Assembly (NCBI RefSeq): GCF_900474185.1
Contig: NZ_UCNW01000008.1
Location: forward strand, 372,001 to 436,000
Direction: 5' to 3'
DNA length: 64,000 nt
Origin: Synechococcus sp. UW69
Lineage (GTDB): Bacteria; Cyanobacteriota; Cyanobacteriia; PCC-6307; Cyanobiaceae
Shown: piece by piece, positions 1 to 64,000 of the stretch
How the letters are laid out: the number at the start of each line of letters is the position of its first letter
How positions within the stretch are numbered: position 1 is the first letter of the stretch
Program-made: the position numbers and the translations under genes
The notes under the pieces: model-generated
The model's input: the letters and a program-made list of their open reading frames with translations, nothing else
Told to the model about the DNA's origin: nothing
The model's database searches: none

Positions 1-670
1 CAATCAGACCTTGACCGCTGCCACGAGGCCCGCCGTCGCGTTGGCTTTGGCAACCGATTGGCATAAAGAAGAGCGACCGCCCAATCAACCCCAGGAGATT
101 GGACGGTTCACCCCCTCTCGTCGGGTGTGGAACAACCCGGCTTTCAGGATTTCGCTTCCTAACGGTTCAATGCTGGTCAAAAAAGAACGCACCTGCGCTC
201 TATATGCGGCATTCGCATGCCAGCATCAGCCTTGGTTCTGAGGGGTGTTCCCGTAGAAGATTCCAGCGACAACCAATATCAAGCCAGCGAGGGGCAAAAC
301 GAACGGAACCATTCCCTAGGGATCCACGAAGGATTTAAGAGGAACACGATGTGAGCGGATCGCCTTGGCAAATATCACTTTTGAAAGTGCATGGCGCGGT
401 TTCTCCTGCGGGGGATTGGTGGCGCAATCCTGATTCGGCATGGCGCGGAGTCTGGCTGAATCAGTCAGTCGCTTACTGCAACAGGACGGAACCACATCAC
501 CGAGCGATAAGTAATGCGGTTCCGCCACCGGTAGCCCTGCATTCATAACCACCGGCTCTTCGTTCATATCCCTGGCAATTGCCGGAATTACGCATCACTT
601 ACTACAGAACGCAATCCTTTAAATAGGCCTTCTCCAAGCCCTAACCAAAAGCAGGGGCATAGAAGTATGG
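1..670. other. Gene-poor stretch, no confident gene
   Basis: No frame on either strand gives a convincing protein. The best candidate is a minus-strand frame at 316-567 (83 codons) with an ATG at 567 and an AGGG about five bases upstream. Its first 30 codons read plausibly, but the remainder is of unusual composition and I recognise no family. It is not called as a gene. Confidence 0.5.
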
Positions 671-736
671 GGTGGAGGATTGACGACCCTGCTAAGAAAG
701 GTCGTCAACGCTGAGTTTCCCCACTCAGGCTCCACC
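671..736. ncRNA. Candidate structured RNA: three-way junction
   Basis: Three nested perfect helices close on each other. The outer stem is 671-677 with 730-736 (GGTGGAG/CTCCACC). Inside it sit a 9-bp hairpin, 680-688 with 700-708 (TTGACGACC/GGTCGTCAA, 11-nt loop), and a 6-bp hairpin, 711-716 with 723-728 (CTGAGT/ACTCAG, 6-nt loop). Only five bases are left unpaired at the junction (678-679, 709-710, 729). The strand is undecided because the fold works on both. It lies in a gene-poor region with no large downstream gene. It could be a small RNA or a leader element; no known riboswitch or ribozyme core is recognisable. Confidence 0.35.
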
Positions 737-796
737 GAGTCAAAGATGGCTCAAAAGAACTGACGAGTCAGTGCTTTGGCTGAAATCTGAGGAGAT

Positions 797-975
797 ATGG
801 CTATCGCCGGGACAGATTGTGTTTTTTGGGTGAATGTTTCTAGACAATCCTCATCAGGGTCGAATTCGACAGCAGTTGGGCAGCAGAGATGCAAGCCATG
901 GCCGAGCGCAGCCGTTTGCATTCGGACTGCAGCGACTTTGTACCCACGGGAACGGATCAGCGTCTAGGGCCTTAG
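797..975 (+). pseudogene. Possible small gene with a frame break
   Basis: An ATG at 797 follows a strong ribosome-binding site (GAGGAG, four bases upstream) and opens a frame whose composition soon turns odd. From about 844 to the stop at 973-975 another frame reads like a real acidic C-terminus (it contains SSWAAEMQAMAERSRLHS), but an in-frame TAG at 841-843 blocks its 5' side and it has no good start except ATG 889. I infer either a small gene broken by a frameshift near 830-845 or a 28-aa peptide starting at 889. The stop overlaps the convergent micro-gene at 972-1064 by four bases. No family is recognised. Confidence 0.25.
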
Positions 976-1064
976 GCCGTTGCTTTGACGACGAAAGCCA
1001 TAACAAGGACTGCAATCGCAACGGTTCCACTGAAGTAAGCAACGTTCGTGTGGAGTCCTTTCAT
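972..1064 (-). CDS. 30-aa single-span membrane micro-protein
   Basis: An ATG at 1064 is preceded by AGAGG four bases upstream. The 30-residue product begins MKGLHTNVAYFSG and continues as an uninterrupted hydrophobic stretch from about residue 9 to 27, ending KATA. The form is that of a single transmembrane micro-protein, like the tiny subunits common in cyanobacterial thylakoid complexes. It does not match any photosystem or cytochrome b6f small subunit that I know. It is tail-to-tail with the candidate at 797-975. The function is unknown. Confidence 0.5.
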   Translation of the reverse strand: MKGLHTNVAYFSGTVAIAVLVMAFVVKATA

Positions 1065-1151
1065 GCAGCCTCTGTGGTTTCAATGAGTCTGCTGTTTTTT
1101 CTCTCGCCGGTGGCTAAGGCTTAATGCCTAAATCCTCCTCAAAGAGGAAGA

Positions 1152-1175
1152 CCGCCCTTCCCGATGGAAAGACGG
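1152..1175 (-). terminator. Possible minus-strand terminator hairpin
   Basis: Read on the minus strand, CCGTCTTTCC pairs over ten positions with GGAAGGGCGG (two G-U pairs, 4-nt loop) and is followed by a pyrimidine/U-rich run. No clear gene lies just upstream on that strand, so it may instead be part of the leader of the micro-gene at 972-1064. Confidence 0.35.
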
Positions 1176-1897
1176 CCTAGCTCGGTCGTTTGTGCATGTT
1201 GAACCCGTGAGTTGTTCAGGGGTTGAGAAGCCAGCCCACCTACGACAGGAATGGGGTGACCTCTCCTATTGCTCGCTTCCGACACCCCCGCTTTCCAAAG
1301 ACAGGGGCCATGCCGCATGCCATTGCTGGCGAGAGGCGAAGTGTCGGGCTCTTCAAGCGTCTGGGGCCAAGGTTCCAGGTGGTGGACTCTCTGACTCTGG
1401 TGAGTGCCCCCCGACGAGACGGTGCCGGGATTTAGGGCAAGCCCATGGATGGTGAGAAAGCTTGTGGAGCAGTGGCTTGAAAAGTCAGGCGACTTCTGCG
1501 TTTTGCTGTGGTGGAGTGTCGGCCGTCATGGGCTCCTCCTATCTCAATGAACACACTCTCGTCAGCGGTGCAAGGTCTGGCAATCAGCTGTCGTGCTCAT
1601 TGCCTTCTGAGGCTGATCGACCGATTGTGGGGGTGGCGTGCCAAGCCCAGTTTCCGGTCAACACTGACGAGGCAGATAAGTCGTCAGACTGCACGCCATG
1701 CCGCGCATGGACGACGCCACAAATACAAATACCCCGACAGAGAAACCGGTCGCCCAGGGATGCCTGGTGAGCCTTGTAGCCATCGTGTTGTCCCAGAACA
1801 ATCCTTGAACAAAGACGGGAAGATTTATTGCTCCCAATCATGTGCTGTTGGTCTTGACAGGAATAACAAATTTTGCTTCCTCTATGGCTATAGCCAA
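1176..1897. other. Intergenic stretch without a confident gene
   Basis: No family-level coding signal is visible. The one notable item is a minus-strand ATG at 1529 with a near-ideal ribosome-binding site (AGGAGG) that opens a frame of only 14 codons (MTADTPPQQNAEVA, stop at 1485-1487). It may be the stub of a decayed gene or a very short peptide. The sequence beyond its stop does not continue convincingly in any frame. Confidence 0.5.
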
Positions 1898-2098
1898 TTA
1901 TTCGCAGCAGCCGCCTTGATGCAAGGGGATCACTGTTACGTCGTTGACGACATTTGAATCAATCAGTACCCGTACTTGTACGCCACCATTGGGTTCTTGG
2001 CCTAATTCCACAGCTAGGCCAACAAGTTCTTCACCGTCAGGTTGCGTGTAGCTCAACAGCTCAACCCGTGCAGGTTCTTTGGGAATGGACATCAGCAT
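1898..2098 (-). CDS. Small hypothetical protein, 66 aa
   Basis: The product is an acidic, soluble-looking 66-residue protein with ATG starts at 2098 and 2092. It alternates hydrophobic and charged residues in a way that suggests a small beta-rich fold (for example VELLSYTQPDGEELVGLAVEL), and it ends in GGCCE with two adjacent cysteines. There is no signal peptide or membrane span. The ribosome-binding site is weak. I recognise no family. It stands alone, about 330 bases from the next minus-strand gene upstream, which has its own terminator. Confidence 0.5.
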   Translation of the reverse strand: MLMSIPKEPARVELLSYTQPDGEELVGLAVELGQEPNGGVQVRVLIDSNVVNDVTVIPLHQGGCCE

Positions 2099-2323
2099 CT
2101 CTAAAAGCAGTTCAACGCTGGTCTGACTCCCTGCATCGTCAGAAGGGAGTCAGTGGTGTACCAGCGCCCAATGGCTGTGGATCCATTGGATGGAGGTCTT
2201 GGGGACTCCGGAGCCAACATGAATGCTGCCAAGGGGACAGCACCGTGCAAATGAGTCACTGACAGCGATCAAATGAGTCGTAGGAGAGTTGTGGCGCTCT
2301 TCACCACCAATCCAGTGACCATT

Positions 2324-2347
2324 AAAAAACCCCATCTTTCGACGGGG
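2324..2347 (-). terminator. Rho-independent terminator
   Basis: On the minus strand CCCCGTC pairs perfectly with GATGGGG around a 4-base loop and is followed by TTTTTT. It is placed about 85 bases past the stop of the 66-aa gene at 2432-2632 and most likely ends that transcript. The remainder of the 2099-2431 gap holds nothing else that I can support. Confidence 0.8.
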
Positions 2348-2431
2348 TGAAGCGTGAATGAAAAACGTGCATTCAACCCATTTCTCTTCCCCACAGGAAT
2401 CAATGGAGCCCAGCCAACTTGCTTACACCAG

Positions 2432-2632
2432 TCATACTTTCACCTCACGGAAGTTGGTGGAGTAAGGGAAGCGATAGCCAAGCTCCATCTCCTCCAGCTG
2501 TTCTTCAGCCAGATAAAGGCTGCGGGTGAAGAAGCACAAATTCTCGCTATTACACACCAAAAATTTACCGTCGTCGATTCTTTGAATGGACGAACCTCGC
2601 GGGGTCTGAGCAATCAGATCTTCTGAAGCCAT
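2432..2632 (-). CDS. Small hypothetical protein, 66 aa
   Basis: The ATG at 2632 is chosen over an upstream TTG (2644). The product begins MASEDLIAQTPRGSSIQRID and continues as a compact alpha/beta protein with one short segment rich in aromatic residues and two cysteines (CNSENLCFF), then an acidic helix (LAEEQLEEMELGYRF). There is no signal peptide or membrane span. The composition and the well-formed terminator downstream support a real gene. I do not recognise the family; similar orphan proteins are common in picocyanobacteria. Confidence 0.65.
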   Translation of the reverse strand: MASEDLIAQTPRGSSIQRIDDGKFLVCNSENLCFFTRSLYLAEEQLEEMELGYRFPYSTNFREVKV

Positions 2633-2860
2633 TGAACTTGCCAAGAAAGCCCCTTCGTCATGGCTTTAATCATCAAAGCCATGGCGTTACAACGCTCACA
2701 GTTCGAGAATTTTCCAGCCTATGGAGACCAGCCCCATACGTGCGGCGAAGAGAATTCTGCGAACTATTGGTAGCAATAGATACTCAAGTTAAGCATTGAG
2801 AAGAATTTCTTAGTGTCACCAGCAAATGAGCTAAAAACAGGCTCACCGAAAATAGGCAGC

Positions 2861-3370
2861 ATGAAGTGGCTTCTCTCAAAACTAGGGCTGTTAAGACAAG
2901 AAAAAAACACCCAAACCTTGAAGAGAGACCTCTCCTTCCTCAAAGCCTCGGCCAAGTCCAATACAATTAGTTGCGAATGGGGCCTGAGAAAGCAGACGCA
3001 GCAATTAATAAGTCAGAGCCAAGGCACGACGCTAATGATAAGAATTAGAGATGCATCAGGCGATGGAACTATTGCCAACAAATCCATTGAAATTGGACGT
3101 CATGCCACGCAAGCTCAGATCAACACCCCTTTTCCAAATGGTCTAATCCTTCTCGAGCTTGGCTACAAAACGCCGGAAGGAGATTTCATTACCCTTGAAT
3201 ATACATTTATAGACCTTGGACCTAAAAAATGCACGACGCCAGAACCAACGAATTGGTTTACAAATGAATCAAAGAATATCCACCAAGAGATGTACGACTT
3301 AGCGACCCGAGGAGTGACACTTGGCGGATCCGAGCGAATAAGAGTCGAACAGCAAACCACCGGCCAATAG
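2861..3370 (+). CDS. DUF4912-like protein
   Basis: The ATG at 2861 gives 169 residues; a GTG at 2813 would add 16. After a basic helical N-terminus, residues of about 50-125 resemble the DUF4912 domain: a tryptophan-containing first strand (SCEWGL), then LMIRIRDASG, then a LELGYKTPEGDF hairpin. Proteins with this domain are found in cyanobacteria and firmicutes and have no established reaction. The C-terminus is charged and probably disordered. There is no export signal. The gene is A/T-richer than the core genes of this window, as is the whole 2.7-5.2 kb region. Confidence 0.6.
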   Translation: MKWLLSKLGLLRQEKNTQTLKRDLSFLKASAKSNTISCEWGLRKQTQQLISQSQGTTLMIRIRDASGDGTIANKSIEIGRHATQAQINTPFPNGLILLELGYKTPEGDFITLEYTFIDLGPKKCTTPEPTNWFTNESKNIHQEMYDLATRGVTLGGSERIRVEQQTTGQ

Positions 3371-3423
3371 GCATAATTATTCGAAACCGCACCATAACAA
3401 CCGCGTGCACGAGGCTTTGGGAG

Positions 3424-3684
3424 TCAGTCAGATCCAAACCCTTTCTTGGGGGCTTTGCTGATCTGAGGCTTAGGCTTAGGCTTATTACTTTTTGACATCA
3501 CAAGTGCATCATCCTTGAATATCTTACCTTCAACCCAAACCGTCAACGCATAAACAAGGATGAGCGCTGGAACAAGAACTAGCCATTCGTTCTGAAATTC
3601 GTAAGGAATTTGTCTAACACCAAATACAGTTAGATACCCTGTAGCCAGCGTGAGAATGAGGCGTCGAATGGTGCCAGAGTTCAA
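3424..3684 (-). CDS. Small membrane protein with basic tail
   Basis: The 86-residue product has two hydrophobic segments (about residues 8-22 and 34-50) and then a soluble, very lysine/proline-rich tail (SKSNKPKPKPQISKAPKKG). The predicted topology places the basic tail in the cytoplasm. The only start with correct reach is TTG at 3684, so the exact N-terminus is uncertain. It is convergent with the DUF4912-like gene, 53 bases away. I recognise no family. Confidence 0.5.
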   Translation of the reverse strand: MNSGTIRRLILTLATGYLTVFGVRQIPYEFQNEWLVLVPALILVYALTVWVEGKIFKDDALVMSKSNKPKPKPQISKAPKKGFGSD

Positions 3685-3784
3685 CTCTTTCCAGCCAGAT
3701 CCTTAATGCTACCAACTAGATCCAACTTCAGCATCTATCTATCTCTGATCTTATATTAATTTCATTTTCCATGAATCAACTCGT

Positions 3785-3955
3785 CTAAACCCTGCACATT
3801 CTTGGAATGTCATCACTAAACTCATTTCCGCCCACTTTTAATTGCTTCATCTGCTCCAAGCAGGCATTACGACTACATTCATATGGATTCAACTTGAAGT
3901 CACATTTTGAGCCTTCACTCTTTTCACTTACTGACTTAGGAGCAAATCTTCCCCA
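3785..3955 (-). pseudogene. Possible decayed cysteine-containing ORF
   Basis: One minus-strand frame reads like a real protein C-terminus (segments KCDFKLNPYECSRNACLEQM and NEFSDDIPRMCRV, four cysteines) and ends at TAG 3785-3787. It has no usable start: a TAA closes it upstream near 3964, and a different frame just upstream contains MEWKILNN and then a stop. This is best read as a gene remnant with a lost 5' end. The rest of 3685-4024 holds only a small hairpin (3992-4010, GGCTTG/CAAGCC) just after the next gene. Confidence 0.2.
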
Positions 3956-4024
3956 GCAAGTTAGTTATTGAGGATCTTCCACTCCATTACTGGCTTGTGC
4001 TCAGCAAGCCGCGTCAAAAGCTTC

Positions 4025-4321
4025 TCAGTTCTCTTCACGAGATTTTTTCACGGCTATGCCGGCTTCAACCGCTGTTCCAGCGGCCAGAGCGATTAACCCA
4101 ACCAGTCCAACCAATTGGTTTTGAATGTCCTGGGCACCCTCTGCTCCTTGGCCAAGCACTGCCCCAAGCACGAACCAGGTCGTGGCCAGAGCAGATGTAA
4201 TCCAGTAGGCCTTCCAGCGGCGCTGGTACAGGTACCCGGCGCCTAAACCCGGCACCACGTTCAAGGTGACGGCCACCCAGCCTGCGGATGCGGCGAGGAT
4301 CTCTCTTTTGGTGGGTGCCAT
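4025..4321 (-). CDS. Small two- or three-span membrane protein
   Basis: Starting at ATG 4321 (MAPTKREILAAS), the 98-residue product is almost entirely hydrophobic. Segments at about residues 9-25 and 36-52, and a third at about 68-88, are joined by a short basic loop with YQRRWKAYW. It ends in a basic tail. The longer frame upstream has an unlikely composition. The GLGAGYLYQRRWKAYW pattern recalls small cyanobacterial membrane proteins of unknown role. A 6-bp hairpin at 3992-4010 follows the stop and may aid termination. Confidence 0.6.
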   Translation of the reverse strand: MAPTKREILAASAGWVAVTLNVVPGLGAGYLYQRRWKAYWITSALATTWFVLGAVLGQGAEGAQDIQNQLVGLVGLIALAAGTAVEAGIAVKKSREEN

Positions 4322-4648
4322 ATCGACAGGTGTTTCTAACCATCTTTGCGGACTTCGACACCTGCCGTGCGTCGTGGCGCTCTTAACCGGGAGCGAGACC
4401 TGCTGCAGAAAAGCTGGCGCATGCGCACGGAAGAGCAACCGATGCCCCAGCTATGCGTACAGATCTGCGCACAGACTCCGACAGATCAGCTGCAATAACT
4501 AGAGAACAAGGCAGCTATGCCAAAAGCCTTGAACGCTGGCAAACAAAACAAAAACGAATCAACCTGAAACTCAGACAGTGGACTCACATACAAGACCCAG
4601 TCAAAAGACTTCCACCTCAATCACCTCCAGAGCTATCAACATCGATCG
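4322..4648. other. Intergenic, nothing recognised
   Basis: This is the gap between two minus-strand membrane-protein genes. Neither strand has a frame with credible composition, and I see no hairpin with a U-tract. Confidence 0.5.
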
Positions 4649-5101
4649 CTACACAAGGGCTGCCAATCCCACGCCATAAAGAATTCCACTGCACAGCAGA
4701 CCCAGGAGCCAAGCCACGGATCGAGCGATGGGCACATTGAAGAGATAAGCACTGATGTAAGCAACACGTAGCGCTGGATGCGCCAAAGCAACAGCGACGG
4801 TGATGGACGGAAGTGTGTGTCCGTTCAAAACAGCAACAACAGCAAGCAGTGCCGCAGGTGCATGGATCGTGAAGGCTTCAAAACTGTTTTGCTGTGCCCA
4901 ACTAGCACGCTTTCCCCACGCCGGAAAGCGATCAAACATGGAACGAAGAGCGGCCAGATCCTTGATTTCAAGCCTTGCGCTGAATCGAGCGATGTAGAGG
5001 AGGAGGATGCTGATCAGCAGCGTGGCGAACGACAGAACCAATGACCACAGATAAGGCGCGGCACTTGAAACATTCGATTGCGACAAATCTGACACCAACA
5101 T
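4649..5101 (-). CDS. MAPEG family membrane protein
   Basis: The 150-residue protein has four hydrophobic spans (about residues 20-40, 78-93, 98-116 and 124-148), as expected for the MAPEG family (membrane-associated proteins in eicosanoid and glutathione metabolism). Between spans 1 and 2 lies the family hallmark region with WAQQNSFEAFTIHAPA, and between later spans HPALRVAYISAYLFNVP. Members are trimeric glutathione-dependent transferases or peroxidases; the bacterial ones act in detoxification of hydrophobic electrophiles. The true substrate cannot be read from the sequence. The start is ATG 5101. It lies in a row of minus-strand membrane-protein genes but with long gaps, so it is probably monocistronic. 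Confidence 0.8.
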   Translation of the reverse strand: MLVSDLSQSNVSSAAPYLWSLVLSFATLLISILLLYIARFSARLEIKDLAALRSMFDRFPAWGKRASWAQQNSFEAFTIHAPAALLAVVAVLNGHTLPSITVAVALAHPALRVAYISAYLFNVPIARSVAWLLGLLCSGILYGVGLAALV

Positions 5102-5151
5102 TCACAAATCAAGTCTTCTTCAAGGCTAAAGACTTTAGGCTCAAAAGCAAC

Positions 5152-5556
5152 TTAATTTGATGTCTCACGAAGGCTTGCGATGAACGCCGCCACGCAAATA
5201 CCCCATATCACTCCTTTAACAATAATCCCATTAATATCTTCAATGGGATGATCTGGCCGAAAAGTTGCCCCACGAAGATATGCTTCTAGGTGCGCGAAGA
5301 AGGGCACGAACATTCCTCCTGCCGAATATCCCCAAGCACCAGCCAAGTAAATCGTGGACTGTGCAAGCTTCGCAGTGCATGCAGCAGCAGCAAGGATCAG
5401 CAAAACCCCCGACCCATAATCCTCAAGCATCGTTGTTGCATTGATCGCAAAGTAATCAAGGCCTCGACGTGCTGTTTCTCCAAGAATAAATATTGTCCCC
5501 ATGGCGTAGGCCATGGCCTGAGTGCCCTTCATGCATTCATTTGATTCAAATTTCAT
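5152..5556 (-). CDS. Membrane protein, unknown function
   Basis: The ATG at 5556 gives 134 residues with probably three hydrophobic spans (about residues 15-30, 47-75 and 112-128). The loops carry charged residues including a conserved-looking FFAHLEAYLRGATFRPDHPIE segment. An upstream TTG would add 17 residues but overlaps the preceding small frame more heavily. I recognise no family. Its start overlaps the stop of the candidate 37-aa frame at 5546-5659 by 11 bases, and ribD ends 138 bases further upstream, so it could be the last gene of the DUF3122-ribD transcript. Confidence 0.55.
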   Translation of the reverse strand: MKFESNECMKGTQAMAYAMGTIFILGETARRGLDYFAINATTMLEDYGSGVLLILAAAACTAKLAQSTIYLAGAWGYSAGGMFVPFFAHLEAYLRGATFRPDHPIEDINGIIVKGVIWGICVAAFIASLRETSN

Positions 5557-5659
5557 TCTGAGGGCTGATGCCGAATTGTGCATGCAGCTCACGTTGCACA
5601 GCTGCATTGTGCGAGAACAATCCGATCGTTCCCTGAACTAGAGACCCAAAGTTGTTCAT
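5546..5659 (-). CDS. Candidate 37-aa peptide after ribD
   Basis: A short frame, MNNFGSLVQGTIGLFSHNAA then VQRELHAQFGISPQNEI, lies between the ribD stop and the next membrane protein, overlapping the latter by 11 bases. The ribosome-binding site is weak. The amphipathic composition is plausible but no family is recognised. The overlap suggests coupling to the downstream gene. Confidence 0.3.
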   Translation of the reverse strand: MNNFGSLVQGTIGLFSHNAAVQRELHAQFGISPQNEI

Positions 5660-5694
5660 CACCTGAGGGGGAGACTCACTGAAGAGGAATGGAT

Positions 5695-6759
5695 TCAGGA
5701 GCTGCTGCGCCAACGCAGCAACCAGTCCTGCCCCAGCGGCTCGCACTGGTGCCATCCCCCCTGAAGCACCTCATCCATGGCGCTGAAGTCAAGATCTCCC
5801 AGGGGGGTGCGAGCTGCTACGCCCCCCATCAGCTTCGGTGCCAACACCGCCGCAATCTCCTGCACACAGCCCTGTCGGATCGCCGCGGCTGCCAACTCGG
5901 GGCCGCATTCCCACAGAACCTGGTTAAAACCGCGCTGCGCCAGCGCCTCCATTAGCTGCAACGGATCACAGACCGAAAGCCCAAGCCCCTCAGGGCCGGA
6001 TGGCAGACGTTGGGGATCAGCATCGGGCCCGTGAGCCACCAGGGTCGGCGCCACCGCGGTGTCCCAGAGCTGCGCCTGATCCGGTAAATCCAAACTGCGG
6101 CTCAGCACCACCCGCAGCGGTTCCGGTGAACGCCTGCCCCGGCTGGTGAGCAGCGGATCATCGACGCGAACCGTGCCGCCCCCCACGATCACAGCATCCA
6201 TGCCACTGCGCAGCTGATGCACCCAATCACGCGCCAGTGAGCCGCTGATCCATTGGCTAGCGCCATTGGGCAAGGCGGTGCGGCCATCCAGGCTCATGGC
6301 CCACTTCAGAATTCCGAAAGGCCTGCCGGTACGTACGCGATGCAGGAAAGCCCTGTTCTGCTGCAGGGCCTCGTCGCGCAGCACTCCGCTGATCACCTCC
6401 AGGCCAGCCTCACGCAGCTGGCGAATCCCCCCCCCATCCACACGAGGGTCTGGATCCTCAAGAGCAACCACAACACGACGGATACCGGCTTGCACCACCG
6501 CCTCACTGCAGGGGGGAGTGCGGCCGTGATGGCAGCAAGGTTCCAAGGTCACCACAAGGGTCCCTCCACGGGCCGCAGCGCCGGCTTGCAGCAGGGCACC
6601 CACCTCGGCATGGGCATCACCGGCCCGCGCATGAAACCCCTCGCCGACGAGACGCCCATCCCGATCCAGAACCACAGCCCCCACCAGGGGATTGGGGCTG
6701 GTGTGACCTTGGGCAAGGGCAGCCAGGGCCAGCGCCCGCCGCATCCAGATCTCCCACAT
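5695..6759 (-). CDS. ribD: Riboflavin biosynthesis deaminase/reductase RibD
   Basis: RibD carries out the second and third steps after GTP cyclohydrolase II: deamination of the pyrimidine and NADPH-dependent reduction of the ribosyl side chain. Residues of about 1-145 are the cytidine-deaminase-like domain with the zinc site HAE (in GDAHAEVGAL) and PCCHHGRTPPC. The C-terminal part is the dihydrofolate-reductase-like domain (KWAMSLDGRTAL, then DAVIVGGGTV). I chose ATG 6759 because it overlaps the upstream stop as TGATG, the sign of coupled translation; an ATG at 6792 would overlap the upstream gene by 34 bases. The length (354 aa) is normal. The other flavin gene in the window, ribF, is unlinked at 35.5 kb. 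Confidence 0.95.
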   Translation of the reverse strand: MWEIWMRRALALAALAQGHTSPNPLVGAVVLDRDGRLVGEGFHARAGDAHAEVGALLQAGAAARGGTLVVTLEPCCHHGRTPPCSEAVVQAGIRRVVVALEDPDPRVDGGGIRQLREAGLEVISGVLRDEALQQNRAFLHRVRTGRPFGILKWAMSLDGRTALPNGASQWISGSLARDWVHQLRSGMDAVIVGGGTVRVDDPLLTSRGRRSPEPLRVVLSRSLDLPDQAQLWDTAVAPTLVAHGPDADPQRLPSGPEGLGLSVCDPLQLMEALAQRGFNQVLWECGPELAAAAIRQGCVQEIAAVLAPKLMGGVAARTPLGDLDFSAMDEVLQGGWHQCEPLGQDWLLRWRSSS

Positions 6760-7247
6760 CAGCTGAGGGGAAGTTCCTGCAGCGAGCGCCATTCACCAAC
6801 GACGTAGGGAGGTACGGGCAACTCGGTGAAGACTCCCGTCAACGCCAAGCGAAGCGGCCGGTTGTTGCTGAGATCGTTCAGCAAGGGATCGAGGGCAAAT
6901 TCAGCCGCCGCCTCACGACCATCCGTGGCCAGAACCGGATTGGCCATGGTGATGTCATCCAACAGCCATTCGCGTCGACCCGCCAGCACCTGAAGACCCA
7001 CCGGGTGATCCAGACGCAATCTTCCGGGATAGCCCACAACGCGCAAGACAACTGGCTGACCAGGAGGCCCCTCGCGATAGGCCACCGCCTGCCAGCTGTC
7101 GTAATCGAGATCCCGCAGGCTCTCCAGAGAGCGCACCATGGCGACGCCGGTCTCACTCTCGTGTTGGTGAACCTGGGCCCAGGCCATCCCTGGCGTGAGC
7201 AACAACAGCCCAAGAGCGGCCATCAGACAACACAGGAGACGGCGCAT
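6759..7247 (-). CDS. DUF3122 exported protein
   Basis: Starting at ATG 7247 (MRRLLCCLMAALGLLLL), the 162-residue product begins with a clear signal peptide ending near AWA. The mature part is a compact beta-rich domain of the cyanobacterial DUF3122 family (about residues 35-158: LRDLDYDSWQAVAYREG, then VLRVVGYPGRLRLDHP). Such proteins are presumably periplasmic or lumenal; no activity is known. An in-frame start at 7286 would add an implausible N-terminus. Its stop overlaps the ribD start by one base, so the two are co-translated. The divergent AraC-type regulator begins 71 bases away. Confidence 0.8.
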   Translation of the reverse strand: MRRLLCCLMAALGLLLLTPGMAWAQVHQHESETGVAMVRSLESLRDLDYDSWQAVAYREGPPGQPVVLRVVGYPGRLRLDHPVGLQVLAGRREWLLDDITMANPVLATDGREAAAEFALDPLLNDLSNNRPLRLALTGVFTELPVPPYVVGEWRSLQELPLS

Positions 7248-7318
7248 ACCGGAAAAATCAGTCAGAGAATTCTCACAACAAATCATCCCAATAGGTGAGT
7301 TTGACCAACAATTGACCG

Positions 7319-8300
7319 ATGAAGCTCGACTTCAACTCAGCTCGGGGCCTCGGCGCGACCCTCCGAACACTCGGCTTTGAGATTGATGTGGCTCAATTGA
7401 GCCAGGGCGCTCTCGATGGAGTCTTCCACCTGGGTGGTTCGCGGCAGCTGCCGGTCTTGTCGATCCAGACCAATCAAGACCTAGTGCTTCACGGCAACAG
7501 GCGCTCGGGGATGCTGCCCATCAGCTTGAACACCACCGATCAGCAGCCGGTGGTTCGTGGCGAGGAAACTCATCCGGGCTCCCTTCATGGTTTTCATGCA
7601 GGCCTGACAGACACTTTTTTTCTGCTTCCCTCAGGGGCTCACATCCAGGTGGCGCTCGTCTCGCAGACAAGGCTTGAACAGCTCGCCACCACCACCGGCG
7701 ACCACCAAGTGCTTGAGGTCATCCATGGTTCCAATTCCGCCAACCTCCACCCCCCAACGGTTTCAAGAAATCAGCGCGTTAATCCAGGACCAACTGATGG
7801 GAGTGGCCCAGGAGGATCTGGTCGAGGTCGCGATGCTTGAAGCCTTGACACCGCATGAGCTGAAGGGAACAGCGAGTGGTGAACTCGGCGTGGGGACCGC
7901 CCTAATGAAGGATCTGGTCAGATGGGGGTTCGAAAACAGCCGCCAGGCCATCACGCTTGATGATCTAAGCGCAACGATCTTTGCCTCACGCTCCTCCATC
8001 GTTCAGCACTGTCGTCAGACCTTCGGCATCGGTCCCATGGCGCTGCTCAAACAGATCCGGCTCGCTCAGGTGCAACACGCCCTGGGAGAGCCGGACGTGC
8101 AACACGCCATCTGCTGTCGAACGGTGCAAGAGGTTGCCTCCCATTACGGCTTTCAAAGTCGCAATCACTTCGCTCGGGATTACCGCAACCAATTCGGAGA
8201 ATCCCCAAGAGCGACACTTCAACGGGCATCCGATCCGGGGATTGGACTCCAGTCGGTCTCGGTCGCCCAGAGTCCCCAGATCGCCATGGCCCGGAGGTAA
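7319..8300 (+). pseudogene. AraC-family regulator, split by a frameshift
   Basis: The first frame (ATG 7319) encodes a sensor-like domain (FNSARGLGATLRTLGFEIDVAQ through LEQLATTTGDHQVLEVI) of the kind placed before AraC helix-turn-helix domains. It runs into foreign composition after NSANLHP. The other half continues in the next frame (QRFQEISALIQDQLMG onward) and ends with a full AraC DNA-binding domain (ITLDDLSATIFASRSSIVQH, then VASHYGFQSRNHFARDYRNQFGESP). The break coincides with six Cs at 7750-7755; removing one C joins both halves into one continuous protein of about 326 residues. So this is either a recent inactivation, a phase-variable tract, or a sequencing error. It is tail-to-tail with the GH116 gene (82-base overlap) and divergent from DUF3122-ribD. 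Confidence 0.85.
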
Positions 8301-10720
8301 TGACAGGCCCGGTAGGTGTTCACAGCAGTGATGGCTTCAGGGGTGCGGAACTGCAAGCCGCCGGAATACACCTGCTCGACCACCGCGGAGCAGATGGCTT
8401 CCGCCGTCTGCTTCTCGCCCATCAATCGGTAGTAGCTGGCAATCCCGAAGTTGATCCCCGTCCACACCTCCAGGGGGTGGGTGCCATTGGGATCCAACGG
8501 AGTGCCATCCCGGCGTAAGCCGTTGGCTACACCAAGGGATCCGCCATCAAAGGCCTCGAAACACGCCTCTTTGACGGCCTTCAACGTGCTGCGACTGTTG
8601 CTGTCACTCACCACCGGCGGAAGACCTAACAAGCGTGCATAGAAATCTCCGCAAAGCTGATCGGCCATGACCACCGGCGTGCCGCTCTCGGCATCGATGT
8701 CGTAGTACTCGCCGTTCCAGAGCAACTTGTCGAAGTTGCCACGGGATTGCTCCAACCAACCGCTGAATTCCTTCTGCTCGGCTGAGGTATCAAGACCTGT
8801 CTTGAGCTGCAGAGTCTGGGCAATGGCAAGAGCAGCCTCGAGAGCCGCGATCCAGAGGGCACCGCAATAGGCACTCACCCCCTTCAGAGGCCAGTCATCG
8901 AAGGTCTGATCTGGAGCACCGCCGTTGTCGGGCAAGCCATCATCGTTGACGTCGAAGGTCTTGAGGTAGCGGAGGGCCTCGACAGCCGCCGGCCAGCAGT
9001 CGGCCAAGAAACGAATGTCTTCACCGCTGGGCGCCAGCTTGAACGTGCGCCAAACCTGCAGAACAAAATCACTGCCGAGATCTTTCCAGAGGTTGCAGTC
9101 CTGATAAGCGGTGTAGTTGGTTGCATCCCAGGGAATCTCGTTGGGAGCCCCCAGATCATGGGGCGTGGCTCCCTTCACCTTGCGGTCTGCCTCCACCCGG
9201 CCTTTGCCCTGGGTGAAATACCAACCGATCGGCCGCTGCGTGGCATCCGCCGCCGGAATCGCCCGGGCAAAACTGCGCAACACGGCCTTGTCGAGCTCGG
9301 GCCAGAGCTGCAGCAACGCAAAGGATCCGTAGAGACGAACATCAAGACTCTCGTACCAGGCGTAGTCGAGGCACTCCAGAACGCCGAAGCGGCCGTGGGG
9401 GTCATCGGCTGAAGCCGCGCTCCAGAGACTTCCGCCACTGCAGAGGTCGTAGAGCTCATTGAACAGAGCCATCCGCAGCGGTTCCGGCAGGTCCTTGCGT
9501 TGCAGCACCGGCTGCTGCCAGGCCTCAATCTGCTGGCGCCACGTCTGCCAGTCGCGCAGCGCTTCAGCCGCAATGGCAACCGCCTGATTGCCATCAGCAC
9601 CGAAAAAGTCGGTATAGCGGCGCAGAGCTTGGCTGCCGGTTGCAAAAGCCGTCACGGGAAGATCCCAGCTAATCACCACCGGGATCTCGATGCTCTGCCC
9701 GGGAGCCAGCTGACACTGCACCGCCAGAGCCGCGCTAAGGGGATCATCGGATCCACTGCGTCGATCGTTGTTGCTCTCGGGGATGGAGCCATCGGCACTG
9801 AAGCTGTCCCACAACTCACGGCCATCGCCGCTGGGATTCCATCGGCTACAGCGCTGGACGGTCACACCAGGCTGCTCGGCCGTGGCGATGCACCACTGCC
9901 CCTCGCCTTCGGCGACGGGGGGTTTGGAGACGTTGCCCTCCAGCACCACCCCCTTGAGGGAGCCATCCTCAACGCAACGATTGCGCTGACCGTTGGTCAT
10001 GCCGATGGCCGGGGCGTAATTGTGCTCGGGGCTTCCGTCATCGCGGAAGTGAACCTCGGCCGAGGCATCGGTGTTGGTGAACCAGCCCGTGGTGTTGCGC
10101 CAACTCAACAACAACGACAAATCCAGAGGCTGGTCGGTGGGATTGCGCAGCGTCCAGACGAACACCGCGACCGGATAACTGGTGCGCTGATAGTCCCCAG
10201 GCAGGATCGGACTGAAGGCCTCACATCGCACCTCGGCGTCATAAACGCCCTCGTAGCTGGTCCAACTCAGCGGGTAACGGGCGGCGTAGGTGCCGGTGCT
10301 GCGTTCCGGCGTGCTGGCCGGATACCACTCCCAAGCCTTTAGGGGCTGGCCAGCCTCCGGACGCGACGCATCCTGATGGGGCTGAACCGCCAGGGCATGA
10401 GCCCGCTTGCCCCGACCATTCTCCTCAAACAGAGCGAACTGGCAGTCGGGCAGCACCCCAAACCAGTGCTCACCACCATCGAGGTGCCAGAGGTTGATGT
10501 TGCCGTCGGGGGCACGACCGAAGCAGCCCGCCCCGAAGCCCCCAAGCGGCATGCCGTGGTTGGGGCCGTCATCGAGGTTGCTGGCGTAGCGAACCGTGTA
10601 GGGCTTATCCCAGCCCAGGCCGAAGGGATGGCTCCAGCAGGCCTCCGGTGGTTGCCAATTGGAGGTTTTGGCGCCGCGGCCCAGCAGGGAGTTCAGAGCG
10701 GACCAACCGAACGAAGCCAT
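8219..10720 (-). CDS. GH116 beta-glucosidase / glucosylceramidase-like
   Basis: The 833-residue protein belongs to glycoside hydrolase family 116, which includes human GBA2 and bacterial beta-glucosidases/xylosidases. The N-terminal half is the beta-sandwich domain (GMPLGGFGAGCFGRAPDGN near residue 60). The C-terminal half is the (alpha/alpha)6 catalytic barrel. The expected nucleophile Glu sits near residue 448 in FGVLECLDYAWYESLDVRLY and the expected acid/base Asp near residue 605 in APDQTFDDW, by comparison with the family. There is no signal peptide, so it is probably cytoplasmic and acts on internal glucosyl-lipids or glycosides; the substrate is unproven. It is the last gene of a run with a sulfotransferase and an 80-aa protein. 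Confidence 0.9.
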   Translation of the reverse strand: MASFGWSALNSLLGRGAKTSNWQPPEACWSHPFGLGWDKPYTVRYASNLDDGPNHGMPLGGFGAGCFGRAPDGNINLWHLDGGEHWFGVLPDCQFALFEENGRGKRAHALAVQPHQDASRPEAGQPLKAWEWYPASTPERSTGTYAARYPLSWTSYEGVYDAEVRCEAFSPILPGDYQRTSYPVAVFVWTLRNPTDQPLDLSLLLSWRNTTGWFTNTDASAEVHFRDDGSPEHNYAPAIGMTNGQRNRCVEDGSLKGVVLEGNVSKPPVAEGEGQWCIATAEQPGVTVQRCSRWNPSGDGRELWDSFSADGSIPESNNDRRSGSDDPLSAALAVQCQLAPGQSIEIPVVISWDLPVTAFATGSQALRRYTDFFGADGNQAVAIAAEALRDWQTWRQQIEAWQQPVLQRKDLPEPLRMALFNELYDLCSGGSLWSAASADDPHGRFGVLECLDYAWYESLDVRLYGSFALLQLWPELDKAVLRSFARAIPAADATQRPIGWYFTQGKGRVEADRKVKGATPHDLGAPNEIPWDATNYTAYQDCNLWKDLGSDFVLQVWRTFKLAPSGEDIRFLADCWPAAVEALRYLKTFDVNDDGLPDNGGAPDQTFDDWPLKGVSAYCGALWIAALEAALAIAQTLQLKTGLDTSAEQKEFSGWLEQSRGNFDKLLWNGEYYDIDAESGTPVVMADQLCGDFYARLLGLPPVVSDSNSRSTLKAVKEACFEAFDGGSLGVANGLRRDGTPLDPNGTHPLEVWTGINFGIASYYRLMGEKQTAEAICSAVVEQVYSGGLQFRTPEAITAVNTYRACHYLRAMAIWGLWATETDWSPIPGSDAR

Positions 10721-10779
10721 GCAGGGGCCGAGAGTCGCCCCAGATTGCCAGGTTTACCGCGATCAGCCAGCGGTTCAGA

Positions 10780-11022
10780 TCAGCCCGTGGACAAGGATGA
10801 TGGATTGTCCTCGGCGTCGAGCAGGGCATCCAGCGTGACCGCCGTGCGAACCAATGATTGGTAACGCTGGAGGCTGCGCCGGTTCTGATCCAGCCAACGA
10901 CCGGGGGCCGCCCCCTCTAGGTCGGGCTGATCAGGATCGAGCAAGGGGAGATCGTCCTCCCGCGCAATCAGGGCGATCACAAGTTCATGCAAACGCTGAC
11001 GGCGATCGTGGGATGGGGTCAT
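10780..11022 (-). CDS. 80-aa hypothetical protein in sulfotransferase/GH116 operon
   Basis: A small soluble, charged, probably all-helical protein (RRQRLHELVIALIAREDDLP, then RRSLQRYQSLVRTAVTLDAL). It has no cysteine, signal or membrane span. Its start overlaps the sulfotransferase stop by four bases (ATGA type) and its stop lies 59 bases before GH116, so it is co-transcribed with both. I recognise no family. A helper or regulatory role for one of its neighbours is a guess from position only. Confidence 0.65.
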   Translation of the reverse strand: MTPSHDRRQRLHELVIALIAREDDLPLLDPDQPDLEGAAPGRWLDQNRRSLQRYQSLVRTAVTLDALLDAEDNPSSLSTG

Positions 11023-12092
11023 GCCACCTCCATCAAGTCGTGCAGGCGCTGTTGCGCTTCAACGGGCAGGGTCACAGGATCGGCGATGTAGCTCCGAGCT
11101 TGGGCAATCCGAGCCTGAATCGGTGCCTCCGCCACGAACCAACTGCTGAGCCCAAGTTCGTCATAAATCCGCTTCACCGCCGCAAGGGGTTGGCTGACCA
11201 GCGCGTCGTAGGGCAGCTCAATCAACTGACCCTGAGGGATCCGATGCCGAGACGCCTCAAAGGCCTGGAGTAGCTGGCGATGGGCCGCCACCGTTTCCTC
11301 CACCTGGGTCACGGCATCGGGCACGGGCTGGAGCCCCACCAAGCCACCCAATCGCTGCTTCACCTGAACCAGCGAACGGATCGAAGCCTGCGGATCACGA
11401 GACAGCACCACGAACCGCGCCTTGGGGAAATGCCGCAGCACCAGCTCCACCCGGGCGGAATGAGCACTGTTCTTGATCAACAGACCAGTCTTGCCCTGGC
11501 CGTCGTGGAGCCAGGTGAGCTTGGTGAAGAGCAGCCACTCTCGCTCAAACGCACGGGACAACCCCAGAACGTTGCGACGGAAAAACCATGTGTAGGCCTG
11601 TGGGAAAGCTATCCCCGCCATGTTGGTGTCCATGGTGAGTCGTGCCAGACCGACCTCATCTTCCTGGGGATCGTCCGGTCCCCAGGGCACCGCATCGATC
11701 GGCCGCTGCCGCGTCATGAACGCTTTGAGTACCGAACGAATCCAGGGTTTGAGCAGCAACGCCACCTGCGGCGCCATGGTGAGGCAATTGCGTGCCGTCG
11801 CCAGCGTGGGATCAGAGGCCAGCAACTGATGCAGATACGTCGTGCCACTGCGCCAGTGACCAATCACCACAATCGGATCATCCGGGAGCTCAGCCTTGTG
11901 CAAACGACGTGCAAAAAGCCATGACTGCACCCAAGCCAGGGGCTCAACCATCAGCCCACTGATCCCCATCACCAAGCTCACCCTCCAGCAGGAGAGTGCC
12001 GGGCGACGAAGCTGCAAGCCTCGAAGCAGCACCGCAGGGCGGACGAACCCTCCAGCAACCAAGCGATCCCACAGCAGGTCTCCCCGTGCCAT
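11019..12092 (-). CDS. PAPS-dependent sulfotransferase
   Basis: The enzyme transfers a sulfuryl group from PAPS to a hydroxyl or amine acceptor. The 5'-phosphosulfate loop is GHWRSGTTYLHQLLASDP (around residue 75), and the 3'-phosphate site is FVVLSRDPQASIRSLVQ. I chose ATG 12092 because the frame further upstream is arginine/serine-rich and overlaps the divergent cbiET start. The N-terminal part has a hydrophobic patch (SLVMGISGLMVEPLAW) that may bind membranes, a trait of Sulfotransfer_3-type enzymes acting on lipids or glycans. It leads an operon with an 80-aa protein and the GH116 glucosidase, suggesting a sulfated glycoconjugate substrate. Confidence 0.85.
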   Translation of the reverse strand: MARGDLLWDRLVAGGFVRPAVLLRGLQLRRPALSCWRVSLVMGISGLMVEPLAWVQSWLFARRLHKAELPDDPIVVIGHWRSGTTYLHQLLASDPTLATARNCLTMAPQVALLLKPWIRSVLKAFMTRQRPIDAVPWGPDDPQEDEVGLARLTMDTNMAGIAFPQAYTWFFRRNVLGLSRAFEREWLLFTKLTWLHDGQGKTGLLIKNSAHSARVELVLRHFPKARFVVLSRDPQASIRSLVQVKQRLGGLVGLQPVPDAVTQVEETVAAHRQLLQAFEASRHRIPQGQLIELPYDALVSQPLAAVKRIYDELGLSSWFVAEAPIQARIAQARSYIADPVTLPVEAQQRLHDLMEVA

Positions 12093-12124
12093 AGCCCCAC
12101 AAACCCTGACACCAGAATGACGGG

Positions 12125-13384
12125 ATGATCGATGTGATCGGTACCGACGCGGGGGCTCCAGCCTCGCTGCCCGCTCCACAGCAGAAGCTGCTGCGGACTG
12201 CCGCGCTGATTGCTGCGCCACAACGGTTGCAAGCCGCTGTGAGGGAGTGGCTGGGGGACGACCTGCAGGAACTGATCAGCAGCGACGACCCGCGGGCTCT
12301 CGTGGGCAGCCTGCAATCAAGACCGGCGGCACAACCTGTGGTGGTGCTCGCCAGCGGAGATCCGCTCTGGTTCGGCCTAGGGCGCATCCTTTGCGACCGC
12401 ATCGGTGCGGAGCGGCTTCGGTTTCATCCCGCCCCCACATCGCTGCAACTGGCCTTCGCCCGCATCGGTCGCCCCTGGCAGGACGCCGACTGGGTCAGTC
12501 TGCATGGACGGGACCCCGAGATCCTGGCCAGCGCCTTGCAAAAACGACCGGCGGCCGTGGCGGTATTGACGGACCCCAACCAGGGTGGCGCTAGCACCGT
12601 GCAGCACATGTTGCGCAGCAGCGGCCTTGAAGCCAGCACAGACCTGTGGCTCTGCGAAAACCTCGGGCATGCCGATGAGCGGGTGCAGCAGATCGCCCCA
12701 GGCACGGCCCTGCCGGAGGATCTGCATCCGCTGCTGATTGCACTGCTAATCGCACGGGAACCCGCCGTGCCGGATCTGCATGAGCTGCCGTTGTTCGGGC
12801 TCGATGACGGGCTCTACCTGCAGCACAGCGATCACCCCGGACTGATGACCAAGCGGGAGGTGCGCGTCCAACTGCTGGCCGAACTCGCCTTGCCTGAGCA
12901 CGGCGTGCTCTGGGATCTGGGGGCGGGTACCGGCAGCGTCGGACTGGAAGCTCTGCGCCTGCGCCCACGGCTGCAACTGCTGGCAGTGGAACGGCGCGCC
13001 GGTGGCGCTCAACTGATCCAGCGCAATGCGCAACGGCTCGGGGTCAGCCCCGCAGCAGTGCTGGAAGCAGACGCCATGCAGGTCATGAATGGCGCCCTTC
13101 CCAAGGAGCTCAGCCATCCAGATCGTGTTCTGCTCGGAGGCGGAGGGGCGCAACGGGAGCGCTTGCTGCAGCTGGTTGTGGAGCGTCTGCGGTCTGGAGG
13201 CGTTGTCGTGATTCCCCTGGCCAGCCTGGAGGCGTTAGCCAGCGTTCGGCCCCTGCTCGAGAACGCCGGGTTAGCGGTGCGCGTGCAACAGCTGCAGGCC
13301 TGGCGAGGACAACCACTAGGGGACGGCACACGCCTGGCTCCGATGAACCCAACCTTGATCGTGACTGGAACGAAGCGGAGCTGA
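12125..13384 (+). CDS. cobL: Precorrin-6Y C5,15-methyltransferase, CbiE-CbiT fusion
   Basis: This bifunctional corrin-ring enzyme adds methyls at C5 and C15 and removes the C12 acetate carboxyl during adenosylcobalamin/pseudocobalamin synthesis. Residues of about 1-205 are the CbiE tetrapyrrole-methylase domain (VVVLASGDPLWFGLGRIL). Residues of about 235-419 are the CbiT Rossmann domain with the SAM loop LWDLGAGTGSVGLEAL. The length (419 aa) fits CobL. It is divergent from the sulfotransferase (32-base gap) with no visible cobalamin riboswitch. Its 3' end overlaps the convergent DUF192 gene by 69 bases. Confidence 0.9.
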   Translation: MIDVIGTDAGAPASLPAPQQKLLRTAALIAAPQRLQAAVREWLGDDLQELISSDDPRALVGSLQSRPAAQPVVVLASGDPLWFGLGRILCDRIGAERLRFHPAPTSLQLAFARIGRPWQDADWVSLHGRDPEILASALQKRPAAVAVLTDPNQGGASTVQHMLRSSGLEASTDLWLCENLGHADERVQQIAPGTALPEDLHPLLIALLIAREPAVPDLHELPLFGLDDGLYLQHSDHPGLMTKREVRVQLLAELALPEHGVLWDLGAGTGSVGLEALRLRPRLQLLAVERRAGGAQLIQRNAQRLGVSPAAVLEADAMQVMNGALPKELSHPDRVLLGGGGAQRERLLQLVVERLRSGGVVVIPLASLEALASVRPLLENAGLAVRVQQLQAWRGQPLGDGTRLAPMNPTLIVTGTKRS

Positions 13385-13834
13385 AACAGCCTCAGTCCGA
13401 AGACATAACGGCTCAATCTGAACCGGATCTCCGATGTCAATCCCAAGGCGTTGAGCCTCCCCCGCACCGATTTCGATCACCGCATCGACAAAATCGGCTC
13501 GTCCGTTGCCATCCGCATCTGCGGAATAGGACCGACAAGGCAATGCAGCGCAAGCTGGAACAGCGCGGACCAGATCGAGCACGCGACCGTCTCGAACAAA
13601 GATCATGTCGAGAGGCGCGATTGTGTTGAACATCCAGAAACGCTGCGGCTGCGGGGTGGAAAAGGGGAACCACATCCCACGCAAGGGAGGCAGGGCAGGC
13701 CGCCGCATCAACCCCAGCCGCTGTTGTTCAGGACCGCGGGCCACCTCGAGATCGATGCAGCGCTGGTTCTCCACACACCAGCGGGCGGCAATCGGCAGCC
13801 ACTGTGGGGGCGGCTCAGGGGGCAGAGCATCCAT
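13316..13834 (-). CDS. DUF192 family protein
   Basis: The 172-residue protein carries a DUF192 domain (about residues 28-140): RGPEQQRLGLMRRPALPPLRGM followed by the family hallmark RFWMFNTIAPLDMIFV. The fold is a small beta-barrel of unknown activity, often exported in other bacteria; here no clear signal peptide is visible. The last roughly 23 residues, which overlap the end of cobL on the other strand, look unconserved. It begins six bases after the response-regulator stop and so probably sits in the nadK-regulator-DUF192 transcript. Confidence 0.85.
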   Translation of the reverse strand: MDALPPEPPPQWLPIAARWCVENQRCIDLEVARGPEQQRLGLMRRPALPPLRGMWFPFSTPQPQRFWMFNTIAPLDMIFVRDGRVLDLVRAVPACAALPCRSYSADADGNGRADFVDAVIEIGAGEAQRLGIDIGDPVQIEPLCLRTEAVSAPLRSSHDQGWVHRSQACAVP

Positions 13835-13840
13835 GACCGC

Positions 13841-14518
13841 TCAAGCCTCCGGCAACACCTGGCCAAGGCAGTAGCCCCGGCCGCGCACGGTGTGCAGCAG
13901 ACGGCGCTCACCGCCGGCCTCCAGCTTCTGGCGCAGATAACGCACGTACACCTCAACGACATTGCTGCTGGACCGCTCCCCTTGCCAGACCTCCCGGAGC
14001 AACGCGTCGCGACTCAATACCTGGCCCCGCCGCCGCAACAGCACCTGCAGAAGCATGAATTCACGGGCCGTCAACGCCACCACACGCTCTCCCCGGCGCA
14101 CCGTTCGCGTGGTGGGATCAACGCTGAGATCATCGATCTGAAGCAGCACCGGTCGCTGACCCGACCGCTGCTGGATCGTGCGGTGCAGGCGCAGACGCAG
14201 CAGCAGATCGCTGGGCCCGATCTCCGACAGCCAGAAATCGTCCGCGCCGGTTCCAAGGCAGGCGGCGCGCGCTTCAACGCTGTCGCGTTCCAGATCCAGC
14301 AGGATCGGCATGGCCCCGAAACGGTTGCGCAGATCCTGAATCAAAGCGGCCTGATCGGCCGCCAGCACGGCAGCCACAGGGGATTCACCCGGTTCAGGGG
14401 CATGGGCCGAAGGCCCGGCAGTGAGCCAGTCGAGGGTGGCGTAGCCGGATGCAGCCAGACGGGGCGCCAGGGATATCGCCGACGGGCCTGCCAACAGCAA
14501 CAGGGGATCAGCGTTCAT
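13841..14518 (-). CDS. OmpR-type response regulator with degenerate receiver
   Basis: Residues of about 127-222 form a standard OmpR/PhoB winged helix ([47 protein letters not shown]). The N-terminal receiver lacks the normal acidic pair: the first strand reads PLLLLAGPS where DD is expected. The position of the phosphorylatable Asp is only loosely matched by VLAADQ, and no conserved Lys is evident. It therefore probably does not work by classical phosphorylation. Its start overlaps the nadK stop by four bases (ATGA), so expression is coupled to NAD kinase. The target genes are unknown. Confidence 0.85.
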
Positions 14519-15423
14519 TCCCGCTCAGGTTTAGCGATGTGGGGCAGACCCCAACCCAGTTTGTTGCGCAGCACCTGGAAGAACTCGTGGTCGGCGAGGC
14601 GCACAAAGCGCACGGGATGGTCGCTGCGACGGATTAGCACCCGATCTTCCGGCCAGACATAGCAACCTGCACTGCCGTCCACCACCATCATCAGGCGCTC
14701 CGGCGTGGCGGGAAACACAGTGACGGGCTCACGGTCGCTGAACACCAAGGCGCGGGACGCCAGGGAATGGGGCGCGATCGGGGTGAGTTGCAGCACCGGA
14801 CAATCGGGCGTGATCACAGGCCCACCAGAGCTGAGGGCATAGGCCGTGGATCCCGTCGGCGTGGAGAGGATCACACCATCGGCAGCGATGTCCACTGGGG
14901 CATGGCGGCCAATGGCGATCTCGAAGTGACACATGCTCGTAAGCGGCTCACGGTGCAGTGCCATCTCGTTGAGAGAAAGCGCCTCCCAACGGCGTTGATC
15001 GCCCCGCATCACACTCACCACGAGGTTGCTGCGTTCCTCGATCGTCCATTGCTGGGTAAGCACCACGTCGAGGGCCCGGTCCAGATCATCGAGATAGGCC
15101 TCCGCCAGGAATCCCAGATGACCGGTGTTGATCGTGAGAATTGGGATCCCTATAGGTGCGGTCTGACGCGCTGCGGAGAGAACCGTGCCGTCACCACCAA
15201 GCACGATGGCCAACACCATCGATTGGTCGAAGCCCTGAGGCACGCAGGCGCTGTAGCCCCGAAGCCGCAGGTGCTGATCGGGGTTAGCAAAGCCCACCAT
15301 CCCCCCGGAGCTGCTGGCCCGCTCCACGGAATGGCCGGCTGCCTCTAGGCGCTGCTGAATCGTGTCCGCCGTCTGCACCGCCAGCGGCTTGCCGTCATTG
15401 ACGATCAGTCCAATGCGGGGCAC
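14515..15423 (-). CDS. nadK: NAD kinase
   Basis: The enzyme phosphorylates NAD to NADP with ATP. The family signature GGDGT is present ([18 protein letters not shown]), followed by [11 protein letters not shown] and the beta-rich substrate domain with the [20 protein letters not shown] segment. The length (302 aa) is normal. The start is GTG at 15423 ([12 protein letters not shown]). Cyanobacteria often carry two NAD kinases; this window has one. It is the first gene of a three-gene transcript with an atypical response regulator and a DUF192 protein, and it is divergent from the outer-membrane protein at 15606. Confidence 0.95.
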
Positions 15424-15605
15424 TGACCGCCTCAGATGCAGAACGAGATCACTTTATGAGCCTTGGCGGAAACGGAATCAGGCTGGGCTGCATTCGACAC
15501 AGAGGCCCTCCGTGGGGCGGTACAGGGCCTGGGACGATTCGAGCGTTTTTATTTGTCGGCCAACAAAAAACCTCTAATTTTGATGGGATTTCTACCCAGA
15601 TCGGC

Positions 15606-16595
15606 ATGCGTCGCCTTCTTCTCCCGCTCGCTTTTGCCATCCCTGCACTGTTCAGTACAGGTGCTCAAGCGTCGGAAGATCTGGCTTGGTCTTACACCCC
15701 TTGGGTGACTCAAGACTTGCTTGCTCAAGCCGAGGGTGATGAGACTGCTTCAGAGGGAGAGGACGATGACAACGACTGGCGGCTTTACCTCGATCTCTAC
15801 GGATTTCTACCGCACGAGAATGAAGGGACTATCAAGCTGGATGGAAACACCAACAAGGGCAATTTGAGTCTTAGCGACATTCTTGAGAATGTTTCCAGCA
15901 TTGCGACAGTTCGTGCAGGTGTGGAACGAGGGCGCTGGGGCCTGCAAACGGGCATTTTTCACGGAGCTGTTGACTTCAACGACAGTGGATCGAAATATGT
16001 AACGCGTGATCACTCACGCGTCCGGAAACTCACCGGCGACAAAGTGACGCGCAAACTCACCCTCAAAGGTGATGTCGAAGGAGATTTTCACCTCGACCAA
16101 ACCTTGATCGATCTCGCTGTGCGCTACCGCGCGGGTGATGTTCAGCGACCAAAAATGGACCAAGGAAGCTTCAGCTTTGTTGGCTTCGCAGGAGCACGCC
16201 TCGTGGATGGCACCATCAAAACCGATATCGACGTTGAGTTGTCTGCGTCCTACGAGGGCCCAATCGTTAAGGCTGAACGCTCCAAGAAGCAAAGCTTTGG
16301 CGATTCCTGGTCACACACCTGGGTGCAGCCATTGATCGGAATGTACGCCACTTATGCCTTCAGCCCTGACTGGCAAGCTTTTATGTATGCGGACGCCGCT
16401 GGTTTCGGTCTGGCCGGTGAAAAGGATCTCAGCGGGAACGCACAAGCAGGCATCGCCTACGCAGTCGGAAATTCAACCCAGATTTCGCTGTCGTACAAAG
16501 TCTTCGGCCTGGAATATTCAGCCTACGGCAATGACAACGGATACAAGACCTTCTCCCACGGACCCAACATTGGCATTCGCTTCCTCTTTGACTGA
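15606..16595 (+). CDS. Outer-membrane beta-barrel protein, paralog A
   Basis: ATG 15606 (MRRLLLPLAFAIPALFSTGA) opens a signal peptide, then a highly acidic linker (EGDETASEGEDDDND) and about 270 residues of alternating strands ending in the terminal aromatic motif GIRFLFD, typical of outer-membrane barrels. It is clearly related to the protein at 29612-30580: both share a YLDLYGF/YVEAYGF strand, AVRYRAGD/ALRYRAGE, SFSFVGFAGARL/SFIGFAGMRL, HTWVQPLIGM/NTWVQPLVGM and GNSTQISLSYK/GNSAQISLAYR. Cargo is unknown. A strong terminator follows. It marks one edge of the sulfatase block. Confidence 0.75.
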   Translation: MRRLLLPLAFAIPALFSTGAQASEDLAWSYTPWVTQDLLAQAEGDETASEGEDDDNDWRLYLDLYGFLPHENEGTIKLDGNTNKGNLSLSDILENVSSIATVRAGVERGRWGLQTGIFHGAVDFNDSGSKYVTRDHSRVRKLTGDKVTRKLTLKGDVEGDFHLDQTLIDLAVRYRAGDVQRPKMDQGSFSFVGFAGARLVDGTIKTDIDVELSASYEGPIVKAERSKKQSFGDSWSHTWVQPLIGMYATYAFSPDWQAFMYADAAGFGLAGEKDLSGNAQAGIAYAVGNSTQISLSYKVFGLEYSAYGNDNGYKTFSHGPNIGIRFLFD

Positions 16596-16600
16596 GACTG

Positions 16601-16643
16601 AACAAGAATCGGGATATGACTCCATCGCATCCCGATTCTTGTT
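16601..16643 (+). terminator. Strong terminator after outer-membrane protein A
   Basis: AACAAGAATCGGGAT (16601-16615) pairs perfectly with ATCCCGATTCTTGTT (16629-16643) around a 13-base loop. It begins six bases past the stop codon of the outer-membrane protein. The 15-bp stem and T-rich 3' arm support intrinsic termination. Confidence 0.85.
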
Positions 16644-16655
16644 TGGGTCATTTCA

Positions 16656-17048
16656 ATGAGAAAGCTTCAGATGAATACTCAACGGTTGTCTTGTCTGATT
16701 GAACTTGCAACAGGAACAGCATTGCTGCTGACGCCTGGGCTGGCGATGACGCTGATCGTTGGATCATCCCTTCCCAACGGCGGGAATCAGATGGCCCAAC
16801 TGTTTGGAGCCGCAATCATCTGTCTCGGGTTGTCCTGTTGGTCCAACAACCAATCGTCAGGCCAAGGTCTGAGGCCAAGCATTGGACTGACGATGTACAA
16901 CATCATCAGCGGCCTCCTGCTGGCTATTTTCGCTTTCTCAGGCGATGCAAGGGCCTCTGTTGCACTCCCTGCAGCCCTGCTTCACATCGCACTTGGCGTC
17001 GTTCTACTCAGGAGAGAACTCAAGGGCCGGCATTCATACCAGCCCTAA
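16656..17048 (+). CDS. Four-span membrane protein, unknown
   Basis: The 130-residue product has four hydrophobic segments (about residues 10-32, 43-60, 75-92 and 99-116) joined by short polar loops and ends in a basic tail (LRRELKGRHSYQP). It could start at ATG 16656 or 16671. It begins just after the terminator of the upstream gene, so it needs its own promoter inside that region. Its stop overlaps the end of the convergent FGE gene by four bases. No family is certain; it resembles small DUF4345-like membrane proteins in size and layout, which is a weak guess. Confidence 0.6.
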   Translation: MRKLQMNTQRLSCLIELATGTALLLTPGLAMTLIVGSSLPNGGNQMAQLFGAAIICLGLSCWSNNQSSGQGLRPSIGLTMYNIISGLLLAIFAFSGDARASVALPAALLHIALGVVLLRRELKGRHSYQP

Positions 17049-17902
17049 CGGTCGGCAGCGCAGCGAAAACCCATGTGACAGGTTGCTGTGTCCAGCGTTT
17101 GGCCCATCAAGGCAGAGGGCCGAAACCGATGGCAGTAATTGTCGGCGCAAAGAAATGAACCGCCCTTGATGACACGTCGTTCCTGCTCACCTTCAGGAAC
17201 CGCGTACGGCGTTGACGTCCACTCCCAGACGTTCCCGCAAACGTCAACAAGTCCGTAGCCGTTGGCAGGGAAGCTTCCAACGGGTGATGTCCAAAACCAA
17301 CCATCGGTCTCTTGGTTGTTCCAAGGGAAAGGGCCCTGCCAGACATTGGCCAGCCAACGACCATCAGGAGTCTTGTCGGCACCCCAGGCGTAGTCCTGAT
17401 CCACCAAACCACCACGCGCCGCAACCTCCCACTCGTCTGCCATAGGCAACCGTTTGCCGGCCCAATCGGCATAAGCAAGGGCGTCCTCGAAGGCGACGTG
17501 GACAACGGGATGCTGCATCAATCCGTCGAGGTTGGTGTCAGGCCCCTGGGGATGGCGCCAGTCAGCACCAGCAATGAGCGCCCACCAGGAAAGAGGTTCA
17601 CTGCGATCCACCGTTGGGGGCGGCGGCAGGAAAACAACAGACTCGGGGATCTGCTCTTCAGGCGGAAGATCCGGATACAGCGTTGGATCAGGAGGACGCT
17701 CCGAAACCGTTTTGTAGCCGGTGACGTCCACGAATTGCAGAAACTCTGCGTTGGTGACCGGTGCATGATCGATCTGAAATGAATCAATCGACACCTGTCG
17801 GATGGGAGCCTCCTCGGGGTAAAAGCGATCGGAGCCAACTTGATAGTCACCGGCCGGGATGGCGATCATTCCATCCCGGCAATTCGACATCGAACTAGAC
17901 AC
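17045..17902 (-). CDS. Formylglycine-generating enzyme (sulfatase-modifying factor)
   Basis: The FGE family oxidises the active-site cysteine of type I sulfatases to C-alpha-formylglycine, using O2 and copper. The 285-residue protein shows the whole fold: MIAIPAGDYQVGSD at the N-terminus, PVTNAEFLQFVDVTGY, KRLPMADEWEVAARGG, then VCGNVWEWTS. The two catalytic cysteines, five residues apart as in human FGE, are Cys252 and Cys257 (GSFLCADNYCHRFRPSA). The start GTG 17902 has an AAGG about ten bases upstream; ATG 17890 is an alternative without one. It begins three bases after the sulfatase stop, so enzyme and substrate are co-expressed. There is no export signal: it acts on the unfolded sulfatase in the cytoplasm. 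Confidence 0.93.
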   Translation of the reverse strand: MSSSMSNCRDGMIAIPAGDYQVGSDRFYPEEAPIRQVSIDSFQIDHAPVTNAEFLQFVDVTGYKTVSERPPDPTLYPDLPPEEQIPESVVFLPPPPTVDRSEPLSWWALIAGADWRHPQGPDTNLDGLMQHPVVHVAFEDALAYADWAGKRLPMADEWEVAARGGLVDQDYAWGADKTPDGRWLANVWQGPFPWNNQETDGWFWTSPVGSFPANGYGLVDVCGNVWEWTSTPYAVPEGEQERRVIKGGSFLCADNYCHRFRPSALMGQTLDTATCHMGFRCAADR

Positions 17903-17904
17903 GA

Positions 17905-20301
17905 TCAGCCTTGCTTGGCATCAGTGTCTTTGGGGTAGATCTGAAGTGTCACCTTGTCGATCTGGCCGCCATAGGCGCTGTAACGACGGGGCCCGATGGT
18001 CTTGATGGTGACCGCTGAGCCACGGTCGAGACCAACATCAGCACCTTCATCAATGGAGAAACGCGATGCAATCGTCTTCTCCAGGCGGCCTTCAGCGACA
18101 ACCTGGCCGTTAAGTTTCAAGCGAAGATCAGCTCCCTTTCCAGCGCCACCGCCGTCGTAGTCGAGTTCGAAACGAATTTCGGATTTACCGGCGGGCAATG
18201 GCTTTTTGCTCGTCAGAGTGATCAGCTCTCCCATGTAGTTATAGGTATAGGAGGGCTTGTTGTTTTGAACATAAAGCGACCATCCACCAAATCGACCACC
18301 CTGGGAGAAGATCACGCCATCTTCTTCGCCACCTTTCACATCAACAAAGGCCGTAACACTGTTCGACACGTTCTTAACATTGAGAATCGAGTCTTCGACC
18401 ATGTTCCAGGCATAGGGATACAAATCCATGGAAGTCCGATCACCCAAAAGTGTCGGCCGGCCAGCAACAGAAGGGACTAGGCGCTCAAGGAGACGATCAT
18501 CAAGGGGCAGCACCTGATTTTCAATCGCCTCTTCCATGAACTTCTTCTTCATGGCTTCAAGGCGTTCCGGCTCCTGATCAGCAAGATTATTCGAGAGACT
18601 GAAATCCTTGGTGGTGTCGTACAACTCCCAACCATCATCTGCCGCAACCGTATTCATTCTTTCAGGCGCCATCCAGGGATACATGATTGTTGCCCGCGCC
18701 ATCCAGCCGTTGTGATAAATGCCTCGGTTGCCGATGATCTCGAAATACTGCGTGTTGTGCTTTTCTTTGGCATCCGGGTTGTCGAACGTATAGATCAGGC
18801 TGGTTCCCTGCATGGGAATCTGTGGGATGCCATTGATTGTCTTGGGCATTGGCAAATTGGCGGCCTCAAGGATCGTTGGTGCCACGTCATTCACATGAGA
18901 GAACTGCGTCCGAATACCACCAGCTTTATTGATGCGCTCGGGCCAATGAATGACCGTTCCGTTGCGGGTGCCACCGAAATCGCCAGCAACCTGCTTGGAG
19001 AGAGCAAAGGGTGAATTGAAAGCGATTGCCCAAGCCATGTGATACATGGGATAGGTGGTTGGACCACCCCATTCATCGAGCTTGGCCTCCTGTTCGTCTG
19101 GCGTTTCTCCAACACCGTTGAGGTAATGGTTCCAGTTCCAATGACCAGTCCGATCCCCCTCAACACTGGCACCGTTATCACCAGTGATGTAAATCACCAA
19201 AGTGTTATCGAGCTCGCCGAGCTCGTCGATCGCCTGGATCAGACGGCCAGCTTCATAATCAGAGTATTCCGTGAAAGCAGCAAAAACCTCGGCTTGACGC
19301 GCATAGATTTTTTGCTGTTGCGGCGTGAGGCTGTCCCATTTGGGAATACTGTCTGGCGCCTTGGCCATCTGAGTGCCTTCGGGAACGATCCCTGCCTTGA
19401 TCTGATTCTGAAGATTGCGCTCTCGAAGCACATCCCAGCCTTCGTCGAACTTGCCTTTGTACTTGGCAATCCATTCCTTGCTCACATGGTGAGGGGAGTG
19501 AGAACCGGCGGATGAGTAATAGATGAAAAATGGTTTATCTGGCTTGATCGCTTTCTGCTGCCGCATCCAACCGATCGCCTGATCGGTCATGTCTTCAGTG
19601 AAGTGGTAACCCTCTTTCTGAGGTGCATCGACAACGGTAACGCCATCATGAATCGTGGGTTCCCACATGTTGTCTTCGGCTCCGACAAAGCCGTAGAACT
19701 TCTCAAAGCCCTGCCGCGTTGGCCAACGGGTTTGAGGACCGGCTGCTGTTGTCTCACGGCCTGGCGTTTCATGCCACTTACCGAAGGCAGCTGTGTTGTA
19801 ACCATTCAGTCGCAGGATTTCTGCAACAGGCACCGCATAATCCGGCACCACAGTGGAGTTACCTGCATATCCAGTTGCAACTTCTGGAATCGATCCTGTA
19901 TTAACTTTGTGATGATTACGGCCGGATTTCAACGCCGCGCGGGTTGGAGCACAAAGGGCTGTGGTGTGAAATTTGTTGTAGCGAAGTCCATTGTTGGCGA
20001 GCTTTTCCGCCGTCGGCATGTTCACCGCACCACCAAAGGCTGAGGGTGCGGCATAGCCCACATCATCAAGAAGGATGATCACCACATTGGGGGCATCAGC
20101 TGGTGCTGTGACCTCCCACTGGGGAGGCAAAGGCACCTCTGAAGGAAGAACCTTGGTGACCTTTTCAGGCCTTGGCTCAGCGATCGGCAGCTTCGTGCGA
20201 TCAAACTGAGCGCTGTTGGCCTTGTTTTGAATCCCGAGTTGAGTTGAGCAGGCAGCAAGAGCAAGAATGCCACCTCCCAAAGCAATCTGACGGAGTTTCA
20301 T
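17905..20301 (-). CDS. Arylsulfatase, lipoprotein
   Basis: This is a type I sulfatase that hydrolyses sulfate esters. The formylglycine site is Cys117 in LCAPTRAALKSGR (CxPxR type). Metal-binding acidic residues appear in VVIILLDDVGYAAPSAFGG (Asp79/80) and YITGDNGAS, with GKWHETPG in between. The ATG at 20301 gives an N-terminus MKLRQIALGGGILALAACS with a lipobox, so the protein should be anchored at Cys18 in the inner or outer membrane facing the periplasm or medium. Residues beyond about 600 form an extra beta-sandwich region with no catalytic motif. At 798 aa it is longer than a minimal sulfatase (about 500). FGE follows immediately. Confidence 0.93.
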   Translation of the reverse strand: MKLRQIALGGGILALAACSTQLGIQNKANSAQFDRTKLPIAEPRPEKVTKVLPSEVPLPPQWEVTAPADAPNVVIILLDDVGYAAPSAFGGAVNMPTAEKLANNGLRYNKFHTTALCAPTRAALKSGRNHHKVNTGSIPEVATGYAGNSTVVPDYAVPVAEILRLNGYNTAAFGKWHETPGRETTAAGPQTRWPTRQGFEKFYGFVGAEDNMWEPTIHDGVTVVDAPQKEGYHFTEDMTDQAIGWMRQQKAIKPDKPFFIYYSSAGSHSPHHVSKEWIAKYKGKFDEGWDVLRERNLQNQIKAGIVPEGTQMAKAPDSIPKWDSLTPQQQKIYARQAEVFAAFTEYSDYEAGRLIQAIDELGELDNTLVIYITGDNGASVEGDRTGHWNWNHYLNGVGETPDEQEAKLDEWGGPTTYPMYHMAWAIAFNSPFALSKQVAGDFGGTRNGTVIHWPERINKAGGIRTQFSHVNDVAPTILEAANLPMPKTINGIPQIPMQGTSLIYTFDNPDAKEKHNTQYFEIIGNRGIYHNGWMARATIMYPWMAPERMNTVAADDGWELYDTTKDFSLSNNLADQEPERLEAMKKKFMEEAIENQVLPLDDRLLERLVPSVAGRPTLLGDRTSMDLYPYAWNMVEDSILNVKNVSNSVTAFVDVKGGEEDGVIFSQGGRFGGWSLYVQNNKPSYTYNYMGELITLTSKKPLPAGKSEIRFELDYDGGGAGKGADLRLKLNGQVVAEGRLEKTIASRFSIDEGADVGLDRGSAVTIKTIGPRRYSAYGGQIDKVTLQIYPKDTDAKQG

Positions 20302-20425
20302 AAACCGAGAAACCAAGTAGTTCGTTATTTCACGCTAGCCATGCCAAAACGTACGAACTAAAAATTGATGGTTGAAATACACGGAAAATTCCGAATAAGT
20401 CCTTTTCGTACCAACAAGGCTGTTG

Positions 20426-21727
20426 TCATCCCTGAAGACTCTTGGCAATGCCCACCGCTGCTGAGGAACCGCTGGCGATAGCTCCCTCAATAAAGCCACG
20501 CCAGGCTTGGGCATGGTCGCCAGAGGCAAACACAAGATGGCCCTCCTGTTGAGGCAGGGCATTGGCAAACCTTGCGATCGTGCCGGGCCGATACGTGCAC
20601 CAGGATCCCTGGGACAAAGCATCGTCCCCCCAGTCGTGACCAAAGGTCGACAGCAGCTTGACGCCTGGAAGGAATTCTTCGAGAACAACTTGCCATTTAT
20701 CAACGGACTTATCCAAAGCACCGGGTTCGAGGCTGAATCCAGCAAGAACGGAGTGTTGTTCGCCGCGCTTGTAGGTGAAGCTGCCGATTAGGGGGGAATC
20801 CGTTGAACGCGACAGGGTCATCACCGCACCGGGATCCCCCTCCACCTCAAAAAACACCTTGTAGCCACCACCAACATGCTTGAGGGTTGAGGCCTCTTGC
20901 TTCGCAGCAGACAACGGTGGTTCGAAGCTGACACTGTTCAGCAGATTCAACGGCACAGTGACGACCGCACGCTTGGCATGGACAACATCACCGTCGGTTG
21001 TGGTGACCACAACCCCAGCCTCCGATTGCTGAACTGAAGCAACAGACGTGTTCAGCGCCACATCGAACCCACCATCCTCAGTGATGGCATTAACCAATTC
21101 CCCCGTTCCATTGGTGAACTTGTAACGGGCGGCAGTGTCGTTAAACAATTCATAGTTCCAACCCGTCAGCGACCAACAGCGCATCATCTCCACATAGGAG
21201 GCGTTCTCGGGTTGGTTCATCGACAGGATCTCGAGGAATCCACCGATCGATGTACGTTGCAGAGGGGTGAGCTCCAAGGCCGCAAAACGATCAGCAACGC
21301 TCTGTGAATCATGGACACAGATCGCATCCCAACAGTGATGCTGATCGTAGGGACGCTCCCAAACCTGCTTGGCCTCCGCAAAGAACAGCTCAAAGCCCTG
21401 GAGGAATTCAGCGAGCTGATCCTCCTGAAGGTCGTGCACCTGCCCGTTCACCTTGATGGCAACCCGCTCGGCGACACAGCCAGGGGTTTCCTGAACCTCC
21501 AAGCCATAGCGCTCCTTTTCTGCCCAAACAAAGGGTTGGGTCCAGTGAATCCAGGTTCCGCCCAGCTCAACATGGAACCCATTCACCTCCTTGTGCCAAG
21601 TACGTCCACCAAGGCGATCACGGGCCTCGAGCAGCAACACATTGAAGCCGCGATGTTTGAGATCACGGGCCGCCGTAATCCCTGCGAAACCACCGCCAAT
21701 CACAACGACATCAACTGAGCGAGGCAT
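20426..21727 (-). CDS. FAD-dependent amine oxidase
   Basis: This is a flavin monoamine-oxidase family protein. The dinucleotide-binding fold opens at the N-terminus (VVVIGGGFAGITAARDL, LLLEARDRLGGRT). The substrate lid region contains ELGGTWIHWTQPFVW, and the C-terminal FAD motif is HLVFASGDHAQAWRGFIEGA. ATG 21727 is chosen; the 12 residues upstream are hydrophobic but have poor context. No clean signal peptide is present, unlike its neighbours, so it probably works in the cytoplasm. Candidate reactions are oxidative deamination of an amine or polyamine. It sits between the sulfatase and three DUF1254 genes on the same strand (gaps 125 and 84 bases). Confidence 0.88.
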   Translation of the reverse strand: MPRSVDVVVIGGGFAGITAARDLKHRGFNVLLLEARDRLGGRTWHKEVNGFHVELGGTWIHWTQPFVWAEKERYGLEVQETPGCVAERVAIKVNGQVHDLQEDQLAEFLQGFELFFAEAKQVWERPYDQHHCWDAICVHDSQSVADRFAALELTPLQRTSIGGFLEILSMNQPENASYVEMMRCWSLTGWNYELFNDTAARYKFTNGTGELVNAITEDGGFDVALNTSVASVQQSEAGVVVTTTDGDVVHAKRAVVTVPLNLLNSVSFEPPLSAAKQEASTLKHVGGGYKVFFEVEGDPGAVMTLSRSTDSPLIGSFTYKRGEQHSVLAGFSLEPGALDKSVDKWQVVLEEFLPGVKLLSTFGHDWGDDALSQGSWCTYRPGTIARFANALPQQEGHLVFASGDHAQAWRGFIEGAIASGSSAAVGIAKSLQG

Positions 21728-21811
21728 CAACAGAAAGGCAAAGGGGAACAGGACAACAAACAAGATTCATCGGTGGATGCAGCACCCACCAATGAGTTCC
21801 AAGGGAATCGA

Positions 21812-23365
21812 TCAGAGCTGTTCGATCGCGCCGAGTTTCCAGCTGCGATCAAACCACTCCTGACCAGGGCCATAGAGGCGGAAGATGCCGAACCAACCCT
21901 TGCCGGGAACCGTCTTCACCCAGTTGGCTTCTTGCCCTGCAGGGGCTTCAGGGCCGAAGTAGAGATCAATGCTTCCGTCAGCATTTTTCGCCATCTCGGG
22001 ATTGCGCTTGTTGTTTTTGCTGGGATAAGGCATCTCCTTGCTCTGCAACATCGAGCGGGTTTGCGGGTCGTAGACCACAAACGACCAGAAGCGCTGAGCC
22101 GGGGGATTGGCCGGGATATTGACTTTGTAGGTTTTGGAGCCATCCAAATAGGCACCGCTGCTGTCCCGAGAGCTGAAGGTGTACTGCGAACCCACGCCTG
22201 GAAGTTCCAGCACCATCGCCGGTGTATTCACCGTGGCGAGGTAGAAGAACAGCGTGCGACCGTCCATGTCACGCCCACCATTGCCGCCATCGACGAGATA
22301 TTCATGGTTGCCTCCAGGGAATCCGGTTTGCCAATAGCCAGCCTTGCCGGGGTAGATGTAGGCCTTGGGGTCTTGCGGGGCAAACAGAATCGAACGAGCC
22401 GTGGCATTACCAATGGCAACCGCATCAGTCAGCAGGGCTTTTTGTTCCCATGACGGATTGAATGGCTTGCCTTTTTGAATCCCGATCGCCGATGCCATCC
22501 CCAAAAGCTCAGGCGAGAACATCTCTGAGGGCTCGCGCTGGATCACCTCATCCAGTTCCTCGTAAAACTTGAAGTCGTTGGCATGGATGGTGTTCACATC
22601 TGACCCGGTGAGGTTGGTGAACGTGTTCGCAGGAGGGTTGCTCCTTTGAGCGAAGGGATACACCTTGAGGCCATTTTTGAATGCCGACTTCGCCGTATCA
22701 GGCTTGCCTTGGTCATCAAGGAAACCTCGAAGGATTAGCCAGTTGATCTTGCTGGGCGTTTTGGCAACGAAGTAGCCATTGGTGTTAGCGGGTGCTTGAT
22801 GACCAGGGCCAAGAATCAGATACTTGCCGCCTTTGCCTTTGTCTGGGCCAGGGCCGCCCATGTCGATCACAAAGCGGAAGAAAGCGTCATTGACCGTGCC
22901 AGGACCCGTCCCCGGTGGAACTTCGACCACCACAGGACCATCACTGAGGTCTAAAAATGCGGAGGCATACACCGTATCGGTGTTGCCAGTGAGCCAGAGA
23001 GACGTGGAGCTCATCAGCTCCTCAAACAAACCAATGTCGCGATTCGGCTTCAAGCCATAGCCATCACGATGCCCGACGTAGAGCATCTCCAGAGATGCAG
23101 CCGGCATGAAATTCAGGAAGGTCTGCACCCCACGCCCGAGATCAACCTGCCGGCGAGCTGCCTTTTTTGTGGCTTCATCGGGGAAGCCATCGAAGTAGCG
23201 AAATGTGCCGATGCGGGTACGAACAACATCTGGCGTTAAGACATCTTCAGGAATCGGCGTGTTGTAATTCTTGGGAGTGACATCCTTCGCTTGAACCGAA
23301 AGTGCAGAGCTTCCGATCAAAAGAGTGGAAGCCAAGAGAGCTGAAACAGAATTGAGGCCTTTCAT
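21812..23365 (-). CDS. Exported DUF1254/DUF1214 protein, copy 1
   Basis: The ATG at 23365 opens a signal peptide (MKGLNSVSALLASTLLIGSS, cleavage near VQA). The mature protein has an N-terminal DUF1254 domain (about residues 60-190, with NTDTVYASAFLDLSDGPVVVEVPPG in two parts) and a C-terminal DUF1214 domain (about 380-500, with NPPAQRFWSFVVYDPQTRSM and DLYFGPEAP, ending WFDRSW). It is very similar over its full length to the next gene upstream (23408-24958): both share PGPDKGKGGKYLILGP. The biochemical function of this family is not established. It lies 42 bases downstream of its paralog and is probably co-transcribed. Confidence 0.88.
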   Translation of the reverse strand: MKGLNSVSALLASTLLIGSSALSVQAKDVTPKNYNTPIPEDVLTPDVVRTRIGTFRYFDGFPDEATKKAARRQVDLGRGVQTFLNFMPAASLEMLYVGHRDGYGLKPNRDIGLFEELMSSTSLWLTGNTDTVYASAFLDLSDGPVVVEVPPGTGPGTVNDAFFRFVIDMGGPGPDKGKGGKYLILGPGHQAPANTNGYFVAKTPSKINWLILRGFLDDQGKPDTAKSAFKNGLKVYPFAQRSNPPANTFTNLTGSDVNTIHANDFKFYEELDEVIQREPSEMFSPELLGMASAIGIQKGKPFNPSWEQKALLTDAVAIGNATARSILFAPQDPKAYIYPGKAGYWQTGFPGGNHEYLVDGGNGGRDMDGRTLFFYLATVNTPAMVLELPGVGSQYTFSSRDSSGAYLDGSKTYKVNIPANPPAQRFWSFVVYDPQTRSMLQSKEMPYPSKNNKRNPEMAKNADGSIDLYFGPEAPAGQEANWVKTVPGKGWFGIFRLYGPGQEWFDRSWKLGAIEQL

Positions 23366-23407
23366 GACAAAACAATGAGTAAAAGTGGGAAGTAGTAAAC
23401 CGACCGT

Positions 23408-24958
23408 TCAATCGAGCACTTCGATGTTGTTCAGCTTCCAGGTTTGATCAAACCAGGGTTGCAACGGGCCATAGAGCCGAAAGGCCGTAAACCACCCTTT
23501 TCCAGGTACGGTTTCAATCCAATTAGTTTCCTTACCCACAGGAGCTTTGGGTCCGAAATACAAATCCACGGAACCATCAGCATTGGCGACCATATCTTTG
23601 TTGCGCTTGTTGTTCTTAGCGGGGAAGGGCTGACTGGTTTGCAGCTGAGATCGCGTCTGGGAGTCATACACAACGATGGACCAGAAATCCTTGGCAGGTG
23701 GATTCTCGTCAATGGTTAATTTGTATGATTTCCCACCATCAAGAACAGCACCATTTTCATCCGTTCCAGCAATGGCATATTGAGAGCCAACGCCAACCAT
23801 TTCCAGCACCATGGCCGGAGTGTTGACGGTGTAAGCCCAGAAGAAATTGTTGCGGGCATCAAGATTTCGGCCTCCCCGGCCACCATCTTTGAGCCACTCG
23901 TAACTTCCCCCTGCGAAAGCTGTGAACCACTGGGGATTGCCCTCATAGGTGTATGCATCTGCAGCGCGAGGAGTCACCATGTCGGAGCGCACATAGGCCA
24001 CACCCACCTGAACGGCTTCCTCCATCAAGGCCCGATCCGCTGCTGAAGGATTGAAGGGCTTTCCTTTTTCCATCCCGATACCAGCAGCCAAACCACGAAT
24101 TTCCGGATCGAGGAAATCGATGGGCTCACGCTGAATCACCCGGTTGAGTTCATTGAAGAATTCAAAGTTGTTGGCATGAACCGTATTGAATACCTTGTCT
24201 CCACCTTGGATGAAGGTCATCTTGGGCGGATTATTCTTCTGCGATAACGGATACATCCGTAAACCATTCTTATAGTTGGCAACTGCCTGGTCGGGCTTGC
24301 CCTCATCATCCAGGAAGGCCCTGAGAATCAACCAGTTGGAATAGGTGGGTGAGCGGAAAACAAAATAGCCATCAGTGTTTGCAGGCTCTTTATCATCTGG
24401 CCCCAGAATCAAGTATTTCCCACCCTTGCCTTTGTCGGGGCCAGGGCCACCTGTATCGGCGACGAAGCGGAAGTATGCATCATTGATCGTGCCAGGCCCA
24501 AGACCAGCTGGCACCTCAATCACCAACGGGCCTGTCTGCTGAAGATTGAAAAAAGCCGAACCATAAACAGTATCTGTGTTACCGGTTAAAAACAGGGGAT
24601 TGGAATTCAGCGGTGACATCAAATTCACCTTGGTGTGATCATCCACACCGATTTGTTCATGGCCATGGCGCAGCATTTCAATGCTTGCCGCAGGCATCAA
24701 CGTGAGGAAGGTCTCGTAGGCCCGAATAAATTTGAGATTATCGAAACTCGCCTTCACCGTTTCCGGATCAGGCATGCCATCGAAGAAGTTGAAGGTGCCA
24801 ACCGACGTGCGCACCTTGTCTGGTGTGGACAGCTCTGATGGGATCGGAGTGGTATATCCGGCTGGAATGGCATCAGCCCCTGCTTTCGCTCCGGTGGGCA
24901 CACCGAACAAAACACCCGACAGAGCAAGGAAAGACAGTCCCTTGGAGGCACCCTTCAT
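23408..24958 (-). CDS. Exported DUF1254/DUF1214 protein, copy 2
   Basis: I chose ATG 24958 because it gives a signal peptide (MKGASKGLSFLALSGVLFGV) parallel to that of copy 1; ATG 24976 is the alternative. The layout is the same: DUF1254 domain with GNTDTVYGSAFFNLQQTGPL, then DUF1214 with KDFWSIVVYDSQTRSQL and DLYFGPKAPVGKETNW, ending PWFDQTWKLNNIEVLD. The close resemblance to copy 1 shows a tandem duplication followed by divergence. Length is 516 aa against 517 for copy 1. The product should be periplasmic or secreted; the function is unknown. Confidence 0.88.
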   Translation of the reverse strand: MKGASKGLSFLALSGVLFGVPTGAKAGADAIPAGYTTPIPSELSTPDKVRTSVGTFNFFDGMPDPETVKASFDNLKFIRAYETFLTLMPAASIEMLRHGHEQIGVDDHTKVNLMSPLNSNPLFLTGNTDTVYGSAFFNLQQTGPLVIEVPAGLGPGTINDAYFRFVADTGGPGPDKGKGGKYLILGPDDKEPANTDGYFVFRSPTYSNWLILRAFLDDEGKPDQAVANYKNGLRMYPLSQKNNPPKMTFIQGGDKVFNTVHANNFEFFNELNRVIQREPIDFLDPEIRGLAAGIGMEKGKPFNPSAADRALMEEAVQVGVAYVRSDMVTPRAADAYTYEGNPQWFTAFAGGSYEWLKDGGRGGRNLDARNNFFWAYTVNTPAMVLEMVGVGSQYAIAGTDENGAVLDGGKSYKLTIDENPPAKDFWSIVVYDSQTRSQLQTSQPFPAKNNKRNKDMVANADGSVDLYFGPKAPVGKETNWIETVPGKGWFTAFRLYGPLQPWFDQTWKLNNIEVLD

Positions 24959-25161
24959 CCATGTTGCGCTCAGCATGCGATGCAATCGACTTCTTTTTCA
25001 AGCTAGGCAGAGAAAGAAGCTCGGTCAGCGGTCGATGGTCCGAAAAAACCTTGATTAAACAGCAAAATGAGAAGAGGCCTGCATGGGCCTGAAGACCCTC
25101 CGCAAACCAAGTCAAGTCAACAAAAGACTTCAAAACATCAGCAATGATCAAACGCGCCGAT

Positions 25162-26265
25162 TCATTTGAACTCCAGCTCAGGCCGGATCCATGAACCATC
25201 GAAATAGGCGGGCTTCGGGTTGTAGATCCGCAAGGTGGCGTTCCACCCCGGGTAGATCTCCAGATGGTTGTCTTGGTTGCTGTCTCCACCCAAGTTGATC
25301 ACCACATCACCAGCCGCGTTGGGCTTGGCAAAGGCACTGTTGAGGTTGAAGGAGCTGCCACTGGGAAAGCCATCCTTGTCGTAAACCGTCAACGACCAAA
25401 AGGCATTGTCCCCGTTGGGAACATCCTGCATCGTCAGCGTCTGAGGCTCAGTGGATGTGGGTGTGTAGAACAGATAGACAGCACCCTCCTTGGGCAAGCC
25501 ACCGATGCCAACAGCAACTCCCATGTTGTTTTGCTCTGGGGTGATTTCGCCGGGGCGACCGAAAAGCGATTCAGACTTCACGCCTTTCTCATTGCGCTCC
25601 TGGTTGTAAGCAGCACGGAGAACCAGCATCTGCTCAAGATCCCATTGATTGGGTTGAACAAATTCGCCTGTGTCGGCCTGGTTGACCGTCAACTTGGCTT
25701 GCAAAGCCTGGGCCTGGGCCACATCCTCTGGATCCTGGATGTTCACACCCGTGCGGAATGCCACCAGTGCAAAGCGGCTTCCCACCTCATCCTGCTTCAG
25801 GGTGTATTCACCAGGCTCTTTTTCCACATACACATACCCCTGGCCATTCACCACCATGGCGCTCTGGTAGCGGCCGTTGGTTTGCGGAAGCATGAAGGTG
25901 GCCGGGGTGGTGAGATCAACAATCAACCAGGAATACAAGGTATCGAAATTGATCCGAATCACTGTGCGATCGGTGGGGTCTGCTGTCTTCCCGTCGTTCC
26001 AGATCGTTCCCAACCCCCCAGTACAGGTTTCAGCTGCAACTTTGGCAATGTATTTGGCAAACACCGTCTGAGTTTCGGCATCGGCATAGTTGGCCTTGGT
26101 AACGGGCACCACCTCATTGCTTGCTAAGACCACGGCGGGCTGTGGGCAAGTGGATTCAGCCACGGCTGAACCTGGTGCTGAAGCCAGGCCAGCGACGGAA
26201 ACCAGAAGACCGGCAAAGATGGACGAGGTGGTCTTTAAAGAAGAGGACAGCAAGACAGTGATCAC
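25162..26265 (-). CDS. Exported DUF1254/DUF1214 protein, short copy
   Basis: This is a shorter (367 aa) and more distant member of the same family. A signal peptide (about residues 9-36, ending SAVAES) is followed by INFDTLYSWLIVDLTTPATF (DUF1254 core) and, near the C-terminus, GDNAFWSLTVYDKDGFPSGS and LRIYNPKPAYFDGSW (DUF1214). It lacks much of the middle section of copies 1 and 2. The start codon is GTG 26265. A 177-base gap separates it from copy 2, and a long hairpin lies just upstream between it and the barrel protein gene. Confidence 0.85.
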   Translation of the reverse strand: MITVLLSSSLKTTSSIFAGLLVSVAGLASAPGSAVAESTCPQPAVVLASNEVVPVTKANYADAETQTVFAKYIAKVAAETCTGGLGTIWNDGKTADPTDRTVIRINFDTLYSWLIVDLTTPATFMLPQTNGRYQSAMVVNGQGYVYVEKEPGEYTLKQDEVGSRFALVAFRTGVNIQDPEDVAQAQALQAKLTVNQADTGEFVQPNQWDLEQMLVLRAAYNQERNEKGVKSESLFGRPGEITPEQNNMGVAVGIGGLPKEGAVYLFYTPTSTEPQTLTMQDVPNGDNAFWSLTVYDKDGFPSGSSFNLNSAFAKPNAAGDVVINLGGDSNQDNHLEIYPGWNATLRIYNPKPAYFDGSWIRPELEFK

Positions 26266-26289
26266 TATTTAGGTATCGATAATTAGATA

Positions 26290-26328
26290 CAGGAGAAGAG
26301 GCTCGTAATTTCACAGTCTCTTCTCCTG
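26290..26328 (-). terminator. Long intergenic hairpin (attenuator or processing site)
   Basis: CAGGAGAAGAG (26290-26300) pairs perfectly with CTCTTCTCCTG (26318-26328); the stem can extend three more pairs inward (one G-U), leaving an 11-base loop. It begins eight bases past the barrel-gene stop and ends 25 bases before the DUF1254 start. No U-run follows on the minus strand, so partial termination, mRNA protection or processing fits better than a full stop. Confidence 0.6.
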
Positions 26329-26335
26329 ATCAGAG

Positions 26336-27367
26336 TCACTTCTTAGCCGTGGGAATAAGGAACTGAACCTGGGTGCGGATCGTCCAATCCCCCATCAGCT
26401 CTTCCCCACCAATTTCAGGCTTAATGGCGTTGTAGTAAGCATGCAACGACACATTGATGGGTTGCTTACCAAGTGTGAATACTCGTCCAACACCAGCACC
26501 GACAGGGACCGTCCATCCGTTGTCCTCATTCTCCCAATCCGCAGTAATAATGGGTGAAACCGATAGATACCAACCCTCGGGAAGATTGTAGTTAATGAAA
26601 GGTTGGATCAACATTTTGTTCACATCTTTGCGGTCATCATCTCCCGCGAAAGACCACATATTGTTCACCAAGCCACCGACAACCCAAGGCCCTTTGGTGT
26701 AAACACCAACGAGCGCAGGGCCGGCAGTCCACTTGCCGGTGCTCAGCGGGATCTTGTTGGAAGGAAAACTGAGGGTGGGACCGAAACCAAAGGTGAAATC
26801 CCCCTCCAGGGTGGGCACAAAAAAACCGGTGGGATTGACATCACCAACACCAAAAGTGTATTTCTCCCTCCAACCATCAAAGTAAGGTTCACCTGCTGGG
26901 GTGAGGTCGAACTTTGGTTTGGCGAATGGGGCGTTAATGAACGGAACAATGGTGCGCGTCACAAGCGTCCAGTCGTCACTCAACTTGAACGGAAAAACAG
27001 GTTGAACGTTGACCACATTCATGACCCTGTCATGCTTGGCATCGGGGTCCACCGAATTCGGTGCCCACTGGGTCCCAGGTGTGGCATTCCACTGGAAGGG
27101 AATGCTGATCATGCTGGCGATGGGATTTTGTGCCGCTTTGGCCAGAGCTGCTTGATCCGGGCCAGCGGCTTCTGCTGCAACAACACCAGGGGCTTTGTCT
27201 TCCGAGGCAATCTGCTGAGCCTGAGCGATTTCGTCTGGCTCCGTCTCTGTCAGAGGGCTGTAATCAAAACGGGATTGAGCCTCGACCTCGCTGATCTCTT
27301 GCGCAGTTGAACAAGTTCCAGCAAGAGCGGAAACCGCAATCGTGCTGAGCAGAAATCGACGAAGCAT
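26336..27367 (-). CDS. Outer-membrane barrel, transporter-like
   Basis: The 343-residue protein starts with a signal peptide (MLRRFLLSTIAVSALAG, near a cysteine in GTCSTAQ). An acidic/alanine-rich linker (to about residue 80) precedes a barrel of regular strands: DWTLVTRTIVPFINAP, FTFGFGPTLSFPSNK, GPWVVGGLVNNMWSF and WTIRTQVQFLIP at the end. This pattern matches bacterial outer-membrane proteins often annotated as neuromedin U or phenol-degradation-type transporters. It differs from the two paralogous barrels at 15606 and 29612. It is the first gene of the minus-strand run leading into the DUF1254 genes and may be their export or import pore. Confidence 0.78.
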   Translation of the reverse strand: MLRRFLLSTIAVSALAGTCSTAQEISEVEAQSRFDYSPLTETEPDEIAQAQQIASEDKAPGVVAAEAAGPDQAALAKAAQNPIASMISIPFQWNATPGTQWAPNSVDPDAKHDRVMNVVNVQPVFPFKLSDDWTLVTRTIVPFINAPFAKPKFDLTPAGEPYFDGWREKYTFGVGDVNPTGFFVPTLEGDFTFGFGPTLSFPSNKIPLSTGKWTAGPALVGVYTKGPWVVGGLVNNMWSFAGDDDRKDVNKMLIQPFINYNLPEGWYLSVSPIITADWENEDNGWTVPVGAGVGRVFTLGKQPINVSLHAYYNAIKPEIGGEELMGDWTIRTQVQFLIPTAKK

Positions 27368-27602
27368 GAAGGCTCCTAAAACTGTCTAATTTTGACGAGC
27401 TAAACAGCAGAGGCGGTACAAATCGGTCGGTTATCGCGAGACTCAACAAGAGAACCGTCGGATCTTTTCAGTGAGGCAGCGGCTTGCCGTCATTGGCGAT
27501 CAGTCCGACGGGACTGGCATAAGCCCATCCGTACGTGATCTGTATCGAAACGCTGCGCAAATTTCTTTTTCTGCTTAGACCAAAAAAAACGTATTGACGT
27601 CC
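27368..27602. promoter_or_regulatory. Divergent promoter region
   Basis: This 235-base gap lies between the minus-strand barrel/DUF1254/amine oxidase/sulfatase run and the plus-strand propeller gene. It is A/T-richer than its flanks and must hold promoters for both directions. I see no defined operator; an A run (AAAAAAAAC at 27581-27590) lies about 12 bases before the propeller ATG. Confidence 0.4.
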
Positions 27603-29612
27603 ATGAAAGCCTTCAAAACGCTTGGGCAGGTCCTCGCCCTGAGTGCACTGGCTCTTGGTACCGCAACTGGATCTGTCGAAGCCCGAGGGCATTCAACCTT
27701 GAACGGGCAGATCTCCTTGAAGGGTCAGCCCGTGAGCGACTCATCCATCACCCTCTGGCAAACCCAAGCCGGGCAATCCCCCAAACAACTGAGCACCCAT
27801 CGCTCGAACAAAAGTGGTGCGTTCAGTGTCAAGGTTCGAGATACGCAAGGGGTCGTCCATTACCTCGTGGCCCAGGGGGGCGACATCGGCGGATCCAGCG
27901 CCGACCAACTCACCATGCTCACGGTGCTCGGCGGAGATGAGCATCAGCAGGTGGCCATCAATGAGCTCACCACGGTTGGTTCGGTTTGGCCCAATGCTCA
28001 GCTGCTTGAAGGCACAGCTTTGGAAGGGAGCCAAAGCGCCTTAGCGATCGGATCGAGCCAAGTGGAAAACCTGGTGGACCAGAGCACAGGACGCTTTGGA
28101 GCAACGTTGCTGAAGAGCACGAACCTGCTGAATTCTGAGACTGCAGCTCGGATGAATGTGCTCTCAGATCTGATTGCTTTGTGCGGGCAACCGACGCAAT
28201 CTCGAGCGTGCGATCAGCTGCTAGCACTGACAAATTCAGAGAACACACTCTCGGCGATGACATCCATCGCCCAACAACCGTGGAAGAACGCCGGCGCGCT
28301 CTATCAGCTGTTCCAAAGCGCATACCCGATCAACAAAGCGACACAGCTGCGCACAACTGCAACCGCTCCCTATTTGCTGTTTCAACCCAAAAGCTTTTCC
28401 CTCTCCCTGGTTTTTGACGGTGGCGGTGCTTTAGGGCTCGGGAAGTTGATGTTTGACGGCAAAGGAAGCATGTGGAGTGGAACCAACTGGATGCCGGGAT
28501 CTCAATCCGGCGTGGTGAACAACATCGGCGGAGGTGTGACCCACTTCGGCCCCGGTGGCACACCCCTCTCGCCAGCGATTAGCGGTTACAACGGTCAAGG
28601 CATCAACGGTGTGGGCTGGGGGACCGGCGTCTCAGAAAAATATGCCTGGGTTGGTGCATTCAACAACATGGTTGGGGTGTTCGACCTCAAAGACGGCAAA
28701 GCCCTCGGGCCAGCCACCATTGATGGGGAAGTGGGTCAGCTTCAGGGCGTCGCCACAGCCGCCAACGGAGATGTATGGATTGCCGACAACACCGCAAACC
28801 ACATGATTCATTTCCCAGGTGGCGATTACACCCAGGGAGAACGAATCACAATTGATGGCCTCCAAGCACCCTTCGGTGTTGCCGTTGACGCGCAAAACAG
28901 AGTGTGGGTGAGCAGCAGTTACAACAACAAACTCACCGTTTTCCCAGGGGACGCTCCTGATCAGGCCAAAACGATCGAAGTGAACCTTGGGGCACGTGGT
29001 GTTGCCGTTGACTCAACAGGGCACGTGTGGATTGCCCAGCAATCCAATTCTCCTCAAGGAGCACTACCTCCAGGCGCGAAAATGCCGCCCAACATCCCCG
29101 CCAATGCACCACAACCCAAGACCATCATGGAGGAGTTTGAGGCCGGTGCTGAATACCTTTTAACCAACCCCAACATCACGCAAACTGGCATGGTTGGGTT
29201 GATTTCACCCGACATGAAAATTCTCAAGCAGGACATCGCCAAAGGCACCGCTTATATCCCATGGGGTGTGACAATCGACGGCAATGACAATGTCTGGGTT
29301 GGCAATTTATATGGTCAAAGCTTGACTCACATCTGCGGCGTCAATCCCGCCACATGCCCCGCAGGAAAAACCACTGGGGATGTGATTCACAACTACCAAA
29401 GCGGCGTTATTCAAATGACCACCGATGTGATCGTTGATGACGCTGGAAATCTCTGGAGCGCCAACAACTGGTTCGACGGTGAAGTCGTGATCAACCCCAC
29501 CTACAGGGGACGCACCTCCACATTTGGAGGGGGGCAGGGATTCGTTGTGACCTATGGCGTTGCCGGACCGGTTCAGAACCCCCTCATGGGTCCTGTGCGC
29601 AAGCCACGCTGA
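27603..29612 (+). CDS. Exported beta-propeller (NHL/Vgb-like) protein
   Basis: ATG 27603 (MKAFKTLGQVLALSALALG) gives a signal peptide. Residues of about 35-110 look like a carboxypeptidase-regulatory-like beta-sandwich (LNGQISLKGQPVSDSSITLW). The next roughly 130 residues are helical. From about 330 on, repeated blades with the NHL/SMP-30/virginiamycin-lyase pattern appear (GDVWIADNTANHMIHFPGGD, NRVWVSSSYNNKLTVFPGD, GHVWIAQQS, DNVWVGNLYGQSL, GNLWSANNWFDG). Such propellers bind or hydrolyse small molecules, or act as scaffolds; the reaction is unknown. Its stop overlaps the downstream barrel gene start (TGATG). Confidence 0.82.
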   Translation: MKAFKTLGQVLALSALALGTATGSVEARGHSTLNGQISLKGQPVSDSSITLWQTQAGQSPKQLSTHRSNKSGAFSVKVRDTQGVVHYLVAQGGDIGGSSADQLTMLTVLGGDEHQQVAINELTTVGSVWPNAQLLEGTALEGSQSALAIGSSQVENLVDQSTGRFGATLLKSTNLLNSETAARMNVLSDLIALCGQPTQSRACDQLLALTNSENTLSAMTSIAQQPWKNAGALYQLFQSAYPINKATQLRTTATAPYLLFQPKSFSLSLVFDGGGALGLGKLMFDGKGSMWSGTNWMPGSQSGVVNNIGGGVTHFGPGGTPLSPAISGYNGQGINGVGWGTGVSEKYAWVGAFNNMVGVFDLKDGKALGPATIDGEVGQLQGVATAANGDVWIADNTANHMIHFPGGDYTQGERITIDGLQAPFGVAVDAQNRVWVSSSYNNKLTVFPGDAPDQAKTIEVNLGARGVAVDSTGHVWIAQQSNSPQGALPPGAKMPPNIPANAPQPKTIMEEFEAGAEYLLTNPNITQTGMVGLISPDMKILKQDIAKGTAYIPWGVTIDGNDNVWVGNLYGQSLTHICGVNPATCPAGKTTGDVIHNYQSGVIQMTTDVIVDDAGNLWSANNWFDGEVVINPTYRGRTSTFGGGQGFVVTYGVAGPVQNPLMGPVRKPR

Positions 29613-30580
29613 TGGCTTCGTTGGCCTCAATCGTCAGATTTCTTCCGTTCCAAACCCCGATGCGTCTCAACCGCCTGCTTGGCCTCGCCACTGCCTGTTT
29701 ACTTGCTCCGCTTGCACTGCCATCTACCGCAGAAGAAGCCGCAGACAAGGACAACGACACCCGCGTGTATGTGGAGGCCTACGGGTTCTTCCCCCTGGAA
29801 ACCCACTCCAAAACCACACTGGACAACAACAGCACCAAAGAAACGCTGGATCTCAGCGATGTGTTGGACATGCTCACCGGTGTGTTCAGCGGCAAGGTGG
29901 CTGTTGAGAAAGGTCGCTTTGGCCTGCAAGCAGGACTGGACCATCTCAGCTTCAGCACATCCGAGACGGTCTCGTCCTGGAACAGCTCGAACCCCATTCA
30001 GAACGAACGCCACCCGCTCCTGCCGGAGCGGAGGGTCAACTCCAAGGGAACGATTAAGTCGGTCACCGACACCGAGCAAACCATTTTTGATCTAGCCCTG
30101 CGCTACCGCGCCGGTGAGATTCAAAAGCCAAAGATGACGCCAGGTTCGGTCAGCTTCATTGGCTTTGCAGGGATGCGATTGATCGACGCCTCATTGGACA
30201 TGGACGTGTCGTTCAAAGACGATGTCACCGTCGAGGGAATCCTTCCCTCAAGGCAGCTTCAACGCGACATTGCCGATGCAGCCAGTGAGACGTGGCACAA
30301 CACCTGGGTGCAGCCCCTCGTTGGCATGAACACCACCCTTGCTCTGGGTGAAGACTGGCAAGCCTTCCTGGCCATGGATGCCGGTGGTTTTGGGCTCAAC
30401 GGAAAACAGGATCTGTCAGGAACCATCGAGGCGGGTGTGGCCTACGCCCTGGGCAATTCCGCCCAGATTTCCCTGGCCTATCGCTACTTCGGGATCGACT
30501 ACTCAGCCCACAACGGACGCGACGCCTACTCCTCCACACAAAACGGGGTTTCAATGGGATTCCGCTGGTTGTTTGACTGA
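29612..30580 (+). CDS. Outer-membrane beta-barrel protein, paralog B
   Basis: ATG 29612 overlaps the propeller stop as TGATG. An internal ATG 29660 (MRLNRLLGLATACLLAPLA) starts exactly at a classical signal peptide and is the alternative. The mature part is a barrel ending in GFRWLFD. It is homologous along its whole length to the protein at 15606-16595 and differs mainly in the insertion around residues 120-155 (NPIQNERHPLLPERRVNSKG). Translational coupling to the propeller suggests the two products work together, perhaps as a surface receptor and barrel pair (inference). Confidence 0.75.
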   Translation: MASLASIVRFLPFQTPMRLNRLLGLATACLLAPLALPSTAEEAADKDNDTRVYVEAYGFFPLETHSKTTLDNNSTKETLDLSDVLDMLTGVFSGKVAVEKGRFGLQAGLDHLSFSTSETVSSWNSSNPIQNERHPLLPERRVNSKGTIKSVTDTEQTIFDLALRYRAGEIQKPKMTPGSVSFIGFAGMRLIDASLDMDVSFKDDVTVEGILPSRQLQRDIADAASETWHNTWVQPLVGMNTTLALGEDWQAFLAMDAGGFGLNGKQDLSGTIEAGVAYALGNSAQISLAYRYFGIDYSAHNGRDAYSSTQNGVSMGFRWLFD

Positions 30581-30606
30581 GCTTTTATCCAGGGAGACCT
30601 GAGTGT

Positions 30607-31218
30607 TTATCCACTCACGGGGCTTAATGGGCTTTTGGGTTTGATGTGGCCAACCCAGCGGATCACCAAAAGAACCAGGGTGAACACAAGAAAAGGTGCA
30701 TAGAAATCAGCTGGCCCTTTCTTCACATGGCTCACATACGTGAGGGCGAATTCAGCCCAAATCCAATAGGAGCCAATCACGTGCAATCGCTTCCAGTGCT
30801 TCATACCCATCCATCGCTGGGCCGCATTCGTCGACGTCAGGGCCATCAAGGCAATCAACAGATACGCCACACCCCCAACCAGCCACTTCCCTGCGGGCTG
30901 CTCACTCAGGAATGGATCCGGAAAATCCAGAGACATCGCAAGGATCAAGGCCAGATGAATCGCGTGGGACGACGCGAAACTCAACCCGATCCAGCGCCTG
31001 TTCTGAAGCATCCACTGACTCAGGGATGACGGCCAGAGGCGTTGCACACTCGAAGCCACAAAGGCCATCGAAAAGAGAACTAGGGAGCTACGTCCCGTTG
31101 CATCGATGCCTGCTGTGACTGACGTTGACGTCCAACCAGAGACGCCGAAATGCAGCGCCAGACCCGCCACAATCGCGAGCGTCGCCAAGGCGGTCAGTCG
31201 CCAGCCAAGACGTGCCAT
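30607..31218 (-). CDS. Ferric-reductase-like heme membrane protein
   Basis: The 203-residue protein has about six membrane spans and resembles the ferric-reductase transmembrane domain family (YedZ/MsrQ-like). Two heme-ligand candidates lie in helices: ASSHAIHLALI (two histidines) and KRLHVIGSYWIW. Members pass electrons through b-type heme to a periplasmic or cytoplasmic partner; no reductase partner gene is adjacent. ATG 31218. It is convergent with barrel B (26 bases apart). Since a methionine-sulfoxide reductase P gene is absent here, an MsrQ role is not claimed. Confidence 0.7.
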   Translation of the reverse strand: MARLGWRLTALATLAIVAGLALHFGVSGWTSTSVTAGIDATGRSSLVLFSMAFVASSVQRLWPSSLSQWMLQNRRWIGLSFASSHAIHLALILAMSLDFPDPFLSEQPAGKWLVGGVAYLLIALMALTSTNAAQRWMGMKHWKRLHVIGSYWIWAEFALTYVSHVKKGPADFYAPFLVFTLVLLVIRWVGHIKPKSPLSPVSG

Positions 31219-31367
31219 CGACTCTCCCCTAAATCTCTTTTTTAAACACGCTGTTCAGCGTTGCCAACGGCAAGTCGAAGACACCACCGAGGAGAGCAGG
31301 GAGCGGAGAGACGCTTGGCTCTGTTCAAGCTTCAGAGTCAGCGCCTCTAAAAAACAGTATTTGCCCC

Positions 31368-32375
31368 TCAGAACTGCTCCAGGAAACGCAGATCGCTGGT
31401 GTAAAGCCGGCGGATGTCATCGATGCCGTGACGCACCATGCAGAACCGCTCCACACCCAAGCCCGCGGCGAAACCGCTGTAACGCTCAGGATCCAGCCCA
31501 AGGCCTTCCAGAACAGCGGGATCGACCATGCCGCAGCCCATCACCTCCAGCCAGCGGCCGCGCCACTGCACATCCACCTCAGCTGAGGGCTCAGTGAAGG
31601 GGAAGTAGCTGGCCCGGAAACGCACCGGCAGGTCGCCGAAGAAGGCCTTGAGAAAGGCCATAACGGTGCCGCGCAGATGACTGAAATCCAGGCCTTCATC
31701 GATCGCCAGCACCTCCACCTGGTGGAACACCGGCGAGTGGGTGGCATCGACGGCGTCCCGGCGATACACGCGCCCGGGAGCCACGATGCGCACCGGCGGC
31801 GGATTCTGTTCGAGATGGCGGATCTGCACGGGTGAGGTATGGGTCCGCATCAGCAGGTCAGCCCCGAGATAAAAGGTGTCCTGCATGTCCCGGGCTGGAT
31901 GATCCTCGGGGATGTTCAACGCAGTGAAGTTGTAGTGGTCCTGCTCCACCTCAGGCCCCTCAGCCACGCTGTAGCCGAGGCCCAGGAACAGATCGACGAT
32001 CTCTTCTGTAGTGGTGATTAGGGGATGGCGATGCCCCATCGGCACCCCTGAAGCCGGAGCGGTGACATCCAGGCTTTCCTTGGCAATCCGCTCCGCCATG
32101 GCCGCCTGCTTCACGGCTTCAAGCCGCTCACCCAACAGAGTCTGCACCTGCGTTTTCAGCACATTGGCGCGCTGACCCACCAGGGGGCGCTCCTGACCGG
32201 GCAACTTGCCCATGGCACCCAGCACACCGGAAATGCGGCCTTTCTTGCCCAGCAGCCCGACCCGCAGCTGCTCAAGCGCAGCGGCATCGGCCGCCTCGGC
32301 GATCTCGGCCGCAGCCTGCTGCTCGAGGGCATCGAGTTGATCGGTGAGCTGCTGCAGGGTGACCGGTGCGCTCAC
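31368..32375 (-). CDS. pheS: Phenylalanyl-tRNA synthetase alpha subunit
   Basis: PheS holds the class II catalytic core of the alpha2-beta2 enzyme that charges tRNA-Phe. I chose GTG 32375 ([19 protein letters not shown]), giving 335 residues with the usual N-terminal coiled coil (about 1-85). The longer frame from a TTG has an odd N-terminus. Catalytic motifs are visible: motif 2 in [11 protein letters not shown] with [26 protein letters not shown], and motif 3 in [22 protein letters not shown]. pheT is not in the window, as is usual in cyanobacteria. It is divergent from surE (71-base gap). Confidence 0.96.
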
Positions 32376-32446
32376 AGGAACGTGTCTGACAGCTGCCGAC
32401 TGTAAGCAGCCAAGCCGCTTAGGTTCATCCCAGTGCAATTGCCGCC

Positions 32447-33256
32447 ATGACCCCGCTGCGGATCCTGATCAGCAATGACGATGGGGTCTTCGCCGACGGC
32501 ATCCGAACCCTGGCCGCTACTGCTGCAGCCCGTGGCCATCAGGTGACGGTGGTCTGCCCGGATCAGGAACGGTCCGCCACCGGCCATGGCCTCACCCTGC
32601 AGACCCCCATCCGCGCCGAGCGAGCCGACGAACTGTTTGCTCCAGGAGTCACCGCCTGGGCCTGTAGCGGCACCCCTGCCGACTGCATGAAGCTTGCCCT
32701 GTTCGAACTGGTGAAGGAGAAGCCGGACCTGGTGCTCTCCGGCATCAATCACGGCCCCAACCTGGGAACAGATGTGTTCTGCTCCGGCACCGTTGCAGCA
32801 GCCATGGAGGGCACCCTGGAAGGCATTCGATCGCTTGCGGTTAGCAGCGCCTGCTTCCAATGGCGTCAATTCCAAGCCGCCGCAGACCTGGCCCTGGAAG
32901 TGAGTGAGCAGGCCATCGAGGACCAGTGGCCCGAAAACCTTCTGCTCAACCTCAACATCCCCCCCTGCTCTAGGGAGGAGATGCGTGGACTGCGCTGGAC
33001 CCGTCTCTCGATCCGGCGTTACGACGAGCAATTCAGCCGCCGAGAAGACCCCCGTGGCCGCGCTTACTACTGGCTGGCCGGGGAAGCGGTGCAGGATCTT
33101 GAATCGGCCGGAGAAGGCCCCCGGGATTGGCCCAGTGATGTAGCCCAGATCCATGCCAATTCTCCTTCCCTCACGCCGATCCAACCCGACCTGTTCTGGC
33201 GGGGGCCACTCAGTGGCCTCCCAAATCTCAAGCTGAACGATCAGCTGGTGCGCTAG
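32447..33256 (+). CDS. surE: 5'/3'-nucleotidase SurE
   Basis: A metal-dependent nucleoside monophosphatase and exopolyphosphatase involved in nucleotide recycling. The N-terminal acidic metal site is [12 protein letters not shown]. The second conserved block is [16 protein letters not shown] and the third is [28 protein letters not shown]. The length (269 aa) is typical. The start ATG 32447 is clear. It is transcribed alone, divergent from pheS. Confidence 0.96.
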
Positions 33257-33497
33257 ATCGACTTTCCAAAAGTTGCTGACAGGGAGTCAGAAACTGTTTG
33301 GCGCCTGGAGGACAACTGAACATGTCCCAAAGAATCAAGCCACACAGGCGATTACAACCATCAGCGTTCTGCACAAACGTCAGGGGCTCAATGCACTGGG
33401 AAAGACTTGACTGAGCCGAAAAGCCGCAGCGAGTGAACAACTCAAAGGCTTTTCACAAGGAATTCATCCAGGTGTTTTGCCATGACTTCTGACTTCG

Positions 33498-33533
33498 CCT
33501 GGGTGCAAACCGATCAAGTGGCTTGCACCCAGG
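33498..33533 (-). terminator. Hairpin after the phycobilisome linker gene
   Basis: CCTGGGTGCAA (33498-33508) pairs perfectly with TTGCACCCAGG (33523-33533), 14-base loop. It begins 20 bases past the linker stop on the minus strand. No U-run follows, so it may protect or process the 3' end rather than terminate alone. Confidence 0.5.
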
Positions 33534-33552
33534 ATGAAATGAAAAGCTCAGA

Positions 33553-34491
33553 TCAAAGACCAAGGAACATTGCAGGAATTCGGTCGAGTGCGTGAATGCC
33601 AAGCATTTGTGACACTACATTCACCAGCATTCCAGCGAGGTGAGCACCACCCACGAGAGCCAAACCACGCCACAGCTTTTCATAATTTGCGGGTGGCTTG
33701 CCTCCCAGCCATGCAGCAGACATTTGTACATATTCTGGCGCCGGCGGCACATGAATAGACATGGATACTCCGCCAGCAAGATTGCTACGGAGCAAGCTAT
33801 CGCTCCCTTTCGATCGATCACTGCTTGCAAAACCTTGCTCAAGAGCCGCAATTCGAACAAAGTTTTGCATCGACATTCCACTTGCAGAAGTGAACGATCG
33901 AACATAAGGAATCGTATTATCCCCAAAGACTTCTGAATACTCCGCAGAATCAATAATGGAGTCAATCAGCCCATCGAACCCATACTCAGATTGGATCGCA
34001 GCTGAACTAATAACTTCTTGCTGATTCAGAGGTGGTCGGCCAAGCAAATGCTTGAAATTCAACTCAATCCCTCTGTAGGCAGAAACTTTAAAGAAATAAC
34101 GGGATTTATACAACTCACTCTTAGCGAGACGACGAACAAATTCACGAGCACAAAGACGTCCGTCGGTGAATTCTGCTTCTAGAGAATCACAGCGCTCATA
34201 GGCCATGACATGTGCATTACCCAGAACCTGCCGGTATGCGGCATCAATACACTCGCGCAGAGCCTCTCCATCTGTCGGAGAAAAACGATCAAACGTGACC
34301 CGATGCGGACATTCAACATGGTCCCTTGGACCTACACCAATACGCATCTGTGCACATGATTGCCTCAGATATTCGGCATTCGTCAGAGCGGCTGGACTCA
34401 TCCCCCTGCGGGCCTGAGACGACGCAAAACTAACGTCCATTGACTTGGACTCAGCGCCGAACCTGAACTTGGGTGAGAGGGAAGCGTTCAT
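33553..34491 (-). CDS. Phycobilisome rod-type linker with hydrophobic C-terminal tail
   Basis: The 312-residue protein contains one phycobilisome linker domain (PF00427 type, about residues 65-205): RFSPTDGEALRECIDAAYRQ, SELYKSRYFFKVSAYRGIEL, FKHLLGRPPLNQQEVI, then FDGLIDSIIDSAEYSEVFGD. Such linkers stack phycobiliprotein hexamers into rods. The C-terminus is unusual: residues of about 274-298 (LWRGLALVGGAHLAGMLVNV and on) are hydrophobic and could span or touch the thylakoid membrane, as in CpcL-type linkers. There is no FNR-like or second linker domain. It lies alone, far from any phycobilisome rod operon, with a 400-base A/T-rich upstream region. Confidence 0.88.
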   Translation of the reverse strand: MNASLSPKFRFGAESKSMDVSFASSQARRGMSPAALTNAEYLRQSCAQMRIGVGPRDHVECPHRVTFDRFSPTDGEALRECIDAAYRQVLGNAHVMAYERCDSLEAEFTDGRLCAREFVRRLAKSELYKSRYFFKVSAYRGIELNFKHLLGRPPLNQQEVISSAAIQSEYGFDGLIDSIIDSAEYSEVFGDNTIPYVRSFTSASGMSMQNFVRIAALEQGFASSDRSKGSDSLLRSNLAGGVSMSIHVPPAPEYVQMSAAWLGGKPPANYEKLWRGLALVGGAHLAGMLVNVVSQMLGIHALDRIPAMFLGL

Positions 34492-34905
34492 TTAAAGCAG
34501 AATTACTGAAAGCCTTTGCCAAGCAATTGCGAGCACGAAAGACCGTTGAAGGCGCAACTCCAACAGGAGCGCATTGAAAACTTAGTTGTGAAACAACAAT
34601 TTCCTCTGAACGCGAAAAAAAATTAAATTAAAGAATAATTAGTTATCTTTAGTTTCTTAAAGCCTTGCAGCATCGCTGAGAAGCGACTGCTTTGAAGATC
34701 CACACAGTCCTGGACGCAAGCCAATTCAGCCTTCAACAGTTCAGCGAGATTTGCGCATCAAGACATCAAGCGAAGAGCTTTGGCTTGCAACCAAACCCAA
34801 TCATCGAGGCTCGACCTGATGCCTCTCTCCCCAGATCAGAACCACGAAAAAGCCTTAAGGCATTAATTCACTGATGGAGAGGCAACCGGAGCCAAAGGGA
34901 TCCAT
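34492..34905. promoter_or_regulatory. A/T-rich upstream region of the linker gene
   Basis: This gap lies between the DUF3611 stop and the linker start, both minus strand. It contains a sharply A/T-rich tract at about 34606-34665 inside an otherwise GC-balanced context, positioned 115-175 bases upstream of the linker ATG. This is suitable for a promoter with a long 5' leader. No gene or hairpin with a U-tract is seen. Confidence 0.4.
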
Positions 34906-35466
34906 TCATTGCGTGCGATAAACCCGTTGCAGCAGCCACAGGGAGAACAACACACCGATCAGATGGGCGAACAGCACCTGGGTGTTGCTGAGCACGGACA
35001 GCATTTCCAATGACGTAATCGCCAGGTTGTCGGCCATGCCGCGGCCGCCGATGGCAATACCGGGGGTCTGCATCGAAGCCTGCACGAACAGACTGCCGGC
35101 GAGGGCCTGATAGCCGATCGTGGCGAAGGTGAGGCCCAGCAGATCCGCCAGCAGCCCCCGCTTGATCAGCCGTGCCACCTCCCCCCGACTGGGTCGGGCA
35201 GCACTGTCGATGGCCCGACCGGCACGAACGATCAGCCAGCCCTGCCAGAGGCTGAAGAGCAGCACGAGGAAGGCCAGGGAGGTGAGCGACAGTCCAGGCC
35301 CTAGCCCTACAGCACGTTCGGAATTGCGGGCCAGGCTGCCGCCAATGTTGTTGAACAGGAGAACACCCACCACAACGATGCCGAGAACCACCTGAATCCA
35401 GAAACGGATCCATCCCATCCGACGCACGCCGAAGGACAACTTCTGGAAATCGAGGCGGTCGGCCAT
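34906..35466 (-). CDS. DUF3611 membrane protein
   Basis: The 186-residue cyanobacterial/plastid DUF3611 protein has four membrane spans (about residues 20-40, 58-78, 105-125 and 155-178). Conserved-looking blocks are MGWIRFWIQVVLGIVV near the start, then a loop with RNSERAVGLGPGLSLTSLAF, and LAITSLEMLSVLSNTQVLFA before the last span. Plant relatives are in the chloroplast envelope; the function is not established. Its ATG (35466) is only six bases from the upstream-most ribF start on the other strand, so promoters must overlap coding sequence. Confidence 0.85.
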   Translation of the reverse strand: MADRLDFQKLSFGVRRMGWIRFWIQVVLGIVVVGVLLFNNIGGSLARNSERAVGLGPGLSLTSLAFLVLLFSLWQGWLIVRAGRAIDSAARPSRGEVARLIKRGLLADLLGLTFATIGYQALAGSLFVQASMQTPGIAIGGRGMADNLAITSLEMLSVLSNTQVLFAHLIGVLFSLWLLQRVYRTQ

Positions 35467-35472
35467 GCCCTG

Positions 35473-36462
35473 GTGCTCGGTCGTTCAAACTTGCCACCAA
35501 AGCGCACCTTCTGCACCTCCTTGATTCCGCTCTGCTCTCCAGAGGAGGCCCGTCGGCCAACAGCCCTCGCTCTGGGGAGTTTTGATGGCCTCCACGCGGG
35601 CCATCGTCGTGTGATCGATGAGGCCATCCAGGGCATCCCAGAGGAGGCCGTTCCCTCGGTGGTGAGCTTCTGGCCCCATCCCCGTGAGGTGCTGTTCGGC
35701 GAAGCACGCCTGAGGCTGGATCTCCCAAGCGAAAAACTCGCCCTGCTTGAACCCCTTGGCATCCAGCAGCTCGTGCTGGTGCCCTTCACCCGGGAGCTCG
35801 CTCAGCTGAGTGCGGAAGAGTTCGTCAAAACCGTTCTATTGAGCACCCTTCAGGCCAGGCGCATTGCGGTGGGCACCAACTTCCGCTTCGGCCATCAGCG
35901 GCGGGGCGACGCCGAGATGCTGGAACGGCTCGCCGCTCGCGGAGGCGTTGAGGTGAAGGTCGTGCCCATCGTTGAAGACCGTGAGGGCCGGATGAGCAGC
36001 AGCAGAATCCGCGCGGCCCTCGAGCAGGGAGATCTAGAGGCAGCCAAAGGCTTGCTTGGCAGGGCTTACCGCTTTCAGGGCCGGGTGGTGCGGGGCCGAG
36101 GCCTGGGGCGAGAACTGGGCTGGCCCACCGCCAATCTCCAGGTGGATGGCCGCAAAGCACTTCCAGGGCTCGGTGTCTACGCCGCCTGGGCCCAACTGGA
36201 TGGGGCAGGCGAGCGCCTGCCAGCCGTGATGAACCTCGGCCCCCAACCCACGATCGATCCCACATCTCCCTCTGCCGTGGAGGTGCACCTGCTGGATCAG
36301 AGCCTGGAGCTGGAGGGGCGGCACCTGGGCGTCGAGCCGGTGCAGCGCCTACGCGGCCAGACCAAATTCAGTGGTCTCGAGGAGCTCAGCAGCCAGATCG
36401 GCCGCGACGCAGCCCAAGCCCGCAAGATCCTTCAGACAGGCTCTCAGGCCACGGTCGGATAG
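35473..36462 (+). CDS. ribF: Riboflavin kinase / FAD synthetase RibF
   Basis: The bifunctional enzyme converts riboflavin to FMN and FMN to FAD. The N-terminal nucleotidyltransferase domain shows ALGSFDGLHAGHRRVI, VVSFWPHPREVLFGE and the FRFGHQRRGD loop. The C-terminal kinase domain begins near residue 195 (RGRGLGRELGWPTANLQVD) and includes GVYAAWAQLDG and VMNLGPQPTI. The GTG at 35473 gives 329 residues; TTG 35521 (LIPLCSPEE onward) leaves more room for a promoter and may be the real start. It is divergent from DUF3611. Confidence 0.94.
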   Translation: MLGRSNLPPKRTFCTSLIPLCSPEEARRPTALALGSFDGLHAGHRRVIDEAIQGIPEEAVPSVVSFWPHPREVLFGEARLRLDLPSEKLALLEPLGIQQLVLVPFTRELAQLSAEEFVKTVLLSTLQARRIAVGTNFRFGHQRRGDAEMLERLAARGGVEVKVVPIVEDREGRMSSSRIRAALEQGDLEAAKGLLGRAYRFQGRVVRGRGLGRELGWPTANLQVDGRKALPGLGVYAAWAQLDGAGERLPAVMNLGPQPTIDPTSPSAVEVHLLDQSLELEGRHLGVEPVQRLRGQTKFSGLEELSSQIGRDAAQARKILQTGSQATVG

Positions 36463-36563
36463 GCATTCACCAGGCCCCAGACGATGAACACGCCGATGCC
36501 ACCGAGAAGAACGATTCCCCAGACCAGAACGTGCATGGTGCTTTCAGAACCACCGTTCTCCAT
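36444..36563 (-). CDS. 39-aa single-span membrane protein
   Basis: A minus-strand ATG at 36563 reads MENGGSESTMHVLVWGIVLL and continues with about ten more hydrophobic residues, ending in WGLVNAYPTVA. There is one strong transmembrane span (about residues 11-32) with a short polar N-terminus. An internal ATG at 36536 would give 30 residues. It resembles the size and layout of small photosynthetic-complex subunits, but I cannot match it to any known one. Its 3' end overlaps ribF by 19 bases antisense, and its start faces thiE 33 bases away. Confidence 0.6.
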   Translation of the reverse strand: MENGGSESTMHVLVWGIVLLGGIGVFIVWGLVNAYPTVA

Positions 36564-36596
36564 GACCGACGCAGAAACCGTTGCCCACAGGGTGCC

Positions 36597-37655
36597 ATGA
36601 ATCCGACCCCTAGCGAGACATCCCTGGATACACGGGTGGCACGCCTGATCGATGCCAACCTCGACCGTGCCCGGGAAGGCCTGAGGGTTGTCGAGGACTG
36701 GTGCCGCTTCGGCCTAGAGCAGCAGGACTTGGTGGTGCGCCTCAAGGACTGGCGACAACGGCTGGGACGGCTACATCACGACAGCTACAAGCAAGCCCGC
36801 TCCACCAGCACCGACACCGGCGCCGGACTGGAGCATCCAGCCCAACTCGACCGCCACAGCCCCGATCACGTGGTGGCGGCCAATTGCGCCCGGGTGCAGG
36901 AAGCACTGAGGGTGCTGGAGGAGTACGGACGCAACATCGACCCTGCCCTGGCCGCTGAAGCCGCTGTGATCCGCTACGGCCTTTACGACCTGGAGGTGGT
37001 CTGCCTCAACGCCACCCTGCGGGCCAGGCGACGCACCAAGCTTCAGGACTGTCGCCTCTGCCTGATCACAACCCCCTGCGATGACCTGAGCGATCGGGTG
37101 GAGGCCGCCCTGCAGAACGGGGTGAGCATGGTGCAGTACCGCTGCAAAGCGGGGAACGATCTCGAACGCCTGCAAGCGGCCCAGCAGCTGAGGCAGCTCT
37201 GCAACCGCTTCGGGGCGCTGCTGATCATCAATGACCGAGTTGACCTGGCCCTCGCGGTGGATGCAGATGGGGTGCACCTGGGCCAGGAGGACATGCCCAG
37301 CGACGTGGCACGCTCTCTGCTGGGGTCCGCGCGTCTGCTGGGCCGCAGCACCCACAGCATCGATCAGGTTCATCAAGCTCAGCAGGAGCCGATCGACTAC
37401 CTCGGCTTCGGCCCCATCCACTCCACGGCCGTCAAACCCGAGCGATCCCCTGTTGGCATGGAACTCTTGGCGCAGGCCACTGCGATCAGCCAACGCCCCG
37501 TCTTTGCCATTGGTGGAATCACGCTGGCCAACCTGCCGGCACTGCTCTCGGCCGGGGGCCAGCGCGCGGCGGTGATCGGCGCAATCATGCATGCAGATGA
37601 CACCGGGCAGGCCTCGCGGCAACTGCTCCAGCACCTGGACCACGCCACGTTCTGA
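36597..37655 (+). CDS. thiE: Thiamine phosphate synthase with ThiD2-like N-terminus
   Basis: ThiE joins HMP-pyrophosphate and thiazole phosphate to make thiamine phosphate. The catalytic TIM barrel is the C-terminal part (about residues 155-345): CRLCLITTPCDDL, VSMVQYRCKAGNDLERL, LLIINDRVDLALAVDADGVH, STHSIDQV, DYLGFGPIHSTAVK and FAIGGI. The first roughly 140 residues (RLIDANLDRAREGLRVVEDW, CARVQEALRVLEEYGR) are the helical ThiD2-like domain found fused to ThiE in cyanobacteria. I chose ATG 36597 because the extension from the upstream start is arginine-rich and unlike the family. thiS follows three bases later. Confidence 0.94.
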   Translation: MNPTPSETSLDTRVARLIDANLDRAREGLRVVEDWCRFGLEQQDLVVRLKDWRQRLGRLHHDSYKQARSTSTDTGAGLEHPAQLDRHSPDHVVAANCARVQEALRVLEEYGRNIDPALAAEAAVIRYGLYDLEVVCLNATLRARRRTKLQDCRLCLITTPCDDLSDRVEAALQNGVSMVQYRCKAGNDLERLQAAQQLRQLCNRFGALLIINDRVDLALAVDADGVHLGQEDMPSDVARSLLGSARLLGRSTHSIDQVHQAQQEPIDYLGFGPIHSTAVKPERSPVGMELLAQATAISQRPVFAIGGITLANLPALLSAGGQRAAVIGAIMHADDTGQASRQLLQHLDHATF

Positions 37656-37658
37656 GCC

Positions 37659-37877
37659 ATGCCTCTCACCCTGATGGTCAACGGTGAAACCCGCGTGCTG
37701 GATCCAGCGCCGACACCCGCCAGCCTGGCGGCCGTTGTTGCCCTGCTGGCCAACAACCCCAAGCTGGTGGTCACGGAGCACAACGGCGTGATCGCACCCC
37801 GCAGCCGTTGGGACAACATCGTGGTGAAGGATGACGACACCCTTGAGATCGTCACCATCGTGGGTGGTGGTTCCTAG
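37659..37877 (+). CDS. thiS: Sulfur carrier protein ThiS
   Basis: A 72-residue ubiquitin-like carrier that delivers sulfur for thiazole synthesis as a C-terminal thiocarboxylate. The sequence matches ThiS (LTLMVNGETRVL at the start, VVTEHNGVIAPRSRWDNIVV, then DDTLEIVTIVGGGS). The C-terminus ends GGGS rather than the usual terminal GG, so the last serine would have to be removed or the carrier has a variant end. It starts three bases after thiE and is co-transcribed with it. thiG is not in the window. Confidence 0.9.
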   Translation: MPLTLMVNGETRVLDPAPTPASLAAVVALLANNPKLVVTEHNGVIAPRSRWDNIVVKDDDTLEIVTIVGGGS

Positions 37878-37895
37878 AGTCGCCGGATTGATGCT

Positions 37896-38843
37896 GTGGG
37901 CGCTGCTGTGGCCACCCCCCGACTGTTGACACAACCCCGACGACTGCTCGCATCACTACTTTTGCCGCTCGTGCTTGTGGGACTCTGCCTGTTCCAGGCA
38001 CAGCCGGCTGATGCAGCCCGCGGTGGGCGCATGGGCGGGGGCAGCTTCCGCGCTCCTTCGATGCCCCGATCCAGCGGCGGTAGCTATGGCGGTGGGTATC
38101 GCGGCGGTGGTTACCGCGGTGGAGGGATGGGCTTCCCCTTCATCATTCCGATCTTTGGATTCGGTGGCGGTGGTCTGTTCGGGCTGCTGATCCTGATGGC
38201 CATCGCGGGTGTGCTGGTGAACGCCGTCCGGGGCGGCGGCGGCGCCCCAGCCATCGGAGGTGCTGCTGCGGCTCCAGCCATACCGCGCAACGTGAACATG
38301 ATTCAGGTGCAAGTGGGGCTGCTGGCCAGTGCCAAATCCCTTCAGGACGATCTGCGCTCTTTAGCTGCCTCCTCCGACACCAGCAGTTCAGCCGGCCTCC
38401 AAAGGCTGCTTCAGGAAACAACCCTGGCCCTGCTACGCCAACCGGACCTCTGGGTCTACGCCAATGCAGAGAGTGGAAGTGTTCCGTTCAGCTCCGCTGA
38501 ATCGACCTTTAATCGCCTCTCCATGAACGAGCGCAGCAAACTGGACGCTGAGCTCACCAGCAATGTCGGTGGTCAGCGGATGAGCGACACCAGCAGCAGC
38601 GCTGGCGAGGCAGATGCCACCAACGAATTCATCGTCGTGACGCTTCTCGTCGCGTCAACGGCAACCGCCAAGCTCGGTGGAGCTGACACCGGGGAAGATC
38701 TACGCCAGACCTTGCGCATCCTCGGTTCCACAGCCTCCACTGAATTAATGGCCCTCGAAGTGATCTGGCAACCGGAGGGGCGCGGTGATGTGCTCAGCGC
38801 CAACGACCTCGTCACCGCCTACCCCAATCTGCAGCACCTCTGA
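37896..38843 (+). CDS. DUF1517 membrane protein
   Basis: The 315-residue protein has an N-terminal hydrophobic signal-like segment (about residues 18-40). It is followed by a glycine/arginine/serine-rich linker (ARGGRMGGGSFRAPSMPRSS and on), a second long hydrophobic segment (about 78-107: FPFIIPIFGFGGGGLFGLLI) and a soluble C-terminal DUF1517 domain (about 135-310, VQVGLLASAKSLQDDLRSLA and LWVYANAESGSVPFSSAES). Plastid and cyanobacterial relatives are linked to membranes; the role is unclear. GTG 37896 or GTG 37908 could start it. It begins 18 bases after thiS and may be read through from it. Confidence 0.85.
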   Translation: MGAAVATPRLLTQPRRLLASLLLPLVLVGLCLFQAQPADAARGGRMGGGSFRAPSMPRSSGGSYGGGYRGGGYRGGGMGFPFIIPIFGFGGGGLFGLLILMAIAGVLVNAVRGGGGAPAIGGAAAAPAIPRNVNMIQVQVGLLASAKSLQDDLRSLAASSDTSSSAGLQRLLQETTLALLRQPDLWVYANAESGSVPFSSAESTFNRLSMNERSKLDAELTSNVGGQRMSDTSSSAGEADATNEFIVVTLLVASTATAKLGGADTGEDLRQTLRILGSTASTELMALEVIWQPEGRGDVLSANDLVTAYPNLQHL

Positions 38844-38962
38844 AGAACTAAAGATTTTCTTCGCCGATTTTCTGGGTTTCTGGGTATTCCTTCTCAGGAA
38901 TCAGTCTTAATTTGCTGATAACCAAATTTGGACTTCCGGCGTTGGCCCCCGACCCCCGCTCC

Positions 38963-39106
38963 ATGGAATGGCAACAAGATGGCGAGCTGGCTCGGGCTGA
39001 TCTGGATGCTCTTGTAAATGCACTGCTGCGCGTGGAGTGCGACCGCAACTCTGCCGAGCTGCAGCGACTGGGCCAGATTGATCCACCTGCTGCTGCTGCC
39101 GCCTAA
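38963..39106 (+). CDS. Small acidic hypothetical protein
   Basis: The 47-residue frame from ATG 38963 (MEWQQDGELARADLDALVNA onward) forms an amphipathic acidic helix with one cysteine and ends in a run of five alanines after two prolines. A TTG at 38912 would add 17 plausible residues (LITKFGLPALAPDPRS). No family is recognised. It is convergent with larB, with a four-base gap. Confidence 0.5.
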   Translation: MEWQQDGELARADLDALVNALLRVECDRNSAELQRLGQIDPPAAAAA

Positions 39107-39110
39107 ACAA

Positions 39111-39785
39111 TTAGCCCAATTCAGCGGGCTCGACTCCTCTGAGGATCCGCAATGCAGCCATCGCGGCACCGTAGCCATTGTCGATATTCACCACCGTCAA
39201 CCCGGGGGCACAACTGGCGAGCATCCCTTCCAAAGCGGTCCTCCCCCCTGAGCTGATCCCATAACCAACCGAGACCGGGACGCCAATCACCGGCTGGGAG
39301 ACAAGACCGGCCAGTACCGTCGGGAGGGCGCCCTCCATCCCTGCGCAGGCGATCAGGATCCGAGCCGTTGCCAAACGGGGAAGTTGATCGAGAAGGCGAT
39401 GCAATCCGGCAACGCCAACATCCATCACAGGGTCAACGCCAATGCCATGGCAACGCAGGGCAAGAGCGGCTTCAGCCACCACAGTGCGATCACTGCTGCC
39501 TCCACTCAGCACCACCACCTCAGCAGGAGGCGGTGGTGCAGGAGGCAGAGAGCCCAAGGTCAGGCAGCGGGCATCAGGGTGCAGCTCAACCTCCGGCAAC
39601 ATCTCGAACACCCGTGCCGCCTTCTTGGCATCCACCCGGGTCACGAGCCCCAACTCTCCTGCTGTGGCAAAGGTCTCGAGGATGGCGATGATCTGATCGG
39701 CCGTTTTGTGTTCCCCCCAGATGGCCTCAACCATGCCCAACCGCTGGCGGCGCCGCAGATCAAGACGAGCATCAGGGATGTTCAC
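39111..39785 (-). CDS. larB: Nickel pincer cofactor biosynthesis protein LarB
   Basis: LarB carboxylates and hydrolyses nicotinic acid adenine dinucleotide, the first step to the nickel-pincer nucleotide of lactate racemase and related enzymes. The 224-residue protein shows the PurE/AIR-carboxylase-like C-terminal fold: VVVLSGGSSDRTVVAEAALAL, ILIACAGMEGALPTVLAGLV, then PVSVGYGISSGGRTALEGML. The N-terminus has AIWGEHKTADQIIAILE. The start is GTG 39785, overlapping the upstream stop by four bases. larC and larE are not in the window. Many cyanobacteria carry larB-like genes without a proven racemase. Confidence 0.88.
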   Translation of the reverse strand: MNIPDARLDLRRRQRLGMVEAIWGEHKTADQIIAILETFATAGELGLVTRVDAKKAARVFEMLPEVELHPDARCLTLGSLPPAPPPPAEVVVLSGGSSDRTVVAEAALALRCHGIGVDPVMDVGVAGLHRLLDQLPRLATARILIACAGMEGALPTVLAGLVSQPVIGVPVSVGYGISSGGRTALEGMLASCAPGLTVVNIDNGYGAAMAALRILRGVEPAELG

Positions 39786-40222
39786 TGCGGCAACAGTTCT
39801 CCCTCAAACACAAGGGGAAAGGGGTTGCCCTGGTTCTGTCCCGTGTGCTCACAGGCCAGCATCTCGAAGCGCGCCTGAACCCTCTCCACCTCCGCAGGAG
39901 GAATGGATTTCCAAGCCTCACGACTGCTCCAACGAATCAGCAGCGTCCCCTCCTCAGTTGCCGGATCCCAGAAGAGATCACGACCCAAAAATCCAGGCTG
40001 GTGCTTCAGCCAAGGCTCCCAGCTGCCGCGTTCCGCAACCATCCAATCCTCACGACTCTCCTGGGGCACCTTCAGCCGCAGGTGCTCAATCACGGCCACC
40101 TTGACACCAACTTGAAGGTCGGCCCATGCCTGATCCCGTGCCTCCGAAATCCCTCCCAACAACAGAACCAGTGCCAAACAAGGTCCGATGACCCTAAGCA
40201 AAACAAGCCTGAGTCGATGCAC
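39782..40222 (-). CDS. TIGR03792 family protein
   Basis: The 146-residue protein begins with a signal peptide (LRLVLLRVIGPCLALVLLLG, GTG start 40222) and then a ferredoxin-like domain of the cyanobacterial TIGR03792 family (VAVIEHLRLKVPQESREDWM, WLKHQPGFLGRDLFWDPATE, LLIRWSSREAWKSIP). The family resembles antibiotic-biosynthesis monooxygenase folds, but no reaction is known. It starts three bases after the trmD-ispF stop and overlaps larB, so it is inside a tight operon. Confidence 0.85.
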   Translation of the reverse strand: MHRLRLVLLRVIGPCLALVLLLGGISEARDQAWADLQVGVKVAVIEHLRLKVPQESREDWMVAERGSWEPWLKHQPGFLGRDLFWDPATEEGTLLIRWSSREAWKSIPPAEVERVQARFEMLACEHTGQNQGNPFPLVFEGELLPQ

Positions 40223-40225
40223 GAT

Positions 40226-41440
40226 TCAGCTCCTCTGCAGAAGTGCCACAGCCTGGCAACTGATGCCCTCTTCCCGTCCTTCTGGACCCAAGCCTTCGTT
40301 CGTGGTGGCCTTCACACCCACAGCGTCAGCGGCAATTCCGATGGTTGATGCCATCGTGCTGCTCATCGCCGCGATATGCGGTTTGAGCTTCGGGCGCTCG
40401 GCAATCACAACTGCATCGATATTCACCACCGACCAGCCACGCTCTTTGACCAGCTTCACCACTTGATCCAGCAGCTTCAAGCTGTCGGCTCCTTTCCATT
40501 GGGGATCGGTCGGTGGGAAGTACTTGCCGATATCGCCAAGGGCTAGGGCCCCGAGCAACGCATCCATCACGGCATGCACCAGCACATCGGCATCACTGTG
40601 ACCATCAAGACCAAGACCGTCGGGATGCTCCAGGCTCACGCCCCCGAGGATGAGGGCCCGTCCGGGCACCAGCCGATGGATGTCGTATCCGTTGCCGATG
40701 CGCAGCTCCATGCCGGGGTCTAGGGGGTCGAAAGGGACATCCATTGTTGCGGCCTGCCAGCGGGAGAACAGGTCGGGCCGCCGTTCGCGGGTCCGCTGCT
40801 CCCGCTGCTCCTGACGCCACCGAGCGATGGCACCGTGGTCGCCACTGCGCAGCACATCGGGGACGGTCATGCCGCGGAAGTCAGCGGGGCGGGTGTAATG
40901 CGGGTGTTCGAGGAGGAGTGCACTGTGGCTTTCCTCCACCAGCGAATCAGCCGTCCCCACCGTGCCGGGAAGTAGGCGAACAACACCGTTGATCACCGTC
41001 ATCGCCGGCAGCTCACCGCCAGTGAGGACGAAGTCACCCATCGACACCTCCTCATCCGCCAAGCCGCGAATCCGCTCGTCGAACCCCTCGTAGTGTCCGC
41101 AGAGGAAGACCAGTTGATCGTGGTCGGAGGACCAGCGTTGCAAATCCTGCTGCTGTAGGGGACGCCCCTGTGGTGACATCAACAGCACCCGGCTGCGGGA
41201 GCTACGGGGGATTTCCTCCATCGCGGCGAACACCGGTTCCGGCTTGAGCACCATGCCGGCACCACCGCCATAGGGCTCGTCATCCACCTTGCGATGGCGA
41301 TCGGTGGCGAAGTCCCGGGGATTGTGCAGGTGCAACTCGGCAATTCCTGCCTTGAAGGCACGCCCGATCACCCCCAGCTCCAGCAGAGGGGCAAACGCCT
41401 GCGGCGCCAGACTCACCACATCCAGGCGATAGGGCGCCAT
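40226..41440 (-). CDS. trmD-ispF: TrmD-IspF fusion: tRNA m1G37 methyltransferase + MECDP synthase
   Basis: One uninterrupted frame of 404 residues joins two enzymes. Residues of about 1-230 are TrmD, the trefoil-knot methyltransferase for G37 of tRNAs (MDVVSLAP-type start, [44 protein letters not shown]). Residues 244-404 are complete IspF, which forms 2-C-methyl-D-erythritol 2,4-cyclodiphosphate in isoprenoid synthesis ([52 protein letters not shown]). The junction has an internal ATG at 40711 (Met244), so a separate IspF could also be made. IspF normally works as a trimer and TrmD as a dimer, which makes the fusion structurally odd. Confidence 0.93.
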
Positions 41441-41446
41441 GCCGCC

Positions 41447-41908
41447 TCAGGCCGCGGGTTTGGACACCCTTCGGATGTCCGTGCAGAAACTGCCCTGAAC
41501 CGGTGTTCCTTGCGCATCAACAGCTGTGGTGCTGCGCAGGCGCAGGTTGACCCGCGTGAACCAGATCCTCTCCTGCACACACACCCCGTCGGCCCGGCTG
41601 AGGTTCAACTCCATGCTGCCGTCGGGCCAGAACCTCCAGCTACCAGGAGCATCACCATCCAGGATCAGCTTTCCATCAGCGGCGAAGGTGAGGGTGCTGC
41701 AGGTCCCTCCAGGGGCCTGCACCTGCAGTTGACCGAGAGCCCCCTGCTCTTCCACGCAGCGGACAGTGAGTTCACCCCGCTCGCTGCTGTGCCAGTCGTC
41801 ATCACCTCCGGCAGCCAGCTCAAAACAGCTGCGAAGGCTCATCCACTCACCGTCGCAGAGATTCAGAAAGGAGGCAGGGTCTTCCGGGGGAAAGGCTTGT
41901 TCGCTCAT
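41447..41908 (-). CDS. CpcS/CpeS-family phycobiliprotein lyase
   Basis: The 153-residue protein has the lipocalin-like pattern of S-type bilin lyases: FLNLCDGEWMSLRSCFEL near the N-terminus (tryptophan and Ser-x-Arg motif), a central GSWRFWPDGSMELNLSRADG and the C-terminal ERIWFTRVNLRLRS then SFCTDIRRVSKP. Such lyases attach phycocyanobilin or phycoerythrobilin to Cys82-type sites of phycobiliproteins. Which member (CpcS, CpcV, CpeS or CpeU) cannot be settled without comparison. It sits between a PhyH-type oxygenase and trmD-ispF in a housekeeping operon rather than a pigment cluster. Confidence 0.78.
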   Translation of the reverse strand: MSEQAFPPEDPASFLNLCDGEWMSLRSCFELAAGGDDDWHSSERGELTVRCVEEQGALGQLQVQAPGGTCSTLTFAADGKLILDGDAPGSWRFWPDGSMELNLSRADGVCVQERIWFTRVNLRLRSTTAVDAQGTPVQGSFCTDIRRVSKPAA

Positions 41909-41929
41909 CAGCCCATCTTCTCAGCCGGG

Positions 41930-42832
41930 TCACCAGCTGATGGGGAGAAAGGGATAAGGGCGGTTCCAGCCATAAAGCGCAAGCCGCTGCTGTCCCTGGG
42001 CGGCAGCACCACGACGGTGAAAGCCGAAGACATCCGCCAGCACCAGGGTGTTCGCTGGGCAGGTCAAGGCAACGGGCTTGGGCAGCCCCAGCTCTGCCAG
42101 GGATTCTTCACGAATGCGGAACGATCCAGAGACATCCGGCTGCCGCCGTTGTTCAGCGGCAGCGGTGGCCGTGGCCTGCTCCCAACGCAGGCGAGGCGCA
42201 TCGAGGCGATGGCTACCCGGCACGTATTCGAAGGGTCCGTCCTGGCGTTGCACCGGCCGCAGAAAAAACCAGAACTTGAGAGCACGAAAGAACGTGTCGC
42301 GATGCAGATCCTTCTGCAAATCGTGCGTCCGGGTCTCCTCGCCATGCACCGTCAGGTAGATGTCCAGCTTGCGCGGATTCATGGGCAGCCCAATGATCTG
42401 ACGCGATCCCTCATGGAGCCGCTGATCGTGGGAGAAGGCAGCGGCCCGAGGCATCTGCTCGGGATTGATGTGGAGAAAACGGTTGAGGGTTCCACCATCG
42501 AAACGGTCAAAACCTCCAGGAAAGGGTTGTTTCGGGCGAAAGCCAGGCCGGGTGTTGTCTGGTGCTGGATGGGAGCGTGACGCGCAACTGACCACAGCCT
42601 CCACCTCGTCACGCAAGGCATCAAACTCGTGTTGCGGCAGAAAGTTCTCCAGCACCACAAAGCCATCCCGCTCCAGGCTGGCCAGTTGAACTGGGCGAAG
42701 CAGACGTCTCCAGAGGCAAAGCGTCTCCGCCAGCTGCACACGGTGTCGATGCAGCTGGCAGCGTCTGTTCAGACCAGGGTGACCGACCCAGGGATCCCGA
42801 AAGCTCTTGGTGCGCGTCAGCAGCGAAAGCAT
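41930..42832 (-). CDS. Phytanoyl-CoA dioxygenase-like oxygenase
   Basis: The 300-residue protein looks like a PhyH-family Fe(II)/2-oxoglutarate oxygenase. The N-terminal third has LERDGFVVLENFLPQHEFDA, a standard PhyH opening. The metal site is LHRDTFFRALKFWFFLRPV (His-x-Asp), with the distal histidine in VFGFHRRGAA and the 2-oxoglutarate arginine probably nearby. DGPFEYVPGSHRLDAP is the typical segment between them. The substrate is unknown. It lies 21 bases upstream of the bilin lyase and 64 bases after era on the same strand. Confidence 0.78.
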   Translation of the reverse strand: MLSLLTRTKSFRDPWVGHPGLNRRCQLHRHRVQLAETLCLWRRLLRPVQLASLERDGFVVLENFLPQHEFDALRDEVEAVVSCASRSHPAPDNTRPGFRPKQPFPGGFDRFDGGTLNRFLHINPEQMPRAAAFSHDQRLHEGSRQIIGLPMNPRKLDIYLTVHGEETRTHDLQKDLHRDTFFRALKFWFFLRPVQRQDGPFEYVPGSHRLDAPRLRWEQATATAAAEQRRQPDVSGSFRIREESLAELGLPKPVALTCPANTLVLADVFGFHRRGAAAQGQQRLALYGWNRPYPFLPISW

Positions 42833-42896
42833 GAGCGGGACATTACGTGCTCATGCCCCATCGGAAGGGACTCACACACATACGTGTAGCAGGCGT

Positions 42897-43832
42897 TCAG
42901 TGGTCCCCTGTGTACCCAAGTTCAGCCAAGCGGGCAGGTTTGCTTCGCCAATCCGGCACCACCTTGACGAACAGCTCCAGATACACCGGGCCATCGATGA
43001 GCACCTGCATCTGCAGACGCGCCCCCTGACCGATCGTTTTAAGCATCGCCCCGCCTTTGCCGATCAGGATTCCCTTCTGACTCTTGCGTTCCACCAGAAC
43101 CGTGGCCAGTACTGCGGTCCGCCCCGTTCCTTTGCCCTTGGCCGGCATCTCCTCAATTCGATCAATCGTGACGGCGACGCTGTGGGGCACCTCTTCTCGC
43201 GTATGGAGAAGCACCTGCTCACGAATGAGTTCCCCCAGCAGCACCCGCTCCGGTTGATCACTCACCATCTCGGGTGGATAGAGCTGAGGTCCCAAGGGCA
43301 ACTGAGCCGCCATCGCCGCTGAGAGCTCTTTGCAGCCATCTCCTGACAGGGCGCTGCAGCGGTGCACCGGCCAGTTGGTCTCCTCCAGAAGGGCGCTGTA
43401 GGCCTCCTCCGACTCGGTCTGATGCTCTGCGGCCACCTTGTCCCACTTGTTGAGGGCCACCAACACCGGCAATGACTGCTGCTGCAGCAGATTCACGATG
43501 AAGGCATCGCCCCGGCCAGGGCGCTCGCACCCCTCCAGAAGCAGCACCACCAGGTCCACCTCACCGATGGCACTGCGAGCACTCTTCACCAAGCGTTCCC
43601 CTAGCAAGTGGTGGGGCTTGTGGATGCCAGGGGTGTCCACAAGAACCATCTGAGCCACCTCCGTGGTGAGGATCGCCCGCAGGCGGTTGCGGGTGGTCTG
43701 GGCCACAGGGGAGGTGATCGCCACCTTTTCCCCCACCAGCTGATTCACCAGCGTGGATTTGCCCACGTTCGGGCGACCGATCAGTGCGATGAAACCAGAG
43801 CGGTAATCCTCTGGCAGCGGAGTTGGGTGCAT
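42897..43832 (-). CDS. era: GTPase Era
   Basis: Era binds the 3' end of 16S rRNA and helps assemble the 30S subunit. The G domain has ALIGRPNVGKSTLVNQL (G1), the TTRNR switch, VDTPGIHKPHH (G3) and ALNKWDKV (G4). The C-terminal KH domain (about residues 205-311) has IREQVLLHTREEVPHSVAV and QKGILIGKGGAMLKTIGQGAR in two parts. I chose ATG 43832; the longer TTG start adds 11 unconserved residues. It is the first gene of a minus-strand run with PhyH-like, bilin lyase, trmD-ispF, TIGR03792 and larB. Confidence 0.95.
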   Translation of the reverse strand: MHPTPLPEDYRSGFIALIGRPNVGKSTLVNQLVGEKVAITSPVAQTTRNRLRAILTTEVAQMVLVDTPGIHKPHHLLGERLVKSARSAIGEVDLVVLLLEGCERPGRGDAFIVNLLQQQSLPVLVALNKWDKVAAEHQTESEEAYSALLEETNWPVHRCSALSGDGCKELSAAMAAQLPLGPQLYPPEMVSDQPERVLLGELIREQVLLHTREEVPHSVAVTIDRIEEMPAKGKGTGRTAVLATVLVERKSQKGILIGKGGAMLKTIGQGARLQMQVLIDGPVYLELFVKVVPDWRSKPARLAELGYTGDH

Positions 43833-43894
43833 GTTCCAAGTCTGCGCCGCCGTTGAATCGTTCAATAGCCTGAGGGGAGGATTTCGAGAGGGCC

Positions 43895-44416
43895 ATGCCG
43901 GATCAGCAGCCCACCTTCCAGCAGGCGATGGAGATCACTGCCGCTTGGCTGCAGCAATGGGACAACGAGGAGATCAGTGATGAAGTGCTGGCCGACCGCA
44001 TCGGTGAAATGGTGGCCAGCCGCGATGGCGCCCGGGGATTTTTCGTGGTGAGCCTGGCGGGAGACAGTGTGCTCATGGATCGGTTGCCCGACGCCGTTGT
44101 CGGGCAACTGCGCAGCGCTGGTGATGGAGTGGTTGATCTGAGCGTCCGCAATCTGGCCATGAGCACTGCCATGGCCGTTCAGCACCGACGCTCGGGGGAT
44201 GCAGCTCAGCAGGCCGGTTCGGAGCGGGTCACCAGCCGCTGCATCGAACTGCTCAGGCTGCTGGAGCCGGCAGACGTGAAAGAGCGCCTGGAGCAACTGC
44301 TGGCCGCAGCCCTCGACAACCGCGGCGAGGATGTCCCCTTCCTCAAGAAGTGGGGATATGACGCCGAGCAGAAGCAAGCCATCGGAGACAGCGTTTATGC
44401 CGTGGCAGAGGGCTGA
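43895..44416 (+). CDS. Conserved hypothetical protein, 173 aa
   Basis: The soluble, acidic, largely helical protein begins MPDQQPTFQQAMEITAAWLQ and contains a central alpha/beta part (RDGARGFFVVSLAGDSVLMD). It ends with helices (CIELLRLLEPADVKERLEQL, GEDVPFLKKWGYDAEQKQAI). The start has GAGAGG seven bases upstream. No signal or membrane span is present. I do not recognise a family beyond the cyanobacterial look. It is divergent from era (62 bases), and its 3' end is followed by a hairpin whose U-tract faces the other direction. Confidence 0.7.
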   Translation: MPDQQPTFQQAMEITAAWLQQWDNEEISDEVLADRIGEMVASRDGARGFFVVSLAGDSVLMDRLPDAVVGQLRSAGDGVVDLSVRNLAMSTAMAVQHRRSGDAAQQAGSERVTSRCIELLRLLEPADVKERLEQLLAAALDNRGEDVPFLKKWGYDAEQKQAIGDSVYAVAEG

Positions 44417-44421
44417 GCCAC

Positions 44422-44446
44422 AAAAAAGCCCCGAACTGGCCGGGGC
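44422..44446 (-). terminator. Terminator for the ffh-rpsP-phoH-BI-1 run
   Basis: On the minus strand GCCCCG pairs with CGGGGC around a 7-base loop and is followed by TTTTTT. It lies just past the BI-1 stop (44470). On the plus strand no U-tract follows, so it mainly serves the minus-strand operon, though it may also slow transcripts from 43895-44416. Confidence 0.85.
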
Positions 44447-44469
44447 AAGGGATTCATTCTGGGCGGGCG

Positions 44470-45201
44470 TCAATCGCGACGACCACCGCCGTTGAGCACG
44501 ATGATCAGGCGCAGGATGAAGATGAACAGGTTGATGTAGGTGAGGTACATGCTCAGGGCACCTGCCAGGTATTGGTCATCCCGGTAGGAGCGGGGCATCG
44601 TGTAGAAGTCGACGAAAGCAGCGCCAACGAACAGCACGGTGCCAAAGCCGGCGATCATCAACTCAAAGCTGGTGCCATGGAAGATGGTGGGGGCAAAAAT
44701 CCCGCCAATGAACTGGACGACCATCGCCAGAATCAGGCCGATCAAGCCGAGGCCAACCACGCCGGAGAGGGCCTGACCGACGGAATCGCTCATGCGACGG
44801 CCAACGATCGACGCAATCACAAAGGTGATGCCGGTGGCCAGAGCAGCGGTGCCGACCGCACCGATACCGGCGACGGCTCCAGCGAAAGCCACGAGACCAC
44901 TCAGGGTGAATCCCGTAATCAGGCTGTAGATCGACAACAGCGGCAAGGCTGTGGCGTTGTTCCCCTTCATCGCCACGTTCTGCGCGACGAAGAACAGAAC
45001 CAGGTTGCTGATCACTGCCACCCAGAACAGGGGCATGAACAGCGGGGTGGCCATCATCGACAGACCACCGATCACCCCGATAGAGGTGAGCACCATGCCG
45101 CCACCGACGTAGGGCAGCGCTTTATTAACAACGTTGGGCCCGACAAGGGCGCTGGATTGCGCCTGGCGGATCGCCTCCTGGAAATTGCTGCTTGCTGGCA
45201 T
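44470..45201 (-). CDS. Bax inhibitor-1 family membrane protein
   Basis: The 243-residue protein, from ATG 45201 (MPASSNFQEAIRQAQSSALV), has seven membrane spans, the usual layout of the Bax inhibitor-1/YccA family. Span sequences such as VGGGMVLTSIGVIGGLSMMA and LVAFAGAVAGIGAVGTAALA are typical, and the C-terminal cytoplasmic end is short and basic. Members act as pH-sensitive calcium leak channels or membrane-protease modulators; the role in cyanobacteria is unproven. It follows phoH (68 bases) and ends at a strong terminator. Confidence 0.9.
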   Translation of the reverse strand: MPASSNFQEAIRQAQSSALVGPNVVNKALPYVGGGMVLTSIGVIGGLSMMATPLFMPLFWVAVISNLVLFFVAQNVAMKGNNATALPLLSIYSLITGFTLSGLVAFAGAVAGIGAVGTAALATGITFVIASIVGRRMSDSVGQALSGVVGLGLIGLILAMVVQFIGGIFAPTIFHGTSFELMIAGFGTVLFVGAAFVDFYTMPRSYRDDQYLAGALSMYLTYINLFIFILRLIIVLNGGGRRD

Positions 45202-45269
45202 GTCGACCAGGTCACCAAAGAGTCCACACATCCTGCCAGCGATGGCAAGGGGGTGGAGTGTGGATGTCC

Positions 45270-46265
45270 CTATCGACGCTGAGGCTTGGCTGTTTTGCGT
45301 TCGTCCCGTCGGGCATAGGCCTCGACAACCCGCTGGACAAGAGGGTGACGCACCACATCGGCCGAGGTGAGACGACAGACAGACACGCCTTCCACACCAT
45401 CCAAAACGTCGGAGGCCTCCACCAGACCGCTCTGCACGGTGGCTGGAAGATCCACTTGTGTGATGTCGCCCGTCACCACCATCCGAGAACGCTCTCCGAG
45501 ACGGGTGAGCACCATGCGCATCTGGGCAGGCGTGGTGTTCTGAGCTTCATCAAGGATCACAAAGGCATCACTGAGGGTGCGGCCCCGCATGTAGGCCAGC
45601 GGAGCGACCTCAATCACCCCCTTCTCCAACAGCACGCTTGTTTTCTCGGCTCCAAGAAGGGAATGCAAGGCGTCATAGAGCGGGCGCAAATAGGGATCGA
45701 CCTTCTGCTGAAGGTCGCCCGGCAGGAACCCCAGCCGTTCCCCAGCCTCGACAGCCGGCCTGGTGAGAATCAAACGCTCCACCTTGCGTTCGGTGAGCAT
45801 CCGAACAGCAAGAACGGTGGCCAAGAAGGTTTTTCCTGTGCCCGCAGGCCCGAGCGCAAAGGTGAGATCGTGGCGCTCCATGGCATCCACATATTTCTTC
45901 TGTCGCAGGGTGCGCGGTCGCAGCAGATTGCCCTTTTGGCTCTTTGCCAAGACCTGCTCACCCATGGCGGCATGGTCATCGCCGCGGCCGGTGTTGAGCG
46001 CTCCAAGAGCCGATTGAAGATCCACCGGAGAGACCGACTGACCCTCCTGCCAGATCGGGCGCAGCAGTTCCACAACCGCAGCGGCCCGTTCAATCTGCGT
46101 CGGCCGCCCGGTGATCACCAACTGAAGACCCCGCAACACCATGGAGGCTCCTGTCAGAGCTTCGAGGCGATGCAGGGTTGTTTCTGCTTCACCGGCCAAA
46201 GCCAATGCAGCATCGGGATCAGGCAGGTCGAGAACGAAACGGCCGCGTTCGCCGTCGTCAGACAC
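45270..46265 (-). CDS. PhoH family ATPase
   Basis: The 331-residue protein has a small N-terminal KH-like part (about residues 1-100) and a PhoH P-loop domain (about 115-325): Walker A ALGPAGTGKTFLAT, LTRPAVEAGERLGFLPGD, Walker B FVILDEAQNT and the sensor VVTGDITQVDLP. PhoH proteins are RNA helicase/ribonuclease-associated ATPases linked to ribosome maturation and phosphate stress. The start is GTG 46265, eight bases after rpsP, so it belongs to the ffh-rpsP transcript. Confidence 0.93.
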   Translation of the reverse strand: MSDDGERGRFVLDLPDPDAALALAGEAETTLHRLEALTGASMVLRGLQLVITGRPTQIERAAAVVELLRPIWQEGQSVSPVDLQSALGALNTGRGDDHAAMGEQVLAKSQKGNLLRPRTLRQKKYVDAMERHDLTFALGPAGTGKTFLATVLAVRMLTERKVERLILTRPAVEAGERLGFLPGDLQQKVDPYLRPLYDALHSLLGAEKTSVLLEKGVIEVAPLAYMRGRTLSDAFVILDEAQNTTPAQMRMVLTRLGERSRMVVTGDITQVDLPATVQSGLVEASDVLDGVEGVSVCRLTSADVVRHPLVQRVVEAYARRDERKTAKPQRR

Positions 46266-46273
46266 CGGAATGA

Positions 46274-46666
46274 TCAGCCCTCGGTGGATTCGGCTTCAGC
46301 GGAATCGGAAGCAGCCGCTTCAGCTTCAGCAGCCTTGGCATCAGCAGCATCCTTAGCGGCCTGCTTGGCATCAGCCTCACGCTTGGCCGCTTGCTTGGCC
46401 TTACCGACAGTTTCTGCAGAACGCACGGTCTTTTCAAGAAGACCGCCGCGCTCGAGCAGCGTGCGCACGACATCGGTGGGCTGGGCACCCTGACCCAAAC
46501 GCTCACGGATGGCCTCGGTATCGAGACGCGTTTCCTTCGTCCGCGGGTTGTAGAAGCCCAGCTCCTGGAGGGGACGACCGTCCCGACGAGAGGTGCTGTT
46601 ACAGGCCACGAGGCGGAAGCTCGCTTCCCGCTTCTTGCCAAACCGCTTCAGGCGGAGCTTGATCAT
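46274..46666 (-). CDS. rpsP: 30S ribosomal protein S16, extended
   Basis: The start ATG 46666 gives the typical S16 N-terminus ([20 protein letters not shown]). The ribosomal core occupies about residues 1-80 ([40 protein letters not shown]). Beyond it is a roughly 45-residue alanine/lysine/glutamate-rich tail ([20 protein letters not shown] and on) that bacterial S16 often lacks; it is low-complexity and probably a mobile helix. Upstream of the start the frame is a translation artefact of the ffh tail. Confidence 0.95.
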
Positions 46667-46745
46667 CGTGGCCCTGGAATGAAGGAAAAGAGGTGGTCCG
46701 GCGGCGCCTAAACGCCCGCCAAACAACCACCATACCGTTCCGCCT

Positions 46746-48215
46746 TCACAGATCCCCGAAGCCTTTCTTCTTCTTGGCCGGTCGCTGCCGCTTGGGCGGT
46801 CCGCCGCGACCGGGGCGGCCACCGGCAGCAGGCATGCCACCCATTCCTGGCATTCCACCCATCCCCGGCATTCCACCCATCCCTGGCATTCCAGGCATGC
46901 CACCCATTCCTGGCATACCGCCCTGACTCATCTGCTGCATGAAGCCACGCATTTTCTGGAAGTCGGCCAGCACCTTGTCCACATCAGCGGGCTGATGACC
47001 GCTGCCGCTGGCAATCCGCCGACGTCTTGAGGGTTGACCCGCCAGCAAGTCGGGGTTTTCCCGCTCCTGCTGTGTCATCGAGCCGATCATGGCCTCGATG
47101 CGCTTCAACTGCTGCTCTCCCTGCTTGAGCATGCCGTCGTCGATTTTGTTCATGCCCGGGATCATTTTCATCAGGCCACCGAGCGAACCCATGCGCTTGA
47201 TCAAGCGCATCTGCTTCACGAAGTCCGAAAAGTCAAACGTCGCCTCCTGAAGCTTCTTCTGCATCTTCTCGACGTCGGCGAGTTCGACCTCCTTCTGGGC
47301 CTTCTCCACCAGCGTCAGCACATCACCCATGCCGAGGATGCGACTGGCCATCCGTTCGGGATGGAACGGCTGCAGCGCCTCCACCTTCTCGCCAGTACCG
47401 ATGAACTTGATCGGCTGACCGCTCACCTTGCGGATCGAGAGGGCCGCACCGCCGCGGGAGTCACCGTCGAGTTTGGTGAGAACTGCTCCAGTAATGCCCA
47501 CCTGATCGTGGAAGGCACGGGTGAGCTCGGCCGCCTCCTGGCCAATCATCGAATCCACCACCAGCAGCACCTCATCGGGCTGCACGGCGGAACGGATCCG
47601 CACCATCTCCTCCATCATCTCGGTGTCGATCTGGAGACGGCCGGCGGTGTCCACCAGGAGGGTGTCGAACCCCTCCTGCTTCGCTTTAGCCAAACCAGCC
47701 GCGGCGATGTCCTCTGGCTTGGCTTCAGCTCCGAGGCTGAACACCTCCACATCGATCTGAGCACCCAACGTCTTGAGCTGCTCGATAGCCGCTGGCCGAT
47801 AGACGTCGGCACCCACCATCAGGGCTCGACGTCCCTGGTCCTTGAGGTGCAGACCAAGCTTGGCCGTGGCGGTGGTCTTACCCGCACCTTGGAGGCCAGC
47901 CATCAGCACGACGGTGGGAGCCTCGGCCGCCTTGGCCAAAGGAGCGTTATCACCCCCCATGACCTCCACCAGCTGCTCATGGACCACCTGGATGAACTTT
48001 TGATCCGGGTTGACCCCTCGCACCACTTCAGCGCCGACGGCTTTATCGCGGACCTCAGCGACGAAGTCCTTCACCACCGGCAGGCTCACATCCGCTTCAA
48101 GCAACGCCCGACGGACGTCCTTCAGCGCCCCATCGACGTTGCTCTCGCTGATCGTGTCCTGTCCCCGCAGCCCCTTGACCGCATCCTCAAAACGGGCTGA
48201 AAGCTCGTCGAACAT
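46746..48215 (-). CDS. ffh: Signal recognition particle protein Ffh
   Basis: Ffh binds signal peptides and SRP RNA to send membrane and exported proteins to the translocon. The N domain (about 1-90) precedes the GTPase G domain: [53 protein letters not shown]. The methionine-rich M domain (about 300-435) has [20 protein letters not shown] and [10 protein letters not shown] for RNA binding. The tail (about 435-489) is a Gly-Met-Pro repeat ending in a basic stretch ([15 protein letters not shown]). It leads the ffh-rpsP-phoH-BI-1 run. Confidence 0.97.
46831..46920 (-). repeat. Tandem 18-bp repeat encoding the Ffh Gly-Met-Pro tail
   Basis: About five near-identical 18-base units (plus-strand form GGCATNCCACCCATNCCN) run in tandem, with one 9-base half unit at 46885-46893. 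They encode repeated [12 protein letters not shown] blocks. Such repeats can change copy number by slippage without breaking the frame. Confidence 0.85.
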
Positions 48216-48270
48216 CGGCGTAAAGCCCCTGGATCAATGAAGTGATCGTAAAAAGCGACGGTCCTGCTAC

Positions 48271-50259
48271 TCAGGATCCCGGCATGTAGTCATGCAAACG
48301 CCATTGGGTTCCGTCCCTGCCGAGCACATAGGTCACGCTGAAATCACTCGGTGCTGTCTCTTCGATGACAGCACCATCAGCACCCTGGAGACGATCGCTG
48401 TAGGCCACCTGGGCCCGCAGCTCAATTCTCAGAGGTTTTCTGTCCAACACTTCGATGCTGGTAATTGAGGCATCAATCGACTTAGACCGCCCTGCGGCCG
48501 CGTCAACGGCCCGTTCACGCTCCACGCGCTTCAACAGGGGGTCCCTCGCCACAACGGAGAGGTCCGCCGGCTGACCGGACAAAGCCAAAGCCTTGGCATC
48601 GAGCCATCCCTGCACCAAAGCCTGCAGCTCCGCTTCCGTCGGCGCATCGCTAACGAGCGGTTTGGAGGGAGCGGAGGGCCGCAGGGCCGGCTTCAGGCTC
48701 GCGACGGGCTCATCGGCCGACCGCGATGGAAAAACGTCGACTATTTGCTCTTCAACGTCTTTCTCTTCAACGTCTTTCTCTTCAACCTCCGTGGTTTCTG
48801 AAATCGTTTCCGGTACCAGTGGCGCGTAATCCAAATTGCGTCTGACGAGGGCGAGGCCTCCAACGGCGATCCCGAGCAGCGCCAGAGCCGCAGCAGCAGA
48901 ACGTACCCAGCGTTGCTGCAAGAACGGCAGCGGCACGGCCAAGTCTTCGGACTCAGCATCCGGATCCGGTTCACCCAGGTCGAACGAGGAATCGAGTGAT
49001 GCCGTCCCTGCTGTTGACCAGTCCAGGGGCATCTCTTCGGTAAGGGGCTGGCGCGAGGCCTTGCGATCGAGACGATCGACGTAACCCTGCACATCACGAT
49101 CGGCAAACCAGGCATCTAGGTCAGCTACCGATGCGTCGACATCGCGATAACCGGGCAAGACATCGCGCTCAAGCCAGGCTCGGCAGTACTCACATTGGGC
49201 AGCGAGCCGGTCACCGGGATGATTCAGGAACCAGGCCTGCAGGTCTGCATCACGCAGAACAGCGAAGTGCCGCTCGGCATCCTTGACGTTGCCCAACAGC
49301 AGATCCAGACAGCCCATCAGCGGCATGGGGTCGAGGTCGGCATTGGCAAGCGTTTGTATCCGCTCGCGCGCCTGCTCGAGGAACTCGGGCTTACGCCGCG
49401 AGAAACCAGCGGCGGTCAGCGCCAGAACCGTGAGGAAACCAGCATCAGCAGCGCCTCCCTCAAACCAGCGACTGAACAGATCGATCTGCTCCTGAACCGT
49501 CAAAAAGCGGCGGATCTGGTGAAAAAACGATTCAAAATCGGCCTGAGTCAGGCTTCCTTGGTGATCGCCATCTACCTCGGCAGCCTCCAGACCACCACGG
49601 GCCACGACCAACTCATCCAGCAGGGTCAAGCCCCGTTGGTGTGAGTCCTGATCACCAAGATCACGGCTGAGCAGATCCAGAATCCGGAAGGGTGTGAGCG
49701 CCTGCAACGCGTCTTCCAGCAGGCGCTGCTGATCGGGCAGCTTGCCCATCCGCTGTTGCAGCTGGATGCCGTCGATCAGCAGTTGAGCAGCCGACTCATA
49801 GCGACGTTGGTCCTGCTCCTCCAGCGCAGCATCGCGACAGGCCAGGGCAGCCAGGAGAGTCAGATCCGCTTCACGGCCGCTGCCAAGGGCTGGTGCCTGA
49901 GGAGGCTGGAGCCCCTGCCGTGCCAGTTGAAAAGCCTCAACAGCCCCGTGGGCCTCCCAGAGCAGAATCAGACCGGCCACCTCGCTGCTGGTCGGGAGAT
50001 CCAACCCCACCGTTCCGTTCGGATGGGATTCACTGAGGCGTAGCAAGGCAGCTTCGTAGTCAGCCCTGTCGGAGGGGTCGGTCAGCAGGTCGGCGGATCG
50101 ACGCAGGAGGTCGGCCCGCTGGAGCAGCGCTTCGTGGGTGAATCCCTGGTCCGGCGGACTGTCGCAACGGGTTTGCAACCGGCGCAGAATCGCTTCTGGC
50201 TCTGCCGATGGACTGACGCCCAGGAGTCGGAAATGATCAATGGGCAGATCCAACAGCAA
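48271..50259 (-). CDS. ftn2: Cell division protein Ftn2/ZipN (ARC6-like)
   Basis: Ftn2/ZipN is the cyanobacterial ARC6 homolog that tethers FtsZ to the inner membrane. The 662-residue protein starts with a J-like domain (LDLPIDHFRLLGVSPSAEPE), followed by a long helical region to about residue 420. One membrane span lies at about 450-472 (VRSAAAALALLGIAVGGLAL). Then come an acidic repeat linker and a C-terminal IMS/DUF4101 domain (about 545-660: LQALVQGWLDAKALALSGQP, ending WRLHDYMPGS). Starts available are TTG 50259 or TTG 50253; no ATG/GTG fits because TAA lies 21 bases upstream. Confidence 0.9.
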   Translation of the reverse strand: MLLDLPIDHFRLLGVSPSAEPEAILRRLQTRCDSPPDQGFTHEALLQRADLLRRSADLLTDPSDRADYEAALLRLSESHPNGTVGLDLPTSSEVAGLILLWEAHGAVEAFQLARQGLQPPQAPALGSGREADLTLLAALACRDAALEEQDQRRYESAAQLLIDGIQLQQRMGKLPDQQRLLEDALQALTPFRILDLLSRDLGDQDSHQRGLTLLDELVVARGGLEAAEVDGDHQGSLTQADFESFFHQIRRFLTVQEQIDLFSRWFEGGAADAGFLTVLALTAAGFSRRKPEFLEQARERIQTLANADLDPMPLMGCLDLLLGNVKDAERHFAVLRDADLQAWFLNHPGDRLAAQCEYCRAWLERDVLPGYRDVDASVADLDAWFADRDVQGYVDRLDRKASRQPLTEEMPLDWSTAGTASLDSSFDLGEPDPDAESEDLAVPLPFLQQRWVRSAAAALALLGIAVGGLALVRRNLDYAPLVPETISETTEVEEKDVEEKDVEEQIVDVFPSRSADEPVASLKPALRPSAPSKPLVSDAPTEAELQALVQGWLDAKALALSGQPADLSVVARDPLLKRVERERAVDAAAGRSKSIDASITSIEVLDRKPLRIELRAQVAYSDRLQGADGAVIEETAPSDFSVTYVLGRDGTQWRLHDYMPGS
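48748..48787 (-). repeat. 15-bp tandem repeat in ftn2 linker
   Basis: Two exact 15-base units (TTCAACGTCTTTCTC on the plus strand, 48751-48765 and 48766-48780) plus a partial third encode repeated KDVEE/EEKDV motifs directly after the membrane span of Ftn2. In-frame length changes are possible. Confidence 0.8.
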
Positions 50260-50354
50260 CGCTGCGAGGAGACGCGGATCTTAGTCAGTGTCTGGGGTTT
50301 TGCCCATCGCTCATCGGCTGGCCCTTAAAGTTGACTTCAAATCATTAGGTGGAC

Positions 50355-51440
50355 ATGGGTCAGGACCTCGCTGTCGATTCCGCTCCGATTGGCACTGCGA
50401 CTGCTGGTCCCCACGCCGAACGGCTCTCAAAACTGGTCACAGCACAACGGGCCAGCGTGGACCGGGACACGGGCCTTGACCTCTACAGGGACATGACCCT
50501 GGGCAGGCGCTTCGAGGACAAATGCGCCGAGATGTACTACCGCGGCAAGATGTTCGGCTTTGTTCATCTGTACAACGGTCAGGAAGCTGTCAGCACCGGT
50601 GTGATCGGTGCCATGAAGCGTCAGCACGACTGGTTCTGCAGCACATACCGCGATCACGTCCATGCCTTGAGCGCCGGCGTACCCGCCCGCGAGGTCATGA
50701 GTGAACTCTTCGGCAAAGAGACCGGTTGCAGCAAAGGTCGCGGCGGTTCGATGCACCTTTTTTCCAAGGAGCATCACCTGCTTGGTGGTTTTGCCTTCAT
50801 CGCTGAAGGGATCCCCGTGGCGCTCGGGTCGGCCTTCACCAGCCGGTACAAACGCGATGCCCTCGGCGATGCCTCCAGCAACTCAGTGACTGCTGCGTTC
50901 TTCGGTGATGGAACCTGCAACAACGGTCAGTTTTTCGAGTGCATGAACATGGCGCAGCTGTGGAAGCTGCCGATCATTTTCGTGGTCGAAAACAACAAGT
51001 GGGCCATCGGGATGTCCCACGACCGGGCCACCAGTGATCCAGAGATCTGGCGCAAGGCCAGCTCCTTCGGTATGGCCGGTGAGGAAGTGGATGGAATGGA
51101 CGTTCTGGCGGTGCGGGCAGCAGCCCTACGGGCCGTAGAACGGGCCAGGGCCGGCGAAGGTCCGACCCTGTTGGAATGCCTGACCTATCGCTTCCGTGGG
51201 CACTCCCTCGCTGATCCAGACGAACTGCGCGCGGAGGAGGAAAAGCAGTTCTGGGCCAAACGTGATCCCCTCAAAGCTCTGGAACGGGATCTGACAGACG
51301 CAGGCCTGGTGAATAGCGATGAACTACGCGCGATCGAGAAGGAGATCGACGGAATCGTTCAGGACTGTGTTGACTTCGCCCTCTCAGCACCAGAGCCCGA
51401 CCCATCGGAACTCACGCGCTACATCTGGGCTGAAGACTGA
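50355..51440 (+). CDS. pdhA: Pyruvate dehydrogenase E1 alpha subunit
   Basis: This is the thiamine-pyrophosphate-binding half of the E1 component that decarboxylates pyruvate to feed acetyl-CoA. The TPP motif is [20 protein letters not shown] with [11 protein letters not shown]. The phosphorylation-loop region of eukaryotic E1, [14 protein letters not shown], is conserved. The N-terminus has [20 protein letters not shown] and [14 protein letters not shown] 50355 is chosen over GTG 50349. Length (361 aa) is normal. lpdA, which can serve as E3 for this complex, is unlinked at 60.3 kb. Confidence 0.95.
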
Positions 51441-51459
51441 TTCAGCTGAACTGGTTCAG

Positions 51460-51486
51460 TTTTAAGAAGCCGGATCCGAGCCGGCT
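51460..51486 (-). terminator. Terminator after the sigma factor gene
   Basis: On the minus strand AGCCGG pairs with CCGGCT (plus 51468-51473 with 51481-51486, 7-base loop), followed by TTCTTAAAA. It starts at the last base of the sigma stop codon. On the plus strand, CTGAA/TTCAG at 51446-51459 then TTTT may end pdhA, so the 46-base gap serves both genes. Confidence 0.6.
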
Positions 51487-52427
51487 CAGATGCCGCTCGG
51501 AAGTCGACGGGTGAGATTGCGAAGCTTCCGCAAGGCCTTGAGTTCAACTTGGCGGACACGCTCCCTGGACACTTCCATGAGACGTCCGATTTCAGCGAGG
51601 GTGTGACGTTCGTTGCCCTCAAGCCCGAAGCGCATGCGCAGAACATGCTGCTCCTGCTCACTCAAGTGACTCAGCCAGCGGCCCAGTTGTTCGTGGTGAA
51701 TACGTTGCTCAACGATGTCGAGCGGCTCATCGAGGGATGAATCAGCAATCAGATCACCGAGGAAGCTGCGGCCCTCCTCGCCGTTGACGGGAGCATCCAG
51801 GCTGCTGGTGGTGAGGGCCTGGCGCAGCAGCGAATCCAGCTCATCCAATGGAATATCCATGGCTTCAGCGATCTCCACGCGGCTGGGCATGGCGCCCAGC
51901 TTGTGAGCGAGATCAAGGCTGACCTTACGGATCGTGGTGAGCCGCTCACTCAGGTGAACCGGCAGTCGAATCGTGCGCGACTGACAAGCAATGGCTCGGG
52001 TCATGCTCTGGCGGATCCACCAGAAGGCATAAGTGGAAAATTTGTAACCCCGGGTTGGATCAAATTTTTCAACAGCACGCTCCAGCCCGAGGGAGCCCTC
52101 CTGAATCAGATCGAGCAATTCAAGACCCTTGCCCTGATATTTCTTGGCAACACTGACAACCAAACGAAGGTTGGCCTTCATCATCCGCTCTTTGGCGCGC
52201 CGACCGATCCTCAGGAGACGACGCTGCGCCGTCGTGAGTTCTCCATCCGCAAACTCGCGGGAGCCGTCTTCGGTGAGGGCCATCATGGCTTGCACCTGAT
52301 TGCCCAGCTCGATTTCCTCAGCTGGTGTGAGAAGAGGGATTCTGCCAATGGTGGCGAGGTACCAGCTGACAGGGTCGCTGCTGCGCCGACGTTGAGTCTC
52401 CAGCGGCTTGGATGCGGTGGACACCAT
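51486..52427 (-). CDS. Group 2 RNA polymerase sigma factor
   Basis: The 313-residue sigma-70 protein lacks region 1.1 and so belongs to the non-essential, RpoD-like group 2 factors. Regions: 1.2 DPVSWYLATIGRIPLLTPAE, 2.1-2.4 NLRLVVSVAKKYQGKGLELL through KFSTYAFWWIRQSMTRAIAC, 3 LPVHLSERLTTIRKVSLDLA, 4.2 HTLAEIGRLMEVSRERVRQV. Cyanobacteria have several such factors (SigB-E type) for light, nutrient and circadian responses; which one this is cannot be fixed here. It is convergent with pdhA. Confidence 0.93.
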   Translation of the reverse strand: MVSTASKPLETQRRRSSDPVSWYLATIGRIPLLTPAEEIELGNQVQAMMALTEDGSREFADGELTTAQRRLLRIGRRAKERMMKANLRLVVSVAKKYQGKGLELLDLIQEGSLGLERAVEKFDPTRGYKFSTYAFWWIRQSMTRAIACQSRTIRLPVHLSERLTTIRKVSLDLAHKLGAMPSRVEIAEAMDIPLDELDSLLRQALTTSSLDAPVNGEEGRSFLGDLIADSSLDEPLDIVEQRIHHEQLGRWLSHLSEQEQHVLRMRFGLEGNERHTLAEIGRLMEVSRERVRQVELKALRKLRNLTRRLPSGI

Positions 52428-52601
52428 GGGTGCTGCGGAAGTGTGATGACTTTCCTACGAACAGAAAGAATGTCGATGTGTTTTCAGCAACCCTTCAGAT
52501 TCAGAACAGCAAATCGAAACATTTCAGATTTGCGAAAGATTTAAAACCAGCAAAAGCTCTGTGGACAGAAGCAAGCCGAGTGAACAAAAAGAGTCATTTG
52601 T

Positions 52602-54128
52602 TCAGACTTTGTTGAACATCGTTGTTTGCTTTTTCTGACACCGCGCTGCAAGGATTTTCAAACAATCCGCAATCGCCGAAGCATCACTTGATTGAGCACG
52701 ACGTGCCGCCAAACCATGCAAAGCCGTGCTGGCAACAAAGCTTTGAAGCCCTGGCTGCTGCTGTGCCGCGACGACCTGGGCACCCCAACCAGTCACAAAA
52801 CCGGCCAGCAGGTCGCCGAGTCCAGTGCGAGCAACCCGAGGAGACGTGCCTGTCAGCACAACCGCCGCACCCGATGAATCCGCCAGTACCGAATGCGCAC
52901 CCTTCAGCAAAATGCAACAACCGCTGCAGCGCGCTGCTGCGATCACCCTCTCCAGCGCATCACCCTCGCCACAATCAGGAAACAAACGCGCGAACTCAGC
53001 AGCGTGGGGGGTCAGCCAGGTTGGACCCTGACGCTGCAACAGCCAGCGCCACCCCTCCGAACTGGACGCCAGGGCATTGATCCCATCTGCATCGAGCACC
53101 AGCAAACCAGCGACGGTGCGCAGTTGCTCCGACCACGGGTTCCACCACCGAGACGGGTTGCCAAGCCCGGGGCCGACCAACACCGCATCCAGCCGGTCTG
53201 GAATCAGCCCCTCCTCCAGTTGCATCACCTCCGGCAACACCTGCCACAAATTCGATTGAAGACAAGGCGGCACAACGGCCTGAACGCAGCCGCAGCCACT
53301 GGCCATGGCCCCCCGCAGCGCGAGATGTGCTGCTCCGGGGTAGCGATCACTGCCCGCCACCACCAGACAGCGGCCCCGTTCGTACTTCATCGCTGTGGGC
53401 GGCAGCGCTGGTAACGGGGCCGTACAGGCCTCTCCAACCGGCAGGCGGCGCGGCAAGACCGCAGCGGCGTTGCCCATCACCGCAGGCGGCAACCCCAGAT
53501 CAATCCGCACCAACGCCCCAACCCAAGGACGGGCTGGGTCCAGACACAACCCGCGCTTCAACCAGCCAACGCTGAGGGTGGCCGAAGCACAAGCCGCCTG
53601 CTCCCCCAACACAGTTCCGTGGTCCGAACAAAGACCTGACGGCACATCCAGGCTGATCAGCGCACCAGGCTGCAACTGCTGTCGGCACCGAAACAGATCT
53701 GCCAAGCAGTCGGGCAGCGCCCTGCTCTGACCAAGCCCGAAGATCGCGTCCAGCCACAGCGCTGCGTCGGCTGGATCCGGGTCTTGACGCAGGCGCCGCA
53801 GACCGAGCCACTCCCCATGGCGCAGATGGTCAGCGGTGAGTTGCTTGCGAATGGCAAGGGGACACCACAGCGAAACCTCAATGCCAGCCAGATGCAACTC
53901 CCTCGCCACCACCAGGCCATCGCCACCGTTGTGGCCCGGCCCGACCAAAACCAACACGCCATTCCGCAGCAGATCCCGGCGCTTCAGCAGCCAAGACGCC
54001 ATCGCAAGCCCCACCTTCTCCATCAATGCGGCGACGGGCATTCCGCTGTCGAACAGGCTCTGTTCCAGACCCCGCATGGACGAGGCATCCACGAGCAGAT
54101 GATCGGAATCAGCGGGAGGCCACACCAC
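52602..54128 (-). CDS. nnrD: NAD(P)H-hydrate repair enzyme, epimerase + dehydratase
   Basis: This bifunctional enzyme rescues damaged NAD(P)H hydrates. The N-terminal YjeF_N epimerase domain (about residues 1-215) has [20 protein letters not shown]. The C-terminal ADP-dependent dehydratase (about 235-500) has [50 protein letters not shown] and [21 protein letters not shown]. The start is GTG 54128. It is divergent from mnmA, with only a 48-base gap for both promoters. Confidence 0.92.
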
Positions 54129-54176
54129 TCGCAGGTTGCCGGGACCTCACTATGGAGAGAACTCCCTGCGCCGCCC

Positions 54177-55328
54177 ATGGCCATCGGATCCACCACAACC
54201 CGCGCTGGTGAGGCCGCTCTTGAGCGTCTTAGGCAATGGCCTGGAGAGCATCGCGTGGCCGTTGGTCTCTCCGGCGGTGTCGACAGTTCCCTTACAGCGG
54301 CGCTGCTGGTGGAAGCGGGTTGGCAGGTGGAAGGCCTGACCCTTTGGCTGATGAGCGGGAAAGGAGCCTGTTGCGCTGAAGGACTGGTGGATGCGGCCGG
54401 CATCTGTGAACAGCTGGGCATTCCCCACCACGTGGTGGACACGCGGGAGACGTTCCAACAGGAGATCGTCCAACGGCTGGTGGACGGCTACCGCGATGGG
54501 ATCACGCCACTGCCCTGCTCCCAATGCAATCGGTCGGTGAAATTTGGACCGATGCTCAATTGGGCCCTCCAAGAGCGGAACCTGCCCCGCATCGCCACCG
54601 GCCACTACGCCCGGATCCGTCATGGGGGCGATCAACAGCGTCATCAGTTGCTGCGGGGCCTCGACGGTCGCAAGGACCAGAGCTATTTCCTCTACGACCT
54701 TCCCCAGGAGGTCTTGGGACGCATCGTTTTTCCCTTGGGAGAACTAACGAAGCCCGACACGCGGCTCGAAGCTGCCCGACACGGTCTGCGTACTGCAGAG
54801 AAACCAGAAAGCCAGGATCTCTGCCTGGCGGACCACCACGGATCCATGCGGGCGTTCCTTGATGCCTATCTGCCACCCCGCCAAGGGGAGATCGTGCTGG
54901 GCGATGGAACCGTTGTGGGCGAGCACGACGGCATCGAACACTTCACCATTGGTCAGCGCAAGGGGCTGGGTGTGGCCTGGCGAGAGCCGCTTCACGTCAT
55001 CCGCCTTGACGCTGCGATGAATCGGGTGGTCGTCGCTCCTCGCGCCGAAGCGGGCCGAGACAGCTGCGTGGTGGGCGCGGTGAACTGGGTCTCAATCGAC
55101 CCCATCCAGGTCCCACAAAACATTGAGGTTCAGGTGCGTTATCGCAGTGCACCGGTGCGTGCAGAGCTGGTCCCCCTGGAGTGCACCGAGGCGGATCAGC
55201 AACGGGAGCGTCCTCACCGCTGCCGTTTGACCTTTGAAGAGGAGCAGTTCTCCATCACCCCAGGACAAGCTGCGGTCTTCTACGACGGTGAAGTCGTGCT
55301 CGGTGGAGGGCTGATCCAACGGGAGTAA
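54177..55328 (+). CDS. mnmA: tRNA-specific 2-thiouridylase MnmA
   Basis: MnmA uses ATP and persulfide sulfur to thiolate U34 of tRNA-Lys, -Glu and -Gln. Visible motifs: the PP-loop [18 protein letters not shown], the catalytic Cys in [22 protein letters not shown], the target-recognition region [12 protein letters not shown], and the second Cys in [12 protein letters not shown]. The C-terminal beta-barrel has [15 protein letters not shown] chose ATG 54177 (383 aa); the open frame further upstream lies antisense to nnrD. Its end overlaps lnt on the other strand by 49 bases. Confidence 0.95.
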
Positions 55329-56695
55329 GCCGTGGCGCGCTTACGAACCTGAATGAAGGTCTGCGCCACGCCGGGGGCCTCAGGTGGAAGCAACCATTCC
55401 ACCCTTCCATCAGCCGAAATCAGCGCACTCGGACCCGTGTTGCCAACGCTGAGCAAATCGCGTCCGCTCTCGATCGCCCTTAACTGCGCCAGAGCCAGGA
55501 ACTGCTTCTGCAACTGACGGGGATAAGGGTCGAGGTTGGCAATCGCGAGGAGCCAGGTCGCGCCATTTGCAGCGGCGCGTGCCAGTGCCAGGCCATCAGC
55601 AATCTCATAACAAATGGCCACAGCAGCCGGGGGCTCAACCACGGCCATCGTGCGGGGAGCCGGGCCAGGGGCCAACCCACCCACCGCAGACAATCCCGCC
55701 GTCAGGCCGGCAGGCAGCGGGGGCATCCATTCCCCGATCGGCACCAAACGATGCTTATCAGCCAGGGGGACGGGAAACCGGTCCGGCGGCTCGTACAGCA
55801 AAAGAGAGCTGCGTTGCTGACCTCGCACCCAACGAAATCCTCCACTGATCAGGGGAATGTCTGGAGCCTCCGGCGGCACCAGAAAATTCGCAGGCAGAGC
55901 CCCTTCCGGAGCCACCACAGCGACAACGTCGTTCGTCTCCAGCTGACGCATCGCATCCACCAGCCGCGTGGGCAACGCTTGTTGACGCTCCAGATTGAAT
56001 TTTTCTCGTGTCGGAACAGCGGGCTGCCAGACCCCCATTGCGACGGACCCGACCGACGGCGGCGTCGCCCACAACAGCAGGCTCCCCAACCCATGGGCCA
56101 GCAGCACGCTGGCCAATCCGATCAGACCCCAGCGTCGCCAAGCCGCGGGCTGCTCGAAGAGCGCCAGCAGGCAACAGCCCCACCACAACTGCAGCAACGT
56201 CAACCCTCCGGAGCCGAACCAGCGGGCCACCCCCGCCAAGGGGCGGTCCCAGGGCAGGGTGGTGCCGCCGACGCCGATCCAGAACAGCGGTGACCCCGAC
56301 AGCACCAGCTCAGCCAGGGCCCAGAGCCCAGCCAGCAGCATCAGCCGCCAAAACCACGGCCAGTGGCGAGGTAATAGTCGCGCCAGAACAGACCACCCGG
56401 CGACGAGCAGAGCGGCAAGGATGCCGCAGGCCAGCCAGAGGGACAGCGCCACAGGCAGGCTGAGCGCGGTGGGGACTCCCATCCAGGTGAGCGGATGCAG
56501 GGCCAGCAACCAGCCGTGGCTGATCAAAACGGCAAGCAGAGCCCAAAAAGCCGACCAACGGGGGCGCTCAACCACGGACCAGAGCAGCGCCAGAGCAGGA
56601 ACCATCAGCAGTGGCCCGCCCAGGGATGGAGCCACTCCAGCCAGAACGCCCCCGAGCAGAGCGCGCCATCCGGGATGCAGTTGGTGATTGCCCAT
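55280..56695 (-). CDS. lnt: Apolipoprotein N-acyltransferase
   Basis: Lnt adds the third acyl chain to bacterial lipoproteins in the inner membrane. The 471-residue protein has about six to seven N-terminal membrane spans (to about residue 205) and a nitrilase-like periplasmic domain: catalytic Glu probably in [10 protein letters not shown], and catalytic Cys in [17 protein letters not shown]. This predicts triacylated lipoproteins, which fits the lipoprotein sulfatase at 17.9 kb. The last roughly 15 residues overlap mnmA. ATG 56695. Confidence 0.92.
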
Positions 56696-56748
56696 GGTCA
56701 GCAGTCCCGGCCGGGGGCATCCTGGATCGGACCCGCCCGCCTGTCGCT

Positions 56749-57078
56749 ATGGATCCCGCGAATCCTCTTCAGCAGTTGCTGCTGCGCGGCCTGGGGACGA
56801 CCACCCTCGTCGCTGAACGTCTACGAGGCGTCACCCAGAACTGGGTCAGCAGTGGCCGGCTTGATCCGAATGAAGCCTCCGCCCTGGTGGATGACGTGCT
56901 CAAGGCACTCCGCGGTGAAACGCCCGAACTGGAGCAGCAGATGGGGCGCAACCTGGAAAGAAATCGCGACAACCTGCTCCAAGATTTTGGCGTTCCCAGT
57001 CAGAAGGAAGTGGATGAACTGCGAGGACGCATTGATCGGCTTGAGCAGCAGCTGCGGCAGATGAACCGGCCTGAGTGA
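56749..57078 (+). CDS. Phasin-like coiled-coil protein
   Basis: The 109-residue protein from ATG 56749 (MDPANPLQQLLLRGLGTTTL) is all-helical, with a C-terminal coiled coil (KEVDELRGRIDRLEQQLRQM). The pattern (hydrophobic N-terminal helix with LVAERLRGVTQNWVSSGRLD, then ALVDDVLKALRGE) resembles the phasin / PHA-granule-associated family fold also found in PHA-negative cyanobacteria. No polyhydroxyalkanoate genes are in the window. The function is unknown. It is divergent from lnt (53 bases) and upstream of the FKBP gene. Confidence 0.7.
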   Translation: MDPANPLQQLLLRGLGTTTLVAERLRGVTQNWVSSGRLDPNEASALVDDVLKALRGETPELEQQMGRNLERNRDNLLQDFGVPSQKEVDELRGRIDRLEQQLRQMNRPE

Positions 57079-57129
57079 ACACCGGCGATGCGGACCAGAG
57101 GCCAGAATTAGAGCAACAGAAGCCTTTCC

Positions 57130-57729
57130 GTGCGCGACATCATCATCAGCACAACGGTCTGCGTGGCCTGCCTTCTCCTGGCCTTGGTCAGCCAGATCGT
57201 GGCCCCCTCCACTGTTGACGCCGCCCCCGTACAGCCAGCTGCCGTGCGGTCCGAGGCTTCGAAACCACAACGGGCCTTGAGCTTCGAACTCGACCCCGAC
57301 GACCCCAATCCGACCCTGTTTGCCATGGCCAACGATTCCGCTCGCGCCGACGCTTCGGCCCTCGGCGGCCCGCTCGATGCCCCTGACACCACCATCACAG
57401 CCAGTGGTCTGAAAATCACTGAGCTGGAGGTGGGCACAGGTGAGGAGGCAAGTGCAGGCCAGACGGTGGTGGTGCACTACCGCGGCACCCTGGAGGACGG
57501 ACAGCAGTTCGATGCCAGCTACGACCGGGGCACCCCCTTCAGCTTCCCCCTTGGTGCTGGCCGGGTGATCAAAGGATGGGATGAAGGTGTCGCCGGAATG
57601 AAAGTGGGCGGCAAACGCAAGCTGGTGATCCCCTCCGACCTGGCCTATGGCACCCGGGGCGCCGGTGGGGTGATTCCTCCCAATGCAACCTTGATTTTCG
57701 AGGTGGAACTGCTCGACGTGAAGAAGTGA
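57130..57729 (+). CDS. FKBP-type peptidyl-prolyl isomerase, exported
   Basis: The 199-residue protein (GTG 57130) has an N-terminal hydrophobic signal or anchor ([20 protein letters not shown]), an acidic linker to about residue 90, and one complete FKBP domain (about 92-199): [80 protein letters not shown]. It is probably in the periplasm or thylakoid lumen. It lies 42 bases before sodN, with a hairpin between. Confidence 0.92.
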
Positions 57730-57763
57730 GCGGAAGCTAGGCTCAACCCAAGCCAATTCCGCT
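57729..57763 (+). promoter_or_regulatory. Stem-loop leader in front of sodN
   Basis: AGCGGAA (57729-57735) pairs perfectly with TTCCGCT (57757-57763); inside, GGCT (57740-57743) pairs with AGCC (57751-57754). The structure starts in the FKBP stop codon and ends eight bases before the sodN ATG, where no good ribosome-binding site is otherwise visible. It may control sodN translation or separate its mRNA from FKBP. Confidence 0.4.
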
Positions 57764-57771
57764 CTGAACCG

Positions 57772-58245
57772 ATGCTGCGCACGGCCCTTTCCGCCATTGC
57801 ATATGCCCTTCCTGCCCCCGTGGCAGAAGCCCATTGCGACGGTCCTTGTGGTGTTTACGACCCGGCTTCCGCTCGTGTGGCAGCCGAAGCAGTGCTGTCC
57901 ATGACCAAGAAGCTGAAGGGCCTTGAGGCCCCCGCCGCGGGTGACGCGGCTGCTTTGGCCGCCTACAACAACACCTTCGGTCGCTACGTCGCCATTAAGG
58001 AAGAGGAAGCACAGAAGACCAAGAAAGAGTTGTTGATCCTCTGGACCGACTACTTCAAGCCCGACCACCTGGCCACCTTCCCTGATCTGCACGACACCTT
58101 CTGGAAAGCAGCCAAGCTCTGCAGCGCCTGCAAGGTGAACATCGATCAGGCCAAGGCAGAGGAGCTGATGGCCGCCGTTGAAAAAATCCACGGCATGTTC
58201 TGGCAGTCCAAGTGTCGTTCCGACGCCTGGGTCACCGCATCCTGA
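57772..58245 (+). CDS. sodN: Nickel superoxide dismutase
   Basis: NiSOD converts superoxide to O2 and H2O2 with a nickel ion held by the N-terminal hook. The hook motif HCDGPCGVYD begins at residue 21, after a 20-residue propeptide that must be removed so that His21 becomes the N-terminus; Cys22 and Cys26 are the thiolate ligands. The rest is the four-helix-bundle domain (LLILWTDYFKPDHLATFPDL, WKAAKLCSACKVNIDQAKAE). Total length (157 aa) is normal. The protease SodX and a nickel permease follow directly. Marine picocyanobacteria commonly rely on NiSOD where iron is scarce. Confidence 0.97.
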   Translation: MLRTALSAIAYALPAPVAEAHCDGPCGVYDPASARVAAEAVLSMTKKLKGLEAPAAGDAAALAAYNNTFGRYVAIKEEEAQKTKKELLILWTDYFKPDHLATFPDLHDTFWKAAKLCSACKVNIDQAKAEELMAAVEKIHGMFWQSKCRSDAWVTAS

Positions 58246-58628
58246 GTTCGAACAGGTCCAATGCCCCTATCGCAGCAGCAGGCCTTCGGGATCTGTTGCT
58301 GCTTTTTTGTGGCCGTCGGCTGCTGCTACGCATCGAAGGGCGATCGATGCAGCCCACCCTTGAACCGGGAGACCGTGTTCTGGTCAGCCGTCTGAACTCG
58401 AACTCGACCCTGCGTTTGGGATCCGTGCTCGTGACATGGCATCCTCACCGATCGGACATTCGTCTGATCAAACGCCTCAACAGAATTGAACCCAACGGGT
58501 TGTGGTTGCTGGGAGATAACCAAGCCGAAAGCACCGATAGCCGCCAACTCGGGACGGTGGCGACAAGCTTGCTGATCGGGGAGGTGGTGGCTCGTCTCAC
58601 CACCAGAGGGTCAGAACAAGACCGGTGA
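58212..58628 (+). CDS. sodX: NiSOD maturation protease SodX
   Basis: The S26-family signal-peptidase-like protease removes the SodN propeptide to create the nickel hook. The catalytic Ser45 lies in IEGRSMQPTLEPGDRVLV and Lys87 in DIRLIKRLNRIEP, followed by LWLLGDNQAESTDSR. Unlike ordinary signal peptidases it has only a short N-terminal hydrophobic stretch (RDLLLLFCGRRLLL). The GTG at 58212 makes it overlap sodN by 34 bases; a later start would cut into the conserved region. Its 3' end overlaps the convergent nickel permease gene by 18 bases. Confidence 0.9.
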   Translation: MSFRRLGHRILSSNRSNAPIAAAGLRDLLLLFCGRRLLLRIEGRSMQPTLEPGDRVLVSRLNSNSTLRLGSVLVTWHPHRSDIRLIKRLNRIEPNGLWLLGDNQAESTDSRQLGTVATSLLIGEVVARLTTRGSEQDR

Positions 58629-59279
58629 GGTCTTCTGAAGCCAGATCGCCCCAGTGATGATCGAAAGAGCTCCGGTGCCACCCACGAGGAAAGGCATCAG
58701 CCGGGCACCACTGCGAAGGGTGAGGAAGGACACCACCGAAACCACGGCCACCATGGCGCCGATGGATCCAAGCAGATAAGCCACCAAATAGCCCACAGCA
58801 GCGTGAGGCGGCAGAGCCAGGGCAGGAATCACCGCCAGCAGGTGACTGGCACCCGCCAATCCATGCAGCAAGCCCAGCCCTGAGGATGCATGGACGTGAC
58901 GGCGGTGGTTGCTGGCACCGCGCACATGCAGGTGGAGATGACGATGCTCATGGGAACCGTCATGAAGATGATCATGGGTGTGCAGTTCAAGACCGAACGC
59001 GGTGCGGACCGCCAGAGCACCCACCACCAGCAGGGCCACACCCACAAGGAATTCCGCCCAAGACGACATGGCCTCCACGTGGGCCAGGTCTTTGAGGCCA
59101 ATGGCGATCAGGGCCAGAACCACGACTCCGGCGGAATGACCGGCCCCCCAGGCCATGGCATGCCGAAAGGCCGACAGAGGCTTGTTCAGGGAGAAGGGCG
59201 CCATCGCCACCAGGTGATCTGCACCACCCACCACATGCACGGCCCCGGCGGCAATGCCGGTCAAAAGGCTAATCAGCAC
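58611..59279 (-). CDS. Nickel/cobalt permease (NicO/UreH-like)
   Basis: The 222-residue protein has six hydrophobic spans in two halves. Metal-family motifs are AVHVVGGADHLVAMAP in span 1 and LGLLHGLAGASHLLAVIPAL in the second half. The loop between is extremely histidine-rich (HTHDHLHDGSHEHRHLHLHV), typical for nickel or cobalt sequestration. Adjacent sodN and sodX make nickel the likely cargo. The start is GTG 59279. The gene faces sodX tail-to-tail with an 18-base overlap, so it is separately promoted. Confidence 0.88.
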   Translation of the reverse strand: MLISLLTGIAAGAVHVVGGADHLVAMAPFSLNKPLSAFRHAMAWGAGHSAGVVVLALIAIGLKDLAHVEAMSSWAEFLVGVALLVVGALAVRTAFGLELHTHDHLHDGSHEHRHLHLHVRGASNHRRHVHASSGLGLLHGLAGASHLLAVIPALALPPHAAVGYLVAYLLGSIGAMVAVVSVVSFLTLRSGARLMPFLVGGTGALSIITGAIWLQKTSPVLF

Positions 59280-59335
59280 AAAGAACCGCCTGAATGTCTC
59301 AATTCTACATCAGCAGGAAGAAGCCATCGGCGTTA

Positions 59336-60220
59336 TCAAGCCTGGATCAGTTGCACCAGACCCGCCTCAATATCCGGCTGCCGCATGAGAGCTTCCCCCA
59401 CAAGCACCGCACCTGCACCGGCGGACTGAACCCGATCGAGATCAGCACGGCTGAACAGACCCGACTCACTCACAAGCAGCGCTTCCTCTTGCTTCAACCG
59501 GTCATCGAATTCGTTGAGCAGCCGCTCAGTCGTACCCAAATCCGTCTCAAAGCTGGTGAGATCGCGATTGTTGATTCCAATCAAGGGGAACCCGCCAATG
59601 TTGAGCACCCGGTCCAGTTCAGTGGCGTCGTGGACTTCCACCAGCACCGTGAGGTCCAAGGCCGCTGCGGCCTTGTTCAGATAACGAAGATCCTGATCCG
59701 ACAGGATGGCAGCGATCAGCAGCACCGCATCAGCCCCCGCGGCCCTGGCCTGAAACAGCTGATACGGACTGAGCACAAACTCCTTGCAGAGCAGAGGAAG
59801 GTCGACGGCCCGGCGAACCTCCACCAAAACATCGAAGCCCCCCTGAAAAAAGGTCTTGTCGGTGAGCACCGAGAGACAACTCGCGCCGCCGGCGGCATAG
59901 GCCTTGGCAATCGCGACCGGATCAAAATCCTCGCGAATCACTCCTTTGCTGGGACTCGCTTTTTTCACCTCAGCAATCACCGCCGGTTTCTTGGCGGCAG
60001 CTTGAAGAGCTCCAAGAAAATCCTTCGTAGGAGGCAGCTTGGCAATCTGCTGCTTCAGCTTGTCCAGGGGGACCTTGTCGCGGGCCGCATCAATCTCACG
60101 GTCTTTTTCCCAGACAATTTTCTCGAGGATGTGACGCGGCTCCTCTTCATCGTGAGGCACCGCATATTCGAGATGAGCAACCCTCACCTTGGGATTGGGG
60201 GGACGACGGCGGAACTCCAT
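59336..60220 (-). CDS. trpC: Indole-3-glycerol phosphate synthase
   Basis: TrpC closes the indole ring in tryptophan synthesis. The 294-residue TIM barrel shows the catalytic lysine segment [68 protein letters not shown] and [15 protein letters not shown]. The first roughly 35 residues ([20 protein letters not shown]) are the N-terminal extension common in cyanobacteria. It begins 40 bases after the lpdA stop, so lpdA and trpC are probably co-transcribed. Confidence 0.96.
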
Positions 60221-60260
60221 GGATCAGGACAAAGCTTGAACGAGAAACGGGTGCGTGGGA

Positions 60261-61703
60261 TCAGGCGGCCAACTGGGCGGCAGCCTGTTTGTAAGCAACT
60301 TCCACCACCTCACTAAGGGTGGGGTGTGTGTGCACTTCAGTGGCGAGCTGACGAACGCTCTGACGCCGGGCGACAGCATTGGCCACCTCCTGGATCAGAT
60401 CAGCGGCATGAAGCCCATAGATGTGGGCCCCCAGCACTTCACCGCTGGTCTTGTTGAACAGCAGCTTCATCAGGCCGTCACTATCCAGTTCAGCCAGAGC
60501 TTTGGAATTGGCTTTGAAATAGCTGCGAACGGACCCGAGCTGGAACCCATCCTTCTCGGCCAGGGCTTTGGCATCCGCTTCGGTCAGACCCACAGAGCTG
60601 ATCTCAGGATGAGTGAAGGTGGCTGCCGGAATGCTGCGGTAGTCGATCTCGCGCGCGTGGCCAAGGATGTTGTCCACCGCCACGGTGCCTTGCGCAGCAG
60701 CGGTGTGCGCCAGCATCAGCTTGCCGGTCACATCACCCACGGCCCAGAGATGTGGCAGCGGCTCACCGTTGACCAGCACCCGCATGGCGTCGTCAATCGG
60801 AACAAAGCCCCGGTTCGTCTCCACATTGAGAGACTCCAAGTTGAGGCCCTTGCTGCTGGGAACGCGCCCCGTGGCCACCAGAACGGCATCCACCTCAAGG
60901 GTTTCCACCAGTTCACGGCTGTTGAAATCAGCCAGTTCGATCTTCACGGGGCAACCCGGGGTGACCTTGCGGGCCAGGACTCCGGAGCGGGCATCGATAT
61001 CGCGACCATCAATCAGATGACGCCCAGCGATCTTGGCGATGTCTGGATCAAAGGTGGGCATCACCTTGTCCATAGCCTCGATCATCGTCACTTCGCAACC
61101 GAGGGCGGTGTACACATCAGCGAATTCAAGGCCGATGTAACCGCTGCCGATGATCGCGATCCAGCGGGGTAGCCACTCCAGGTTGATGGCCTCGTCACTG
61201 GTAAACACCGTGCGCCCATCGGTTTCGATTCCAGGTGGCACAAAGGGGTCCGATCCTGTGGCGATGATGACGTCCTTTGCGGTCAGAACCCTGTCGACGC
61301 CGCTGGGTTCCCGCAGCCCGACTCTCTGGCTGCCCTCGAGACGGCCATGCCCCCTGAGGATCGTCACCCCAGCCCGTTCCAGGGTCTTGGTGAGGTTGGT
61401 CCGAATGGTTTGAACGAGCTGATTGGCGTGGTCAGCGATCTTTTGCCGCTCGAAACGCACAGGAGCGGCATGAATGCCGAAGCTCGATAGGTGCTTGTCG
61501 TCCGCCAGCTCCCGCACCTTTCCGCTGGCGGCAAGCAACGCCTTGGAGGGAACGCAGCCCCTGTTCACACAGGTGCCTCCCATGTCGCGGGATTCAACAA
61601 TCGCCGTCTTCAGGCCATGGTCGGCGGCATGTTTGGCGGCATCGAAGCCGCCATAGCCGGCACCAATAACAATGACGTCGAAGTCGAAGCTGGCGTCGCT
61701 CAC
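60261..61703 (-). CDS. lpdA: Dihydrolipoyl dehydrogenase
   Basis: This is the E3 flavoprotein of pyruvate dehydrogenase and the glycine cleavage system; it reoxidises dihydrolipoamide with NAD. The 480-residue protein has the FAD motif VIVIGAGYGGFDAAKHAADH, the redox disulfide GGTCVNRGCVPSKALLAA, the NAD motif IAIIGSGYIGLEFADVY and the C-terminal His-Glu dyad region EVHTHPTLSEVVEVAYKQ. The start is GTG 61703, overlapping the upstream methyltransferase stop by four bases. Confidence 0.96.
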   Translation of the reverse strand: MSDASFDFDVIVIGAGYGGFDAAKHAADHGLKTAIVESRDMGGTCVNRGCVPSKALLAASGKVRELADDKHLSSFGIHAAPVRFERQKIADHANQLVQTIRTNLTKTLERAGVTILRGHGRLEGSQRVGLREPSGVDRVLTAKDVIIATGSDPFVPPGIETDGRTVFTSDEAINLEWLPRWIAIIGSGYIGLEFADVYTALGCEVTMIEAMDKVMPTFDPDIAKIAGRHLIDGRDIDARSGVLARKVTPGCPVKIELADFNSRELVETLEVDAVLVATGRVPSSKGLNLESLNVETNRGFVPIDDAMRVLVNGEPLPHLWAVGDVTGKLMLAHTAAAQGTVAVDNILGHAREIDYRSIPAATFTHPEISSVGLTEADAKALAEKDGFQLGSVRSYFKANSKALAELDSDGLMKLLFNKTSGEVLGAHIYGLHAADLIQEVANAVARRQSVRQLATEVHTHPTLSEVVEVAYKQAAAQLAA

Positions 61704-62509
61704 CCGAACTGCTGCGATGTGGCGGTCATTGTCGCTCTTCGCCGCTCCAGGAGGAGAGGAACCGCGGCAGACGCCACATTCAAGGATTCAACGCGTGAGC
61801 TGTGGGGAAGCGTGACGGCATGGGTACAGCAGGCCTGCAGATCCGGATGCAGGCCTGCACCCTCGGTTCCCAGCACCAGCGCCGTCGGCCGTCTCCAGTC
61901 GAGATCCCAGTAGGGAGATGGGGGATCACCTTTCGTCGGATCCGGTACCAGGGTGGCTACCACCTGCAATCCCGACGCCACCAGCTGCTGGAGTTGCTGC
62001 TGAAGCAGCTGGATCGCCATCTCTTCGCTGGGGCCAAAGCGTTGATGCGGCAGTTGAAGCAGAGCACCAGCAGACGCCCGCAGAACTTTCGTCCCCAGGG
62101 GGTCAACACCACCGCCCATCCAGACCGCGTTCACATCAGCGGCAAGCGCCGTCCTCAACAACGTGCCCAGATTGCCGGGATCCTGAATGCGATCCAGAAC
62201 CAGGACGAAGTCCAACACCGACGGAACGGTGGGCAAAGCCTTCAGTGGGCTCAGACAGGCAACGCCATCGGGTGTGACCGTTGTTAGCGCTGCCCGCAAC
62301 ACCTCATCGGTGACAATCCGCCATCGCGCCTGGGAACAACGTTCGGCGAGTTCCGGATGACGCTCCAGCCAGACCTCCGTTGCGATGATTTCCTCCGGCG
62401 CCTTCCCTCGCGCCAGAAGCTCTTGCAAGAGATGGGTGCCCTCCAGGAGCAACAGCCCTTCGGCCTCACGCCCAACACGGGTAGCCAAGCTTCTAAGACG
62501 CTTGACCAA
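61700..62509 (-). CDS. SpoU-family RNA 2'-O-ribose methyltransferase
   Basis: This is a trefoil-knot methyltransferase of the TrmH/RlmB type. The C-terminal SAM-binding knot shows VLDFVLVLDRIQDPGNLGTL, LVLGTEGAGLHPDL and the final SLNVASAAVPLLLERRR. The N-terminal substrate domain has EGLLLLEGTHLLQELLARGK. The conventional start is TTG 62509, but the conserved residues ISSRRNP lie just upstream in the same frame, with no ATG or GTG available before the TAA at 62576-62578; an AUU at 62560 overlapping the upstream stop is the best candidate. The target RNA is unknown. It overlaps lpdA by four bases. Confidence 0.9.
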   Translation of the reverse strand: MVKRLRSLATRVGREAEGLLLLEGTHLLQELLARGKAPEEIIATEVWLERHPELAERCSQARWRIVTDEVLRAALTTVTPDGVACLSPLKALPTVPSVLDFVLVLDRIQDPGNLGTLLRTALAADVNAVWMGGGVDPLGTKVLRASAGALLQLPHQRFGPSEEMAIQLLQQQLQQLVASGLQVVATLVPDPTKGDPPSPYWDLDWRRPTALVLGTEGAGLHPDLQACCTHAVTLPHSSRVESLNVASAAVPLLLERRRATMTATSQQFG

Positions 62510-62559
62510 GGGATTGCGTCGGCTGCTGATCAGGGGGGAGGAGGATTCCAGAGAACGAA

Positions 62560-62808
62560 TCAGAACTCTGCGTGTTTACGCACGTTCAAGCCTTTGTGAA
62601 CGCTGAGATTTTCGCCTTCGAGCTCAAGCCCATTAATGGCTGCGATTTCGCCCTTAATCCCTTCCGCCGCAAGATTTTCAATCAGCTTTTTAATGACCTG
62701 ATCTTCCACAGTCGTGTGGTCGATGGAGTCGGGGGTTAGAAGCTCAATGAACTTTCCAACCTTGGAAGCAACCACCTCCGAGGCGTTGGAGATCTTGAGA
62801 ACGATCAT
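62560..62808 (-). CDS. Small conserved cyanobacterial protein, 82 aa
   Basis: The product starts MIVLKISNASEVVASKVGKF at ATG 62808 and continues as an alpha/beta protein (DQVIKKLIENLAAEGIKGEI, AAINGLELEGENLSVHKGLN). There is no signal or membrane span. It resembles small DUF-type proteins conserved across picocyanobacteria; I do not know a function. Its stop overlaps the likely AUU start of the SpoU methyltransferase, so the two are probably translationally coupled. tRNA-Leu lies 35 bases upstream on the same strand. Confidence 0.75.
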   Translation of the reverse strand: MIVLKISNASEVVASKVGKFIELLTPDSIDHTTVEDQVIKKLIENLAAEGIKGEIAAINGLELEGENLSVHKGLNVRKHAEF

Positions 62809-62843
62809 TGTTGCCGGGAGAAGCTTGACTTCCGACAAACTAG

Positions 62844-62927
62844 TGCGGATGGGGAGACTTGAACTCCCACGATGTTGCCACCACTAGTACCTGAAACTAG
62901 CGCGTCTACCAATTCCGCCACATCCGC
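62844..62927 (-). tRNA. tRNA-Leu (anticodon CAG)
   Basis: The minus-strand sequence folds as a class II tRNA of 84 nt including discriminator A: acceptor stem GCGGATG/CATCCGC, a D-arm with GGTAGACGC, an anticodon stem CTAGT/ACTAG with loop TTCAGGT (anticodon CAG, for codon CUG), a long variable arm and a T-arm with GTTCAAGTC. No CCA is encoded. Confidence 0.95.
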
Positions 62928-63080
62928 TGGCGTGTCGAGATTCGACCGGATGAACATAGGGCATCACCGATCCCTAGATCCAACACCCTGGAAGCAAACT
63001 GTCCAGTTTGAACGCCGGCCGTCTAGACGGTCTCAGAGAGTATTGGCAAAATCCTCTTATCGGGGATCGGGCAATTGATG

Positions 63081-64000
63081 ATGGCTGTTGCAGAAGCGTC
63101 TCAGGAGAGTCTCAAGCAACGCCTGAACGTCAGTGGCGGCCACGACCTGAACGGCACGCTTCGCGTCAGCGGGGCGAAGAACTCCGCGCTGGTGCTGATG
63201 ACGGCCAGCCTCCTGAGTCAAGAGACCATTGAACTCACCAATATTCCTGCCCTGACAGACATCGATGGCATGAGTGCCATCCTTGAATCGCTGGGAGTGC
63301 AGGTTGATCGAGCCTCTGACCGCATTCGCCTTACCGCCTCCGAACTGAGTGGTTCAGCTCCGCCCTACGAACTGGTCAACAGCCTGCGCGCCAGTTTCTT
63401 CAGCATCGGACCTCTGCTGGGACGGCTGGGACATGCCCGGGTTCCCCTTCCAGGGGGATGCCGCATCGGAGCACGTCCTGTCGTCGAACACATCCGCGGC
63501 CTGAAAGCCCTCGGCGCCATCGTCAATGTGGAGCATGGGATCGTCACGGCGTCCGTTCCGGGCACTAAAAAACGCCTGTCAGGAGCTCAGATCGTTCTCG
63601 ACTGTCCCAGCGTCGGAGCCACGGAAACCATCTTGATGGCCGCCGTTTTGGCGGAAGGGGTCTCAACGATTGAAAACGCCGCCCAGGAGCCTGAAGTGCA
63701 GGACCTGGCCAACCTGCTCAACACCATGGGAGCTCGCGTCACCGGAGCTGGTGGCCCGGTGATCACCATTGAAGGGGTGGAACAGCTCCGAGGATGCAGC
63801 AACTATCCGGTCATACCCGACAGGATCGAAGCAGGAACTTTCCTGATGGCTGCAGCGATCACTCGCTCACAACTGGTGGTAGAGCCCGTTATTCCGGAGC
63901 ATCTCAGCGCTGTGATCCAGAAGCTCCGGGACTGCGGCTGCTCCATCGATATCAACGGGAGGTCCGTCACGATCACACCAGGTGAGATCACCGCTGTGGA
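63081..64000 (+). CDS. murA: UDP-N-acetylglucosamine 1-carboxyvinyltransferase, 3' end cut
   Basis: MurA adds enolpyruvate from PEP to UDP-GlcNAc, the first committed step of peptidoglycan synthesis. The visible roughly 306 residues start at ATG 63081 (or the adjacent ATG 63078) and show the N-terminal substrate loop VSGAKNSALVLMTASLLS, the flexible-loop catalytic cysteine in LPGGCRIGARPVVEHIRGLK and DCPSVGATETILMAAVLAEG. The gene runs off the window, so its C-terminus is missing only for that reason. It is divergent from tRNA-Leu. Confidence 0.95.
   Translation, partial: MAVAEASQESLKQRLNVSGGHDLNGTLRVSGAKNSALVLMTASLLSQETIELTNIPALTDIDGMSAILESLGVQVDRASDRIRLTASELSGSAPPYELVNSLRASFFSIGPLLGRLGHARVPLPGGCRIGARPVVEHIRGLKALGAIVNVEHGIVTASVPGTKKRLSGAQIVLDCPSVGATETILMAAVLAEGVSTIENAAQEPEVQDLANLLNTMGARVTGAGGPVITIEGVEQLRGCSNYPVIPDRIEAGTFLMAAAITRSQLVVEPVIPEHLSAVIQKLRDCGCSIDINGRSVTITPGEITAV

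Follow-up and report, generated by a model that had tools for sequence, protein, structure and literature searches.

A single reading frame in Synechococcus sp. UW69 joins the tRNA m1G37 methyltransferase TrmD to the isoprenoid-pathway enzyme IspF, and comparison with related genomes indicates that this one gene probably has two products: the TrmD-IspF fusion and a free IspF that would be initiated from a retained internal start codon. The frame lies in a stretch of 64,000 nucleotides, called the window here, and all coordinates refer to it (Table 1). The fused frame is conserved among related genomes, and its internal start is conserved at the level of the codon and in its surrounding context. 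From these patterns we infer that both proteins are produced and that they assemble with one another.

In the reading we prefer, an old trmD-ispF gene pair would have become a single reading frame through loss of the intervening stop codon. Initiation at the trmD ATG (41440) would then yield the 404-residue fusion, with an estimated mass of 44 kDa. The former ispF start codon (40711) would have been held by selection as an internal start. It would require no Shine-Dalgarno sequence, would sit in a weakly folded stretch and would give rise to a free IspF of 161 residues with an estimated mass of 17 kDa. Both products should be able to enter the same IspF trimers, such that the gene would supply tethered TrmD along with surplus free IspF, and the two enzymes would not need to be equally abundant. 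Tethered subunits would be diluted by the free form, which would also allow more IspF than TrmD to be produced.

Table 1. Positions in the window of the trmD-ispF gene, its parts and its immediate neighbours.
Feature	Position	Strand	Details
Fused trmD-ispF coding sequence	40226..41440	minus	ATG start; 404 aa and stop codon
TrmD domain, complete	40766..41428	minus	residues 5-225; Pfam, NCBIfam equivalogs, PDB alignment
Linker	40703..40765	minus	residues 226-246, 21 codons; probable initiation region of the internal start
IspF domain, complete	40238..40705	minus	residues 246-401; Pfam YgbB, TIGR00151
Internal start codon ATG (Met244) of the predicted free 161-aa IspF	40709..40711	minus	NTG conservation across fused loci
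Upstream in-frame ATG (Met233)	40742..40744	minus	alternative internal start, judged unlikely
Upstream neighbour, CpeS-like protein	41447..41908	minus	Pfam CpeS, C-terminal part; same place in many relatives
Downstream neighbour, TIGR03792 family protein	39782..40222	minus	begins 3 bases past the fused stop codon

The fused frame and where it occurs

The first-pass annotation had described TrmD and IspF as joined in one frame of 404 codons with both domains looking complete, and both statements hold for this minus-strand gene. Pfam tRNA_m1G_MT matches residues 26-222 of the fused protein (E 1.6e-62) and Pfam YgbB matches residues 246-401 (E 8.7e-66; 221.5 bits against a cut-off of 26.7). Two NCBIfam TrmD equivalogs pass their cut-offs (NF000648 with 296.4 bits against 220, and TIGR00088 with 291.4 against 195), their spans being residues 5-225 and 5-232, and TrmD chains from the PDB align to residues 5-234. 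The IspF equivalog TIGR00151 passes as well (212.9 bits against a cut-off of 116.45). Among 27 fused proteins, motifs of the TrmD knot and catalytic region (Y57-G60, G135-D136, G141-E143, R155 and Y182-P185) are invariant, as are D253, H255, H289 and the ATTNE motif (A378-T379-T380-N381-E382) of IspF. The metal ligands of E. coli IspF are D8, H10 and H42. TrmD E170, in the sequence EESH, occupies the place of the catalytic D169 of E. coli, a position that is E in one and D in two of three solved TrmDs.

Apart from the fused frame, nothing in the 2.37-Mb genome matches the query at E <= 0.001. An AlphaFold model of the fused protein, built with the 27 sequences, has a mean pLDDT of 67.1 and a pTM of 0.44; pLDDT falls below 50 at residues 234-244, but also at several stretches within the TrmD and IspF domains, so the model is no safe guide to the linker or the assembly. 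On the same strand, era, a phytanoyl-dioxygenase-like frame (judged by eye) and the CpeS-like gene lie upstream, and the TIGR03792 family gene and larB lie downstream. Gene order around trmD-ispF is much alike in named family members, whether or not the two genes are fused, and the TIGR03792 neighbour keeps its place in both states. The CpeS-like neighbour covers just positions 113-170 of the 170 in the Pfam CpeS profile, and no NCBIfam model matches it at E 0.001.

Conservation of the fused frame in related genomes, which the first-pass annotation had proposed as a check, is extensive. Among 400 family genomes sampled, an unbroken frame with a single match is present in 32 of the 34 listed genomes of the genus, UW69 included, and complete single-contig genomes are among those with the open frame. 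The other two (63% and 58% complete) gave no match. Beyond those listed there are 11 more genomes with no match, which the genus-first order of the list suggests belong to other genera. Of 317 trmD genes collected, distinct by their trmD DNA and with near-identical strains counted separately, 131 are fused. All of these fusions belong to the family of UW69 or to named relatives of the Synechococcus/Prochlorococcus type. Synechococcus sp. WH 5701 and Prochlorococcus sp. MIT 0701 are among the cultured strains that carry the fusion.

Other genera of the family present a range of states. The two genes may be fused, may share a frame interrupted by one stop codon, may be adjacent in different frames or may be 0.3-8 kb apart. 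A single in-frame stop between the domains is found outside the genus in groups g34, g18, g5 and others. In g34 (L111, L112, L341-L345) this stop is a TGA, and these loci are one substitution short of fusion. One locus from a single-contig genome (L135, G054) has an apparent frameshift within the IspF domain that breaks the fused frame; the cause is either gene decay or a mistake in the assembly.

Like the fused gene, unfused cyanobacterial pairs, such as those of Nostoc, Vulcanococcus and Cyanobium, place trmD ahead of ispF, often with less than 200 bases between them. They differ in having a stop codon, or 0.3-8 kb of other genes, between the two. Outside the family (Nostoc, Leptolyngbya and others) the genes are often adjacent, and a stop codon separates every pair that was read. 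In 23 of 45 genomes from another family of the same class, coordinates place trmD and ispF far apart or on separate contigs. Since adjacency without fusion occurs outside the picocyanobacterial family, the gene pair is older than the fusion. Fusions in Nostoc and some Prochlorococcus, which the lengths of open frames had suggested, were rejected when the DNA showed stops between the genes.

A stop codon missed in this assembly, or a frameshift introduced into it, could in principle mimic such a fusion, and outside the genus some relatives do show one in-frame stop separating the domains. However, the frame is open in 32 of the 34 listed genomes of the genus, complete ones included, so it is neither chance nor a frameshift error. 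In addition, linkers vary between lineages yet stay in frame. The first-pass annotation had named stops in relatives combined with a local read error as the pattern that would count against fusion; the stops are found outside the genus, and within it the frame is open throughout, wherever the gene was found. The probability of an artefact is negligible.

The internal start codon and its context

The internal start can be followed across fused loci by its position relative to the R[IV]GNG motif at the beginning of IspF. In the 131 distinct fused loci, the codon at -3 from this motif is ATG in 93, GTG in 29 and TTG in four, that is, NTG in 126. Four loci of the WH 5701 group (L034, L119, L308 and L309) have an ATG at -1 instead, and L113 alone has a start codon at neither place. 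Codon alignment covers 130 of these loci; L295, which does not carry the exact motif, was read separately and has GTG. Isoleucine never occurs at -3 in fused loci, and the 33 loci with valine or leucine always encode it by GTG or TTG.

This codon choice is unusual for the genes concerned. Of 32 genes with valine or leucine at -3, L032 is the only one that uses the NTG codon for most occurrences of that residue. Across the 130 aligned loci, the -3 column is the only one of 36 comparable Met/Val/Leu columns to consist entirely of GTG and TTG (32/32), the next best reaching 76%. In the L132 group of Prochlorococcus (20 rows), -3 is the sole all-GTG column among 20 with conserved valine (19 GTG, the twentieth row being TTG); four other valine columns also use a single codon, GTT or GTA. 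L132 itself has one GTG among the 22 valine codons of the matched stretch, and this is the -3 codon. The product of own-gene codon frequencies for exclusive GTG/TTG use at -3 is 10^-9.0 over 12 rows and 10^-4.8 over eight tree clades when the largest value per clade is taken, figures that overstate the case somewhat because a valine or leucine one step from ATG begins as NTG. The comparisons of alignment columns and the codon counts, like the pairing and folding means, the dN/dS values and the synonymous profiles given below, treat related rows as independent.

Free IspF proteins indicate what the -3 position requires. In 72 of them the nearest ATG lies further upstream, and none of these has a start codon at -3, where the residues are P (40), T (18), S (4), L (3), C (3) and others (4). 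Thus, there is no demand for a particular, hydrophobic amino acid at this position. In 79 free ispF genes the nearest ATG is at -3 itself, which marks -3 as the ordinary ispF start. The survey sought ATG alone; five rows had none, two of them with GTG at -3, and these stand outside the 72.

L113 (G002) comes from a genome that is 85% complete and in 320 contigs. Its linker ends in ...TDLSTCNPEL, with a TTG at -8 as the nearest candidate and no ATG, GTG or TTG within three codons of RIGNG. This locus is a natural negative control. With neither -3 nor -1 occupied by a start codon, it suggests that an internal start is dispensable in at least one fused lineage. Met233 was considered as another internal start and rejected. 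It stands at -14 in the window and has a matching methionine at -11 or -12 in most of the genus, and an ATG codon at -11 is present in just 27 of 130 fused loci.

The context of the internal start resembles that of free ispF genes. Pairing to the anti-Shine-Dalgarno sequence averages -5.3 kcal/mol at trmD starts over all loci, with 83% at or below -4, versus -1.7 kcal/mol (19%) at free ispF starts and -1.8 (16%) at internal starts. In GC-rich windows this contrast is gone (-3.0 at trmD starts and -3.1 at internal starts). Mean folding in GC-rich windows is -12.6 for free ispF starts and -12.9 for internal starts, compared with -19.9 for control internal ATGs and -20.7 for trmD starts. The corresponding values are -6.3, -7.1, -11.3 and -7.7 in the middle GC class, and -4.0, -3.6, -4.5 and -6.2 in the AT-rich class, where the difference is small.

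In 25 representatives the start window is on average less folded than 78% of windows from the same gene (p 4e-5). With GC-matched windows the figure is 73% (p 3e-4), five of the 25 being more folded than the median window, and the low folding may be due in part to linker composition. The internal start of UW69 has a Shine-Dalgarno pairing value of +0.4 and a folding value of -9.3 kcal/mol, and it is less folded than 96% of the windows in its gene. Scharff and others report that starts without a Shine-Dalgarno sequence are marked by an absence of structure and that internal AUGs are usually structured (PMC3121790).

Three groups have low synonymous divergence at the linker, which ranks 15 of 341, 13 of 340 and 6 of 335 windows in profiles built from 38, 17 and 19 rows matched for linker length. 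The L132 group, however, has its very lowest windows elsewhere, within TrmD. Linkers are 13-42 codons long in 130 fused loci, and their dN/dS of 0.41-0.58, versus 0.07-0.13 in the domains, indicates a loosely constrained protein sequence. Low synonymous divergence over a loose linker, together with the start context, suggests a signal carried by the nucleotide sequence at the point where a ribosome would need to initiate. The first-pass annotation had raised the possibility of dual products from the ATG at 40711, which is present as Met244. At the comparative level this proposal is well supported: an NTG stands at -3 in nearly all fused loci, with an ATG two codons later in four others, and codon usage, the free IspF proteins, synonymous divergence and RNA folding all point the same way.

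Gain, loss and fission of the fusion

The fused state appears to be labile across the family. A minimum-change count on a tree of the joined TrmD and IspF proteins (135 rows) gives at least 19 changes between fused and unfused states, a rough figure since many branches of this quick tree are weak, 53 of 132 inner branches are open and the outgroup does not form one side of a branch. Trees of the single proteins (156 rows) require at least 22 changes for TrmD and 19 for IspF. The joined tree includes 135 of the 156 representatives, which were drawn from 284 loci in which ispF follows trmD. Even within single groups (g56, g17 and g10) the state differs. The linkers of the WH 5701 group (...QEQQQGRSQMRIGNG), the G023/G069 group and L036 are unlike those of marine Synechococcus and Prochlorococcus, which suggests separate losses of the stop codon.

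Changes in the opposite direction also seem to have occurred. In unfused loci of the Prochlorococcus type, TrmD often terminates in a stretch resembling a remnant IspF N terminus, with a short Trp motif after it (...RIGNEYDIYPDW or ...DIPDPWFDD). These lineages therefore appear to have become unfused from a fused ancestor. Variants that end the protein are ...RIGNEYDIYPDW, ...(I)PDPWFDD and EDPWWD (L050, L055, L160, L166, L180, L183, L243, L248, L329 and others). There are 29 distinct TrmDs ending in the Trp motif, and the remnant can be placed in 21. The motif recurs in lineages with unlike linkers and may be functional or may mark a recombination site.

Between the TrmD tail and a complete free ispF, the loci that were read contain 0.3-6 kb of variable open reading frames. 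Such insertions are seen, for example, in L050, L055, L060, L156, L160, L167, L171 and L180, and some of the inserted frames are surface-sugar-like by eye (glycosyltransferase-, kdsB- and kpsF-like). The trmD/ispF junction in Prochlorococcus thus seems to be a recurrent site of fission and insertion. Integration at tRNA genes was rejected as the cause, as there is no tRNA in 17 loci scanned. Direct repeats common to the trmD tail and the ispF start are at most 11 bases long when about 90 bases on each side are compared in Prochlorococcus-type loci. Replacement by a distant ispF in unfused Prochlorococcus of g56 is not favoured: the TrmD (89%) and IspF (94%) of G161 are both near fused ones.

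Promoter-like DNA precedes the free ispF in L055, L060, L156, L162, L180 and L233, with TTATTGAATCACAGATGCGTCACAG in L060 and variants elsewhere, and contains TCACAG repeated at 11 bases. A similar element, TCACAGATAGGTCACA, follows the trmD tail in L160 and L234, and L237 has a variant of it. The spacing of the TCACAG repeats recalls that of a response-regulator site, for which this DNA is a candidate.

Alternatives, assembly and known systems

The simplest alternative is that only the 404-residue protein is made, with its domains acting independently on a flexible linker and the -3 codon persisting as a fossil of the old ispF start. A conserved fused frame and a loosely constrained linker fit this explanation, and detached genes lend it some weight: the NTG survives in 15 of 21 distinct TrmD tails that have lost their connection to IspF. 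The excess of NTG in fused loci over these tails is moderate (Fisher p 0.001, with related rows treated as independent), so part of the conservation is inertia, which we read as slowly giving way. However, the other six tails have lost the codon (AGG, GCT, TTA, ATA, GTT and TCC), changes from methionine to valine or leucine at -3 stay NTG in about eight clades against codon usage, and lowered synonymous divergence coincides with low folding at the same site. We regard production of the fusion alone as unlikely. Distinctly unlikely, too, is a transcriptional signal, in which a promoter inside the gene, or an RNA element, located within or ahead of the linker would yield a short mRNA for ispF and the following genes. 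In one group the lowered synonymous divergence spans the end of TrmD as well as the linker, and frequent use of internal transcription starts is reported for Prochlorococcus MED4 (PMC5607370). Yet positions 40000-41700 contain no sigma-70-like site in a scan of low power (0.2 expected by chance), and a promoter alone leaves the strict NTG at one codon unexplained. It could, on the other hand, work alongside the internal start.

The first-pass annotation had also suggested that fusion would link translation fidelity with isoprenoid supply, and this part is not supported. Under such coupling, the tether would place m1G37 methylation and isoprenoid supply in one assembly, and translation fidelity would follow isoprenoid flux. 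Isoprenoid supply also feeds the i6A37 modification of tRNA. In favour of coupling, several lineages gained or retained the fusion, and both enzymes look complete; against it, TrmD and IspF share no substrate, the fused state differs between close relatives, the genes are adjacent without being fused in Nostoc and others, and the linker is not conserved. Coupling of this kind is very improbable. Given unfused neighbours elsewhere, a loose linker and a changing state, co-expression or a tolerated tether fits no worse than functional coupling.

Two products from one gene, the reading preferred here, would also bear on assembly. TrmD is a dimer and IspF is a trimer, so the fusion alone could form hexamers, as is reported for IspDF, or networks. 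It is possible, although we offer this only tentatively, that the fusion and free IspF are made in a set ratio and co-assemble. Trimers bridged by TrmD and diluted by free IspF would then resolve the mismatch between dimer and trimer without endless networks, and the retained internal start would be what makes a fusion of unlike oligomers tolerable. Such an arrangement would explain why the fusion originated repeatedly while the start codon was hardly ever lost.

The nearest known relative of this architecture is IspDF. In that fusion, as in TrmD-IspF, IspF is C-terminal and its N-terminal partner is a dimer, as opposed to the IspF trimer. The title of a 2004 paper reportedly refers to a hexameric assembly of IspDF. 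The Campylobacter jejuni enzyme is described as one bifunctional protein with a crystal structure (PMC5821942). The IspDF structures 1w55 and 8xhu in the PDB match the IspF half of the fused protein, whereas the score for the NCBIfam IspDF model NF006899 falls short of its cut-off (213.1 against 417 bits), with only the IspF half matched and no IspD domain. TrmD-IspF differs from IspDF in that its partner is a tRNA methyltransferase from outside the isoprenoid pathway, and in keeping an internal start codon for free IspF, a feature looked at in TrmD-IspF alone.

Internal in-frame starts that produce the C-terminal part of a protein as a second product are reportedly found in genes for SpaO and AerR isoforms and in rpn genes. 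In cas8b, such a start is reported to give Cas11b (PMC11899642). Genes of the cas8b/Cas11b type resemble trmD-ispF in having one frame and two products (predicted for trmD-ispF) with a common C-terminal part. They differ in that the second product of trmD-ispF would be a whole metabolic enzyme, which is encoded by a separate gene in relatives, and in that its internal start, at which translation is predicted from comparative data, is the old ispF start codon. Among the papers listed from the open-licence PMC literature on trmD and ispF, no title or opening part of an abstract describes a TrmD-IspF fusion.

Because the old start codon is kept, this case is of greater interest than a simple fusion. 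In abundant marine photosynthetic bacteria, two core enzymes of different symmetry have been joined in what amounts to a natural, repeated experiment. If the internal start is used, then free IspF is an unannotated product in the fused strains, and trmD-ispF would provide a clean comparative case of a fusion that keeps independent control over the dosage of its second half. The survival of fusions between unlike oligomers thereby becomes a directly testable question.
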